This document shows, piece by piece, positions 1-46,695 of a stretch of DNA of 46,695 nucleotides. Both the position numbers and the translations under genes were made by a program. This stretch comes from an uncultured Bacilli bacterium (lineage in GTDB: Bacteria; Bacillota_I; Bacilli_A; RFN20; CAG-826), in contig CALVPP010000004.1 of NCBI GenBank assembly GCA_944351395.1, forward strand, positions 1-46,695. Direction: 5' to 3'. How positions within the stretch are numbered: position 1 is the first letter of the stretch; every line of letters starts with the position of its first letter. Under the pieces are notes generated by a model that saw nothing but the letters and a program-made list of their open reading frames with translations, was not told where the DNA came from and made no database searches.

Positions 1-72
1 GTTATTAAGAATTGAACACCAAAAGAAGAAAAAGATTTCTTAACAGTTTATCTGTTACTTTCTAAATCCACT

Positions 73-120
73 AAAAAGGGGGTAAGTCACCTTATAGGTT
101 TCTTAACAGCCCCTTTTTTT
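73..120. terminator. Bidirectional terminator-like hairpin downstream of tyrS
   Basis: An A-rich/G-run arm at 73-82 pairs with a C-run/T-run arm at 109-120, leaving T tracts on both strands. The loop holds a smaller stem, ACCT/AGGT at 88-98. On the minus strand this lies 25 nt after the tyrS stop. A second hairpin (AACAG/CTGTT, 43-57) followed by a T-rich run on the minus strand may act as a back-up. The rest of 1-144 shows no gene. Confidence 0.6.
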
Positions 121-144
121 AATGCTACTAAAATTTGAGAAAAA

Positions 145-1401
145 TTAATAAGTTAATTTTACTAAATAGTAATTTTTCTTACCGCGTTTTAATAGATAAT
201 AAGTTGAATATAATGCATGTTCCTTAGAAATGATTAATTCACCATCTTTAATTTTTTCACCGTTCAGTTGAATCGAATTACCGTTGAGGAATTCTCTAGC
301 TTCTCTTTTTGATTTCGCTGCACCGACGACGATGAGTAAATCTTCTAATTTCATCTCTTCATTAATTTCGTGAATAAAAGAAGAAAACACTTCTTCGAGT
401 TGAGATTTATTTAAGGAAGTGACATCCCCGCTAAAGAGTATCTCGCTCATGCGTTTTGCTTCAAGAGCGCTTTCTTCACCATGAATTGTCTTCGTCACTT
501 CATAAGCTAGAGTGTTTTGAGCCAAACGAAGATGAGGTGCCTTTACATGCTCTTCACTAATTTTTTCAATTTCCTCTTTTGATAAGAAGGTGAATATCTT
601 TAAATAACGTAAAGCATCTTCATCAGTAGAGTTTACTAAATATTGATAAAGTTTATAAGGAGAAGTCAGCTCTTTATCTAAGAAAAGTGCGCCTTCTTCA
701 GATTTGCCAAATTTACGGCCGTCACTTCTCGTGATTAACGGGGCAGTAAGAACTTCAACATCTGCATCGGTTCCACGAACTTTTCTAATAAGTTCTAAGC
801 CACTTGTTAAATTACCCCATTGATCACTTCCACCAATTTGAATATGGCATTTTTTTTCGTCGTAAAGATGAAGAAAATCAATCGATTGTAAAATCATGTA
901 AGAAAATTCGCTATAAGAAATACCCGCACTCATTCTAGAGGCGATAATATCTTTTGATAACATGTAATTGATAGGGAAATATTTACCATAATTTCTTAAA
1001 AAATCGATGACAGTTAAATGGCCTAACCATTCATAATTATCGAGTAATTCACCTTTATTCTCATCTTCTAGGTCAAGGAATCTTTCTAGTTGTCTCTTAA
1101 TAGATGCGCGATTATTTTCTAACGTCTTTACGTCTAATAAGTTTCTTTCTTGTGATTTACCACTAGGATCACCAATCATGCCAGTTACACCACCGACGAG
1201 AGCGATGATTTTATGGCCGGCACGTTGTAAACGCATCAAAATAGAAATCATGACGAAATTTCCTAAGTGCATACTTTTGGCACTAGGATCAAAACCACAA
1301 TATATAGTCTGCTTATTTTCTAGTAATTTTTTTAACGCTTCTTCGTTAGAGCAATCTTTTACAAGACCACGCCACTTCAATTCTTCTAAAATATTTTCCA
1401 T
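145..1401 (-). CDS. tyrS: Tyrosyl-tRNA synthetase
   Basis: Charges tRNA-Tyr with tyrosine in the cytoplasm. It is a class I synthetase of 418 residues from the chosen start, the usual bacterial size. The HIGH-type signature is HLGN at residues 45-48 and the KMSKS-type loop is KFGKS at 230-234. The tyrosine-site region reads QIGGSDQWGN, and a C-terminal S4-like RNA-binding segment (EDLLIVVGAAKSKREAREFL) follows. An ATG 36 nt further upstream is in frame, but the start at 1401 has an AAGGGG ribosome-binding site 8 nt before it and gives the normal N-terminus. It is the last gene of the coaX-pncB operon, 22 nt after the pncB stop. No T-box leader precedes it, as expected for an internal operon gene. 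Confidence 0.96.
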   Translation of the reverse strand: MENILEELKWRGLVKDCSNEEALKKLLENKQTIYCGFDPSAKSMHLGNFVMISILMRLQRAGHKIIALVGGVTGMIGDPSGKSQERNLLDVKTLENNRASIKRQLERFLDLEDENKGELLDNYEWLGHLTVIDFLRNYGKYFPINYMLSKDIIASRMSAGISYSEFSYMILQSIDFLHLYDEKKCHIQIGGSDQWGNLTSGLELIRKVRGTDADVEVLTAPLITRSDGRKFGKSEEGALFLDKELTSPYKLYQYLVNSTDEDALRYLKIFTFLSKEEIEKISEEHVKAPHLRLAQNTLAYEVTKTIHGEESALEAKRMSEILFSGDVTSLNKSQLEEVFSSFIHEINEEMKLEDLLIVVGAAKSKREAREFLNGNSIQLNGEKIKDGELIISKEHALYSTYYLLKRGKKNYYLVKLTY

Positions 1402-1423
1402 TCTCGTTTCCCCTTCTTTCATA

Positions 1424-2527
1424 TTATAAACTTTCAATTGGATAAGGCACTTTTTTTAGACGAGTTGAAGGAATATTATGTCTCCCTTCTTTCGCTTGTG
1501 GTTTACCATCTAACATGACTAAATCACCTGTAAAGCCGCAAGTCATATTATTGACGAAGCTAGTTCCAACTCCGTAAGTATCAACTGGTACTCCTTCTTT
1601 TGTCCATTCATCAATCTTTTCTTTATTGAAAGAACTAGAGACAATAATTTTTACGTGTTGATATCCTTCTTTATCTAGTTCGGCACGTAGAGCATAAATT
1701 AGTTGTTTACATACACCATGTGGGTCAAATCCACTCGTATCTTTATCATCGAAATAATGATCGACGAGAGATTTTGATGTATCAACACGTACAGCATTTA
1801 ATTTATCACCTAAATGTCTTGCTAAAAGCAAAGAATCACGAACGACGTTGTTATGATAATCTATGAGAGCAGTCAACTTTTCATTAGGATAAGCTTTCAA
1901 GTAGGCTTCGCTTGCTTTGATGATATCTCCATCACAAATTTCGATGAGAGCGTGTGGCATGGTACCTACACCTTTTCCTCCCCACCAATACCCTTGTGCA
2001 TCAGTGGATACTCTATCTATGCCTGCGACATAAGTTGCATAACCATCACCTATCTGAGTAAGATAGTCATCTTGACGATCCGCCATCGAGAAAACAGGAA
2101 CTCCTCTTGCCGCCAAAAGAACTTCGTGAACATTCGTAGCGACGCTCGTGCGTCGAGCGAGGATGCCATCGATGAGAGATTCTAAGAAACCAAAATCTTC
2201 ATAACGACCTGTTATTTTTAAAACTGGCTCATTAGCTTCAATCATATCGCCATCTTCAAGAGCATAAATTTCTAAATCTTTTGGACGATGTGCAAAAGTA
2301 TGAATGAGTGCAATGGCTTCGTCAAGGCCACAGACCATCGCACTTTCCCTTCTTTGAAAAAATTGCATCGTCACAACATGATTCGGCAATAATTTTTTCA
2401 CGATTTCATGAGATTTTAAAAAGTAATTAGCGCTATAGAAGCCATCGGCAATTCTTTTATCAAATTTGAACGTTTTATTCGTAAGTCGCGCTATTTTGCC
2501 GTGTTTTTTAAGCTCAATCTCTTCCAT
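1424..2527 (-). CDS. pncB: Nicotinate phosphoribosyltransferase
   Basis: Makes nicotinate mononucleotide from nicotinate and PRPP in the NAD salvage route. At 367 residues it is the short form common in Bacilli and Mollicutes rather than the roughly 480-residue form. Supporting segments include the N-terminal FDKRIADGFYSANYFLK, the QFFQRRESAMVCGLDEA stretch, and the C-terminal YGVGTSFVNN and DLVMLDGKPQAKEGRHN regions typical of the family. The ATG start overlaps the end of the M42 peptidase gene by 14 nt and has AAGGAAA as ribosome-binding site inside that gene, so the two are probably translationally coupled. Family assignment is firm; preference for nicotinate over nicotinamide rests on the family and was not tested. 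Confidence 0.92.
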   Translation of the reverse strand: MEEIELKKHGKIARLTNKTFKFDKRIADGFYSANYFLKSHEIVKKLLPNHVVTMQFFQRRESAMVCGLDEAIALIHTFAHRPKDLEIYALEDGDMIEANEPVLKITGRYEDFGFLESLIDGILARRTSVATNVHEVLLAARGVPVFSMADRQDDYLTQIGDGYATYVAGIDRVSTDAQGYWWGGKGVGTMPHALIEICDGDIIKASEAYLKAYPNEKLTALIDYHNNVVRDSLLLARHLGDKLNAVRVDTSKSLVDHYFDDKDTSGFDPHGVCKQLIYALRAELDKEGYQHVKIIVSSSFNKEKIDEWTKEGVPVDTYGVGTSFVNNMTCGFTGDLVMLDGKPQAKEGRHNIPSTRLKKVPYPIESL

Positions 2528-3602
2528 AAACCGTTTCCTTTCTTAACTCTTCAATTTTCTTTGCGTCTATTTTTTTCATAATAGCAACGAGGCTTAAACG
2601 AGCGCTTTCATAATCTCTTCCATCGATGATACTTGATGGAGAATGAATGTTTCTCGCGACAACACAATGTGATAAAACTAATATTCCATCGTGTGACATT
2701 TGAACTTCACTCGCATCTGTTCTACCAGGCGAAGTAAAGAATTGCGAAGGTAATTTAAGTTCGTCTAGCGTGTCTTGTTGCAATCTTAGCAAAGGACGAT
2801 TTGCGACAGTCCCTCGATCTAAATATCTAAGAAGGACACCATCACCTAATCGACCATTATCATTTTTACTACCGCTTTGATCATTAGCAGGCGAACAATC
2901 TAAGACGATGCATATATCAGGTCTTACCATATGAGATAAAGTAATAGCACCTCTACATCCTACCTCTTCTTGAACAGTTGCACCAACGTAAAGGTCGAAA
3001 GGTAATTTTTCATCCTTTAATGCATCTAATAAATCTAAACCTAATGCGCAACCATAACGATTATCAAACGCCTTAGCCATGAAACGATTACTACTAAGTT
3101 TAATGAATCGCCCTTCTTCCACAATCATATCATTAGGACATACTCCTTTTTTAATCGCTTCTTTATCACTTGTAAAACCAAAATCCAAATAAAGATCACT
3201 AGATTTTAAAGTGTCTTTAGTCCCAAGATGAGGCGCAAGAGCGCTTATCGTTCCATAAAATGTCTTGTTATTACGTGTCTTCAAAATAAGACGTGAGCTA
3301 GGCAATCTAGATAAAGTTAAACCACCAATTGTATTTACTAAAATAAAGCCATTTTTTAAAATTTGTTTCACGACGAAACCAACTTCATCCATATGGCTGA
3401 TAACTAGCACTTTCGGCGCGTTCTTAAGATCGCTTTTCTTCAAAGCAACAATCGAACCTAATTCATCATATTTAACTTCTAATCCTAACTTAGTATATGC
3501 ATTTTTTAGATAATTTCGCACTTCATCTTCTTTTCCACTTATCGCACATAATTGAGTTAAGTCTTTCAAATATTTAATGCTTGTTTTCAATATCTTCAGC
3601 AT
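2514..3602 (-). CDS. M42 family metallo-aminopeptidase
   Basis: Cytoplasmic dinuclear-metal peptidase of the glutamyl-aminopeptidase/endoglucanase M family, removing N-terminal residues from peptides. It has 362 residues, normal for the family. Visible metal ligands and catalytic residues: H70 in ISHMDEVGF, D180 in KAFDNRYG, the glutamate pair E212-E213 in VQEEVGCRGA, D235 in VLDCSPAND and H320 in RNIHSPSS. The start overlaps the trmB end by 29 nt, an unusually long overlap. It is supported by a perfect GGAGG 7 nt upstream inside trmB. Together with the PepV domain two genes upstream it suggests peptide use. True substrate preference cannot be read from the sequence. Confidence 0.9.
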   Translation of the reverse strand: MLKILKTSIKYLKDLTQLCAISGKEDEVRNYLKNAYTKLGLEVKYDELGSIVALKKSDLKNAPKVLVISHMDEVGFVVKQILKNGFILVNTIGGLTLSRLPSSRLILKTRNNKTFYGTISALAPHLGTKDTLKSSDLYLDFGFTSDKEAIKKGVCPNDMIVEEGRFIKLSSNRFMAKAFDNRYGCALGLDLLDALKDEKLPFDLYVGATVQEEVGCRGAITLSHMVRPDICIVLDCSPANDQSGSKNDNGRLGDGVLLRYLDRGTVANRPLLRLQQDTLDELKLPSQFFTSPGRTDASEVQMSHDGILVLSHCVVARNIHSPSSIIDGRDYESARLSLVAIMKKIDAKKIEELRKETVYGRD

Positions 3603-4212
3603 ACATTACCTCCACTTTATATATAGTTTTTCCATCCGAGCGATATTTCATCTCATAAGCACTCATTGGTTCGGAAGAAATTTTTAAATTTCTATCCACG
3701 CTTAATATCTTAAGATGAAGAGAGGAAAAAGTCACTAAACTATCTTCTAAGAAATCTAAATTATCAGTTTTTAATATGACTTTTCCGTCTTTCTTTAAAA
3801 TTGTTCTATATAAGGACATGAAAATAGGAGCAGTGAGACGGCGTTTATTGTGTCTCTTTTTTGGCCATGGGTCAGGAAAATTTAAATAAATGACATCAAA
3901 TTTTAGTCCTAATTCCTCACATATTATCAATTCTTTTGCGTCTTTTATGAGAAACGAGACATTCTCTAATTCATCATCAATGCATTTTTTCATAGCTACG
4001 GCTCCGCAATTAGGATTTACTTCTACGCCAGTGAAAAATATTTCTTTATTAGACTTCGCAAAAGCGTGAAGAAAGTCGCCTTTTCCCATACCAATTTCTA
4101 AAATGTGGTGAGTAAAATGATGATATTTTGTAATAGATGTTTCGCTAAACATATCATATTGTGCATTTTCCAAAATGTAAGGTTTTGCCCAAGGTTTAAA
4201 TTTTTGTCTCAT
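3574..4212 (-). CDS. trmB: tRNA (guanine-46-N7)-methyltransferase
   Basis: SAM-dependent enzyme that methylates N7 of G46 in the tRNA variable loop. It has 212 residues. The SAM-binding loop is LEIGMGKGDF at about residues 38-47, and the family signature FPDPWPKKRHNKRR covers about 112-125, including the catalytic aspartate. The start codon overlaps the stop of the upstream transporter-peptidase fusion as ATGA (4209-4212), the classic coupling arrangement. No sign of degeneration. Confidence 0.95.
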   Translation of the reverse strand: MRQKFKPWAKPYILENAQYDMFSETSITKYHHFTHHILEIGMGKGDFLHAFAKSNKEIFFTGVEVNPNCGAVAMKKCIDDELENVSFLIKDAKELIICEELGLKFDVIYLNFPDPWPKKRHNKRRLTAPIFMSLYRTILKKDGKVILKTDNLDFLEDSLVTFSSLHLKILSVDRNLKISSEPMSAYEMKYRSDGKTIYKVEVMYAEDIENKH

Positions 4213-6158
4213 TTTTCCATCAAATCCTTTAAAGCGTGATAGTAAATAGCCATCGCTTTTTTCATTTCATCCAAATGATATACTTCATCTGCATCGTGCA
4301 TATGATAATCTTTTGAAGGCTCAGCTGGACCAAAAGCTACGCAGTTTTTCACTTCTTTAGCGTAAGTTCCTCCGCCTATTGCTAATGGTTTAGTTAATTT
4401 ATCTCCACTTACTTTTTGATAAGCATTTAATAATGTTTGTACAAGTTCACCTTCAGGATTTATATACAATGGTTTGGCATAACTATCTTCATGAAAAATC
4501 CAGCCATCTAAACTATTTAATCTTTTAATAACTTCATCATACGTGATAGTGTTCGGATGACGATAATCAATACTTAAAGTTAATGTTTTACCATCATAAT
4601 GAGCTTTACCAATATTTAAAGATGTAGAACCTAACTTATCATCTTTAACATAAATACCCAATTTTTCTCCTTCTTGATCTATTAAATTTTCATAGACTCG
4701 CATTAATGCATCATCACTAGTGAACATAGCGATGTATTTAATTGCTTTTAAAAAAGCATTATCTCCTAACTTAGGAGTAGAACCATGAGCGGCTTTACCA
4801 AATATTGTCACTACCTTATTATCGAAAACAAAGTTTACATTATTATCATCTAGATAATTGATAAATTTTTCTTCATCTTCTTTAAGAGTAATATGAGCCT
4901 TTTCAATGCAAACATTAAAGGCGACGCCAGCATCTATAGAACTAACTAAGGGTAAAGACATTTCTTTGCTCAAAGTAAAATGTAAAATACCTTTTTCACT
5001 ATAAATTAAAGGAAAGTCAGCATCTGGTGTAAAGGCATATTTTGGACTCTCTTTTTTTAACGTCTCAAAATAATAATTTAAACAAGAAGACCCTCTTTCT
5101 TCATCGCCACCAATGACGAGGCGTAACTCATAATTTTTAATTAAACCTTCATCTAACAACGCTTTTAAAGTGTAGAGCGTCATGACTAATGGTCCTTTAT
5201 CATCGATGACTCCTCTTCCATAAATATCATTACCTTCGATATGCAATTGATATGGTTCATGATGCCACTTACCTTCTGCACTGACGACATCAGTATGAGC
5301 GAAAATACCAATAATTGGTCCTGTACCACCGACGATGATTTCTAAAACTCTATTATCGTAAATCGTCGCACTTTTAAAGCCGAGATTTGAAGCTTCTTTT
5401 TTTAGATATGACAACGCTTCGCTTACTTTTTTCCCATAAGGATGTTCTTTTGAAACACTTTTCTCATCATAAACGCTAGGTATGGCAATCAATTCCCCTA
5501 AGGTTTTCAACATTTCTTTCATCGATTTATCGATGAAATCCGGTATTAATTTCATTTCTTTTTTCTCCTTCTTTTCATATATTTTTAATTTACTCGCTGG
5601 TTTTAATAAAGGTATGCCAATAGTTGGAGTAAGAATAGCCGCTAAAAGTAATTCAACGACGCAGTTAATCGTAAATATCGCACTAATAATAGTAAAAAAG
5701 GTCGTGCCTTCATCGTCCATGAACGCATAGAGCAAAGGAATGACCATCGCTGTATGAAGCAAAGTTAATAGTGCACTTTCGATAGCGGTCATCACCCCTA
5801 AAGTCGCTTTATTTTTCATTTTTGATTTCGTCATCGTAAAAATAAATCCTGCTAATAAGCCAAAGATAAAGCGAGGCAAAACAGATATGAGAGGATTGAT
5901 AAAATATGCATCCGCTACACCAGCTGGCATCGTTAATGCCTTAAATAATGAACATAAACCAAAAGCGATGCCGAATATTGCTCCTTCCACCCATCCAAAT
6001 AAGAAAGCACCTAACAGGACGATGAGGTGAATCGTCGTGATGGAAATAGGACCGATGGTGATAAAACCAAGATTAGGTACAAATGTGAAAAGAGCAATCA
6101 AAGCGATAAATATCGCATCGACGCTCATCCGCCTAATTTTTCTATCTGTTCTGTTCAT
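4209..6158 (-). CDS. Fusion of ECF-transporter S component and PepV-type dipeptidase
   Basis: One open frame of 649 residues joins two proteins that are normally separate. Residues 1 to about 190 form a hydrophobic six-helix substrate-binding S component of an energy-coupling-factor vitamin importer (pfam12822-like), with segments such as TTIHLIVLLGAFLFGW and FINPLISVLPRFIFG. Residues about 202-649 are an M20 dipeptidase of the PepV/Sapep type. Its metal-site motifs are HTDVV, GVIDDKGP, GGDEERGSS, TPDADFP and GGTYAKEV, with the C-terminal MHDADEVYHLDEM. Met202 (ATG at 5553-5555) is preceded by AAGGAG 9 nt upstream, so a free dipeptidase could also be made. The gene overlaps coaX by 17 nt and trmB by 4 nt. 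The coaX link makes pantothenate a reasonable, unproven guess for the transported compound. An even number of membrane helices would place the peptidase in the cytoplasm. Confidence 0.85.
   Translation of the reverse strand: MNRTDRKIRRMSVDAIFIALIALFTFVPNLGFITIGPISITTIHLIVLLGAFLFGWVEGAIFGIAFGLCSLFKALTMPAGVADAYFINPLISVLPRFIFGLLAGFIFTMTKSKMKNKATLGVMTAIESALLTLLHTAMVIPLLYAFMDDEGTTFFTIISAIFTINCVVELLLAAILTPTIGIPLLKPASKLKIYEKKEKKEMKLIPDFIDKSMKEMLKTLGELIAIPSVYDEKSVSKEHPYGKKVSEALSYLKKEASNLGFKSATIYDNRVLEIIVGGTGPIIGIFAHTDVVSAEGKWHHEPYQLHIEGNDIYGRGVIDDKGPLVMTLYTLKALLDEGLIKNYELRLVIGGDEERGSSCLNYYFETLKKESPKYAFTPDADFPLIYSEKGILHFTLSKEMSLPLVSSIDAGVAFNVCIEKAHITLKEDEEKFINYLDDNNVNFVFDNKVVTIFGKAAHGSTPKLGDNAFLKAIKYIAMFTSDDALMRVYENLIDQEGEKLGIYVKDDKLGSTSLNIGKAHYDGKTLTLSIDYRHPNTITYDEVIKRLNSLDGWIFHEDSYAKPLYINPEGELVQTLLNAYQKVSGDKLTKPLAIGGGTYAKEVKNCVAFGPAEPSKDYHMHDADEVYHLDEMKKAMAIYYHALKDLMEK
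5553..5570 (-). promoter_or_regulatory. Internal ribosome-binding site and start codon in the fusion gene
   Basis: Inside the fusion reading frame, on the minus strand, AAGGAG is followed by 9 nt and ATG (5553-5555, Met202), exactly at the junction between the membrane part and the dipeptidase part. This is what a stand-alone pepV start would look like. It suggests either a relic of two coupled genes or dual translation. Confidence 0.55.
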
Positions 6159-6906
6159 AAATATTATAAAGTCCTTTTAAAACGAGGTGATGGTCGAACA
6201 AATATTCGTTTCCGAGCGTTCCTTCTAATATATTAGAATATCCACCAGTAATAATTTTATGAGTTTTATATCCTAATTCTTTTTCAACCATATTTACCAA
6301 ACCTTCAATAAGGGCAATCGTCCCATTCACTGCTCCTGACTTTAAAGATTCAATCGTATTTTTTCCGATGACGTGTTCTGGTTTATCAAAAGAAATATCC
6401 ATCAGTAGAGCGGCTTTCTCAGCTAGTGCATCAAAACTTACCTGGACACCAGGATAGATGATGCATCCGACGAGATCGCTCATCTTATCTATGACGATAA
6501 ACTTCGTCGCGGTTCCTAAATCTATGATAATAGAAGGAAATAAATTTAATTTTTTCGCTCCAACCGCACTACACAATAAATCTTGTCCTAATTCTTGCGG
6601 ATGATCTATTTTTAATCTAATACCACTCTTTAAGTGTCTGGACAATAGAATTGGTGTCTTATGGAAGGTTTTTTCTAACGCTCGCGCAATTCTTTTGCTA
6701 ATCGATGGGACGACACTAGCGATTACTATATCTTCGATTTCTTCATCCTTTATACCAATTCCATTTTTAAGTGATTGAAACCCTATCGCATATTCATCAC
6801 CAGTTTTTAAAACATTTGTATTGAAAAGAAACGTTTTAATAATGTGACCTTCTTCAATAATTCCTAAATCGATCGCGGTATTACCGATATCTACGACGAT
6901 GACCAT
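6142..6906 (-). CDS. coaX: Type III pantothenate kinase
   Basis: Phosphorylates pantothenate in the first step of coenzyme A synthesis. It has 254 residues and the ASKHA fold. The N-terminal phosphate-binding motif is DIGNT at 6-10, the HPQELGQD segment at 102-109 carries the catalytic aspartate D109, and DLGTATKF lies at 129-136. The usual arginine after that aspartate is leucine here, a small deviation. The ATG has a strong GGAGG 7 nt upstream. First gene of the operon ending at tyrS. The next gene begins inside its last codons, tying CoA synthesis to the ECF-S protein. Confidence 0.93.
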   Translation of the reverse strand: MVIVVDIGNTAIDLGIIEEGHIIKTFLFNTNVLKTGDEYAIGFQSLKNGIGIKDEEIEDIVIASVVPSISKRIARALEKTFHKTPILLSRHLKSGIRLKIDHPQELGQDLLCSAVGAKKLNLFPSIIIDLGTATKFIVIDKMSDLVGCIIYPGVQVSFDALAEKAALLMDISFDKPEHVIGKNTIESLKSGAVNGTIALIEGLVNMVEKELGYKTHKIITGGYSNILEGTLGNEYLFDHHLVLKGLYNIYEQNR

Positions 6907-6958
6907 AATTTTACCTCCGCTACAATCTCAGTACGTGTGAGTATCGTGCCTGTCATTT

Positions 6959-6986
6959 ATTATAATGAAATACAATTGTTATTCAA
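6959..6986 (-). promoter_or_regulatory. Promoter of the coaX operon
   Basis: On the minus strand TTGAAT (6981-6986) and TATAAT (6959-6964) are separated by 16 bp, giving a leader of about 45 nt with GGAGG before coaX. Its -35 box abuts the -35 box of the divergent lipoprotein gene. Confidence 0.6.
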
Positions 6987-6990
6987 TTGT
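6972..6990. repeat. Inverted repeat between divergent promoters
   Basis: Perfect 7-bp inverted repeat, ACAATTG, 5-nt spacer TTATT, CAATTGT. It covers the -35 boxes of both the coaX operon and the divergent lipoprotein gene. The position fits a repressor operator, but no regulator is encoded nearby. Confidence 0.4.
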
Positions 6991-7004
6991 CAAAAAGATA
7001 TAAT
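6976..7004 (+). promoter_or_regulatory. Promoter of lipoprotein gene, predicted leaderless
   Basis: TTGTTA (6976-6981), 17-bp spacer, TATAAT (6999-7004): a near-consensus housekeeping promoter. Only 7 nt separate the -10 box from the ATG at 7012, so transcription should begin at or one base before the start codon. No Shine-Dalgarno sequence is present. Confidence 0.65.
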
Positions 7005-7011
7005 CATAACC

Positions 7012-7995
7012 ATGAAAAAGAAGTTAATTTTCCTATTACTAGCCGCAATGACTATGACGAGTTGTGCTGAACCAGCTTATCTAGAAGAAAAAGCTGAACA
7101 ATTGCAAAGTGAATTGTCTTCCCTTGCACAAGATTACTTGTCTGATTTATCACGCTTAGAATATGCTATCGACAATTTAAATTTAGCCAGTTTGACATAT
7201 GATCAAGACGATTTAAGCAAAGATGCAATAGAAATTGAAATTAAAGATGACGATGAAAATCGTTATGCAATGCATCATAAAGAAATTTATGATGATAAAA
7301 CTGTCACTATGACTCAAGGAGAAATGTATGTGAGAGCAAGTTTGCTAACTAGTTTTTTATCGCCGCTTATCAATTTGACTTATTATAGTGATGAACAAAA
7401 CCAAATGTACGTACACTTTATCGATACATCCATTCTCGAAATAGCATCCTTACTTTTAGAAACTTATCTAGGTGCTAGTGTCACTTACCCAGAAAATGGA
7501 AAAGTTCATATCGATTTATCGAGATTAACAAATGATAATAATTTGCCTTCCTTTGGTGTAAGAACAATTTTTAACATCATCGACCTCATGCCTACACCTT
7601 ATAGTTATGAAATCGCAGAGAAAACAATTTTACAATTTTCATTATCGAAGAGATTTCTCGCTATCATGAGTGCGGAAATTGAACTCGAAGCAGAAGGAAA
7701 AACCTATAAAGATGAATCTCAAACTGCATTTAATAATCGTGTAGATACAATTTATGAGAATTTAAAAGATACGAACTTAAATTATTTTTACCTCGATTTT
7801 TATTATGATAAAAATGGCATTGAAAAATTTTATGTAAGTATCGACTTAAGCCAAAACATCACAAATGATAATGGCAACTATGAAAGCGATATGTCTTTAG
7901 ACTTCGATACGATCATTCTTAATAAAAACGAGGATGTCATCATGGACATCCCCACCGATTTAAATGAGTATGGTGAGATTAACGTCAATTTATGA
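7012..7995 (+). CDS. Predicted lipoprotein of unknown function
   Basis: A 327-residue protein with a lipoprotein signal: MKKK, a hydrophobic stretch, then TMTSC with the lipidated cysteine at about residue 18. It should be anchored on the outer face of the membrane. A longer in-frame start exists at 6937 but would bury the signal peptide and overlap the promoter, so 7012 is chosen. The rest is acidic and mixed alpha/beta by appearance, with an early coiled-coil-like part ([19 protein letters not shown]). No recognised domain or catalytic motif. Its 3' end overlaps the leuS 3' end by 11 nt on the opposite strand. Its stop is TGA. I do not recognise the family. Confidence 0.85.
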
Positions 7996-10387
7996 CGATG
8001 CTCACGATACGATGTTTGATGACGATAATCTTTTTAATCTCATGACCTTCGATATATTTTTGAACGCCAGGAAGCGCTAAAGCAGCTTCTTCAATCGCTT
8101 TTTCATCTGCTTCGACATCAATCGTAATCGTGCCACGTAATTTACCATTAATTTGCACCCCAATCGTCACATCGTTTTTCTTCAAACATTTATCTTCATA
8201 CGTCGGCCAATTTGCTGTACTTAAAGAGCCATCATAACCTAACATTTCATACATCTCTTCCATGAGATGAGGTGAAACTGGTGAAAGCATGATGATGAGA
8301 CCAACTAGATATGGTTTATAAATAGTAGTAGCCTTATACATTTCGTTCGTCAAAACCATGAGTTGTGCTAGACCAGTGTTATATTGAAGATTTAAAAAAT
8401 CTTCTGTTACTTTTTTAACAGTATAATGGTAAACGTAATCTAAGCTGTGGTCATTAGTGTCACTAATCTTTTTAGCGTTTTCAGGTAATTCGATGAGCCT
8501 ATACACTCTATCTAAATATTTTCTCGCTGCTTCTACTCCATTATCATTCCAAGGTAAGGATGCTTCTAATGGACCCATGAACATTTCAAAGAAACGCAAC
8601 GCATCCGCTCCAAACTCTTCGATCAAATCATCAGGATTTACAACGTTACCGCGTGATTTACTCATCTTTTCGTAGTTGCTACCTAAAATCATTCCTTGGT
8701 GGAATAACTTCTTAAATGGCTCTTCGCATTTGACGATACCATGATCAAATAACACTTTATGCCAGAATCTCGCATAAAGAAGATGAAGCACAGCGTGCTC
8801 TGCTCCGCCGACATAAAGATCGACAGGGAGCCAGTGTTCAATAAGTTTAGGATCAGCGATACATTTATCGTTATGTGGGTCTAAATAACGGATGTAATAC
8901 CAGCAAGACCCAGCCCATTGTGGCATCGTATTCGTTTCTCTTCTAGCGTGCTTCCCATCAATCGTCACATCGAGCCAATCTTTCGCTAGGGCAAGCGGAC
9001 TTTCTCCAGTACCAGATGGTTTATATTCATCAAGGTGCGGAAGCGTGAGAGGTAAATCAGATTCATTTAATGGAACGATTGTATTATCATCCAAATAAAC
9101 GACAGGAATTGGTTCACCCCAATAACGTTGCCTAGAAAAGAGCCAATCACGTAATTTGTACGTTATTTTTTCTTCACCTTTTCCAATCTTTTTTAAATAT
9201 TCATTTAAAACTTTTTTAGATTCATCAATATTTAAACCGTTGATAAGAGGTGAGTTAATATGTTTAGCGTCACCTGTAAACGCTTCTTTGCTTATGTCAC
9301 CTTCTAACACTTGTCTCATTCCAATGCCATGTGCCTTAGCGAATGCATAATCTCTTTCATCGTGCGCTGGCACGGCCATGACCGCACCTTCACCATAATT
9401 CGCTAAGACGTAATCAGCAATGTAAATAGGAACTTCTTCACCATTTATCGGATTTATCGCATAAGCGCCGATGAAGACGCCTGTCTTCTCTTTATTTAAA
9501 TCCGTTCTCTCTAAGTCTGATTTAGAGGCAATCTTTTTTAGATAAGCTTCTACTTCATCTTTTTTATCTTCGGAAGTAATTTTGGCGACGAGAGGATGTT
9601 CTGGTGCCAAACAACAATACATGCAACCATAAAGAGTGTCCACTCTCGTCGTGAAGACATTAAAACTCACATCTTTACCTTTGACATCGAATACGACACG
9701 TGTACCGAAAGAACGTCCAATCCAATTCTTTTGCATTTCAAGAGTTGAATGCGGCCAATCGAGTGTCGATAATCCTTCTTCTAATTTATCAGCATAAGCT
9801 GTAATTTTTAACATCCATTGTCTCATCGGTTTTCTGATGACAGGGAATCCTCCCACTTCTGACTTACCATCTATTACTTCTTCGTTTGCGAGCACTGTCC
9901 CTAAAGCAGGGCAAAAATTGACAGGTTGATAACTAACATAAGCTAAACCGTCTTCATAAAGTTTAAGGAAAATCCATTGCGTCCATTTGATATAATCTTC
10001 GTCAATCGTCGCAATTTCTTTCGACCAATCATAAGAAAAACCAGCACGGCGCAATTGCTTTTTAAATCTTTCGATATTTGTGCGTGTAAATTGTTCTGGA
10101 TGATGGTTCGTCTTTATGGCGTATTGTTCAGCTGGAAGTCCAAAAGCGTCCCATCCAATCGGATGAAGCACGTTATAACCTCTCATCCTCTGCATTCTTG
10201 CCATGATATCAGTCGCCGTATAATTTTCAAAATGTCCGACGTGTAATCCTTCACCGGAAGGATAAGGAAACATGTCTAAAATATAATATTTTGGTTTAGA
10301 AAAATCGTAGACATCACATTTAAATGTCGCATGTTCATCCCAATATTTTTGCCATTTAGTTTCTATTTTTTTATGATCATAACCCAT
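7985..10387 (-). CDS. leuS: Leucyl-tRNA synthetase
   Basis: Charges tRNA-Leu, with an editing domain that clears mischarged products. It has 800 residues, a normal length. The HIGH motif is HVGH at 49-52 and the KMSKS motif is intact (EKMSKSRGN). The inserted CP1 editing domain shows a threonine-rich TTRVDTLYG segment and [10 protein letters not shown] with its conserved aspartate. The C-terminal segment [10 protein letters not shown] is typical. It is the last gene of the glg operon, 18 nt after the glgA stop. The ribosome-binding site is weak (GAAGAG). No T-box lies in front of it. Confidence 0.97.
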
Positions 10388-10405
10388 AGTTTTTCTCTTC
10401 GCTTT

Positions 10406-11854
10406 CTATTTTCCAACGGCTTTATTATACGCACGTAAATACAATTTTGCATACTTTTTCCAAGAATTGTTCGTCTTTAAATCGTTTCTAATTATCCTTT
10501 TTAACAACCACTTGTTATTAAAATAAATATCAATTGCGCGACTTATCGTGTCACTTAGAGAGACGCTATCGAAATTGACGAAGCTAAATCCTGTCGCTTT
10601 TTCATAATTTAAGCCATCGTAAGGAATGACTGTATCGACGAGTCCTCCTGTCGCACGTACGATTGGAATAGAACCATATCGCATAGCGATAAGTTGTGAA
10701 GTGCCACATGGTTCAAACAAAGAAGGCACGAGAGTAAAATCACTACCCGCGTATATGAGGTGTGCTAGCCTTTCATCGTAACCAATGATGACTCTTACTT
10801 TACTTGGATACATCGCTTCATAACTTTTTGCGACTAATTCGAGTTCCTTTTCTCCACTTCCCATGATGACGATATTAGCACCCAGTTCGACTGCATGAGG
10901 AATAGAACTAAAAATTAAACCTAATCCTTTTTGCCAAGTAAAACGCGAGACGAAGGATATAAGAGGAATATCTTCGCCAGTAAGATGCAATTCTTCTAAA
11001 ACTCTGCGTTTGTTGTTCAATTTGCCTTTCGTATAACTATCAATTCCAAAATGGCTTGTGTAAATATCTTTTTCCGGATTGTAATAATTGTCGTCAATAC
11101 CATTAACGATACCGATGAATTTATCTTTCTTATCTTTTAACAATTGTTCAAACCCCATACCATGTTCTGAGGTTAATAATTCATCGCGATATGTTTTAGA
11201 CACTGTCGTCACGAGGTCACTATAAAGAATTGCTCCTTTAAGCGTCGAAACCATGCCATTAAAATCAAGGCAACCTCTATTATGCCAAGCGGGAGAGATT
11301 TCATAAATGTTTTCTAATCCAGAGACATCTAATAATCCCTGATAGGCAGGATTATGAATTGTGAGAACAAATTTGGTTTTGTCTAAACGTCGTGCATAAT
11401 ATTCTTGTTCTTTCACTAAAAATGGTAAAAGGCCAGCATGCCAATCGTGTAGATGAACTATTTTTGGTGGGTATCTCAAAGTGATGAGAAAATCAAGTGC
11501 AGCATGAGTAAAAAAAGCAAATCTTTCGATGTCGTCATAATAACTATATATACCATTGTCTCTCAAAAAATATCTGTCACAGCGTAAGAAATAATAATTG
11601 ATACCTTCTACTTTTACTTTGTAAACATCACATATTTCTTCGCGCCAAGCGATGTGCACTCGAATATTAGTTCTAAATGGCTTCTTCTTCATGATTTCAT
11701 CTTCACTCATAAAAGATAACCCTTTATAAAGAGGCAATAAGATGCTAACTTCATTCGTCTTTGCTAATTCTTTTGCTAATCCAAAAACTACTTCACCCAT
11801 ACCGCCCGTCTTGATGAATGGAGCGGCTTCACTGCTCACCATGGCTATATGCAT
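10406..11854 (-). CDS. glgA: Glycogen synthase (ADP-glucose, GT5)
   Basis: Transfers glucose from ADP-glucose to the growing alpha-1,4-glucan chain. It has 482 residues, usual for bacterial GT5 enzymes. The ADP-glucose-binding KTGGMGEV motif lies at 15-22 (commonly KTGGLGDV). The C-terminal half contains SRFTWQKG, the EPCGTSQLIAMRYGSIP donor-site region, and the ATGGLVDTV loop. A strong AAGGAG precedes the ATG. It follows glgD by 26 nt and completes a glgC-glgD-glgA synthesis set. Branching enzyme and phosphorylase are not in this window. Confidence 0.95.
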   Translation of the reverse strand: MHIAMVSSEAAPFIKTGGMGEVVFGLAKELAKTNEVSILLPLYKGLSFMSEDEIMKKKPFRTNIRVHIAWREEICDVYKVKVEGINYYFLRCDRYFLRDNGIYSYYDDIERFAFFTHAALDFLITLRYPPKIVHLHDWHAGLLPFLVKEQEYYARRLDKTKFVLTIHNPAYQGLLDVSGLENIYEISPAWHNRGCLDFNGMVSTLKGAILYSDLVTTVSKTYRDELLTSEHGMGFEQLLKDKKDKFIGIVNGIDDNYYNPEKDIYTSHFGIDSYTKGKLNNKRRVLEELHLTGEDIPLISFVSRFTWQKGLGLIFSSIPHAVELGANIVIMGSGEKELELVAKSYEAMYPSKVRVIIGYDERLAHLIYAGSDFTLVPSLFEPCGTSQLIAMRYGSIPIVRATGGLVDTVIPYDGLNYEKATGFSFVNFDSVSLSDTISRAIDIYFNNKWLLKRIIRNDLKTNNSWKKYAKLYLRAYNKAVGK

Positions 11855-11880
11855 AAAAAATCTCCTTTTCTTGTTTTATT

Positions 11881-12981
11881 TCAATTAGATTTATCGATGT
11901 AAAGAGGGTGTTCAAAACTTCCCTCTAAAACAGAATTAGCTTTGATTCTCACCCCATGCTCTACGACAGCATTACGCACTATTGCACCACTTTCGATAAT
12001 CGCCTCACTGAAGATGAGAGATTTTTCAACCTTGGCATCTTTTTCGATAGTGACATTACGAGCGAGTATACTAGAGTCGACATGTCCATCGATATAACTA
12101 CCATTAGAGATGAAGGAATTTTTAACCTCACTCATCTCTCCTAATCGACTAGGCGGAGTGTCGTGTGTCCTCGTATAAATCGTCCAATTCGAACTGAATA
12201 ATTTTCTTCTTTGTTTATAAGAAAGTAATGCTAAAGAGGTATGATAATAATCTTTAAAATCAAAAATTGCTTGCACGGAGCCATCGAAAGGATAGCATTC
12301 CACTTTAACGTCTTTTTGTTTTAAGGCGAGTTTTATTGCATCTTTAAAAGAAATGCCTTGTCCTTCATGTTTCAAAATATTCATGAGGAACGGGAAAGAG
12401 AAGACATATGATTCAATGTCGACTTTTACTTTTTTCTTCCTTAAATCGTTGTGATATATATTTTTAACTCGACCATTATCGTCCGCATTTAAAATATCGA
12501 TGTGAGGTAATTCCTTGCCTAATTCACTTTCCTTATAGAGCATGGTGACATCGTTTCCTCGTTCTTTATGAAAGGCTATGATATTACGATAATCAAAACG
12601 AATGAGATAATGACAACTAGCGACGATGACATAATCTATCTTTGCACGTTTTAAGACCCAAGAATTAAGTTTTAAATTAGAGATATCCGTGTTATATTTT
12701 TCGTTTAAAATGCCCCTTTCGTCATAAAGCATATACAAGAATCCAGTTTTCGTATTTTTGTTCCAAACTTGATTACCACCTAAATGCATGTTGATATTTT
12801 GAGGATTATGTCTTACGAGAATACCCATTTTATCGATATCTGAATTAGAAAAATTAGAAAGAGTAAAATCTAAGAAAACGTAACGACCTAAAAAAGGAAT
12901 AACGGGAAAAGAACGAGCGTTTTTAAATTGTTCAATTTCTGGTGCAGTATGAAGATTACATAGAGCGAGGATATTATTCAT
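11881..12981 (-). CDS. glgD: ADP-glucose pyrophosphorylase regulatory-type subunit
   Basis: GlgC paralogue that in Firmicutes forms a heteromer with GlgC and tunes its activity. From ATG 12981 it has 366 residues. It keeps the nucleotidyltransferase-like layout (PVIPFLGRYVFLDFTLSNFSNS) and the C-terminal hexapeptide-like beta-helix (HVDSSILARNVTIEKDA). It lacks the GGKGTRL loop seen in the adjacent glgC, which fits a non-catalytic subunit. A longer in-frame extension upstream lies entirely inside glgC. The start used overlaps the glgC stop by 8 nt (ATGAATAA) with GGTGAT/AAGGAT upstream, as expected for coupled subunits made together. Confidence 0.88.
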   Translation of the reverse strand: MNNILALCNLHTAPEIEQFKNARSFPVIPFLGRYVFLDFTLSNFSNSDIDKMGILVRHNPQNINMHLGGNQVWNKNTKTGFLYMLYDERGILNEKYNTDISNLKLNSWVLKRAKIDYVIVASCHYLIRFDYRNIIAFHKERGNDVTMLYKESELGKELPHIDILNADDNGRVKNIYHNDLRKKKVKVDIESYVFSFPFLMNILKHEGQGISFKDAIKLALKQKDVKVECYPFDGSVQAIFDFKDYYHTSLALLSYKQRRKLFSSNWTIYTRTHDTPPSRLGEMSEVKNSFISNGSYIDGHVDSSILARNVTIEKDAKVEKSLIFSEAIIESGAIVRNAVVEHGVRIKANSVLEGSFEHPLYIDKSN

Positions 12982-14113
12982 AATCATCACCATCCTTATC
13001 AGTGTAAAGAATAATTTGGCTGCGTGACTCATTGATGACAGAATGTGCCTTTATAATCGTGTGTGGAGCGACGATAGCGTCATAGATTCTTGCTCCCTCT
13101 TCTATCGTCACATCATTCATGATGATACATCGATCAACAAATGCTCCTTTTTCGATCAAGACTTCGTTAGAGATGACGCTGTCGCGAACTGTTCCTAAAA
13201 TGATTGCTCCTTGATTAATCAAAGAGTGATCCACGATTGCGTTTTTGCCGATATAAGCAGGGAGAGAATGAGTATCTTCCGTATAAATATGCCTAACTAA
13301 ATCATCATCACTCTTAGAAAACTCATGCATGCTGTCAATAATATCTAGATTAGCATCATGCAAAGATTTCAATGTACCTACATCTCGCCAATAACCATCA
13401 TAACGATAAGTGTAAACTCGAGAGTTATTCTGAATGAGATGTGGAATGATATCTTTACCGAAATCGTGAGTGGACGTTAGATTAGCGTGGTCCTCGATCA
13501 GAACCCTTTTCAAGAAATCAAACTTAAAGATGTAAATACCCATGCTTGCGAGACGAGATTTAGGTTCTTTAGGTTTTTCTTCAAAGCCAATAACTCGCCC
13601 TGTCTTATCAGCATTTATGATGCCGAAGCGGGATGCTTCATCAATCGCAACTTCAATGGAACAAATCGTCAAATCTGCACGACGTTTTTTATGAAAATTC
13701 AACATGTCATTATAACTCATGCGATAAATATGATCGCCTGATAAAATAAGAACGTTGTCAGGATTCAGTTTCTCCAAGTAATCTATATTTTGATATATAG
13801 CGTCAGCGGTACCAAAAAACCAACTAGCGCCTTCTTCAGTTTGCCTTGGTGAGATGACAGTAGATATCGATCTACAACCATTTAGACCCCACTTTTCACC
13901 ATTACCAATGTAACTATTGAGTGCGATTGATTCGTATTGAGTGATAGTAGATACCGTATCAAATCCTGAATTAGCTAAATTAGATAACGGAAAATCGATG
14001 ATGCGATATCTCGCAGCAAAAGATATCGCTGGTTTTGCTCTTTTACGCGTAAGAGAAGAAAGACGCGTTCCTTTTCCACCGGCAAGAATGAAACTAACGA
14101 TATCTTTACTCAT
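12974..14113 (-). CDS. glgC: Glucose-1-phosphate adenylyltransferase catalytic subunit
   Basis: Makes ADP-glucose from ATP and glucose-1-phosphate, the committed step of glycogen synthesis. From the ATG at 14113 it has 379 residues. The nucleotide loop AGGKGTRL covers 11-18, followed by KPAISFAARYRIIDFPLSN. The catalytic/glucose-binding regions include LSGDHIYRM, FEEKPKEPKS and YWRDVGT, and a C-terminal left-handed beta-helix segment follows. An in-frame extension to 14257 has no typical sequence and would cross the promoter. The chosen start has GAGGAA upstream. First gene of the glycogen operon. Confidence 0.95.
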   Translation of the reverse strand: MSKDIVSFILAGGKGTRLSSLTRKRAKPAISFAARYRIIDFPLSNLANSGFDTVSTITQYESIALNSYIGNGEKWGLNGCRSISTVISPRQTEEGASWFFGTADAIYQNIDYLEKLNPDNVLILSGDHIYRMSYNDMLNFHKKRRADLTICSIEVAIDEASRFGIINADKTGRVIGFEEKPKEPKSRLASMGIYIFKFDFLKRVLIEDHANLTSTHDFGKDIIPHLIQNNSRVYTYRYDGYWRDVGTLKSLHDANLDIIDSMHEFSKSDDDLVRHIYTEDTHSLPAYIGKNAIVDHSLINQGAIILGTVRDSVISNEVLIEKGAFVDRCIIMNDVTIEEGARIYDAIVAPHTIIKAHSVINESRSQIILYTDKDGDDYE

Positions 14114-14134
14114 GTTTTTGTTCCTCTTAAAAAT

Positions 14135-14140
14135 ATTATA
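14135..14140 (-). promoter_or_regulatory. -10 element of the glg operon promoter
   Basis: TATAAT on the minus strand, 21 nt before the glgC start codon. The predicted short leader holds the GAGGAA ribosome-binding site. The -35 region is weak (TACAAA at 17 bp), so activation by a regulator is possible. The box overlaps the inverted repeat at 14136-14151. Confidence 0.45.
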
Positions 14141-14151
14141 ACAAGTTATAA
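14136..14151. repeat. Perfect inverted repeat in the glgC divergent promoter region
   Basis: TTATAAC, 2-nt centre AA, GTTATAA: a perfect 16-bp operator-sized palindrome. It overlaps the glgC -10 box and ends 7 nt before the -35 box of the divergent gene at 14200. A regulator binding here could control both. No candidate regulator is encoded nearby. Confidence 0.45.
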
Positions 14152-14158
14152 CCATAAT

Positions 14159-14187
14159 TTGTATACTATCTCTTTTTCGCTTATAAT
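14159..14187 (+). promoter_or_regulatory. Promoter of the small membrane protein gene
   Basis: TTGTAT (14159-14164), 17-bp spacer, TATAAT (14182-14187). GGAGGAG begins immediately after the -10 box, so the expected transcript starts about 5-7 nt before the ATG and would include little or none of that Shine-Dalgarno sequence. Confidence 0.6.
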
Positions 14188-14199
14188 GGAGGAGAAAAC

Positions 14200-14673
14200 A
14201 TGAAAAAAGAAAAGAATAAAAATCCTCATCAACTAAAAATATCACCTTGGAAAACATTAGGTATTTTTGCTGTAGTAGCGTTAGTTATTGCTATCATATT
14301 TTACTTCACGCTCGGCAGTCTTAGTTGGCCTCCTTCATGGCAAGATTACGTCATATTAGGTACATGGGTGTTGCTCACCACCATCTATGGGATATTATCC
14401 ATGTTTGCAAATTATTACACTTACAACAAAAGAGAATTAGTGAGACACTTATTCAAAAAAGAATACGTTTTACCGTTCGACGAGATACTTTATATCGACG
14501 AAGAATGGTCCGTTAAGCATAATACGATACTCGTCTATACTAGTCGCGGTCACGAAAGGTTTTTGCCTCATGACCAAGAACATAAACTTTACCAGTTAAT
14601 CATCGAACGTGCCGATAAACGTATTTCTAGAGACGAATACATTCGCAGATTTCCTAAGACAAAGGTACGTTAA
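14200..14673 (+). CDS. Small membrane protein with cytoplasmic tail, function unknown
   Basis: A 157-residue protein with a basic N-terminus (MKKEKNKNP), two membrane helices at about 18-38 and 47-68, then a soluble C-terminal part. That part contains KEYVLPFDEILYIDEEWSV and TILVYTSRGHERFLPHD, which looks like a small PH-like beta fold. I do not recognise a named family and find no catalytic motif. It is transcribed divergently from the glg operon, sharing a 16-bp palindrome with it, and is followed by rpmB on the same strand. Confidence 0.8.
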   Translation: MKKEKNKNPHQLKISPWKTLGIFAVVALVIAIIFYFTLGSLSWPPSWQDYVILGTWVLLTTIYGILSMFANYYTYNKRELVRHLFKKEYVLPFDEILYIDEEWSVKHNTILVYTSRGHERFLPHDQEHKLYQLIIERADKRISRDEYIRRFPKTKVR

Positions 14674-14693
14674 AATCAACTAACTTATAACTA

Positions 14694-14754
14694 ATATTGC
14701 ACTAATTTTTAACTAATAAATCATAAGTAATCAATTTAATGATTAATGCAATAT
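14694..14754. repeat. Long imperfect inverted repeat upstream of rpmB
   Basis: Arms at 14694-14706 and 14742-14754 are complementary over 13 bp with one mismatch. The loop includes a smaller hairpin, TAATCA/TGATTA (14727-14744). It lies just after the stop of the upstream gene and before the rpmB promoter, so it could act as a terminator-like barrier or a protein-binding site. No T tract supports a classical terminator. Confidence 0.35.
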
Positions 14755-14760
14755 TTCTCA

Positions 14761-14789
14761 TTTACTTACGAAATAAAATTCGATAGAAT
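14761..14789 (+). promoter_or_regulatory. Promoter of rpmB
   Basis: TTTACT (14761-14766), 17-bp spacer, TAGAAT (14784-14789). It predicts a leader of about 25 nt that contains AAGGAG. Confidence 0.5.
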
Positions 14790-14820
14790 ATATAGACGCA
14801 AAGACAAGGAGAAGAGAATT

Positions 14821-15009
14821 ATGGCTAGAGTTTGTCCCTTAACTGGTAAAGGTCCACTTAGTGGAAATCAAAGATCACATTCATTACGTGCTTCAAGGCG
14901 CGTATTCAATCCTAATTTACAAAAGTGTCGTGTCGAAATTGATGGACGCGTCGTCACACTTCGCCTCAGCGCAAGAGCGAGACGCACCCTTTTGAAGAAC
15001 GCACGCTAA
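14821..15009 (+). CDS. rpmB: 50S ribosomal protein L28
   Basis: Large-subunit ribosomal protein, 62 residues from the ATG at 14821, the usual length. The N-terminus MARVCPLTGKGPLSGNQRSH and the NPNLQKCRVEIDG core match the family. An in-frame ATG at 14746 would add 25 residues across the promoter and is rejected because AAGGAG sits 9 nt before 14821. In many Firmicutes rpmB lies near rpe and the prkC cluster. Here it is still beside that cluster but faces the other way. Confidence 0.95.
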   Translation: MARVCPLTGKGPLSGNQRSHSLRASRRVFNPNLQKCRVEIDGRVVTLRLSARARRTLLKNAR

Positions 15010-15048
15010 TTGTAATTATAGGCGCGTTAAAATTATACTCCTTTCGTG

Positions 15049-15080
15049 AAAATAGCGATCTTAATAGGATCGCTATTTTT
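15049..15080. terminator. Bidirectional terminator between rpmB and the rpe operon
   Basis: A 12-bp perfect stem (AAAATAGCGATC at 15049-15060 with its complement at 15068-15079) and a 7-nt loop, with T runs on both strands. It ends both rpmB (plus) and the membrane-protein gene of the rpe operon (minus). Confidence 0.85.
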
Positions 15081-15083
15081 CTT

Positions 15084-15776
15084 TTATAGGCAAAGGAATA
15101 ATATTAATGGCAAGATGAAGGAAAGATGATTTAAAGCGATCAATAACCATTCGCTTAAAGCGAGAATGAATATTTTTGGTCTTTTATAGATAATCGTTCC
15201 ATCTTCATTTATGTGCTTTTCTAATTTCGCCCAATTTTTAATTTTGGGATTAACTAATATCACCACTTCAGTAGCGAGGATGATAAAACCAAAGATAGCG
15301 ATGATGTATCCAATGACATCATTAAATAAAATAGAAATATATAATGTGCTATCGATGAATAAAAACGCTAGCCATATCGCAGATATAGCGTTAATTACAC
15401 ACGTAAGGGCAAATAATAAAAATAAGGTCAGATGAACGTTGACGTATTTCGTATCGATGATGAAAAGAAAAAATAAGAGTACGTAGGATAATGCGCCGCT
15501 TATCGTCATGATATACGCTAAAGAGGTTAAGGGATAAATATCTTTTAAAATGAGAACATAGCTTGCACACATGAGAGGGATAATTAAAATAATCGCTGCT
15601 CTTAAAAAGAAGTATCGATCGTTTCTTTTGTCTTCATCTAATTCGAAAGGGAAATGTCTTAAAAAAGAAAAACTTTCCCCTGCTACATTTTTAAATGTTC
15701 TGATATTTATCAAATAAATAAGACTAAAAAATAGATAAGTAGTTAAATATAACGATAGTGCAATATAAGTCATCAT
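15084..15776 (-). CDS. Multi-pass membrane protein of unknown function
   Basis: A 230-residue, very hydrophobic protein with about six membrane helices (near 4-24, 60-80, 86-107, 112-140, 147-175 and 205-228). One conspicuous polar loop, NPKIKNWAKLEKHINEDG, lies before the last helix. No family recognised. It is the last gene of the rpe operon and starts by ATGA overlap with the rpe stop. In other Firmicutes this place is usually taken by thiamine pyrophosphokinase (thiN), which it does not resemble. Confidence 0.8.
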   Translation of the reverse strand: MMTYIALSLYLTTYLFFSLIYLINIRTFKNVAGESFSFLRHFPFELDEDKRNDRYFFLRAAIILIIPLMCASYVLILKDIYPLTSLAYIMTISGALSYVLLFFLFIIDTKYVNVHLTLFLLFALTCVINAISAIWLAFLFIDSTLYISILFNDVIGYIIAIFGFIILATEVVILVNPKIKNWAKLEKHINEDGTIIYKRPKIFILALSEWLLIALNHLSFILPLILFLCL

Positions 15777-16441
15777 TCGATATCTAATGATTCAAGTCGC
15801 TCTTTTATATCTTCATGTCCGAAAAGGAATGAACCAGCCACGAGAATATCAGCACCATTCGCTCTTGCATAATATCCGGTAGAATTATTTACTCCACCAT
15901 CCACTTCGATGAGGTAATTGAGATGATCTCTTTCTCTTAAATAGCGTAAAAGAGCAATTTTTTCATAACCACTATTTAAGAACTCTTGTCCTCCAAAACC
16001 TGGTTCGACACTCATGACGAGAACTAAATCTACCAAAGGTAGATAAGGTTCTATTTTACTAATAGGAGTCTTAGGCTTAAGAGAAATACCAACTTTCACG
16101 TCTAAACTTCTTAAATAAGAGATAAGATCTTTTACATCTTCCTCGTCCTTCAACGCTTCGACGTGGAAAGTGATGAGATGTGCACCTGCTTTTTTAAAAG
16201 GTTCTGCATAACGTCTTGGGTCTTCTATCATGAGATGTACATCGTTGAAAAAATAATGTTTCTTTTCCACTGCTTCAAGCAAAGGTATACCAAAAGAAAT
16301 ATTATTGACTAAATGTCCGTCCATGACGTCAAAATGTAGCCATTTTACGTTTAAATCATGTAATTTGTTCAATTCGTCTTCTAAGTGTAAAAAATCAGCA
16401 CTTAAGAGACTAGGCGCGACGATAATCTTATTCTTGCTCAT
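15773..16441 (-). CDS. rpe: Ribulose-phosphate 3-epimerase
   Basis: Interconverts ribulose-5-phosphate and xylulose-5-phosphate in the pentose phosphate pathway. It has 222 residues in a TIM barrel. Family signatures in order: APSLLSADF, HFDVMDG, VHLMIEDP, MSVEPGFGGQ and EVDGGVN, covering the metal-binding His/Asp residues and the phosphate loop. The usual VPNISFG reads VNNISFG. AAGGAG precedes the start by 10 nt. It follows the kinase gene by 41 nt; the usual rsgA between them is absent. Confidence 0.95.
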   Translation of the reverse strand: MSKNKIIVAPSLLSADFLHLEDELNKLHDLNVKWLHFDVMDGHLVNNISFGIPLLEAVEKKHYFFNDVHLMIEDPRRYAEPFKKAGAHLITFHVEALKDEEDVKDLISYLRSLDVKVGISLKPKTPISKIEPYLPLVDLVLVMSVEPGFGGQEFLNSGYEKIALLRYLRERDHLNYLIEVDGGVNNSTGYYARANGADILVAGSFLFGHEDIKERLESLDIE

Positions 16442-16482
16442 ATAGTTAAAACTCCTTATATGCTCTATTTTAACAAATTTAA

Positions 16483-17364
16483 TTAGTCTTCGCTCTTAAA
16501 ACCGAAAATACGTTCGAGAATAGTTTTCTTTCTTTTCACTTGCTTAGCGTCCACTACTCTTTGAATATCATCATGCATCAATTGGACGCTCTCATAGCGA
16601 TCATAAGGATTTTTTCTCGTCGCTTTTAAAATGATGCGCTCTAACGATTTAGGAGCGTTAGGCAAATATTTATGAAGACTCGGGAAAGCTTTTCTTACGT
16701 GTGCTAAAGCGGTATCATATTTCGTCTTTTCCTCAAATGGTAGCTTACTAGTCATAAGTTCGAAAAATAAAACTCCAAGAGCGTAAATATCACTTTGTTT
16801 AGAAGGTCTTATACCTTTTGATAATTCAGGGGCGAGATAATGCACAGAACCAGCAATCGTCTTATCATTTTCACTCTTCTTTTCTCTCCCGATGACCGCA
16901 AGGCCAAAATCTGCTAATTTAATCGTGCCATCAGGTTCCAAAAAGACATTCGTCGATTTAATATCGCAGTGTAAAACACCACGTGAATGAGCGTGTTCTA
17001 CTGCGCTCGTGAGTTGGAGCATAATATCACAAACTTCACTTTGTGGCAAAGCGCCTCTAAAGTCTAAAACATCTCTTAAAGTTTGTCCTTTGATATATTC
17101 ATTTATGATGTAAGGCAAACCATCGTAAGTTCCAGTATTTAAAAGGAGAACGATATTTGGATGATTTAATGCGGCAACAGCACGTGCTTCGTGTTCAAAT
17201 CTAGCAATATTTTGTTTGTTAGCCACTTCTTCCTTCAAAATTTTAAAAGCGACGACTTTTCTTGTGATGATGTCGTTCGCTTCATAAACCTCTGCCATGC
17301 CACCGCTTCCTATGCGGGCGTTAATGCGATAGCGGTCGTCGACTAATTGTCCTAACTTAATCAT
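16483..17364 (-). CDS. prkC: Ser/Thr protein kinase, PrkC-type catalytic domain only
   Basis: Hanks-type kinase of 293 residues, paired with the phosphatase directly upstream. Visible parts: glycine loop GSGGMAEV at 19-26, ATP lysine K41, helix-C glutamate E59, catalytic loop HCDIKSTN at 132-139, DFG at 152-154 and GSVHYLAPE at 172-180. The usual HRD reads HCD. After about residue 270 there is only a short basic tail (KRKKTILERIFGF). No membrane helix or PASTA repeats follow, whereas family PrkC/StkP proteins are about 600-650 residues with an outside sensor. It should therefore be a soluble kinase unable to sense cell-wall fragments. The start overlaps the prpC stop by 4 nt. Confidence 0.9.
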   Translation of the reverse strand: MIKLGQLVDDRYRINARIGSGGMAEVYEANDIITRKVVAFKILKEEVANKQNIARFEHEARAVAALNHPNIVLLLNTGTYDGLPYIINEYIKGQTLRDVLDFRGALPQSEVCDIMLQLTSAVEHAHSRGVLHCDIKSTNVFLEPDGTIKLADFGLAVIGREKKSENDKTIAGSVHYLAPELSKGIRPSKQSDIYALGVLFFELMTSKLPFEEKTKYDTALAHVRKAFPSLHKYLPNAPKSLERIILKATRKNPYDRYESVQLMHDDIQRVVDAKQVKRKKTILERIFGFKSED

Positions 17365-18122
17365 AATTTAGCCTCAAATAAAGCGACAGCGATATTATCG
17401 CTACCACCATTCGCATTAGCGATACTGATAAATGATTCGCATTTAGCATTCACTGAATCATCAGTCTCTAAAATAGCAACAGTTTCTTCTTTTCGTACTT
17501 GGTTATAAAAACCATCGCTGCACAATAAGATTGTCTCCCCTGCATAAGGAGTTCGTTTAAGTTCTAAACTAGTGGATGGATAAATACCTAAAGCATTAGT
17601 AAGCACATTTTTACGTGGATGATTTTTGCTTTCTTCCTTGCTAATTCTTCCTGATTTTACAAGATAATTCACGTAAGACTGATCGTCTGTTAAAGCGTAG
17701 AGATGACCATTTCTAAATATGTAACATCTAGAATCGCCAATATTTGCGATATAAAGATGATTAGTGTGAATTAAACAAGCGACGATTGTCGTTGCCATAT
17801 CCTTATAATGAGGGTTGGTAGTCGCTTCTTGATAAATTGCTTTATTAATTTTTTCTATCGAGCGAAGAAGAAAAGCCTTCGCTTGAAAAGGTAAGAAAAA
17901 TTTATGATGTGCTAAAAAGGATTCGGTGAGCAGGTCAACAGCTAATTTAGAAGCATAAGCGCCTTGATTGTGTCCGCCTAATCCATCGCATACGACGAGC
18001 AAAATATCGCCGTAAGCATTCGCTACAACTTTAGCTTGATCCTCGTTCGTAAGACGCACTTTGCCTACATCAGTAAGATAAGCAAATGTTCCTTTGTAGA
18101 TTTTTCTTGCTCTTAATTTCAT
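17361..18122 (-). CDS. prpC: PP2C-family protein phosphatase
   Basis: Metal-dependent Ser/Thr phosphatase (PrpC/Stp), the partner that reverses PrkC phosphorylation. It has 253 residues. Metal-binding motifs: TNEDQ near 25-29, CDGLGGH at 45-51, NIGDSRCY and the C-terminal GGSDNIAVAL. It overlaps rlmN and prkC by 4 nt on either side, so the three should be made together. No sign of decay. Confidence 0.95.
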   Translation of the reverse strand: MKLRARKIYKGTFAYLTDVGKVRLTNEDQAKVVANAYGDILLVVCDGLGGHNQGAYASKLAVDLLTESFLAHHKFFLPFQAKAFLLRSIEKINKAIYQEATTNPHYKDMATTIVACLIHTNHLYIANIGDSRCYIFRNGHLYALTDDQSYVNYLVKSGRISKEESKNHPRKNVLTNALGIYPSTSLELKRTPYAGETILLCSDGFYNQVRKEETVAILETDDSVNAKCESFISIANANGGSDNIAVALFEAKL

Positions 18123-19162
18123 TCTTTTACCTTTGCCCGTAATTGACCGCAGGCAGCATCGATATCGCTACCGAACTCTTTTCTTATTGTACACGTAATA
18201 TGTCTTTTATTTAAGTATTCAAAAAATTCTTTTATGGAATTTTCTTCACTACGTTCAAATGGTTTTTCTATTATGGGATTATAAGGGATGAGATTGATAT
18301 AACAATTTAAACCATGTAACAAGTCTGCTAATTGTTTAGCGTCTTTTAAACTATCATTCACATTTTTTATAAGGATATATTCGAAAGTAAGACGTCTGTT
18401 AGTCTTTTGAACGTAAGTATTAATAGCGTCCATAAGAGCGGTGATAGGATAAGCACGATTTATAGGCATGAGCATATTTCTGGTCTCATCATTTGGAGCG
18501 TGTAATGATATAGCTAAATTTACTTGTAAATTTAATGAAGAAAATTTAATTATTTCTGGCACGAGTCCACAAGTCGAGACGGTGATGTGCCTTGCACCAA
18601 TTTGTAAACCAAAAGGTTCATTCATGATATAGATGAAATCGACCACATTTTCGTAATTGTCAAAAGGTTCACCTGTTCCCATGACGACGATATGAGTGAT
18701 ACGATCACCTTTATTTTCTTCTTCTAAAATCTTATTCAAAAGAAGAACTTGTCCGACCATTTCACTCGTAAAAAGATTCCTTCTTTTTTTAAGCATACCA
18801 GACGCACAAAAAGCACAGTTCATATTACAGCCAACTTGGCTAGATATACAAGCCGCCGTCCCGTATCGGTAACGCATGATGACCGATTCTACTTTTTCAC
18901 CGTCTTCAAATTCCGCTAATATTTTTACAGTGCCATCCTTTGCTACTTTTTTTGTGAAAATTGTAGGTAAAGAGATAAAATAGTGCTCTTTAAGTGCATC
19001 GCGCGTCTTCAATGATATATCGCTCATCTTATCGAAGTCGTACACTCTTTTTTCATAAATCCAACGGAAAATTTGTTTTGCTCGATAAGGCTTTTCGCCT
19101 AGTGTTGCGAATAAATCATCTTTTAATTTTTCTAAAGTGAAATTTAAAATGTTTTTCATCAT
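18119..19162 (-). CDS. rlmN: Dual-specificity 23S rRNA/tRNA adenine-C2 methyltransferase
   Basis: Radical-SAM enzyme that methylates C2 of A2503 in 23S rRNA and A37 in some tRNAs. It has 347 residues. The iron-sulphur motif CNMNCAFC gives cysteines at 112, 116 and 119. The second catalytic cysteine region IDAACGQLRAK is present near the C-terminus, as are GTGEP and VSTCG. Overlaps of 4 nt with the rsmB-like gene and with prpC place it in one transcription unit. Confidence 0.96.
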   Translation of the reverse strand: MMKNILNFTLEKLKDDLFATLGEKPYRAKQIFRWIYEKRVYDFDKMSDISLKTRDALKEHYFISLPTIFTKKVAKDGTVKILAEFEDGEKVESVIMRYRYGTAACISSQVGCNMNCAFCASGMLKKRRNLFTSEMVGQVLLLNKILEEENKGDRITHIVVMGTGEPFDNYENVVDFIYIMNEPFGLQIGARHITVSTCGLVPEIIKFSSLNLQVNLAISLHAPNDETRNMLMPINRAYPITALMDAINTYVQKTNRRLTFEYILIKNVNDSLKDAKQLADLLHGLNCYINLIPYNPIIEKPFERSEENSIKEFFEYLNKRHITCTIRKEFGSDIDAACGQLRAKVKE

Positions 19163-20424
19163 TCACTACTCTTCTTCAATTTTGCAAAATAGAAGCATGT
19201 ATCAAATTTATCGTAAGGGAAATATTCTTTTTCTAATTCTAAACTAAATTCTTTATGTTCCTCTAAGAAAGTGGCAATAAGTCCTCTACCTTCTTTTTTA
19301 GAAAGAGTTGATATGTGGTAGATGAGATAGCCATCAGGAGAAACGAATTTAGCTAATTCTTCTAATCCTTCCTTTTGATTGGCGATAAAACTATCTAACA
19401 TCTCTTGCTTAAAATGGATCAAATAATCGGGTTGTGACCTAATGATATCGAAATTAGAATTACGCGGAGCGTAAATGACATATGGATAAGTCTCATGAAG
19501 ATGCGCGATAAGAGCGCTTTTAGAAGATGCAAAAAGATGAATATTATTGAGTTTATTTAGTTTGACTAATCTCAATAATTCCACACGATTTTCAAGCGAA
19601 GGCACCGCTAATTCCATCTTCAAATTCTCTTTATTGTAAAGAGTAGTTAATGAACCGAACACCGTCGAATAATCTTCTGCGTAGATTAAAATATCTAAGA
19701 CGGATGGTAAAGATAGTTGATAAATCATATCGCTCACCGCTAATTTTTGCATGAAGACATCAAAATTACGGAAAAAATCATTTTTCTTAAGCGGAGATTT
19801 ACCGAGGTAGATGACGACATTTTTTAAATCATCAAATGGTGCAAATAGATGAGTATCTAATACTTCTTTCATCGATGAATATTTCGTGTTCACAAAACAT
19901 GATATCTTTTGTGATTTCGTATTCGCCTTTAATATTTTAGTCGCTTTTGCTGGTCCATAATGTTTTTGCCACATTTTGATGAGCCAAAGAGGAGTGTTAA
20001 AACGATACGATTTAAATTCTAAAGAAGTGATAGGAACATCTGCTGGTATCAAAGTGGCTGTATCATTCACGCTAGAAAGAAAGGAAAGGACTTCTTTACT
20101 ATCTAATTCTGGATGTAAATTATTCAAAAGTATGGAGAGGAAGGCTTCTACTTCTCCTTCATCAATTCTTTTAGCAAATAATTTATTTGCTAAAGCGATT
20201 AAAAGAGCAAAATAAAGATCATCTTTTACTAAGTTGGGAAATTTAGAAGTGATGAGCATATCGAAGACGAGATGATGCCTAAGTTCACATCCGACTAAAG
20301 CACTTAAAATTGGTCTTTCCACCTCTTTGTGAGAGGTGAGATATTTTTTTATAGTAGATTGAAAATGACCACCATTTTCGATGATATCTTTTAAAGCGTA
20401 GATGCTTACATTAAATTCATTCAT
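19159..20424 (-). CDS. Degenerate RsmB-like protein (16S rRNA m5C methyltransferase homologue)
   Basis: A 421-residue protein in the rsmB position, directly before rlmN and coupled to it by 4 nt. It has an N-terminal NusB-like region (about 1-125), the RFNTPLWLIKMW segment typical of RsmB at 141-152, then a methyltransferase-like half. The catalytic parts are gone. The SAM loop, normally DLCAAPGGKT, reads DILIYAEDYS (244-253). The DAPCSG motif reads YAPRNS (318-323), losing one cysteine. The YSTCT motif reads YHISTL (369-374), losing the other. The frame is intact and has a good AAGGAT ribosome-binding site, so this looks like a maintained protein without methyltransferase chemistry. An RNA-binding or assembly role is only a guess. 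Confidence 0.8.
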   Translation of the reverse strand: MNEFNVSIYALKDIIENGGHFQSTIKKYLTSHKEVERPILSALVGCELRHHLVFDMLITSKFPNLVKDDLYFALLIALANKLFAKRIDEGEVEAFLSILLNNLHPELDSKEVLSFLSSVNDTATLIPADVPITSLEFKSYRFNTPLWLIKMWQKHYGPAKATKILKANTKSQKISCFVNTKYSSMKEVLDTHLFAPFDDLKNVVIYLGKSPLKKNDFFRNFDVFMQKLAVSDMIYQLSLPSVLDILIYAEDYSTVFGSLTTLYNKENLKMELAVPSLENRVELLRLVKLNKLNNIHLFASSKSALIAHLHETYPYVIYAPRNSNFDIIRSQPDYLIHFKQEMLDSFIANQKEGLEELAKFVSPDGYLIYHISTLSKKEGRGLIATFLEEHKEFSLELEKEYFPYDKFDTCFYFAKLKKSSE

Positions 20425-20470
20425 GCTTTTTCATCCTTACGGGAATTCATTATATGCAAAAGCGATGAAA

Positions 20471-20493
20471 AAAGATAGAAAATATAATTTTCT
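20471..20493 (-). terminator. Weak terminator after the secreted RNase-like gene
   Basis: Perfect stem AGAAAAT/ATTTTCT with a 3-nt loop (20477-20493). On the minus strand it is followed by ATCTTTTTT. It is AT-only apart from one pair, so weak. The rest of 20425-20530 holds the ribosome-binding site of the rsmB-like gene and a possible TATAAT. Confidence 0.4.
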
Positions 20494-20530
20494 CTAACTA
20501 AAACAAGCAAAAAAGAATTATGTAAATAAA

Positions 20531-22729
20531 TTATCTTATTTGTTTTGGCGCACCATACACATATGGTGTACGGTTCATCTCCGCGTTGAAGGGTGAGGTA
20601 AATGTTCCGTCGTTCATAAATTCGCTAAACGTCGCATAATGATCATCGGTATAGACGACCACTGGGTTATTTTCCCATTCATAAATATTAAAACCGTCTC
20701 GCCAACAGACTAATCTACCAACTCCTCTACTATACTGATAACTATCATCTAAAGCGACATCTAATTCCCAGTAGTGAGTGTGAGTATATTCTTCTTCGTT
20801 ACAATCGCAAGAAACATAAGGAACACTAGTGGCATAACCATCAGTGCGTGTATATTCCTTCGCTCTTCTCGTCTTGTCACCCATCACTTGAGACACTTCG
20901 TTCTTACTATAATTACCATCATCGTCATAATAATTACAAGGGAATGTCCCAAATGCGACAAAATATGCAGCGACATCAGCGATATCGGTATAAGCATAAA
21001 GGTCATCTCTGCCTGATCTTCTCGCTTCTTCAAAAGTATCGAAAACTAGAGTTTTCGTTCTTAAGACATCAAAACTACCATCTGCATTATATCTAACTTC
21101 CACTGGCACTTCGACACTAGATTGTCCTGGAGTGAATGAGCCTTTGGAATATAAAGTTGGTTCTAATCTATTATCGCTAGGCAATTCTTCATATACGTAA
21201 CTTGAAGAATAACCACCGATGTAATTTATGTCTATAGATAAGATATCTATATCACCATCATTTGTCTCGATGGCAAAATATTCGTAACCACCATCACCAA
21301 AAATGATTTCTTGTTCCTTATAATTACTCGGTTCAATCAATTGTTCGTGCTCGTAATTTCTATTATCACCATAGCGTACATAAAAATTAGTGTCGCTACG
21401 ATAAGTGATGTTTATTGAATATAGACGAGAAATAGGATCTACGTTATAAAAAGCTCCTTCTAACAAACTAGGAGAATAATAACCATATTGATCGTTATCT
21501 AAAATGGTGATGAAACCATCGCTACAATAATTAGAGCGATAATATTCAAAATCGTATCCATTATGATATCCACTTGCGAAATTGCCTGTGTCGTACTCTT
21601 CTGCTTCAGTAGGCGCATCATGCATCGATAAAGAAATAGTTTCAAGTTCTGTTACACCGCCTAAATCTCGAACTATAATCTCGATTAGAGCGTTAACATT
21701 TTCATCGGTTGTATCGTAGATTTTTAAGTTTGCCGAACCTTCTTTAAGTGGTAAAACTAATATTCTATCCTCATTAAAATAAGGAGTTACGTATACTGCA
21801 TCACTACTTAAAGAATAACCTAATTCTTTACTCGTATTGCCAGGATAGGCATGAACTTCGACGACTTCACTCGATGAACTATTGAGTTCAAACGAAAGAG
21901 CGGTTTTTGAAACTTCGATGCGTTCTATCGCACTATCCACTTCCGCATATTCCACAATTTGATCTCTTGAATCAATTAAAAATTCGGTGAATTGTTTACC
22001 GCCATTATTTTCATAAGGTTGCATCGGACCCAGGATGTTGAAACGTTTGCCGGCAAAAGAAGATAAATGCTCTTTTACACTACTTGCATCTGTTGAATTG
22101 ATGTAAAGAGTAACGCTATCGCCATTAGGAAAATAGGCCATAATTTCATCATCGCTCATATCCATTGAATTATCGAGACGCATGTTATAAGCGACACCAA
22201 AAAGTGGTCCGCTCGTATAAAGTTCATCGTAAATTCTTTGTTGGGTGTATGAATTGGACACGCCAAAATCTAAAGAACTCACCTCATAAGGAATGATAGG
22301 CGAATCATTTTCATAATAATCTATTTGATGAGATTCTACTTGCATGGTCATAAGACCATAATTTCTCGAGACTACGCCTTCACATGTGATAACGTTGCCA
22401 ACTTCCACATCACTTAACGCACCAGTTAAACAAATAGCGCCTTTATTTTTATATTTATCGGTGCTTTGAATGAATACTCTTCTTTCTCCGCGAGCAGTAA
22501 TCTGTATTTCACTCGCTGTACCCCAAGTTTTGTAAGAGTTAGAAGAGCCATTATAACTCGCGTTAATCATGTATAAAGAGGTGTAAGATGTATCATTAAA
22601 ATAACGTTCACAATCGACAGGACTATTAGGATCAATCGTACGAATAGCAAGACTCATCGCAGGAGCAAAAGAAAGTCCTAATGCTAAAATTGGTAATCCG
22701 ATAGCGAGCAAACTTAATTTATTTTTCAT
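20531..22729 (-). CDS. Large secreted protein with C-terminal barnase-like RNase domain
   Basis: About 732 residues from ATG 22729, which has AGGTG upstream; a GTG 9 nt earlier is also in frame (residue numbers below count from it). A Sec-type signal peptide lies at 4-31 with no lipobox. Residues about 70-140 resemble an OB-fold (ASEIQITARGERRVFIQST ... VEVGNVITCEGVVSRN). Residues about 270-358 look like a bacterial Ig-like domain. Residues about 580-707 line up with barnase: VAAYFVAFGTFPCNY with VADYLQTYHKLPDNY, and the active-site set is present, namely K612, E658 (in YWELD), R671 and R675 (in RGVGR), and H700 (in TDDHYATF). These correspond to barnase K27, E73, R83, R87 and H102. The likely role is an exported guanyl-preferring RNase. 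No barstar is seen nearby. It overlaps the DUF1904-like gene by 11 nt. Confidence 0.8.
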   Translation of the reverse strand: MKNKLSLLAIGLPILALGLSFAPAMSLAIRTIDPNSPVDCERYFNDTSYTSLYMINASYNGSSNSYKTWGTASEIQITARGERRVFIQSTDKYKNKGAICLTGALSDVEVGNVITCEGVVSRNYGLMTMQVESHQIDYYENDSPIIPYEVSSLDFGVSNSYTQQRIYDELYTSGPLFGVAYNMRLDNSMDMSDDEIMAYFPNGDSVTLYINSTDASSVKEHLSSFAGKRFNILGPMQPYENNGGKQFTEFLIDSRDQIVEYAEVDSAIERIEVSKTALSFELNSSSSEVVEVHAYPGNTSKELGYSLSSDAVYVTPYFNEDRILVLPLKEGSANLKIYDTTDENVNALIEIIVRDLGGVTELETISLSMHDAPTEAEEYDTGNFASGYHNGYDFEYYRSNYCSDGFITILDNDQYGYYSPSLLEGAFYNVDPISRLYSINITYRSDTNFYVRYGDNRNYEHEQLIEPSNYKEQEIIFGDGGYEYFAIETNDGDIDILSIDINYIGGYSSSYVYEELPSDNRLEPTLYSKGSFTPGQSSVEVPVEVRYNADGSFDVLRTKTLVFDTFEEARRSGRDDLYAYTDIADVAAYFVAFGTFPCNYYDDDGNYSKNEVSQVMGDKTRRAKEYTRTDGYATSVPYVSCDCNEEEYTHTHYWELDVALDDSYQYSRGVGRLVCWRDGFNIYEWENNPVVVYTDDHYATFSEFMNDGTFTSPFNAEMNRTPYVYGAPKQIR

Positions 22730-23177
22730 AGTCCTCACCTAATATTTCTTTGAAAATATTTCCTTCGTACAATTCATCGTCTTCTTCTTCGCTATCAAGC
22801 ATTTTTTCCTCATCTACTTCAACTTTAACATTATCTTTCATAAAAAGAGGATATTCTTCATTGCGGTATTCGTAGACGTGATGCTCTTCATAATAATGGA
22901 ATTCAATACGAATATTGACCATCACTTCTTTTACTTCATGAATTAATACTTTCGCTACTTTTTCTTCGAAAGGATGAAATCTTTCTGGTAAAGAAACACG
23001 GATGAGACCGTGCCAAGAAGTTTGTTCTACTCCGTCGTGGTAAATTTGTGCATTAGGTGCATAAAAATCAATATCATCTGGGCTTGTCTCTAAAATATTC
23101 GCTAATGGTTTAGTTAACGATTTTGATAAATTTCCAACCAAATATTGGTCTAGTCCAATAAATTCAAATAAAATCAT
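22719..23177 (-). CDS. DUF1904-like protein with acidic C-terminal tail
   Basis: A 152-residue protein. Residues 1 to about 100 resemble the DUF1904 family, a MIF/tautomerase-like fold of unknown role common in Erysipelotrichia and Acholeplasma relatives (SLTKPLANILETSPDDIDFY, then GLIRVSLPERFHPFEEKVAKVL). No proline follows the start methionine, so tautomerase chemistry is unlikely. The last 50 residues are an unusual acidic tail (EVDEEKMLDSEEEDDELYEG). The start at 23177 is chosen over an ATG 6 nt upstream because AGAGAGGA is then properly spaced. It is translationally coupled to the secreted RNase-like gene. Family call moderately sure; function unknown. Confidence 0.65.
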   Translation of the reverse strand: MILFEFIGLDQYLVGNLSKSLTKPLANILETSPDDIDFYAPNAQIYHDGVEQTSWHGLIRVSLPERFHPFEEKVAKVLIHEVKEVMVNIRIEFHYYEEHHVYEYRNEEYPLFMKDNVKVEVDEEKMLDSEEEDDELYEGNIFKEILGEDYEK

Positions 23178-23215
23178 ACACATTCCTCTCTTACATAATT
23201 CATTAAGGCTTAGCC

Positions 23216-23224
23216 ATTATAACA
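23216..23224 (-). promoter_or_regulatory. Extended -10 promoter before the DUF1904-like gene
   Basis: On the minus strand TGTTATAAT forms an extended -10 element immediately after the priA stop. It would give a leader of about 30 nt with AGAGAGGA. It lets the DUF1904/RNase pair be expressed apart from gmk-priA. Confidence 0.5.
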
Positions 23225-23228
23225 CGTT

Positions 23229-25436
23229 TTAAACATTCAGTGCATCAACATCTACATCGACATGTATTTTACGATTCTTATTCATTTCAACAATCAAATT
23301 TAATAGACTAGGCTTTACGACTTCAAACTTCTTATATTTGAGAATAATCGTCGCTCTAAACTTATTATTTAGACGCACTAAATCTTTGCTATCGTCCATC
23401 ATTACAATTGCATTATTTCCTAATTCATCACCTAAATTTTCCATGATACTTAAAGCGCTATTAAAACAATCATCTTCATCATCTGTTTCTACGTAAATTG
23501 CACTTAGATAATAATAAGGCGGGTTATTCATATTTTTTCTAACCTTCATCTCTTTTACGAAAAAGGATTCGTAATCTTGTTTAGCGCCACATGTAATTGC
23601 ATAGTGGCTTGGATTGTAAGTTTGTATGATAGCATGACCTATCTTTTCTTTTCTTCCAGCTCTTCCTACTGCCTGAGTGATGAGTTCAAAACTCGTTTCA
23701 GCGCTTCTAAAGGAAGAAAATGCTAAACCGATATCAGCATTTACTACTCCAACCAAAGAAACATTTGCAAAATCATGCCCTTTTGCTACCATCTGTGTAC
23801 CTATTAATATATCTGCTTCGCCATCGAAAAACTGTTTCAATACGCGTCTAACATTTGCTCTTTTTAGTGCGATGTCTTTATCTAATCTCAAAGTTCGCGC
23901 TAAAGGGAATAATCTATGCACTTCTTCTTCTAATTTTTCAGTGCCAAAACCAAGTATAGAAAGTCTATTAGAACCACATTCTGGACAATGTTCAACTTTT
24001 TGTTCGACATGTCCACAACGATGGCACTTCAACAATTCATCTCTTCTATGATAGACGAGTGGAACGTGACATTCTGGACAAAGGAAAATATGTCCACATC
24101 TCCTGCATTCTAGCCGTGTAGCAAAACCTCTTCTATTGAGCAATAAGATAATTTGTTCTTTTCTTGCTAACGCTTTTTTCATTTCTTCCCTTAAAGGAAT
24201 AGAAAAAATGATCGAATTTTTATCGTAGACGTAGGCATCGCTACTATCGACAATTTCTACTTTTGGTAAAGGTAAAGAATGGATGCGTTTGGTAAGTTTT
24301 AAAAGATGATATGTTCCTTTCAGTGCACGAGCGTACGACTCAAGGCTTGGAGTCGCACTGCCCAGCAATACTTTTGCTTGCGATATTTTTCCACGCATAA
24401 TCGCTACTTCTCTAGCATGATAATATGGTGTATTGTCCTGTTTATAAGATTCGACATGTTCTTCGTCTAAAATGATAAGTCCTAGGTTGGTTAAGGGAGC
24501 AAATATTGCTGATCTTGCTCCGACGACAACTCTAGCGTCACCTCGACTAATTTTTCGATATTCATCATATTTTTCAGCGTTTGTGAGATTGCTATGTAAA
24601 ATCGCTACTTGCCCTTTAAAACGTGATTTAAAATATGAGACCATAAGAGGGGTTAAAGATATTTCTGGCACTAAAAATAAAACACTTTTACCTTCTTTTA
24701 AATACAAACTTGCTAAATGGAGATAAATTTCCGTTTTTCCACTGCCTGTCACGCCATGAAGAAGATATACATCGTCTTCGCTCCTTAAAAAATCTTCACA
24801 CACATTTTTTTGTTCATCATTCAAGACTACTTTCTTTCTCTCCTCAAATAAAGTGTCATCTCCGCTAGTGCGGTATACTTCTCTTTTAAATAACTCTAAC
24901 TTACCTAATTTAATGAGGCTTTTCACCACTGTGATATGATTTTTTAAATCTTTTTTCGCGACTTCTTTTTCATTTTTAACGAAACGATACATTTCTAGTT
25001 GCTTGACACTTAAAAAAGTTTCATCGCTGTCTTTAGAAATGCGAACATACGAATCATAACGAATCTTCGGTGCGTTGAACGAAGAACGAGTAGGCTTTAA
25101 TGAAGGAGGAAGCATCGCCTGATAAATAGAAATTAATGGACTTAAATAGTAGTCTTTCATCATATTTGCTAATGCGAGTAGGTCTTCGTCCAATAATGGT
25201 GTATCATCGATTACTTCATCAATATTCGTCATAAGAAAAGGGCTAGAAGACAATATTTCTTCTTTCGTTCTATCATCTTTTTTAACATCGACGACGTAGC
25301 CGACGAGATGGCGATTATTAAAAGTAATTTTTACTCTTACACCAGGACATTTCACTTCATCGTTTTCATCTAAATATGAAAAAGGACGATCGAGCGCTCG
25401 AGCGGTAAGTTCGACTAGAACATAGATAATTTGCAT
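23229..25436 (-). CDS. priA: Primosomal replication-restart helicase PriA
   Basis: 3'-5' helicase that reloads the replisome at collapsed forks. It has 735 residues. The N-terminal DNA-binding part contains ALDRPFSYL. Walker A is GVTGSGKT at 228-235, the DEXH motif reads DEEH, and the zinc-binding cysteines are seen in CRRCGHIFLCPEC and CHRCGHVEQKVEHCPEC. Helicase motifs GTQMVAKGHDF and QAVGRAGRKEK follow. It starts 6 nt after the gmk stop with no clear ribosome-binding site. The usual downstream def and fmt genes are missing here. Confidence 0.96.
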   Translation of the reverse strand: MQIIYVLVELTARALDRPFSYLDENDEVKCPGVRVKITFNNRHLVGYVVDVKKDDRTKEEILSSSPFLMTNIDEVIDDTPLLDEDLLALANMMKDYYLSPLISIYQAMLPPSLKPTRSSFNAPKIRYDSYVRISKDSDETFLSVKQLEMYRFVKNEKEVAKKDLKNHITVVKSLIKLGKLELFKREVYRTSGDDTLFEERKKVVLNDEQKNVCEDFLRSEDDVYLLHGVTGSGKTEIYLHLASLYLKEGKSVLFLVPEISLTPLMVSYFKSRFKGQVAILHSNLTNAEKYDEYRKISRGDARVVVGARSAIFAPLTNLGLIILDEEHVESYKQDNTPYYHAREVAIMRGKISQAKVLLGSATPSLESYARALKGTYHLLKLTKRIHSLPLPKVEIVDSSDAYVYDKNSIIFSIPLREEMKKALARKEQIILLLNRRGFATRLECRRCGHIFLCPECHVPLVYHRRDELLKCHRCGHVEQKVEHCPECGSNRLSILGFGTEKLEEEVHRLFPLARTLRLDKDIALKRANVRRVLKQFFDGEADILIGTQMVAKGHDFANVSLVGVVNADIGLAFSSFRSAETSFELITQAVGRAGRKEKIGHAIIQTYNPSHYAITCGAKQDYESFFVKEMKVRKNMNNPPYYYLSAIYVETDDEDDCFNSALSIMENLGDELGNNAIVMMDDSKDLVRLNNKFRATIILKYKKFEVVKPSLLNLIVEMNKNRKIHVDVDVDALNV

Positions 25437-25442
25437 AACAGT

Positions 25443-26033
25443 TTATGATTCTATCGTCGCGTTTAATTTATCGCGAATGATATTTTTAACTTCTTCAGCA
25501 GCACGGTCGACATCGTCATTTAAAACGACGTATTGATAATTATATTTTAATCCCATTTCGCGAGTAGCCTTCGCTAATCGTTCTTCGATATTAGTTCTAC
25601 GTTCATTTTTACGAGAGTGAATTCTCTCCACTAAAGCTTCTAAGGAAGGTGGCATGATGAATATGGAGACGACGTCGTTCCCACGACACTTTGCCATCAC
25701 TTGTTTCGCCCCTTCAACTTCAATTTCTAAGATGACATTTTTACCTTCTTCACGCATCTTTTCTACTGGTCCGCGCGGCGTACCATAGTAATGACCAACA
25801 AATTCAGCCCATTCTAATAACTCATCTTCCCTGATAAGTTTTTCAAAATAATCTTTTTTTACAAAATAATAATCGACGCCATCACGTTCCAAAGGACGCG
25901 GAAGTCTAGTCGTACAAGATATAGAAAAAGCAAGATTTAAACTCTTATCTTCCATGACTTTTTTTCTAATGGTGCCTTTTCCAACTCCACTAGGTCCGCT
26001 TAGTATGATAAGTAGTCCTCTTCTCGCTTCCAT
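25443..26033 (-). CDS. gmk: Guanylate kinase
   Basis: Converts GMP or dGMP to the diphosphate with ATP. From the ATG at 26033 it has 196 residues, normal for bacteria. The P-loop is SGPSGVGKGT, followed by the GMP-binding segment TRLPRPLERDGVDYYFV and LLEWAEFVGHYYGTPR. A longer in-frame start at 26087 would run across the promoter and is rejected. It has no Shine-Dalgarno sequence; see the promoter entry. First gene of a long minus-strand run with priA. Confidence 0.95.
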   Translation of the reverse strand: MEARRGLLIILSGPSGVGKGTIRKKVMEDKSLNLAFSISCTTRLPRPLERDGVDYYFVKKDYFEKLIREDELLEWAEFVGHYYGTPRGPVEKMREEGKNVILEIEVEGAKQVMAKCRGNDVVSIFIMPPSLEALVERIHSRKNERRTNIEERLAKATREMGLKYNYQYVVLNDDVDRAAEEVKNIIRDKLNATIES

Positions 26034-26046
26034 AAATATATTGTTT

Positions 26047-26075
26047 ATATTACTCTTTCTTGTTATACAAGTCAA
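26047..26075 (-). promoter_or_regulatory. Promoter of gmk with very short leader
   Basis: TTGACT (26070-26075), 17-bp spacer, TAATAT (26047-26052) on the minus strand. The ATG begins 13 nt after the -10 box, so the leader is about 6-7 nt and lacks a Shine-Dalgarno sequence. Confidence 0.65.
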
Positions 26076-26104
26076 TCTAATATGCATTTATAACATGAAT
26101 TACA

Positions 26105-26566
26105 CTAGACGACCTCGATATAACTATCGAGTGTTTCAGTAAATTTTTCCGTAATGACGATAGCGACGTATCTTTCCATAAAAAGATAAATGTGAGGAAA
26201 GGCATCCATATAAGGAAAGACGAATGTATCTTCTCCTCCATAGCTTGTCGCTCTCACTAACGATTCTCTTTCTTCATTCGTCGGTCTCGTTACATCTACA
26301 TCATAAACATTAATACCCTTTTCTATTGCATAATTTTCTAATTCCTCTTTTGCACTGGCGCAATATGGGCAAGATTCAATGGAAAATAATATGATAGAAT
26401 TTTCTGCTTCATCTATCACCTTTTTTTCCACCTCTAAAGGTTCTAGAATGTGGATTCCTGCTTCATCACTACGGGGAATAGGGATGAGATTTTTTATCGG
26501 TCGCGGGTTACATCCTAATAGGGTTGAAATGAGACAAATTGTCAATATTATTTTTTTGCCATTCAT
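26105..26566 (-). CDS. Thioredoxin-like lipoprotein (CPYC)
   Basis: A 153-residue exported protein. The N-terminal signal ends in LLGC with the lipidated cysteine at 19, so it is anchored outside the membrane. A thioredoxin/glutaredoxin-like domain follows, with the redox motif CPYC at 66-69 after IILFSIES, and a segment with FPHIYLF where the cis-proline region is expected. Likely a thiol-disulphide protein for exported substrates; direction of the redox reaction is unknown. It lies upstream of gmk and diverges from the choline-kinase-like gene across a 26-bp gap with back-to-back -10-like boxes. Confidence 0.8.
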   Translation of the reverse strand: MNGKKIILTICLISTLLGCNPRPIKNLIPIPRSDEAGIHILEPLEVEKKVIDEAENSIILFSIESCPYCASAKEELENYAIEKGINVYDVDVTRPTNEERESLVRATSYGGEDTFVFPYMDAFPHIYLFMERYVAIVITEKFTETLDSYIEVV

Positions 26567-26575
26567 AAAATATGC

Positions 26576-26581
26576 TATAAT
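26576..26581 (+). promoter_or_regulatory. -10 box of the choline-kinase-like gene
   Basis: TATAAT 11 nt before the ATG at 26593, so the leader would be about 5 nt. The complementary strand holds TATAGC and TAGAAT at the same place, possible -10 boxes for the divergent lipoprotein gene. Confidence 0.45.
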
Positions 26582-26592
26582 TCTATCACTTA

Positions 26593-27453
26593 ATGGCGGA
26601 AATGGATACTATGCCAACGAAAGAAGAAGTAAAAAAGTTATTTATTGAATTGACGAACAAACGCATCCACTCCATCTCTCTTATTCCCGATGGTGTGGAT
26701 TTTGATTTATATAATGTTAACGATGCATACATGCTACGTTTTTTTAAGCGGGAAGATCCTTTTTATAATCCACGCAATGAAAGAGATGTCATCCGAAAAA
26801 TTGCCCCATTATCTTTATCGGAAGTCGTTCTTTATTTCGATGAAGAAAATAAAATCAAGTTGTCGCGTTTTATCCATGGCACTCATCTATATGTCGATTA
26901 TCTTTCAATAGAGCAACTGCGCTATGCTGCAAAAACTTTGAAAAAGTTACACCACGCTCACCTTCGCGTCGAAGAGACTTTTAAAAGTCTTGATAGACTT
27001 TATCAATACAAAAAGGAAGCAAAGACGAACGAAATACCGAACATCTATGAAAGGCATGTCATTCGCGATGTTTTGAATTTTTTGAAGAAAGAAGAAGATA
27101 AATTTACTTTATGCCACAACAATTTAAATAGACACAACCTTCTTTTTAAATTCGATAAAATGCTCCTCGTATCATGGCAAGATGCCGCTATGAATCATCC
27201 ATATTTTGACTTAGCAAGTTTTTTAAGTGCGAACGACATCGAGGACGAAGAAACGATAAAAAAATTCCTAACATTTTATTTTGGTAGCCAATTCAATTCT
27301 TTAAAATATCGTCGCATCATGCTCCTTTATCGCTTCGTCGATATACTCACCTTCTATTGGGCCAAAAGCATGGAAAAGAAAAGCGATGATCAAAAGTTTA
27401 ATAAAATAGCTGATGCTAAACTCAAACGTATATTGCTAACAGCAAATAAATAA
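26593..27453 (+). CDS. Choline-kinase/aminoglycoside-phosphotransferase fold protein, probably inactive
   Basis: A 286-residue cytoplasmic protein with the fold pattern of LicA-type choline and related small-molecule kinases. The recognisable part is TLCHNNLNRHNLLF (172-185) followed by LLVSWQDAAMNHPYFDLASF (191-210). Active members read HNDL-x-x-x-N and IDWE. Here the catalytic aspartate is asparagine (N177) and the metal-binding aspartate is serine (S194), while H175, N182 and the FDLA segment are kept. Phosphotransfer is therefore unlikely, although the frame is intact. Other ATGs at 26602 and 26611 are possible starts. It ends 6 nt from the convergent ppa gene. Confidence 0.75.
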   Translation: MAEMDTMPTKEEVKKLFIELTNKRIHSISLIPDGVDFDLYNVNDAYMLRFFKREDPFYNPRNERDVIRKIAPLSLSEVVLYFDEENKIKLSRFIHGTHLYVDYLSIEQLRYAAKTLKKLHHAHLRVEETFKSLDRLYQYKKEAKTNEIPNIYERHVIRDVLNFLKKEEDKFTLCHNNLNRHNLLFKFDKMLLVSWQDAAMNHPYFDLASFLSANDIEDEETIKKFLTFYFGSQFNSLKYRRIMLLYRFVDILTFYWAKSMEKKSDDQKFNKIADAKLKRILLTANK

Positions 27454-27459
27454 CGCTAA

Positions 27460-27996
27460 TTACTTATCATTAAATTTTTTATCAAAATTCTCGATTGCTT
27501 GAGCGATGATTTCTATCGCTTTTTTTGGTCCTTCAGTCTCATAGACTGCGGTCGGCTTACCTTCTAGATTTTTATAGACGGAGAAGAAATGTTCTATCTC
27601 CTCATAAATATGCTTTGGCAGATCACGAATGTGTTTATATTTTTGATAAAATGGATCATTCACGGCGACAGCGATAATTTTTTCATCACGATAACCGCTA
27701 TCGATCATGTGAAGAACGCCTATTGGAAAACAACGAACAATAGTAAGCGGAATGATAGGTTCACTGGAAATAAGCAAGACATCTAATGGGTCAAAATCTT
27801 CAGCGTAAGTATGTGGAATGAAACCATAATTATGCGGATAATGTGTTGATGTATACAAAATACGATCTAATTTTAATAGTCCCGTTTCTTTATCCATCTC
27901 ATATTTATTTTTACTTCCTTTTGAAATTTCAACGACGACATAAAAATCATCAGGCTGAATTCTTTCTTTCGGGAAAGTATGCCAAATAGTGTTCAT
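27460..27996 (-). CDS. ppa: Inorganic pyrophosphatase (family I)
   Basis: Soluble enzyme that hydrolyses pyrophosphate in the cytoplasm. It has 178 residues from the ATG at 27996, which has AGAGGTG 7 nt upstream; a GTG 9 nt earlier overlaps that site. Signature residues appear in [37 protein letters not shown] (metal-binding aspartates) and [22 protein letters not shown] at 28016-28021 gives a short leader. Its presence beside a PPi-type phosphofructokinase gene a few kilobases away is notable. Confidence 0.94.
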
Positions 27997-28015
27997 AATT
28001 TTCACCTCTTATTTG

Positions 28016-28021
28016 ATTATA
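28016..28021 (-). promoter_or_regulatory. -10 box of ppa
   Basis: TATAAT on the minus strand, 19 nt before the ppa ATG. The short leader holds AGAGGTG. No good -35 at 17 bp. Confidence 0.45.
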
Positions 28022-28058
28022 TCTAAGAATGACGCTTTTTCATACAAGAAATAGGTTA

Positions 28059-28064
28059 TATAAT
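28059..28064 (+). promoter_or_regulatory. -10 box of lipoprotein gene, predicted leaderless
   Basis: TATAAT ends 6 nt before the ATG at 28071, so the transcript should start at the start codon. No Shine-Dalgarno sequence is visible. The -35 region is a poor T-rich match. Confidence 0.5.
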
Positions 28065-28070
28065 AACCAC

Positions 28071-28886
28071 ATGAAGAAATTAATTTTGGTAGTTACACTT
28101 GCTATTGCTCTTCTAGGTTGTAGCGGGACTAATACTCCCCTATATATCGAAAAGAATTTGGCACTAGAACTAAATGCAGTTGATGAAAATGATGATCTTA
28201 GTCTATTTACACGTCCTGCAGATGATGAAATGCTCATCAAATTACATGAGAGCGAACAAGATTATGTCGTCTATACTTATCAAAATAATTGTTCTGCATG
28301 CCAGATTTTTTCACCAATTTTGAAAGAATTCTTGTTAGAAAATCATTATCTTATCTACTCATACAACGTAAACGATAATGATTATTTGTCGCTCAATGAA
28401 AGATATCCATATGTCTATTCAGTTAAAACGACACCAAATTTATCTTTCTTTTACGAAGGAGAAAAAATTGGTGAATTATCTTCTTCGCGTTATAGTGATT
28501 TGAATAAATTTTCAATATCTTTTTCAAATTATGTCTACCCAAACGCAATAAGTGACACAAACAGTGTTGAAACATTATTTGAATCACTAAATAATAAAGT
28601 TAGTTACATCATTTATCTCTACGGTAATGAAGAATCATTACGATTTTACGACAAATACATTTTTAACGATTTTAAAGATGAAAAAACATTAAATATCTAT
28701 CGCTTAAATATCTCATCGATAAATGAAGAAGAAATGATTTCATTAAAAGAGAAATTTGATCTCAACGTGTTAGATAAGGAAATATATTACGAAATAGATG
28801 AAAACCAAAAAGGTATTATCGACCCAACTTCTTCTACTTACATAGAAGAATACAAAGCACTAGTGTCATCGCTTAGCGTTCATTAA
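28071..28886 (+). CDS. Thioredoxin-fold lipoprotein (CSAC)
   Basis: A 271-residue exported lipoprotein: MKKL, a hydrophobic stretch, LLGC with the lipidated cysteine at 17. A thioredoxin-like region follows, with VYTYQNNCSACQIFSPILKEF, the CxxC pair at 74-77, and a segment with TTPNLSFFYEG that fits the cis-proline loop. The C-terminal half may be a second, cysteine-poor thioredoxin-like repeat (KVSYIIYLYGNEESLRFYDKY). Similar in kind to the lipoprotein at 26105-26566 but longer and not a close copy. An upstream in-frame ATG at 28029 is rejected because the signal peptide begins at 28071. Its 3' end overlaps atpC by 21 nt on the other strand. Confidence 0.8.
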   Translation: MKKLILVVTLAIALLGCSGTNTPLYIEKNLALELNAVDENDDLSLFTRPADDEMLIKLHESEQDYVVYTYQNNCSACQIFSPILKEFLLENHYLIYSYNVNDNDYLSLNERYPYVYSVKTTPNLSFFYEGEKIGELSSSRYSDLNKFSISFSNYVYPNAISDTNSVETLFESLNNKVSYIIYLYGNEESLRFYDKYIFNDFKDEKTLNIYRLNISSINEEEMISLKEKFDLNVLDKEIYYEIDENQKGIIDPTSSTYIEEYKALVSSLSVH

Positions 28887-29285
28887 ATTAGTTTTAGCGA
28901 GTAAATTTAATCTATTTTCATTTTTTAAAATGGTGAGCTTTGTTTTTTCGATTTGCACTGGGTCGTCACTCTCTTCAATCGTTTGTCTAGCATGTTCAAT
29001 AGCCTGTCTTGCCCTTTTTTCATCTATATCGTCCACACTTTCTATTTGCGAAAGTAATAAAATTACGCTATTTTGATCAGCCTTCAAAAAACCATCACTT
29101 GTAGCAAAATATTGTTTTTTAGCATCGTCTACTATTTCTAAAGAAGAGACTTCTACTTTCGTAACGATAGGCATATGGCCATGGAGAAGACCTAGATGCC
29201 CATTCATCGTCTTAATGTTAACCATGTCGACATCTTTTTCTAAATATATCCCATCGGGTGTAATGATCGTAAGTTTCGTCTTCAT
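28866..29285 (-). CDS. atpC: ATP synthase F1 epsilon subunit
   Basis: Central-stalk subunit that couples rotation and can inhibit ATP hydrolysis. It has 139 residues. The N-terminal beta-barrel reads LTIITPDGIYLEKDVDMVNIKTMNGHLGLLHGHMPIVT, matching the family; the C-terminal part is the helical hairpin (DEKRARQAIEHARQTI). Last gene of the atp operon, 11 nt after atpD. Its end overlaps a convergent lipoprotein gene by 21 nt, so the operon terminator must lie inside that neighbour or be absent. Confidence 0.94.
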   Translation of the reverse strand: MKTKLTIITPDGIYLEKDVDMVNIKTMNGHLGLLHGHMPIVTKVEVSSLEIVDDAKKQYFATSDGFLKADQNSVILLLSQIESVDDIDEKRARQAIEHARQTIEESDDPVQIEKTKLTILKNENRLNLLAKTNLMNAKR

Positions 29286-29296
29286 AGTTCATACAC

Positions 29297-30709
<1,413 letters not shown>

Positions 30710-30713
30710 TCAC

Positions 30714-31565
30714 TTATAATAATGCACTTGTAATTTCGTTAATTTCTTCAGTAATATTGCCTTGCCTCACTCTCGCTCTTTCCATGAGCAAATTGTCGAT
30801 AATTTCTTGGGCGTTATTAGTCGCGTTTTCCATTTGGTTTCGCTTGCTCGCTTGTTCACTAACACGAGACTCGATATATTTTCCGTATATTGAAGCGCTT
30901 AAAACGTGTGGAATAAGCGCATTTACTATAGCCTCGATGTTAGGTTCGATGAGTAAGTTAGTATTGTTGGTGATAATATCTTCTTTATCTTTAAAATATG
31001 GCAAAAGGTATTTTGCTTTAGGAATAAAAACCAAAGGATTTTTATAGTGCATATAAATTAATTCTATCGAGCCATAAGTTTCGTTTTTATAAAGACGCAA
31101 TATTCGTTCTAAAATAGCTTCTAACCTAGAACCAATGCTAAGTTCTGATTGAGAAAAGACTATTTTATTAGGAATGCTCTGCCTCTGAAGCGCAACATTA
31201 GCCATCTTTCTATTACCGATGACATATAATTCGTCGCCTTCTTTAATCTTAGTTTTAAGAAAATTTGCAATCGCATAATCGAACGAAGAAGACATGGAGA
31301 CACTAGAAAAAATAACGATGAATAGTTTCTTCATGTCGTCGTGTTTTCTATAAAGATATGGATAATCATGATCTTCTAAATATCTAGAAAAAATGTCATT
31401 CCCTAAATCTAAATAAGTATTATAAAAAATACGAGATTCTTGCATTTTCAAACGATATTTTCTTAAGTTAGACGTCGCGATAAGCATCATCGCATTCGTA
31501 AGTTTCTTCGTCGAAGAAATTGAACGTACTCGTCTTTGAATGTCTTGTACGTTTAAAGCGCTCAT
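30714..31565 (-). CDS. atpG: ATP synthase F1 gamma subunit
   Basis: Rotor shaft subunit. It has 283 residues. The N-terminal helix ([20 protein letters not shown]) and C-terminal helix ([19 protein letters not shown]) form the coiled-coil axle and match the family well. The middle part is less conserved. The start overlaps the atpA stop by 4 nt. Confidence 0.95.
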
Positions 31566-33088
31566 ACGAGAATTTCCTCACCTCGGAAAACAACTTCCTT
31601 ATAGTCACTTATTGCATCCATCATGTTTTGTTTTAATGCATCACTAATTTCTTTTTTATCTTTCAATTCTTCAAGAATATGCGGATAAAAATTGTGTACA
31701 TATTCATATAGTCCATCAAGAAATGGGGTAACATCTTTCATATCTAAACTATCTAAAAAGCCGTTATTTACCGCAAATAATTCAAGTATTTGTCTTTCCA
31801 TCGCAAAGGGAAAGTATTGATCTTGTTTGAACAACTCCATGAGTACATCACCATGTTTCAATATGGCTTTTGTATGAGGATCTAAATCGCTACCGAATCG
31901 TGAAAAATCTTTGAGTTCATGATAATTAGCTAAACTTATCTTTAAAGATGAGGCGACTTGTTTCATCGCTCTTGTTTGTGCACTACCACCAACACGAGAA
32001 ACCGATAGACCGCTATCAATCGCTGGTCTAAATCCTTCATTAAAAAGATTAGATAATAGGAATATCTGGCCATCAGTAATTGATATGACGTTTGTAGGAA
32101 TGTAAGCACTTATATCACCAGCTTGTGTTTCGATGATAGGTAGAGCGGTGAGCGTGCCACCACCAAACTGTTTAGAAAGTTTACCTGCTCTTTCGAGAAG
32201 TCTTGAATGAAGATAAAAAACATCACCTGGATAGGCTTCTCTACCTGGTGGACGTTTGAGTAGTAAAGATAATGTGCGATAACTAACAGCGTGTTTGCTT
32301 AAATCATCGTAGACTATTAATACATCTTTTCCATTTTCTAGCCATTCTTCAGCAATAGCTGTAGCACTATACGGTGCAATGTATTGCATGGCAGCGTTTT
32401 CTGAAGCACTCGCTGAGACGACGACCGTATAGTTTAAAGCGTTCGAAAATTTCAACTTTTCGACGATATTAGCAACAGTTGATTGTTTTTGCCCAATTGC
32501 GACGTAAACGCAAAAGACATTCTTATCACGTTGATTGATAATCGTATCAATAGCAATTGCGGTTTTGCCTGTTTGTCTATCACCGATGATGAGTTCTCTT
32601 TGTCCTTTACCGATGGGAATCATTGCATCGATTGCTTTGATGCCAGTCTCTAATGGTTCATTTATCGATGAACGCATCATGACACCAGGAGCAATGCGCT
32701 CGATTGTTCTTCTCTTAGAGAAACGAATTTCTCCTTTGCCATCAATCGGTCTTCCTAATGCATCTACTACTCTCCCTAAAAAATTATCACCAACGCCTAC
32801 TTCGATAAGTCGTCCTGTCCTCTTTACTTTATCGCCTTCCTTAATTGTCAAATCATCGCCTAAAACGACGATACCAACATATTCTTCTTGTAAATTTAAA
32901 ACTAGACCATAACTGCCATTTTCGAAGGAAACTAACTCATTTAACATGACATCATCTAAACCATAGACTAAGGCGATGCCATCTCCAACACTTAAAACCA
33001 TACCGACGTCTTCGTTATGGATGACATTTTCATGCTCTTTTATTTGTTCTCTTATGAGAGCGCTGATTTCATTCACGTCAACTTTCAT
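31562..33088 (-). CDS. atpA: ATP synthase F1 alpha subunit
   Basis: Non-catalytic nucleotide-binding subunit alternating with beta in the F1 head. It has 508 residues. P-loop GDRQTGKT, then [32 protein letters not shown], and the visual arginine region in [13 protein letters not shown]. Overlaps atpH by 11 nt. Complete and ordinary. Confidence 0.98.
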
Positions 33089-33632
33089 GGTTTTTTCCTC
33101 CTTGGACTAATTTATTTTTCATTTCATCTAATTGTGTTTTTAAAGACATATCCAATACTTTGTCCCCGACAACTATTTTAAAACCACCTATGAGACGGGC
33201 ATCGATTCTATTTTGTAAAGAGACTTGGTAGCCTGTTTTTTGGAGTACGAAACGATTAAACTTTTTCATCGTACCTTCATCTAAAAGGCGTGTTGAGAAA
33301 ACAAATCCTTCTCTAATTCCTAAATTGAGGTGAGCCTGATGGATGAAATCATCTAAAACATAGACAAATTTATTTGCACGTCCGTTTTTTGTCACGAGCT
33401 TTAACAAATTGATGAGAGGTTTTGAACGATAACTATTAAATGTTTTATCGATCAACTCGCATTTTTTCTCATTTGATAAATGATAAGAAGCTAAAAGTCT
33501 TAAATAATTTGGTTCTTCTAAAAGAGCATGTCTCATATCTTTTGCCTCATTTAGATATGATTCCAAATCATTTTCCTCTTTTGCGACACTAAGCAGAGCA
33601 ATCGCATATTTTGTACTCGCTTCATCTATCAT
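33078..33632 (-). CDS. atpH: ATP synthase F1 delta subunit
   Basis: Peripheral-stalk subunit joining F1 to the b dimer. It has 184 residues. The N-terminal helical domain ([20 protein letters not shown]) and the C-terminal segment [21 protein letters not shown] are typical. Overlaps atpF by 4 nt and atpA by 11 nt. Confidence 0.94.
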
Positions 33633-34177
33633 TTGTCATCATCCCCAAGCAAACTATTGATGATTCTATCATCATCTTCCCTTTTCACTTCACGCTCCAA
33701 AATTTTTTCCGACATGAGATAAGCAATTTCCACTGCATCTTTTTTAATTTCTTCTTTTGCTAATTGTTTAGCTTTTTCAATATCAGCATCCGCTTGTTTT
33801 TTCTTCGCTTTTAAAACCTCTTCGGTATCATTCAAAATAACTTCACTTTGTTTTTTAGCTTCTTTTTTAGCATTAGAAATAATTTTATCTGCTTCAGCGT
33901 AACTATTTTTAATGTTTTGCGACGCTTCAGCATTTTTATTCTTTGCATCAAAAAGTTGTTCATCAGCGTCTTTAATCGTCTTTTCGATGTGTTCTTTTCG
34001 TTTGTTGAGCATCTTCTTTACGGGCTTATAAATGAGAAATGTAACAACGATGATAAGGACGATAAAGGCAATGAATTGAACGAGAAACGACCATAAGTCA
34101 GGAATGAGTTTTCCGATGATATCATCCCCGCTGACAGGCACATCACTAGAAAAGAATATTAAGTGAACGAAATACAA
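33629..34177 (-). CDS. atpF: ATP synthase Fo b subunit, TTG start
   Basis: Peripheral-stalk subunit: one N-terminal membrane helix (WSFLVQFIAFIVLIIVVTFL) then a long charged coiled coil rich in Lys, Glu and Ala. It has 182 residues. The start codon is TTG (34175-34177), supported by a strong GGGAGG 7 nt upstream; no ATG lies close by. Stop overlaps the atpH start. A rare start in a complex subunit could lower its yield relative to its neighbours. Confidence 0.93.
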   Translation of the reverse strand: MYFVHLIFFSSDVPVSGDDIIGKLIPDLWSFLVQFIAFIVLIIVVTFLIYKPVKKMLNKRKEHIEKTIKDADEQLFDAKNKNAEASQNIKNSYAEADKIISNAKKEAKKQSEVILNDTEEVLKAKKKQADADIEKAKQLAKEEIKKDAVEIAYLMSEKILEREVKREDDDRIINSLLGDDDK

Positions 34178-34195
34178 ACGAATACCTCCCTAATG

Positions 34196-34411
34196 TTAGA
34201 TGAATAAGATAAGAATGGCGATGACGAGAGCGTAAATAGCTGTCGTCTCTGATAGAGCACAGCCAAGAATCATCGTCGTACGAATTTTCGAATACGCTTC
34301 TGGATTGCGAGCGACTCCATCGACTGAACGCATACAAATGATACCATCAGCGACAGCAGATACAGCACCAGCTAAAATAGCAATGGCTGCGGCGATGTAA
34401 CGTAATTCCAT
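34196..34411 (-). CDS. atpE: ATP synthase Fo c subunit with two membrane carboxylates
   Basis: Rotor-ring subunit, 71 residues, two helices with the polar loop VARNPEA. The ion-binding glutamate is E55 in ALSETTAIYALVI, followed by T56, T57 and Y60, the pattern of Na+-binding rings (E65-S66-T67-Y70 in Ilyobacter tartaricus). The position matching Ilyobacter Q32, 33 residues before the glutamate, is aspartate D22. A two-carboxylate site (E32/E65) is known from the Na+-driven Fusobacterium ring. Helix 1 has G-V-A-A where most rings have a GxGxGxG run. Na+ coupling is inferred. A strong AAAGGAGG lies in the last codons of atpB. Confidence 0.93.
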   Translation of the reverse strand: MELRYIAAAIAILAGAVSAVADGIICMRSVDGVARNPEAYSKIRTTMILGCALSETTAIYALVIAILILFI

Positions 34412-35170
34412 TTAGATTGGCCTCCTTTCTTTATAATTTGTTAATGCTAATTCTTGTGCTAAATCATCATCTGGTTGTTCTTGTGCGATAAAAATTAATG
34501 ACAAAAAGACGAAGACAATAATTTGTATAAAACCAGCAAAAACATCGAAGTAAAGATGTAATACTGGTGTAATGATTGGAGCGATAAAAAGGGTGTTTAC
34601 GCCAGCAGGAAGACTAGAAAATATAAGCGCGCTCAAATGTTCTAGTGCCCAATAGACGAGAGATAAGACGATGTAACCAGAAAGAGCGTTACCGAATAAA
34701 CGGAAAGCAAAAGATAAAATTGGTGACCACATCGAGATGAGATTTACCGGCAAAAACACCGGCAAAGGGTCGATGAATCGTTTAAAATATTTCCATCTAT
34801 TGTAACGCATCGCTGTGAAATGAATAAGAGCGAACGTGCATAATGCGAGAGTAAGCGGAATAGCCATGTTCGTCACAGGAGCAGGTAAACCAGTCATGCC
34901 CAAGAAGAAACATAGACCAAGATAAACTGCTACGCTTACGACATATGCTCCTAAATTCTGATTTCTCGTCCCGCAGAAACTCTTAACTAAGTCATCTGCC
35001 TTTCTCACACCTAATTCAGCGATGAGCAATATACCTTTAGGTGCTTTCAATGGATCTTGCTTTCTAGCTAAGAAAAAGATGACGATAGCGAATAGGATAA
35101 TAAGTCCGATAGCAATTAAAGAGACGATGACCTCGCCTGGCATGTTAAATTCAAAAAAGTGATCAAACAT
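34412..35170 (-). CDS. atpB: ATP synthase Fo a subunit
   Basis: Membrane stator subunit carrying the ion half-channels. It has 252 residues with several membrane helices. The essential arginine is in LSFAFRLFGNALSG, and the C-terminal helices (FAGFIQIIVFVFLSLIFI) match the family. It overlaps atpI by 8 nt and abuts atpE directly. Confidence 0.95.
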   Translation of the reverse strand: MFDHFFEFNMPGEVIVSLIAIGLIILFAIVIFFLARKQDPLKAPKGILLIAELGVRKADDLVKSFCGTRNQNLGAYVVSVAVYLGLCFFLGMTGLPAPVTNMAIPLTLALCTFALIHFTAMRYNRWKYFKRFIDPLPVFLPVNLISMWSPILSFAFRLFGNALSGYIVLSLVYWALEHLSALIFSSLPAGVNTLFIAPIITPVLHLYFDVFAGFIQIIVFVFLSLIFIAQEQPDDDLAQELALTNYKERRPI

Positions 35171-35567
35171 GTTCGCTACCTTCTTTCAAAAAATAAGTAA
35201 AAAGTATGAACACTAAATGTATGAATAAGTAACCTCCGAGCACGAAGAAAAAGTTGATAAATTCAAAAGAAAAATAAAACGTTCCAAAAGCACCAATTAA
35301 TAATCCACCAGCGTAAATAATAAGACGCATAAATAGAAACATCACTCCAAAATAAGAGTGTTTTCTAGCAAGAGTCATGCTCGCACTAAGTTCACTAAAA
35401 AATAGTGCAATTGAACTAAAAATGATACCAACTAGCCAACCTAGGGCATAACTCATATTTCCTGTAAAGAAAAAAGGGATAAAACATAAAAATATGACAA
35501 TTCCTAACAACGATGCTAGAAATGTACGATATTTGAAATGAATCAATTTTAAAAAGGCGGCTTTCAT
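35163..35567 (-). CDS. atpI: AtpI-like membrane protein at head of ATP synthase operon
   Basis: A 134-residue protein with four predicted membrane helices (near 14-34, 37-57, 70-92 and 97-125), in the atpI position before atpB. AtpI proteins help assemble the c ring or move Mg2+; sequence similarity here is weak, so the call leans on position and topology. ATG 35567 is chosen. A GTG at 35585 is in frame but overlaps the best -10 box. It overlaps atpB by 8 nt. Confidence 0.7.
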   Translation of the reverse strand: MKAAFLKLIHFKYRTFLASLLGIVIFLCFIPFFFTGNMSYALGWLVGIIFSSIALFFSELSASMTLARKHSYFGVMFLFMRLIIYAGGLLIGAFGTFYFSFEFINFFFVLGGYLFIHLVFILFTYFLKEGSEHV

Positions 35568-35573
35568 ATATAT

Positions 35574-35582
35574 ATGATAGCA
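35574..35582 (-). promoter_or_regulatory. Candidate extended -10 of the atp operon
   Basis: On the minus strand TGCTATCAT ends 6 nt before the atpI ATG, which would make the operon mRNA leaderless. A second TATAAT lies about 35 nt further upstream and could give a longer leader with AAGGTG, but that site is 15 nt from the ATG. Which is used cannot be decided from sequence. Confidence 0.4.
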
Positions 35583-35622
35583 CACCTTTTACTGATAAAA
35601 AACAATTATAGGAGTTTAATTT

Positions 35623-36831
35623 TTACTTAACTTTTACGTATTTAAATTTCGAATATTTTAAGATGCCATTTTCCCATTTAATATCGGTCTCGCCATCGAT
35701 TAATGGTTTAAGATATTCACGATAAGATTTATCCATCTCAACATGATTAGAAATCATCTGTAAAGGTAAGGTTCTTTCGGTATTTGCAATGTTGCATAAA
35801 TCTTCAATGACAAATTCGACTTTGTATGGTTCGCTAGAATCGCGTTTAATAGCAATCATTTGTCCGCTTATTCCTTCACAAGCTGATTTTACTGCTAAAG
35901 AACCAATAGCTTTCGCCTCGTCTTGATCGACTTTCGCTATCGTCATCGGATTAGCTCTTTGCAATAAACTAAGTTCAATAGGACGAGTTGGAATATGAAG
36001 ACGAGACTCCACTATTTGACAAAGTTCATTACATAATCCTCCTAATTGAGCGTGGTTAAACGCATCGACAAAAGAAGATTGATTTTGTCTTTCAAACTTG
36101 ATGCCCTCTGAAATGGCGACGATGCAATATCCATCGCGGTCATGAATTTCTTTTACTCGACGTAAGAAATTTTCTAAATCAAAATCTTGTTCTGGTAGAT
36201 AAATCAAATCAGGTCGCATATCTTCATCGAGCAAATCGACAGTGGCAGTTAGCCAACCAGCATTTCGACCCATAATTTCGATGATGAATACTTTACCTTT
36301 TCTATAGCTTGCTGCGTCAATCGCGATAGATTGAACGACGTTAATGACACATTTTGCCGCGCTTGGAAAGCCTAATGAATGATCAGTACACGCTAAATCA
36401 TTATCTATCGTCTTAGGAACACCAATGACTTTAATATCTACGTTCTTTTCTTTGAAAAGCAAAGATAATTTATAACATGTATCCATCGAATCGTTGCCGC
36501 CATTGATGAATAAATAACCCACGTTATGTTTCTCTAAAGTTTTTAGAATCGTCAAATAAATTGGATCATGAAAATCCGTCGGTAATTTAAAACGTGAAGT
36601 ACCAAGAATTGCTCCTGGCGTTTGTAGCAATAATTCAATATCTTCCTCATCTTCTGCGTTGATATCTATGAGATTGTCATTAATTAAACCTTCAATACCA
36701 TATCTAGAACCATAGATAGCGCTTATTTTATCACTATGTTTTCTCGCTTCTTTTATCGCGCCGTAAAGCGAAGTATTGATGACTGGTGTAGGACCACCAC
36801 TCTGGATGTAAACCATCGTCTTCTTTTCCAT
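35623..36831 (-). CDS. pfp: 6-phosphofructokinase, pyrophosphate-dependent type
   Basis: Phosphorylates fructose-6-phosphate in glycolysis, probably with PPi as donor. It has 402 residues. The N-terminal phosphate loop is QSGGPTPVIN at 10-19. The donor-site loop reads GGNDS (111-115) rather than the GGDGS of ATP enzymes. The catalytic segment is PKTIDND (139-145), whose lysine is the marker of PPi enzymes, where ATP enzymes have PGTIDND. The MGRNAGWL motif follows. AGAGG lies 9 nt before the ATG. PPi use is inferred from motifs; the PPi-type reaction would be reversible. Confidence 0.88.
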   Translation of the reverse strand: MEKKTMVYIQSGGPTPVINTSLYGAIKEARKHSDKISAIYGSRYGIEGLINDNLIDINAEDEEDIELLLQTPGAILGTSRFKLPTDFHDPIYLTILKTLEKHNVGYLFINGGNDSMDTCYKLSLLFKEKNVDIKVIGVPKTIDNDLACTDHSLGFPSAAKCVINVVQSIAIDAASYRKGKVFIIEIMGRNAGWLTATVDLLDEDMRPDLIYLPEQDFDLENFLRRVKEIHDRDGYCIVAISEGIKFERQNQSSFVDAFNHAQLGGLCNELCQIVESRLHIPTRPIELSLLQRANPMTIAKVDQDEAKAIGSLAVKSACEGISGQMIAIKRDSSEPYKVEFVIEDLCNIANTERTLPLQMISNHVEMDKSYREYLKPLIDGETDIKWENGILKYSKFKYVKVK

Positions 36832-36862
36832 TTTTAAAAACCTCTATCAATTAACAAAAAAT

Positions 36863-36891
36863 ATTTTATGTTGATAAGGTAGTATTTTCAA
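36863..36891 (-). promoter_or_regulatory. Promoter of pfp
   Basis: TTGAAA (36886-36891), 17-bp spacer, TAAAAT (36863-36868) on the minus strand, with a leader of about 25 nt containing AGAGG. Confidence 0.65.
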
Positions 36892-36943
36892 GAAAAAGGG
36901 TTCAGATATAAAAGAAGAAATTCATTTTATTTTATGTCTTTTA

Positions 36944-36952
36944 TGCTAATAT
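36944..36952 (+). promoter_or_regulatory. Extended -10 of the nucleoside kinase gene
   Basis: TGCTAATAT, an extended -10 element, 36 nt before the ATG at 36989. The leader carries GCGAGG before the start codon. The 157-bp region 36832-36988 holds only this and the divergent pfp promoter. Confidence 0.45.
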
Positions 36953-36988
36953 ATAGATTGCAACAAACAAGAAAGCGAGGTTTATAAA

Positions 36989-38629
36989 ATGTCTTTCACT
37001 CTTTTGATTGAGGGCGAACAAAAAATTTATGATGCCCCAGTACGCTTGCTCGACATCATGCCAAAAGGAGAGCACAAATATTATGCTGCTCGAGTCGATA
37101 GGCGCGTACGTCCTTTAACTTATGAAGTAAATCATGACGCTATCGTGACATGGGTCGATCTTAGCGATCGCGAAACATGTCAATTTTATGAGAATTCTTT
37201 ACGTTACCTTATATGCATGGCTTTTTATCGTCTATATCCAAAGACAAAAATTAGACTATCTTATAATGTTTCACGTTCTATTTTCTTAGAGATATTAGAC
37301 AAATCTATCCCAGTGAACAGCAAATTAGTCGAAGAAATTAAGGCTGAGATGGAAAAAATAGTTAAGGCTGATTATCCTATTGAACTAAAACGTTGTTCAA
37401 AAGATGAAATTAAAAAGATTTATGAGGAAGAGGGATATGAAGATAAGATTGAAATTCTCCCCTACCGTCCAGAAGAAACATGCCATTATCATGAATGTGA
37501 TGGCTATAAAAATTACATGTATGGCGCTTTAATGCCGTCAACTGGTTTCATTGAAAAATGGCAAATGCGCTTATATTTGCCTGGTATTCTTTTCCAATAT
37601 CCGAGATATGAAACTAAGGGTGAGATTCCAGTTTTTGAAGATGCTCCAACATTTGGAAAAGTTTTAAAAGAAATGCATATTTGGGGGCGTATCGCTGGCG
37701 CTGACTCCATAGCTGGTATCAACCATCATATTGAACAAGATGGCTCGACTGATTTTATTAACATGTGTGAAGCAAGGCACAACAAAATGCTCGTCGAATT
37801 AGGTGATCAAATTGAAGAAAATATCGATAATATTCGTCTCATTTGTATCGCTGGTCCATCTAGTTCTGGAAAGACGACCTTCTCTAATAGATTAAGAACG
37901 GAACTTCTTAGCAGAGGCATTAAACCGATTAGAATATCAATCGATGATTATTATTTGCCGCGCGATAAAGCACCTAAAGATGAAAATGGTCAACCGGACT
38001 TAGAAAGTATCTACGCTCTTGACATTGAATTATTCAACCAAAACATGTCAGATCTCATAAGCGGATTAGAAGTTGAATTGCCTAAATTTGACTTTATTTT
38101 AGGCAGACGTGTCAAAGGTCGTAAATTAAAAGTCGGTCATGATGAACCAATCATCATCGAGGGTATTCATGCTCTAAATGAAGAATTGACCCATCTCATC
38201 CCCAAACATCAAAAATATAAGATTTATATCGCTCCACAAGCACAAATTAATATCGACAACCATAATCCTTTATCGTTAACCGATTTGCGTCTATTGCGCC
38301 GCATCATACGCGATAACCGCACCCGTAACGCTAGTGCTATCGACACGATTAAGATGTGGCCAAGTGTTCGTATGGGCGAATTTAAGTGGATTTACGATAC
38401 ACAAGAAGGTGCAAATTTCGTCTTTAATTCATTATTATCTTATGAGATATCAGCTATGAAAAAATACGCTGTGCCACTGCTCAATAACGTCGATCGAAAT
38501 AGTGAATTTTATCCGATGGTCGAAAGACTTATACGCACTTATAAATTCTTTGAAAATATCGATGATAAATTTGTTCCTTGTAATTCGTTGATGCGAGAAT
38601 TCATCGGTGGTTCTTGTTACGAAGAGTAA
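36989..38629 (+). CDS. Nucleoside kinase: uridine-kinase domain with threonyl-tRNA-synthetase-like N-terminus
   Basis: A 546-residue protein of a form found in many Firmicutes. Residues 1 to about 60 resemble a TGS-like domain. Residues about 60-270 resemble the second additional (editing-like) domain of threonyl-tRNA synthetase. Residues about 280-480 are a uridine-kinase-type P-loop domain: GPSSSGKT at 289-296, then the nucleoside-binding SIDDYYLPRD at 317-326. It probably phosphorylates uridine or cytidine in salvage. The role of the synthetase-like part is unknown in this family. A hairpin terminator follows directly, and the next gene on the other strand ends 2 nt away. Confidence 0.88.
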   Translation: MSFTLLIEGEQKIYDAPVRLLDIMPKGEHKYYAARVDRRVRPLTYEVNHDAIVTWVDLSDRETCQFYENSLRYLICMAFYRLYPKTKIRLSYNVSRSIFLEILDKSIPVNSKLVEEIKAEMEKIVKADYPIELKRCSKDEIKKIYEEEGYEDKIEILPYRPEETCHYHECDGYKNYMYGALMPSTGFIEKWQMRLYLPGILFQYPRYETKGEIPVFEDAPTFGKVLKEMHIWGRIAGADSIAGINHHIEQDGSTDFINMCEARHNKMLVELGDQIEENIDNIRLICIAGPSSSGKTTFSNRLRTELLSRGIKPIRISIDDYYLPRDKAPKDENGQPDLESIYALDIELFNQNMSDLISGLEVELPKFDFILGRRVKGRKLKVGHDEPIIIEGIHALNEELTHLIPKHQKYKIYIAPQAQINIDNHNPLSLTDLRLLRRIIRDNRTRNASAIDTIKMWPSVRMGEFKWIYDTQEGANFVFNSLLSYEISAMKKYAVPLLNNVDRNSEFYPMVERLIRTYKFFENIDDKFVPCNSLMREFIGGSCYEE

Positions 38630-38631
38630 TC

Positions 38632-39726
38632 TTAGTTCCTCGTTAATTCGAGGAACTTTTTCTTTTCATCCTCATAAATATTATGAATATCATCCATGTA
38701 TTCATTACGCATATCTAAATATTTTTTGCATTTAATTTGGTCAAGATTATTAGTGTAAACAGATGTAAATATTTTTTCTATACGGAAAAAAGATTCGAAC
38801 AAATTTAGGATAGTTACTTTAGCAAAATAAACTTTTCTAGAATAAATTAACAAAGGCGATGAGTGAGCAATTTCTGAGCTCATCTCATACCATTTATTAT
38901 AGTTTCCTAGATGTGCAGCAACTTCTAACCCGTTTCGAAAGTTCAACTTAAAATTCTCAAATTTTGTCGTATCAGTTGCCTCATATAGCCAGCCATATTC
39001 GATGAACTTTTTCATATCCTTACTCTTTAAATCATGTTCTTTCATCTTTTCTTTAATTTCGATAAAAATTTTATCTTGTTCAGACTTATCTTTTATGCCA
39101 TCTCTAAAGGCGATGTTATAGATTATATGTCTTAAATACGAATCCATACCTTTTTTACTAGTGCTAGAAAGCACGATAAGAATACATTCGCTCTCGTGTA
39201 AAGTTCTCCAAGTAGAAAAAGCTTCTGTTTCAAATCCAGCAACCAAAAGATCTATAGTACACTTTGCTAAGAATAAAACTTTTTCTAAAATGTCCACTCT
39301 AATTTCATTTTTCATCATTTCCTTCAAGGAAGGAATGCTAGAAAGCATAAAAGAAATCATCGTCATGATATTTGTAACAACAGGTGAATAACGAGAGTAT
39401 TCACCATGTGTTTTAATAGAAAAGAGTTCAATAGAAACATATTTGTCTACTACGCGATTTACAATCGAAATTAAATCATCGATAGCTAATAATTTTTCTT
39501 GATTTCGTTCGTAAACGTAAACTAATTCGCCTAAGACGTATTGAAGGATAATATGAACATTTATCACTTGTTGTTCTTGTATAATTTTATCTTTTTTTAA
39601 GGAAATAACAGCTTGAACAGAGGCGTAAAAAATTTTAAAACATGCTTCAGCATCAACTTTATTTTCGAGTTTCGCTATTTTAATAATATTCGCTATTTGT
39701 TCTTGATTTAAAAATACATTTTTCAT
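38632..39726 (-). CDS. DUF5677-like helical protein
   Basis: A 364-residue, helix-rich, soluble protein. The central part (LLVAGFETEAFSTWRTLHESECILIVL) and the later EIAHSSPLLIYSR resemble DUF5677, a family of unknown function sometimes grouped with HEPN-like helical proteins; the match is from memory and moderate. No catalytic motif is certain. It overlaps the end of addA by 4 nt, so it is made with the AddAB recombination enzyme, which is the only hint of function. Its last codons carry the terminator hairpin of the convergent nucleoside kinase gene. Confidence 0.6.
   Translation of the reverse strand: MKNVFLNQEQIANIIKIAKLENKVDAEACFKIFYASVQAVISLKKDKIIQEQQVINVHIILQYVLGELVYVYERNQEKLLAIDDLISIVNRVVDKYVSIELFSIKTHGEYSRYSPVVTNIMTMISFMLSSIPSLKEMMKNEIRVDILEKVLFLAKCTIDLLVAGFETEAFSTWRTLHESECILIVLSSTSKKGMDSYLRHIIYNIAFRDGIKDKSEQDKIFIEIKEKMKEHDLKSKDMKKFIEYGWLYEATDTTKFENFKLNFRNGLEVAAHLGNYNKWYEMSSEIAHSSPLLIYSRKVYFAKVTILNLFESFFRIEKIFTSVYTNNLDQIKCKKYLDMRNEYMDDIHNIYEDEKKKFLELTRN
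38634..38664 (+). terminator. Terminator of the nucleoside kinase gene, inside the convergent gene
   Basis: A 9-bp perfect stem AGTTCCTCG/CGAGGAACT (38634-38642 and 38649-38657) with a 6-nt loop, followed by TTTTTC on the plus strand. The hairpin lies inside the last codons of the DUF5677-like gene, so the same bases serve as coding sequence on the minus strand. Confidence 0.85.
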
Positions 39727-42700
39727 CCTTTTACTTCCCTCACACGCCCTTTAATTATTGAAGCAAGATACATCTTGACAGGTAGATTTGTCAATTTTTT
39801 TATATAATTTTGATAAATTTTTAATTGTTCGTCATAACTTTCATCATCAATATTTGCAAATTTATAATCGATGATATCGATATGGTCATCATAAATTAAA
39901 AGTAAATCAATTATACCGTGCACATTATTTTCTTCATCAAAAAACCTAAATTCATGTTTCGCTACTGCTTTATTAGCGTTTTTGAATAAATCGCATTTAA
40001 GGAACTGATGGATGATATCTTTCTTTTTTTCGTCAAGAATAAAATCTAAATTAGCATTTTTAAAATCAACATATTCCATGTATGAATGCAATTCTTCACC
40101 AAGAGAAAGAATATTAGAATCCGCAGCATCTAATTCTTTGCTCGCTCTGAGTGATTTTTTCATTTGGACAGTCGGAACTAAAATATCTTTCAATACGAAT
40201 TGATGAGGGACAATTTGTCTACATTCTTCATTCACAAAAGAAAATTTTTCTAATGAACTATCATCTATTGACGTGATGTCTAGGTTTGGATCATAAGAAC
40301 CTTCTTTATCAAAAATAAAAGCATTGACATATCGAGAAAATGTAGATGTAGAAGAATCTAACAATTTAGGAGTCTCAACTGTATTTTTTGGAATTATTAA
40401 TACATTATTCTTTTTCGCTCTGGTAAGTCCAACATAAAATACACGTAATTTTTCTCTAGCAAGTTCACTTTTTATTTTCTTATCGATCACAATTTTAAGT
40501 GGACTACGCAAATAATAGTAATCATAATTTGGCAAAAACAAACCATACTCAGCATCGAATGATATAGTGTCTGTATCGTTTTTTCCCCTGAGATCCAAAT
40601 ATGGAAAGTAAACGATTGGAAATTCTAAGCCTTTAGATGCGTGAATTGTCATAAGTTTCACGACATTATTACTTGTATTATTATCATCAATTTGCAAGCT
40701 AATATCGAACTTATTTAAATCGTCAAAGAAGAGAACTAAGTCATTGAGATTCATCATTAGATCATCGAAAGAAACAGCAAAATGATATATTTTATCTAAA
40801 ATGGTAAATGAACGGCTAATATTTGGAATTGTCCTAACTTTTTCATATAAATTAAATTTATCGTATATAAGTAGTGTTAGATCGCCTAATGACAACGCAT
40901 CTTTTTTGGAATTTAATTCATTTAAAACATGTTCTAATTCAAAAGAAGAATAATTTTTCAATTTAGCAAATGATGATAAGTTCTCATCCGACACTTGGTA
41001 TAAAAAAGAACGTAAAACCGATACAAATCGATGGTAATATGTGGCTTTTTTTGTATTATCACTATATATATTAATCAATTCAAAAAGATTTTTGATAACT
41101 ACATATGTATCTTCATCATCAACTTTAGGATCATATTCTGCACGTAACGGAATAGCGTAAGTTGTAAGAATCTTTTTTAAAATATCAAAATTAGATTTAG
41201 TTTGTGTTAAAATAGCAAAATCCTTATAAGATAACGAGTGGTTTTGTCTCATTTTTAATAATATATCTTGAGCGATAATGTGAGCTTCTTTTTCTTTATT
41301 ATTATTAGATTTATTGTAAATTATAATCTTAAGACCATCATCATTACAGCAATTCTTTTCGTTACCTATTTGCATGATATGAAGTGGGGTATAATCAAAA
41401 TTTGACAATGGTGGTTTCATGATTTTAGAAAATATGAAGTTATTCATTTCTATGACTTCAGCAGATGATCTAAAATTCTTATTTAGTGAGATTAACTTTC
41501 CACCTATTTGTTTTTGATAATCGTTAAATTTATTCAAAAAGATACTAGGGTTTGCATTTCTAAATCCGTAGATTGACTGTTTAATGTCGCCGACTTGAAA
41601 AACATTATCATTATCTAGTAAATTCATAGCGCGTTCTTGAATATCGGATGTGTCTTGATATTCATCAATCATGATGTAATCAAATTTATTTTTTATTTCT
41701 TCACGAACATCATCCATTTCTAAAAGGCGAATAAACATTTTTGATATGTCGACGAATTCATAAATATTATGCATTTTTTTAAACGATAAAAACTTTTCAA
41801 ATAATTCTTTTACGATATCGATGATAATCTTTGCTTCATTTCGATTTTCAAGGAATGAATTGATAGTGTTATCGTAATTGTCCACGTCTATAAAATAAGC
41901 TTCTGCTTCACTGAATTTAGCTTTAGCAAGACTATGAGCGTTTTTAAGCTCAACTGACCATTTTCTTCCTTTAGCTGGGAAATTCGATTTGTTAAAGAAC
42001 AATAAACGTAGTTCGTCATGATTTTTAGCGTTATAAAATGATTGGATATATTTAATGGCGCTGATTAATGCTTCATCGTGTTCATCTTCCAAAATACATA
42101 TAGCTTCTTTTAACAATCGCCTAGCGTCATCAAAATTGTCTTGAATAATTTTTTCAATGTATTGTTTAGAAAAGAAATACTTTTCAAAGTTTTCTAGATA
42201 ATCCTTCTCATCAACTATTAGTTCTATTTTCTTATATATTGAAAGAATATTCGCTTTTAAGTTCGTATCTTGTTTCAAAACAAAATGTGAGATTAATTTA
42301 ATGAAGTCTTCATTTTGTTCACTATATAATCTATTAAATATTTCATCTAAATATCGCTTGCGTAAAACTTCTGCTACAGTAGTGTCCAAAACATTGACAT
42401 CACTATCGATGCCAAGATAGTTATGATATTTTTTGACGATTACCAAAGAGAAGGCATCGAACGTTTGAATATTAGCTAAATCAATCTCGTTTGCTAGATC
42501 TAATCTACCATTTTCAATTAAATTCTTTTTAATTCTTTCAGCCATTTCCCCGGCTGCTTTTTTTGCGAAGGTTAAGATGAGCAATCTTTTAACAGGGGTA
42601 CCTTCTAAGATGATATTAGTCGCTCTTTGTCCGAGCACACTCGTTTTTCCACTTCCAGCCGAAGCACTCACTAGAAAATGCCCCTTTCTTGCGTTAATTG

Positions 42701-42746
42701 CGTCTAATTGTTCTTTTTCAAACTGTATCTTAGTCATCTTCTTCAT
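39723..42746 (-). CDS. addA: AddA helicase-nuclease subunit (compact)
   Basis: UvrD-type helicase and nuclease of the AddAB/RexAB enzyme, which resects double-strand breaks for recombination. About 1007 residues, against roughly 1200 in Bacillus subtilis. Walker A is SAGSGKT near residue 30-36, then LTFAKKAAGEMAERI, the DEXX box MIDEYQDTSDIQE, VGDIKQSIYGFR, and the motif V/VI segments MTIHASKGLEFPIVY and RVFYVGLTRAKK. The C-terminal nuclease shows GIIDLLLIY, IIDYKF and DEQLKIYQ. The start is uncertain: GTG 42749, ATG 42746 or ATG 42737 all lie in the end of addB. The coding sequence looks more AT-rich than most of the window. Confidence 0.92.
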   Translation of the reverse strand: MKKMTKIQFEKEQLDAINARKGHFLVSASAGSGKTSVLGQRATNIILEGTPVKRLLILTFAKKAAGEMAERIKKNLIENGRLDLANEIDLANIQTFDAFSLVIVKKYHNYLGIDSDVNVLDTTVAEVLRKRYLDEIFNRLYSEQNEDFIKLISHFVLKQDTNLKANILSIYKKIELIVDEKDYLENFEKYFFSKQYIEKIIQDNFDDARRLLKEAICILEDEHDEALISAIKYIQSFYNAKNHDELRLLFFNKSNFPAKGRKWSVELKNAHSLAKAKFSEAEAYFIDVDNYDNTINSFLENRNEAKIIIDIVKELFEKFLSFKKMHNIYEFVDISKMFIRLLEMDDVREEIKNKFDYIMIDEYQDTSDIQERAMNLLDNDNVFQVGDIKQSIYGFRNANPSIFLNKFNDYQKQIGGKLISLNKNFRSSAEVIEMNNFIFSKIMKPPLSNFDYTPLHIMQIGNEKNCCNDDGLKIIIYNKSNNNKEKEAHIIAQDILLKMRQNHSLSYKDFAILTQTKSNFDILKKILTTYAIPLRAEYDPKVDDEDTYVVIKNLFELINIYSDNTKKATYYHRFVSVLRSFLYQVSDENLSSFAKLKNYSSFELEHVLNELNSKKDALSLGDLTLLIYDKFNLYEKVRTIPNISRSFTILDKIYHFAVSFDDLMMNLNDLVLFFDDLNKFDISLQIDDNNTSNNVVKLMTIHASKGLEFPIVYFPYLDLRGKNDTDTISFDAEYGLFLPNYDYYYLRSPLKIVIDKKIKSELAREKLRVFYVGLTRAKKNNVLIIPKNTVETPKLLDSSTSTFSRYVNAFIFDKEGSYDPNLDITSIDDSSLEKFSFVNEECRQIVPHQFVLKDILVPTVQMKKSLRASKELDAADSNILSLGEELHSYMEYVDFKNANLDFILDEKKKDIIHQFLKCDLFKNANKAVAKHEFRFFDEENNVHGIIDLLLIYDDHIDIIDYKFANIDDESYDEQLKIYQNYIKKLTNLPVKMYLASIIKGRVREVKG

Positions 42747-45030
42747 CACTTTCTACACTTGATAATGTTTGAATATCCTCATCTCTTCTAAAACATATAT
42801 CGCGATATGTACAATAGGTGCAACTAAGATTACTAGAAGCGTTCTTTTGATAACTTCTTATTGGAAATTGTCCTAGTTTAATATGATCAAAGGCGTCTTT
42901 AAGTAATTTAGATGTTTGTTCGTCCATCGTACGTTTCTCTTCCATTTGATAAATCTTTTTTTTGCTATCAATTGTATAATCTTTTTCTAGACCTTTTATA
43001 TATGGTGATTTAGATAATCCATTTTTAATAGAAGTGTCCAAATTTTCTGTGCTCTCATCCAAAAAGGTCAATCCATTAAAAGAGAGTAAATCTACAGCTT
43101 CTTTAATTTTCTTTTCATTACCTTTCAATCCGGATGGTATTAGAGGTTTAATATAAATGCCATTTAATGTTTTATCTTTATATTGATTAGATTTTGATAA
43201 CACTAAACTATAAAAAGGTAGTTGAAGCGAGAGACCATATTTTGCTAAAGATTCATCAAAAAAATCATTCATACCAGTTTTATAATCTATGATGATGTAG
43301 TGATTATCAGAATAATTTAAAACATTGTCAATTCTAGCATAAAGATTAACGCCTTTATCGAAAGGAACGATGAATACTTTCTCTTTATCCATCGTGACTT
43401 TTGAAGAAATCTGCGTGATAAATCTCTTTAAAAATTGCACATCGTAAAGAATAATAGATTTAATTTTAGGTAATAAAATTTCTTCTTCTGGTTTCCAAAT
43501 AACATTTTTCTCACATTCGTCAATGTAACTTTGGTAGTCAATATTTTGATCAATTTTTTCGAGAACTTGATGCGCTAATTCTCCAACTTTTGCACTGAAG
43601 GATGGCTCTATATTGTCATCAACTTTTAAAACATTTTTAACATAATAAGAAAAAGGACATTGAAAATAAGTTTTAATGTGTGAATAAGAGATATTTTTTG
43701 ATAATAAATTTTCATCCAACTTGAAATGATGAAAACTATGATCATAAGTATCATAATCAATTTTGCCTAAAAGACGCTCATATCCGAGCAAATTAGCATC
43801 TATTTCGTTATATAACATCTTTCTATCCAGTAACTTTGCGTAATTATTTTTGGCTTCATTAATAGAATATAGATTTATAGGTGACCACAAAGACGGGCAT
43901 ATAGAATTTTCAGTCGCTAAGTTGGAAGGATTATTTACTACGTCGTCATAAATATGGTAAGAAATAAAAACATTCGGTAAGTTATTAATGTATTCTATAC
44001 ACTTGTCTTTTTCAAAATTCGTCAAAGTAAGATCGCTCGTCATATGTAGTTTGTCTTTTAGATCTTCATCGATGAAGCTATTTTCAAAAACCCGAGGAAA
44101 CGCACCTTGAGCAAAATTTAAAATAAAGAGGTGAGATCCTTTAAAAGAATCTAAATCATCGATGATTTTAATTTCGCTAAAATCGCCTTCTATTTTTACA
44201 AATGAATTCTTTAAGATAGATTTTATAAGCTTTTTTTGTTCTATAGTAGATATTGATAAACCTAATATAGGTTTCACTAAATCACAAATTTCACTAAAAT
44301 AGTCGTAATTATCAACTTTTAAATTATCAATTCCCGCTTCATTAAATTGGTCTAACTTAAATAATTTTTTAGCAAATTGTGTGTATAATAGTCGCATATT
44401 TTTAGGAAAACAAATATGAAAACCATAATTCTTATTAATGCGATCAAAAGGAACAATATATGAATCATTAAGACCATAGATGGCTATGTTTTTTGGCTCG
44501 ATACCATCATTTAATAAATCACCAATTTTATTGAAGACAAAATTTAATTCATCATCAATATCATGAAACTGATAATATTTGAATTGCCTAATTTTAGGAG
44601 AGGTTTTGCCGATAAATTCTGTATTAATGCGTAGATTATTAAATATGTGCAATAACGTTTCATCACATTTACTATAACCATACACTTTTACATCTAATCC
44701 TTCTAATTGATTAAGGATATGTGAGTAATGTATAAGTTTTTTATCAATAAGAAATTTCTTCATTTTAACGTATCTCATTAATCGAGCATCGTTTTCATCA
44801 AGTGCAATATAAGGTAATATTTCTACAATATTTTTAGCTTCGTCGTAACTCAGATGAAAATGTTCAATTAATTTAAAAAACGCTTCGTTTGTAATCTTAC
44901 CATAAAACATATCAATTAATTCGTTTTTTGAATAAAGTTTCACATCTAAAAATTTATCGATTTCACGATATTCTTTTAATATTTTTTCATATAAATTTGT
45001 AGGTGCGATTATAGTTATTTTATGATTCAT
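42730..45030 (-). CDS. addB: AddB-like nuclease subunit (compact, no Walker A)
   Basis: Second subunit of the AddAB/RexAB break-repair enzyme. It has 766 residues, against roughly 1160 in Bacillus. The N-terminal part begins ITIIAPTNLYEKILKE with no Walker A loop, so it should not bind ATP. The C-terminal PD-(D/E)XK nuclease contains ISYSHIKTYFQCPFSYYVK, VGELAHQVLE, ARIDNVL, IIIDYKTG and LQLPFYS. The cysteine in FQCPF together with CTYCTYRDIC can hold the family's 4Fe-4S cluster. It starts 2 nt after the glpK stop with AAGG upstream and overlaps addA. Confidence 0.85.
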   Translation of the reverse strand: MNHKITIIAPTNLYEKILKEYREIDKFLDVKLYSKNELIDMFYGKITNEAFFKLIEHFHLSYDEAKNIVEILPYIALDENDARLMRYVKMKKFLIDKKLIHYSHILNQLEGLDVKVYGYSKCDETLLHIFNNLRINTEFIGKTSPKIRQFKYYQFHDIDDELNFVFNKIGDLLNDGIEPKNIAIYGLNDSYIVPFDRINKNYGFHICFPKNMRLLYTQFAKKLFKLDQFNEAGIDNLKVDNYDYFSEICDLVKPILGLSISTIEQKKLIKSILKNSFVKIEGDFSEIKIIDDLDSFKGSHLFILNFAQGAFPRVFENSFIDEDLKDKLHMTSDLTLTNFEKDKCIEYINNLPNVFISYHIYDDVVNNPSNLATENSICPSLWSPINLYSINEAKNNYAKLLDRKMLYNEIDANLLGYERLLGKIDYDTYDHSFHHFKLDENLLSKNISYSHIKTYFQCPFSYYVKNVLKVDDNIEPSFSAKVGELAHQVLEKIDQNIDYQSYIDECEKNVIWKPEEEILLPKIKSIILYDVQFLKRFITQISSKVTMDKEKVFIVPFDKGVNLYARIDNVLNYSDNHYIIIDYKTGMNDFFDESLAKYGLSLQLPFYSLVLSKSNQYKDKTLNGIYIKPLIPSGLKGNEKKIKEAVDLLSFNGLTFLDESTENLDTSIKNGLSKSPYIKGLEKDYTIDSKKKIYQMEEKRTMDEQTSKLLKDAFDHIKLGQFPIRSYQKNASSNLSCTYCTYRDICFRRDEDIQTLSSVESDEEDD

Positions 45031-45032
45031 AA

Positions 45033-46511
45033 TTAAGCCTTTTTAAACGCTACCGCGGCTTTTATAGCACGATGCCATCCGTCTAAATGTTTTTCCCTTG
45101 CTCTTTCATCCATATTGGGTTCTATTATTTTTTCATAACTATGCAACTTTAAAATATGTTGTAGTGATGGGAAAAAGCCAGTCGCTAAGCCCGCTAAGTA
45201 ACATGCTCCTAATGCAGTAACTTCTAATGTCTTAGGTTTTTTAATGGTTTTATTTAATAAACCCGCTTGAAATTCTAAGATGTAATTATTCTTAGAGGCA
45301 CCGCCATCAACTTTCACCTCTCCCATTTCAAAATCTATTTCTTCTTCCATAGTTTTTATAACGTCATAACACTGATAAGCAATACTTTCTAAAGTCGCCC
45401 TAATGATGGTGTTCCTATCACTATCGCGTGTTAAACCAAAAAAAGCTCCTCTTACATCATCGTCCCAATAAGGCGTGCCCAATCCGACAAACGCAGGGAC
45501 AAAATAGACGTCGTCTTCTTTAATCGCTAATCGAGCTTTTTCTTCTGTTTCGTCAGGTGTTTTAATTATTTTTAATTCGTCACGCAGCCAACTAACAGCA
45601 GCTCCGCCAACAAAAACACTACCCTCTAAGGCGTAAGTTACTTCGTCTCCTATTTTCCATGCGACAGTTGAAAGTAAGCCATTTTGCGACTTAATTATAT
45701 CTTTTCCAGTGTTAAGTAGCATGAAACATCCAGTTCCATAAGTATTTTTGTACTCACCTTTCTTAAAGCATGCATGACCAAATAGTGATGATTGTTGATC
45801 ACCTGCTACACCACATATTGGTGTATCTACATGAAAGAATTTTGCAGTAGCAAACAATCCACTACTCGGTAAGACAATCGGCAACATAATTTTTGGGATA
45901 TTGAATAAAGTTAGTAATTCATCATCCCACTCATTAGTGTGAATATTATAAAGCAATGTTCTAGAAGCGTTTGAAGCATCTGTCACATGCTTTTCACCCA
46001 TACTCATTTTATAGATGAGCCACGTATCGATTGTTCCGAATAAAATTTCACCATTTTCTGCTCTTGTTTGGCCATTAGGAATTTTATCGAGTAAATATCG
46101 AACTTTTGAAGCACTGAAATAAGGATTTAGTTTTAAACCAGTTCTTTCGTATATAAAAGATTCATGCGTTTTCATCTCTTCACAAATATCGAGTGATTGT
46201 CTTGATTGCCATACGATAGCGTTGCTAAGCGGCATGCCATTTTTATCGAAAAGAACAGTTGTTTCTCTTTGATTAGTTATGCCTATGCAATCGATATCAT
46301 CAAATGTGATATTTGATTTAACAAACAATTCATTTATGACATCTATGACGGAAAGCCAAATGTCTAATGCATCAACTTCTACATATCCCGGTTTAGGAAA
46401 AATGAGTTTAATTTCTTTTTGTGCCATATCGACCATTTCGGCATTTTTATCAAACAAAATAGCACGTGAAGAGGTCGTCCCTTGATCGATAGCTAATACA
46501 TATCTTTTCAT
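45033..46511 (-). CDS. glpK: Glycerol kinase
   Basis: Phosphorylates glycerol to glycerol-3-phosphate for glycolysis or lipid synthesis. It has 492 residues from the ATG at 46511. N-terminal phosphate motif AIDQGTTSSR, then ITNQRET, NAIVWQSRQ, the SNASRTLLYNIHTNEWDDELL region, GVAGDQQSSLFG, KNTYGTGCFML, and the C-terminal VDGGASKNN. An in-frame ATG at 46541 would add 10 residues that span the -10 box and is rejected. First gene of the unit with addB-addA. Pairing of glycerol kinase with a repair enzyme seems incidental. Confidence 0.97.
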   Translation of the reverse strand: MKRYVLAIDQGTTSSRAILFDKNAEMVDMAQKEIKLIFPKPGYVEVDALDIWLSVIDVINELFVKSNITFDDIDCIGITNQRETTVLFDKNGMPLSNAIVWQSRQSLDICEEMKTHESFIYERTGLKLNPYFSASKVRYLLDKIPNGQTRAENGEILFGTIDTWLIYKMSMGEKHVTDASNASRTLLYNIHTNEWDDELLTLFNIPKIMLPIVLPSSGLFATAKFFHVDTPICGVAGDQQSSLFGHACFKKGEYKNTYGTGCFMLLNTGKDIIKSQNGLLSTVAWKIGDEVTYALEGSVFVGGAAVSWLRDELKIIKTPDETEEKARLAIKEDDVYFVPAFVGLGTPYWDDDVRGAFFGLTRDSDRNTIIRATLESIAYQCYDVIKTMEEEIDFEMGEVKVDGGASKNNYILEFQAGLLNKTIKKPKTLEVTALGACYLAGLATGFFPSLQHILKLHSYEKIIEPNMDERAREKHLDGWHRAIKAAVAFKKA

Positions 46512-46518
46512 GCTTCTA

Positions 46519-46524
46519 ATTATA
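46519..46524 (-). promoter_or_regulatory. -10 box of the glpK operon, predicted leaderless
   Basis: TATAAT on the minus strand ends 7 nt before the ATG at 46511, so the mRNA should start at the start codon. No Shine-Dalgarno sequence precedes the ATG. No convincing -35 at 17 bp. Confidence 0.5.
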
Positions 46525-46663
46525 GAAGAATTGTCATCCATTTTGAATGATTTATACCAATCAAATTATTGAATGCTAATTTAATATGGACTAAAGGACA
46601 TTTTCCATTACAATTTAATTATCTCATTAACAATATATGTATCCAAGGGATGCATTATTGATT

Positions 46664-46686
46664 GACCCCTAGGGGTCGCTTTTTCT
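46664..46686 (+). terminator. Plus-strand terminator-like hairpin at window end
   Basis: The self-complementary GACCCCTAGGGGTC (46664-46677) is followed by GCTTTTTC on the plus strand only. No plus-strand gene precedes it. CCAAGG at 46643-46648 and CCTTGG at 46688-46693 could form an outer stem. The stretch 46525-46660 shows no gene. Confidence 0.5.
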
Positions 46687-46695
46687 TCCTTGGTA

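Follow-up and report, generated by a model that had tools for sequence, protein, structure and literature searches.

The window, by which we mean the whole 46,695-nucleotide stretch of DNA analysed here, comes from an uncultured Bacilli bacterium and carries a set of minus-strand genes in which an importer subunit and a peptidase are encoded as one protein (Table 1). The frame upstream of coaX is one we take, from its translation, to be leuS (leucyl-tRNA synthetase). Between coaX and leuS, on the plus strand at 6937-7995, lies an ORF of 352 aa whose N-terminus resembles that of a lipoprotein.

Table 1. Features of the fusion locus in the window
Feature	Position	Strand	Basis
Fusion ORF, 649 aa: PanT-like ECF S component, then Sapep/PepV-family M20 dipeptidase	4209..6158	-	open frame, Pfam, NCBIfam
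ECF_trnsprt domain, residues 9-180; A15/A19 (AXXXA), F66, R96, H135	5619..6134	-	Pfam, alignments
Linker, residues about 193-206; pLDDT <50 at 193-202	5541..5582	-	AlphaFold
AAGGAG, Shine-Dalgarno-like, within the linker	5565..5570	-	sequence
Internal ATG (Met202), at which a free dipeptidase of 448 aa might begin	5553..5555	-	sequence
Dipeptidase part; conserved H288, D290, D320, E353, E354, D379, H458, H621	4209..5555	-	Pfam, NCBIfam, alignment
coaX, type III pantothenate kinase, overlaps fusion start; GADR reads GQDL	6142..6906	-	Pfam, NCBIfam
leuS (presumed), upstream of coaX in the conserved order	7985..10387	-	conserved order
trmB, tRNA (guanine46-N7)-methyltransferase, overlaps fusion end	3574..4212	-	Pfam, NCBIfam
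M42 aminopeptidase	2514..3602	-	Pfam
Nicotinate phosphoribosyltransferase	1424..2527	-	NCBIfam

The original prediction for this DNA was a single-frame fusion of an ECF S component to a complete M20 dipeptidase, with AAGGAG and ATG at the joint, and each of these elements is borne out. The ORF (6158..4209) is a single frame with no internal stop codons, including at residues 190-202, where a hidden stop had been considered. The ECF_trnsprt domain (PF12822) scores 63.1 bits against a cut-off of 30.7. Peptidase_M20 lies above the Pfam cut-off at residues 286-644, with all eight conserved positions present. An AlphaFold model of the fusion (mean pLDDT 86.1, pTM 0.61) has a helical membrane domain, a disordered segment at residues 193-202, which is the sole run with pLDDT below 50, and a folded dipeptidase. 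The best 50 matches of a fold search with the full model were all M20-type hydrolases, so the S domain was placed by sequence. A PanT-like S component and a dipeptidase in one protein is a true fusion.

The window genome is a draft of 56 contigs, and a stop codon could in principle be concealed by an assembly or sequencing error. The distribution of the fusion makes this so improbable as to be practically negligible. With the whole fusion protein as query, 214 of 224 genomes of the window's family gave matches, and a profile of the S part matched 141 of the same 224. If any open frame longer than 600 aa that crosses the S part without a stop is counted as fused, 20 genomes from six genera have an unbroken fusion: g1 (3), g5 (4), g10 (2), g16 (4), g23 (4) and g28 (3). 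In one of these (G124, locus L029) the contig ends inside the dipeptidase. The linker stays in frame across fused genomes that are 63-65% identical. The recurrence of the fusion in related genomes, which the original prediction had proposed to look for, is thus established, and relatives do not always keep two separate genes: among the 115 family genomes whose PanT-like match is strong, 20 have the genes fused.

In the genomes searched, the fusion is confined to this family of uncultured, small-genome bacteria. Of 279 genomes from the order, 263 gave a match; the full-length unbroken matches among them are the same 20, all from the window's family, and none was found in the 55 order genomes outside it. 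Samples of the class (395 genomes) and of the phylum (392 genomes) each contained nine fusions among the matches listed, at the head of which full-length matches are expected, and all were already-known family members. One genome of the window's genus (G042, 96% complete) has a match to neither fusion part. In the searched literature, which comprised openly licensed papers, no fusion of an S component with a dipeptidase or any other enzyme was described. The domains are known ones; the joint between them is unusual.

We infer that the C-terminus of the S domain is cytosolic, from its even number of helices and positively charged N-terminus, which would place the dipeptidase inside the cell. 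Two loci of genus g19 (L149, 2572-3363; L166, 2577-3368) encode a PanT-like protein with an additional hydrophobic C-terminal stretch, which in these two loci would turn the C-terminus outward; both are unfused. Open frames of 690-750 aa had hinted at a C-terminal dipeptidase fusion in this genus, and we rejected it when the ORFs proved separate; in g19, 24 loci have a pepV downstream, and all of them are unfused. The PanT-like protein of loci L015 and L017 (genera g31 and g3) carries an additional N-terminal hydrophobic stretch and is likewise unfused.

Profile searches narrow the identity of the S component. Queried against solved structures, a profile of 22 S parts matched 6zg3 (E 2.4e-36) and 4rfs (2.1e-33), followed by ThiT (0.0017). 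The first two are the ECF-PanT complexes of L. delbrueckii and L. brevis (PMC7755397), in which pantothenate is bound by R101(95), N139(131) and W69(64). These residues align to R96, H135 and F66 of the window protein. The Arg is kept in 113/113 rows, the Asn has become His in 113/113, and the Trp is replaced by Phe in 95 rows and by Met in 18. R96 and H135 are invariant in all 20 fused rows, and the pocket changes are alike in fused and unfused rows. Since two of the three pantothenate residues differ, we file the S component only as PanT-like. Its gene follows coaX. Its cargo may be pantetheine-like rather than pantothenate.

The window genome encodes one CbiQ/EcfT protein, its gene preceded by two ABC ATPase ORFs and followed by truA (the ATPases and truA assigned by eye), and has four S-component matches, two of them above the cut-off. 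By these gene assignments, a shared (group II) EcfAA'T module lies elsewhere in the window genome. Docking of S components on EcfT requires an AXXXA motif (PMC11109136). In the window protein the motif of helix 1 is A15...A19, and among fused rows the first Ala is kept in 16/20 and the second in 19/20. The S domain would thus be expected to dock on EcfT through AXXXA.

The dipeptidase part belongs to the Sapep family by profile (TIGR01887, 340 bits against a cut-off of 207.95) and falls short of the PepV equivalogs (NF005591, 346 against 435; TIGR01886, 238.7 against 632). In the AlphaFold model it matches 3ki9 and 1lfw. Its eight conserved metal/catalytic positions take their roles from PepV; across 108 rows, each position is unchanged wherever the row extends to it, and the active-site residues of the dipeptidase part are intact. 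Characterised relatives are generalists. PepV of L. lactis has a broad dipeptide range and provides the cell wall with alanine (PMC7117943), and PepV of S. hominis cleaves many dipeptides as well as an S-conjugated Cys-Gly (PMC11742315).

The Shine-Dalgarno sequence at the joint raises the question of whether one protein is made or two. In counts that come from related genomes and so are no independent trials, a Shine-Dalgarno sequence with a start was found at 6/487 joint codons against 11/11,814 elsewhere in the fused ORFs (short anti-SD, dG <= -7) and at 8/487 against 31/11,814 with a longer anti-SD (dG <= -8; Fisher p 0.00012). By genus, the longer anti-SD detects the start in g1 3/3, g16 4/4, g10 1/2, g5 0/4, g23 0/4 and g28 0/3, and the short one in g1 1/3, g5 1/4, g16 4/4, g10 0/2, g23 0/4 and g28 0/3. 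Met202 is equally placed in the 3/3 fused genomes of the window's genus. When codons were shuffled synonymously, the observed Shine-Dalgarno strength was matched in 28 of 5000 shuffles for the window, 244 for L003 and 873 for L002. In the window the sequence therefore exceeds what a Lys/Glu-rich linker would yield as a by-product; in L002 this is not clearly so. In the window's genus, the internal Shine-Dalgarno and ATG probably also yield some free dipeptidase.

The earlier suggestion of two products is thus plausible for the window, and it does not extend to the fusions in general, as g23 (0/4) and g28 (0/3) have no internal start. A stronger version, in which most translation across the joint gives two proteins and little of the fusion is made, is quite unlikely. 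It could draw on the start codon shared by three genomes and on the fusion being the sole dipeptidase match in the window genome; set against it are the same two genera and the fact that the upstream frame lacks a stop codon, so that an internal start alone could not end its translation. Of the 20 fused genomes, 17 have no dipeptidase match besides the fusion; the window genome is one of these, and the exceptions are G121, G123 and G124. In g28, where the fusion is the only dipeptidase match and an internal start is missing, all of the enzyme would be membrane-bound unless it is processed.

The genes around the fusion are arranged in a conserved order. We read gene order in 115 genomes whose S part matched at E 4e-18 or better (loci L001-L030, eight loci from the S-part profile search and 77 further stretches), leaving out the weaker G195. 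The order is leuS-coaX-panT-pepV-trmB, with leuS and trmB flanking in most loci that reach that far. The gene immediately upstream of the S gene is coaX in 113/115, the other two loci being cut at the contig start, and the two genes overlap in L001-L003. A separate pepV lies within 350 nt of the S gene stop in 87 of the 115 loci. In L156 and L184 the distance from the S gene to pepV is 0.6-1.0 kb, in L139 there is none within 1.5 kb, and in four loci the contig edge comes before pepV can be read. Fused or adjoining, pepV accompanies the S gene in 108/111 readable loci, including one broken pepV; that gene, in L183, is split over three frames and is either damaged or misassembled.

The same genes also occur without the importer. 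Beyond the strong matches, 40 further stretches were collected and 38 were used, L245 and L247 being set aside. Among these 38, several genera as well as family f3 have pepV-trmB but no S gene. The longer order leuS-coaX-pepV-trmB, again without an S gene, is found in g11, g12, g21, g22, g25 and g30. In L228-L232, L262, L266 and L267 the gene that separates coaX from pepV is an S gene with a weak match. Two loci of family f3 (L252 and L253) have coaX, a PanT-like gene and pepV adjoining, with the PanT-like gene on the opposite strand. The pairing of pepV with trmB is thus independent of the importer, and this is our main argument against a shared substrate.

The unfused loci suggest how the fusion arose. 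In these, the dipeptidase usually starts -17 to +80 nt relative to the S gene stop, and with gaps this small, one lost stop or a small indel could join panT and pepV. The history was traced in a dipeptidase tree of 59 chosen rows, comprising all 20 fused and 39 unfused sequences, which needs three changes between the fused and unfused states. The fused g28 groups with the unfused g14 (99/96), and the unfused g13 falls among fused genera. A single clade of all fused rows is rejected (AU p 0.00015), and a clade of fused rows minus g28 is weakly rejected (p 0.044). A coaX+trmB tree of the 52 rows left after seven were dropped because trmB lay outside the locus, unfused g13 among the seven, groups g5, g10, g16 and g23 and by itself forces no more than one change. 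The dipeptidase tree implies at least two fusions, or one fusion with later splits. The gap between adjacent panT and pepV would then have been lost at least twice in the family, or lost and later regained by splitting.

The neighbourhood of the importer with a pantothenate kinase gene directs attention to coenzyme A synthesis. PanC above cut-off was found in 0 of 220 family genomes, with five weak partial matches. The CoaB domain (PF04127) was not found in the window genome. In the family it occurs in 1 of 220 genomes, as a 54-aa fragment in a genome that is 78% complete, and it was absent from all 119 good family genomes, with controls positive 14/14. CoaD is present in the window genome and above cut-off in 32/39 relatives. 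A regex search for CoaE and CoaC motifs found none; it covered 400 kb of the window genome, made up of the window plus four loci with S or T components (about 2/5 of the genome), and says nothing on the presence of these enzymes. With PanC and CoaB absent and CoaD present, the pattern suggests, without proving, that the family takes up a precursor past the CoaB step. Pantetheine uptake is called poorly understood in a review (PMC12570885).

The kinase itself is altered. We take the Arg of its GADR motif to bind the pantothenate carboxylate. The CoaX assignment is secure by profile (TIGR00671, 178 against a cut-off of 58.2), and a scan of contigs with an alignment gave 80 loci, a source of extra CoaX rows, where a contig scan with the single protein had given no matches. 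The catalytic Asp of GADR is kept in 111/112 rows, and the Arg is replaced by Leu, Met, Ile or Phe in 112/112. The Arg is absent also in loci without an S gene, and all four PanK-III chains that we aligned have it. Among control CoaX sequences from plasmid records it is present in 11/15 and missing in 4/15, which weakens its loss as a clean marker of pantetheine use. The four Arg-less controls (L292, L295, L298 and L306) are from plasmid records of Subdoligranulum (two), Anaerotruncus and Riemerella. The group of Arg-less CoaX may therefore be wider than the window's family.

The original prediction suggested that the importer takes up a peptide, or a conjugate of one, and that this is cut as it enters. 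The CoA pathway makes a conjugate-type cargo less far-fetched than it would otherwise be, CoaB and PanC both being missing. The S domain would import a peptide-bound, pantetheine-level precursor, which the dipeptidase would trim before it passes to the kinase and CoaD. We regard this as a minority possibility, improbable yet deserving of some weight. It accords with the finding of no PanC above cut-off in 220 genomes and no CoaB domain in 119 good ones while CoaD is kept, with the changed S pocket and the CoaX lacking its GADR Arg in 112/112, and with the appearance of the fusion in separate branches. B. subtilis takes up cysteinopantetheine (PMC11487621) and S. hominis PepV acts on an S-conjugated Cys-Gly (PMC11742315).

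Several observations pull the other way. Cysteinopantetheine is not known to contain a peptide bond that a dipeptidase could cut. The pocket changes are identical in unfused rows, the Arg is missing in control CoaX too, and the coaX-pepV and pepV-trmB neighbourhoods occur without panT. Only CoaA, not CoaX, supports pantetheine use in B. subtilis (PMC11487621), and PanK-III is described likewise as giving no support (PMC12570885). A still more specific scheme, a CoaB-free route to CoA by ECF import of pantetheine or a conjugate, a fused hydrolase, a pantetheine-switched CoaX and then CoaD, is speculative, and we consider it doubtful. Cleavage of the cargo on entry is possible but unsupported: pepV-trmB occurs without the importer, PepV is a general enzyme and most relatives keep two genes.

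The breadth of PepV and the occurrence of pepV-trmB without an importer lead us to prefer an ordinary dipeptidase, and we lean, if only slightly, towards the following as the best explanation. A single protein would combine the S subunit of a group II ECF importer for a CoA precursor with a cytosolic C-terminal general dipeptidase, the two connected by a short flexible linker. The S domain would deliver its cargo to CoaX, and the dipeptidase would hydrolyse ordinary dipeptides close to the membrane. The two parts would share location and dose, and presumably not substrate. The operon order is conserved so broadly, however, that importer and dipeptidase may yet be functionally linked.

It is also conceivable that the S domain no longer takes part in transport and only holds the dipeptidase at the membrane, which we think unlikely. 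In histidine-kinase receptors of the same fold, toppling is proposed to be restrained by the soluble C-terminal part (PMC11109136), and S. aureus PepV, mostly cytosolic, has a slight membrane fraction and binds SecA (PMC12004944); a tethered dipeptidase would fit both. An anchor would not explain why AXXXA is largely kept, why R96 and H135 are invariant in 20/20, or why coaX adjoins, and a family without PanC needs an importer. Toppling within the membrane is the motion proposed for S components, and this fusion offers a natural test of it with a large cargo. If the CoaB-free scheme is true, the fused protein would also show that an S component can topple while bearing a 450-residue enzyme. 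With 20 natural fusions, most having the full docking motif, toppling with a large cargo is directly testable. A kinase and CoaD without detectable PanC or CoaB also point to an undescribed entry of CoA precursors.

The fusion can be set beside three known systems. Sapep/PepV dipeptidases (3KI9, 1LFW) share its fold, the TIGR01887 match and the catalytic positions. The window enzyme differs in being membrane-attached and below the PepV equivalog cut-offs, whereas S. aureus PepV is mainly cytosolic (PMC12004944). PanT (6ZG3, 4RFS) shares profile kinship, AXXXA, the pantothenate-site Arg and a neighbouring pantothenate kinase gene; the window protein has N->H and W->F in the pocket and a 450-aa C-terminal enzyme. 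Finally, the 5TMR sensor histidine kinases likewise place a membrane domain of S-component fold before a cytosolic domain (PMC11109136). These kinases lack AXXXA and end in a signalling C-terminus, whereas the window fusion has AXXXA and carries a metabolic enzyme.

What the first reader, a model, noticed from the sequence alone, without database searches (positions are those of the whole stretch)
19159..20424. RsmB homologue that has lost both catalytic cysteines and the SAM loop but kept its frame
The gene is in the conserved rsmB place and keeps the NusB-like domain and the NTPLWL segment. However, DAPCSG reads YAPRNS, the YSTCT motif reads YHISTL, and the AAPGGKT loop is unrecognisable. 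Intact frame, good ribosome-binding site and coupling to rlmN argue against a recent pseudogene. It may act as an rRNA-binding assembly factor.
Basis: partly seen in the sequence, partly recalled or inferred. Interest (0 to 1): 0.65.

Follow-up and report, generated by a model that had tools for sequence, protein, structure and literature searches.

The report
Catalytically dead RsmB kept clade-wide
A bacterial enzyme that normally adds a methyl group to the ribosome's RNA has lost every part needed for that chemistry, yet a large group of uncultured bacteria has kept the rest of the protein under strong selection, which suggests it works as a ribosome-assembly helper without doing any methylation.

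Summary
The gene is on the minus strand (19159-20424, 421 aa) and overlaps rlmN by 4 nt. It is an RsmB orthologue by fold (AlphaFold pLDDT 95; best PDB hits E. coli RsmB/Fmu, TM 0.81, 17% identity) with motifs I, IV and VI destroyed. This is not local decay. The catalytic motif-VI Cys and the SAM-loop Asp and Lys are absent in all 103 pseudo-RsmBs examined, from three families of the same order, and present in 29/29 intact RsmBs of sister families and the class. With motif columns removed, the pseudo-RsmBs of these families form one clade (support 100). dN/dS is 0.05-0.13 and rlmN coupling is conserved. A second, apparently independent loss occurs in another family of the class. The window genome keeps one intact m5C enzyme, RsmF-like, and no intact RsmB. 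16S position 967, the RsmB target, is A in a congener and two other species of the family; it is C in all 45 class members sampled outside the order. Best explanation: a non-catalytic h31-binding 30S assembly factor, in line with the SAM-independent effect of E. coli RsmB/RsmD on nascent 16S folding (PMC13004024). RNA binding and function are inferred, not shown. I found no prior report of a pseudo-RsmB.

The parts
19159..20424 (-). pseudo-RsmB coding sequence, 421 aa, ATG start
20434..20438 (-). ribosome-binding site AAGGA, 9 nt upstream of the ATG
   Evidence: read from the sequence
20071..20424 (-). NusB-like helical N-terminal domain (residues 1-118)
   Evidence: AlphaFold2 model and full-length match to E. 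coli RsmB
19981..19998 (-). conserved NTPLWL segment (residues 143-148) at the start of the ferredoxin-like subdomain
   Evidence: (PF22458)
19648..19698 (-). remnant of motif I / SAM loop (residues 243-259); Asp and Lys of D-x-C-A-A-P-G-x-K absent
19432..19473 (-). remnant of motif IV: YAPRNSNFDIIRSQ (residues 318-331) in place of DAPCSGxGVIRRK
19291..19320 (-). remnant of motif VI: YHISTLSKKE (residues 369-378); catalytic Cys lost, flanking Tyr, Thr and Glu kept
18119..19162 (-). rlmN, overlapping the pseudo-rsmB stop by 4 nt; the pairing is conserved in the family

Best explanation
The gene is the true orthologue of rsmB, turned into a pseudoenzyme in the common ancestor of three families of this order and kept since under purifying selection. 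I think it most likely still binds the h31 region of nascent or immature 16S rRNA with the RsmB fold, shielding the loop and preventing misfolding during early 3'-domain assembly, and then leaves without methylating anything. Shown here: orthology, predicted fold, loss of catalytic and SAM residues, clade-wide sharing, purifying selection, conserved coupling to rlmN, no intact RsmB in the genome, and substitution of the target base in some lineages. Inferred: RNA binding, the h31 site, and the assembly role.
For: Full-length RsmB fold, TM 0.81 to 1sqf/1sqg against 0.50-0.58 to RsmF. Motif-VI Cys and motif-I Asp/Lys are in 29/29 intact and 0/103 pseudo sequences; motif-IV Cys in 29/29 and 8/103. 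One clade with support 100 on a tree without the motif columns. dN/dS 0.05-0.13 among close pairs. rlmN adjacent in about 74 loci. Residues Gly365, Tyr369, Thr373, Glu378, Pro332-Asp333 and the NTPxWL segment stay conserved. The target base is A in three genomes that carry the protein, C in all 45 class genomes outside the order. A second lineage lost the same residues and, in two of its three members, the ferredoxin-like segment too, yet keeps NusB and C-terminal parts. E. coli RsmB/RsmD reduce a misfolded h30/h31 class without SAM (PMC13004024); rsmB deletion accumulates 17S rRNA (PMC7056703); dead RlmB and RlmL still stimulate assembly (PMC11194073).
Against: No RNA-binding or assembly data exist for this protein. 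Divergence is large (about 30% identity within the family, stem branch 1.0), so function may have drifted. Net charge of the NusB domain falls from +5 in intact RsmB to -1.4 in the family and -5 here, although the ferredoxin-like part rises from 0 to +4 (+8 here). In the E. coli experiment RsmB and RsmD were added together, so the effect cannot be assigned to RsmB alone, and RsmD seems missing from the window genome. Twelve of 116 family genomes lack the gene at the search threshold, so it is not universal.
Confidence: 0.6

Rival explanations
1. Neofunctionalised scaffold: the dead RsmB no longer acts at h31 but is a partner or activator of another protein, for example the adjacent RlmN or the RsmF-type enzyme, in the manner of pseudoenzyme activators or NSUN4-MTERF4.
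For: Tight and conserved overlap with rlmN; fast divergence after the loss; changed domain charges; NSUN4 acts in mitoribosome assembly with MTERF4 (PMC3916286).
Against: rlmN and rsmB are neighbours also where RsmB is intact (L098), so adjacency is no evidence of a new partnership; the features kept are the RsmB scaffold and residues around the old active site.
Confidence: 0.2
2. New chemistry: the remodelled site (P-x-S-S-x-F-D-x-I-R, Y-x-V-x-T-x-x-K-E) is an active site of another reaction or a ligand pocket.
For: Invariant or near-invariant Tyr369, Thr373, Glu378 and a clade-specific motif IV consensus.
Against: Those residues are also conserved in intact RsmB, so they are inherited; positions that held the SAM and catalytic residues are variable (the motif-VI Cys position is P, N, D, T, S, Y, F and others), unlike an active site.
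Confidence: 0.08
3. Slow decay: a pseudogene that happens to remain open.
For: Higher dN/dS than rlmN in most pairs; absence from 12 of 116 family genomes.
Against: Nearly every family homologue is open and full length, over three families; dN/dS is about ten times below neutrality; the RsmB fold is predicted at pLDDT 95.
Confidence: 0.02
4. Residual enzyme: it still binds SAM and methylates some RNA with displaced residues, or another enzyme (RsmF-type or the 310-aa m5C enzyme of some genera) supplies the reaction on its platform.
For: Eight of 103 sequences keep the motif-IV Cys; intact RsmF-like enzyme in the genome.
Against: The motif-VI nucleophile and both motif-I residues are gone in all 103; target base is A in a congener.
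Confidence: 0.07

Closest known systems
RsmB (Fmu, SunL), 16S rRNA m5C967 methyltransferase
   Same: Orthologous gene place next to rlmN, three-domain fold over full length (TM 0.81), NTPxWL segment, conserved Tyr, Thr and Glu around motif VI.
   Different: Catalytic Cys, motif-IV Cys (all but 8 of 103), motif-IV Asp and the whole SAM loop lost in the clade; the target base itself is changed in some species.
RsmF/YebU-type m5C methyltransferases
   Same: Same MTase superfamily; an intact copy is in the genome (G000 contig C6).
   Different: No NusB domain in RsmF; poorer structural match (TM 0.50-0.58).
rRNA modification enzymes with methylation-independent assembly roles (RlmB, RlmL domain of RlmKL, RlmE, NSUN4)
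   Same: Assembly function separable from catalysis in published work.
   Different: Those are active enzymes tested with mutants; here evolution has removed catalysis over a whole clade.

Membership tests
RsmB, as a protein family | NusB-like + ferredoxin-like + Rossmann MTase architecture | tested here: met
   AlphaFold2 model, Foldseek to 1sqf/1sqg TM 0.81 over the full chain
RsmB, as a protein family | Phylogenetic placement with RsmB rather than RsmF | tested here: met
   Clade lies with intact RsmB of the same order (support 83, short branch), RsmF outgroup apart
RsmB, as a protein family | Gene place next to rlmN | tested here: met
RsmB, as an active enzyme | Motif VI nucleophile Cys and motif IV Cys | tested here: not met
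RsmB, as an active enzyme | Motif I SAM-binding loop | tested here: not met
RsmB, as an active enzyme | NCBIfam equivalog cut-off for RsmB | tested here: not met
   75.7 bits against 319; intact L130 of the same order scores 439.9
RsmB, as an active enzyme | Target C967 in 16S rRNA | tested here: inconclusive
   A in congener G002; the window genome's own assembly has no 16S gene
RsmB, as an active enzyme | m5C967 formed in vivo | not testable with these tools
   needs bisulphite or mass-spectrometric mapping
30S assembly factor acting at h31 | Binding to pre-30S particles or h31 RNA | not testable with these tools
   inferred from homology and PMC13004024

The most novel reading that the evidence does not exclude
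A methyltransferase-derived dedicated 30S assembly chaperone: RsmB with its catalysis removed at least twice in evolution, showing that the selected function of the RsmB scaffold in these lineages is h31 chaperoning and not the m5C967 mark, which has itself been given up along with the target base in some species.
Probability: 0.5. Interest if true: 0.75.

Novelty: new variant of a known kind. Interest (0 to 1): 0.62.

Why it matters
Whether rRNA modification enzymes are kept for the mark or for an assembly role is a long-standing question, mostly tested with point mutants with small phenotypes. A whole clade that kept RsmB under selection while losing all of its catalytic and SAM-binding residues, with some members also changing the target base, is a natural separation of the two functions, and gives a ready set of catalytically silent RsmBs to test. 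It also warns that annotating this gene as 16S m5C967 methyltransferase would be wrong in these families.

Tried and rejected
Simple decay in one genome: rejected by congeners, family, order and dN/dS. Assembly or sequencing error: rejected, independent MAGs share the losses. A second intact RsmB elsewhere in the genome: not found, only the RsmF-like protein. 16S of the window genome itself and of congeners G001 and G003: not found in the assemblies. 16S base 967 in the second pseudo-RsmB lineage (G315, G523, G363): no match. Single origin of all losses: the tree places the second lineage inside intact relatives, but the AU test is only borderline (delta lnL 51.8, p 0.0502). Literature search for RsmB with pseudoenzyme: no paper in the held library; other wordings gave none either among the papers listed, with the limit that only open-licence papers are held.

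Full report
What is there. The open frame at 19159-20424 lies on the minus strand, codes for 421 aa from an ATG with AAGGA 9 nt upstream, and its stop overlaps the start of rlmN (18119-19162) by 4 nt. Downstream follow a PP2C phosphatase, a Ser/Thr kinase and rpe; upstream, beyond a 735-aa protein without a Pfam match and a DUF1904-like protein, is priA. Pfam sees only the RsmF/B ferredoxin-like domain and a sub-threshold Methyltr_RsmB-F match; the NCBIfam RsmB model PRK14902 covers 6-397 at E 3e-21 but with 75.7 bits against a cut-off of 319.

Fold. AlphaFold2 with 62 family sequences gives pLDDT 95.1 and pTM 0.90. The best solved structures are E. coli RsmB (1sqf, 1sqg), TM 0.81 over the whole chain at 16-17% identity; RsmF structures give TM 0.50-0.58. 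So all three domains of RsmB, NusB-like part included, are kept.

What is lost, and how widely. In 29 intact RsmBs (sister families of the order plus sampled families of the class) the motif-VI Cys, motif-IV Cys, motif-IV Asp and motif-I Asp and Lys are present in 29/29. In 103 pseudo-RsmBs (83 of the window's family f1, 8 of f3, 12 of f5) the motif-VI Cys, motif-I Asp and motif-I Lys are in 0/103, and the motif-IV Cys in 8/103, all in f1. The flanking Tyr369, Thr373, Glu378, Gly365 and Pro332-Asp333 stay conserved. In the family sample 104 of 116 genomes and 33 of 35 genera have a homologue at E<=1e-3, nearly all as one open frame; the weakest of these hits are the RsmF-type enzyme rather than pseudo-RsmB. 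In the order, canonical RsmB above the curated cut-off was found only in families f2, f6, f7 and f8; the f3 and f5 sequences examined, like f1, are of the pseudo form; in f4 no RsmB was found.

History. On a tree built without the motif columns, all f1+f3+f5 sequences form one clade (SH-aLRT 100) with a long stem (1.0 changes per column), beside the intact RsmBs of the same order. This points to one loss in the ancestor of three families. A second set, L274, L275 and L280 from two genera of family f23 of the class, has lost the same residues (APSSN/APSSG for DAPCSG, TNT for TCT); two of the three also lack most of the ferredoxin-like segment and motif I. They sit among intact f23/f12 RsmBs (clade 99). 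An AU test against a single clade of all pseudo forms is borderline (p 0.0502, delta lnL 51.8), so independence is likely but not proven by that test alone; the tree is a quick one and long branches are present.

Selection and context. For pairs of close relatives (dS below about 1.5) dN/dS of pseudo-rsmB is 0.05-0.13, except for the window against a congener (0.24 at dS 1.4); rlmN in the same pairs is mostly 0.01-0.09. rlmN follows directly, usually overlapping, in about 74 loci. The window genome (99.5% complete) has a single intact m5C enzyme, an RsmF-like protein of 411 aa on contig C6.

The target. 16S position 967 (E. coli numbering, in h31) is C in all 45 genomes of the class outside the order in which the pattern was found, always followed by A968. 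In 32 genomes of f1 and f3 it is A in three: G002 (the window's genus; TTCGACG-A-TCCACG), G030 and G180; and 968 is T in 20 of 32. Two of these 32 (G038, G076) belong to a genus in which no pseudo-RsmB was found. The window's own 16S is not in its assembly. So in at least one congener the RsmB target base is gone while the protein stays. The pattern fixes the flanks, so strongly diverged 16S sequences are missed.

Mechanism. Shown: an RsmB orthologue without the residues for SAM binding or catalysis, kept by selection. Inferred: it still binds the h31 region and helps the 3' domain fold. The closest support is published: E. coli RsmB/RsmD added to nascent 16S 3' domain reduce a misfolded h30 class with or without SAM, as does replacing the h31 loop (PMC13004024); E. 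coli lacking rsmB accumulates 17S rRNA (PMC7056703); dead RlmB and RlmL still promote 50S assembly (PMC11194073); NSUN4 has an assembly role apart from methylation (PMC3916286). Against it stand the charge shift of the NusB domain, the apparent lack of RsmD in the window genome (present in 52 of 57 family genomes above cut-off) and the absence of any direct data. A scaffold for another protein is the main rival.

Novelty. I found no paper joining RsmB with pseudoenzyme in the held library, and none among those listed in related searches. It is a new pseudoenzyme branch of a known family, not a new kind of system. Naming of the organism: only group codes and MAG titles (uncultured Bacilli) were available.

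Noticed in passing
L274, L275, L280 (genomes G315, G523, G363; family f23 of the class): A second, apparently independent pseudo-RsmB lineage, in two of the three members with most of the ferredoxin-like segment and motif I deleted but NusB and C-terminal parts kept.
   Followed up: partly
G000 whole genome: RsmD (m2G966) gives no real match in the window genome although 52 of 57 family genomes have it above cut-off; in congener G002 the match is just below cut-off and is reported with one in-frame stop. h31 modification may be wholly lost in this genus.
   Followed up: no
L138, L139, L141, L143-L145: About 300-310-aa m5C methyltransferase-like proteins with intact motifs but no NusB domain in genus g6 of f1 (which lacks pseudo-RsmB) and in genus g54 of f3 (which also has pseudo-RsmB); target unknown.
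   Followed up: no
window 20531-22738 (-): 735-aa protein with a secretion-like N-terminus and no Pfam match sits between priA and rsmB, where def and fmt stand in many Bacillota (the latter from general knowledge).
   Followed up: no
16S rRNA of families f1 and f3: Base 968 is T in 20 of 32 genomes, but A in every sampled class member outside the order; the h31 loop seems to drift in the clade without a catalytic RsmB.
   Followed up: partly
G180:C1:49356-50624: The pseudo-rsmB match is reported with one TAA inside; this genome is also one of the three with A967. Not resolved whether the gene is broken there.
   Followed up: no
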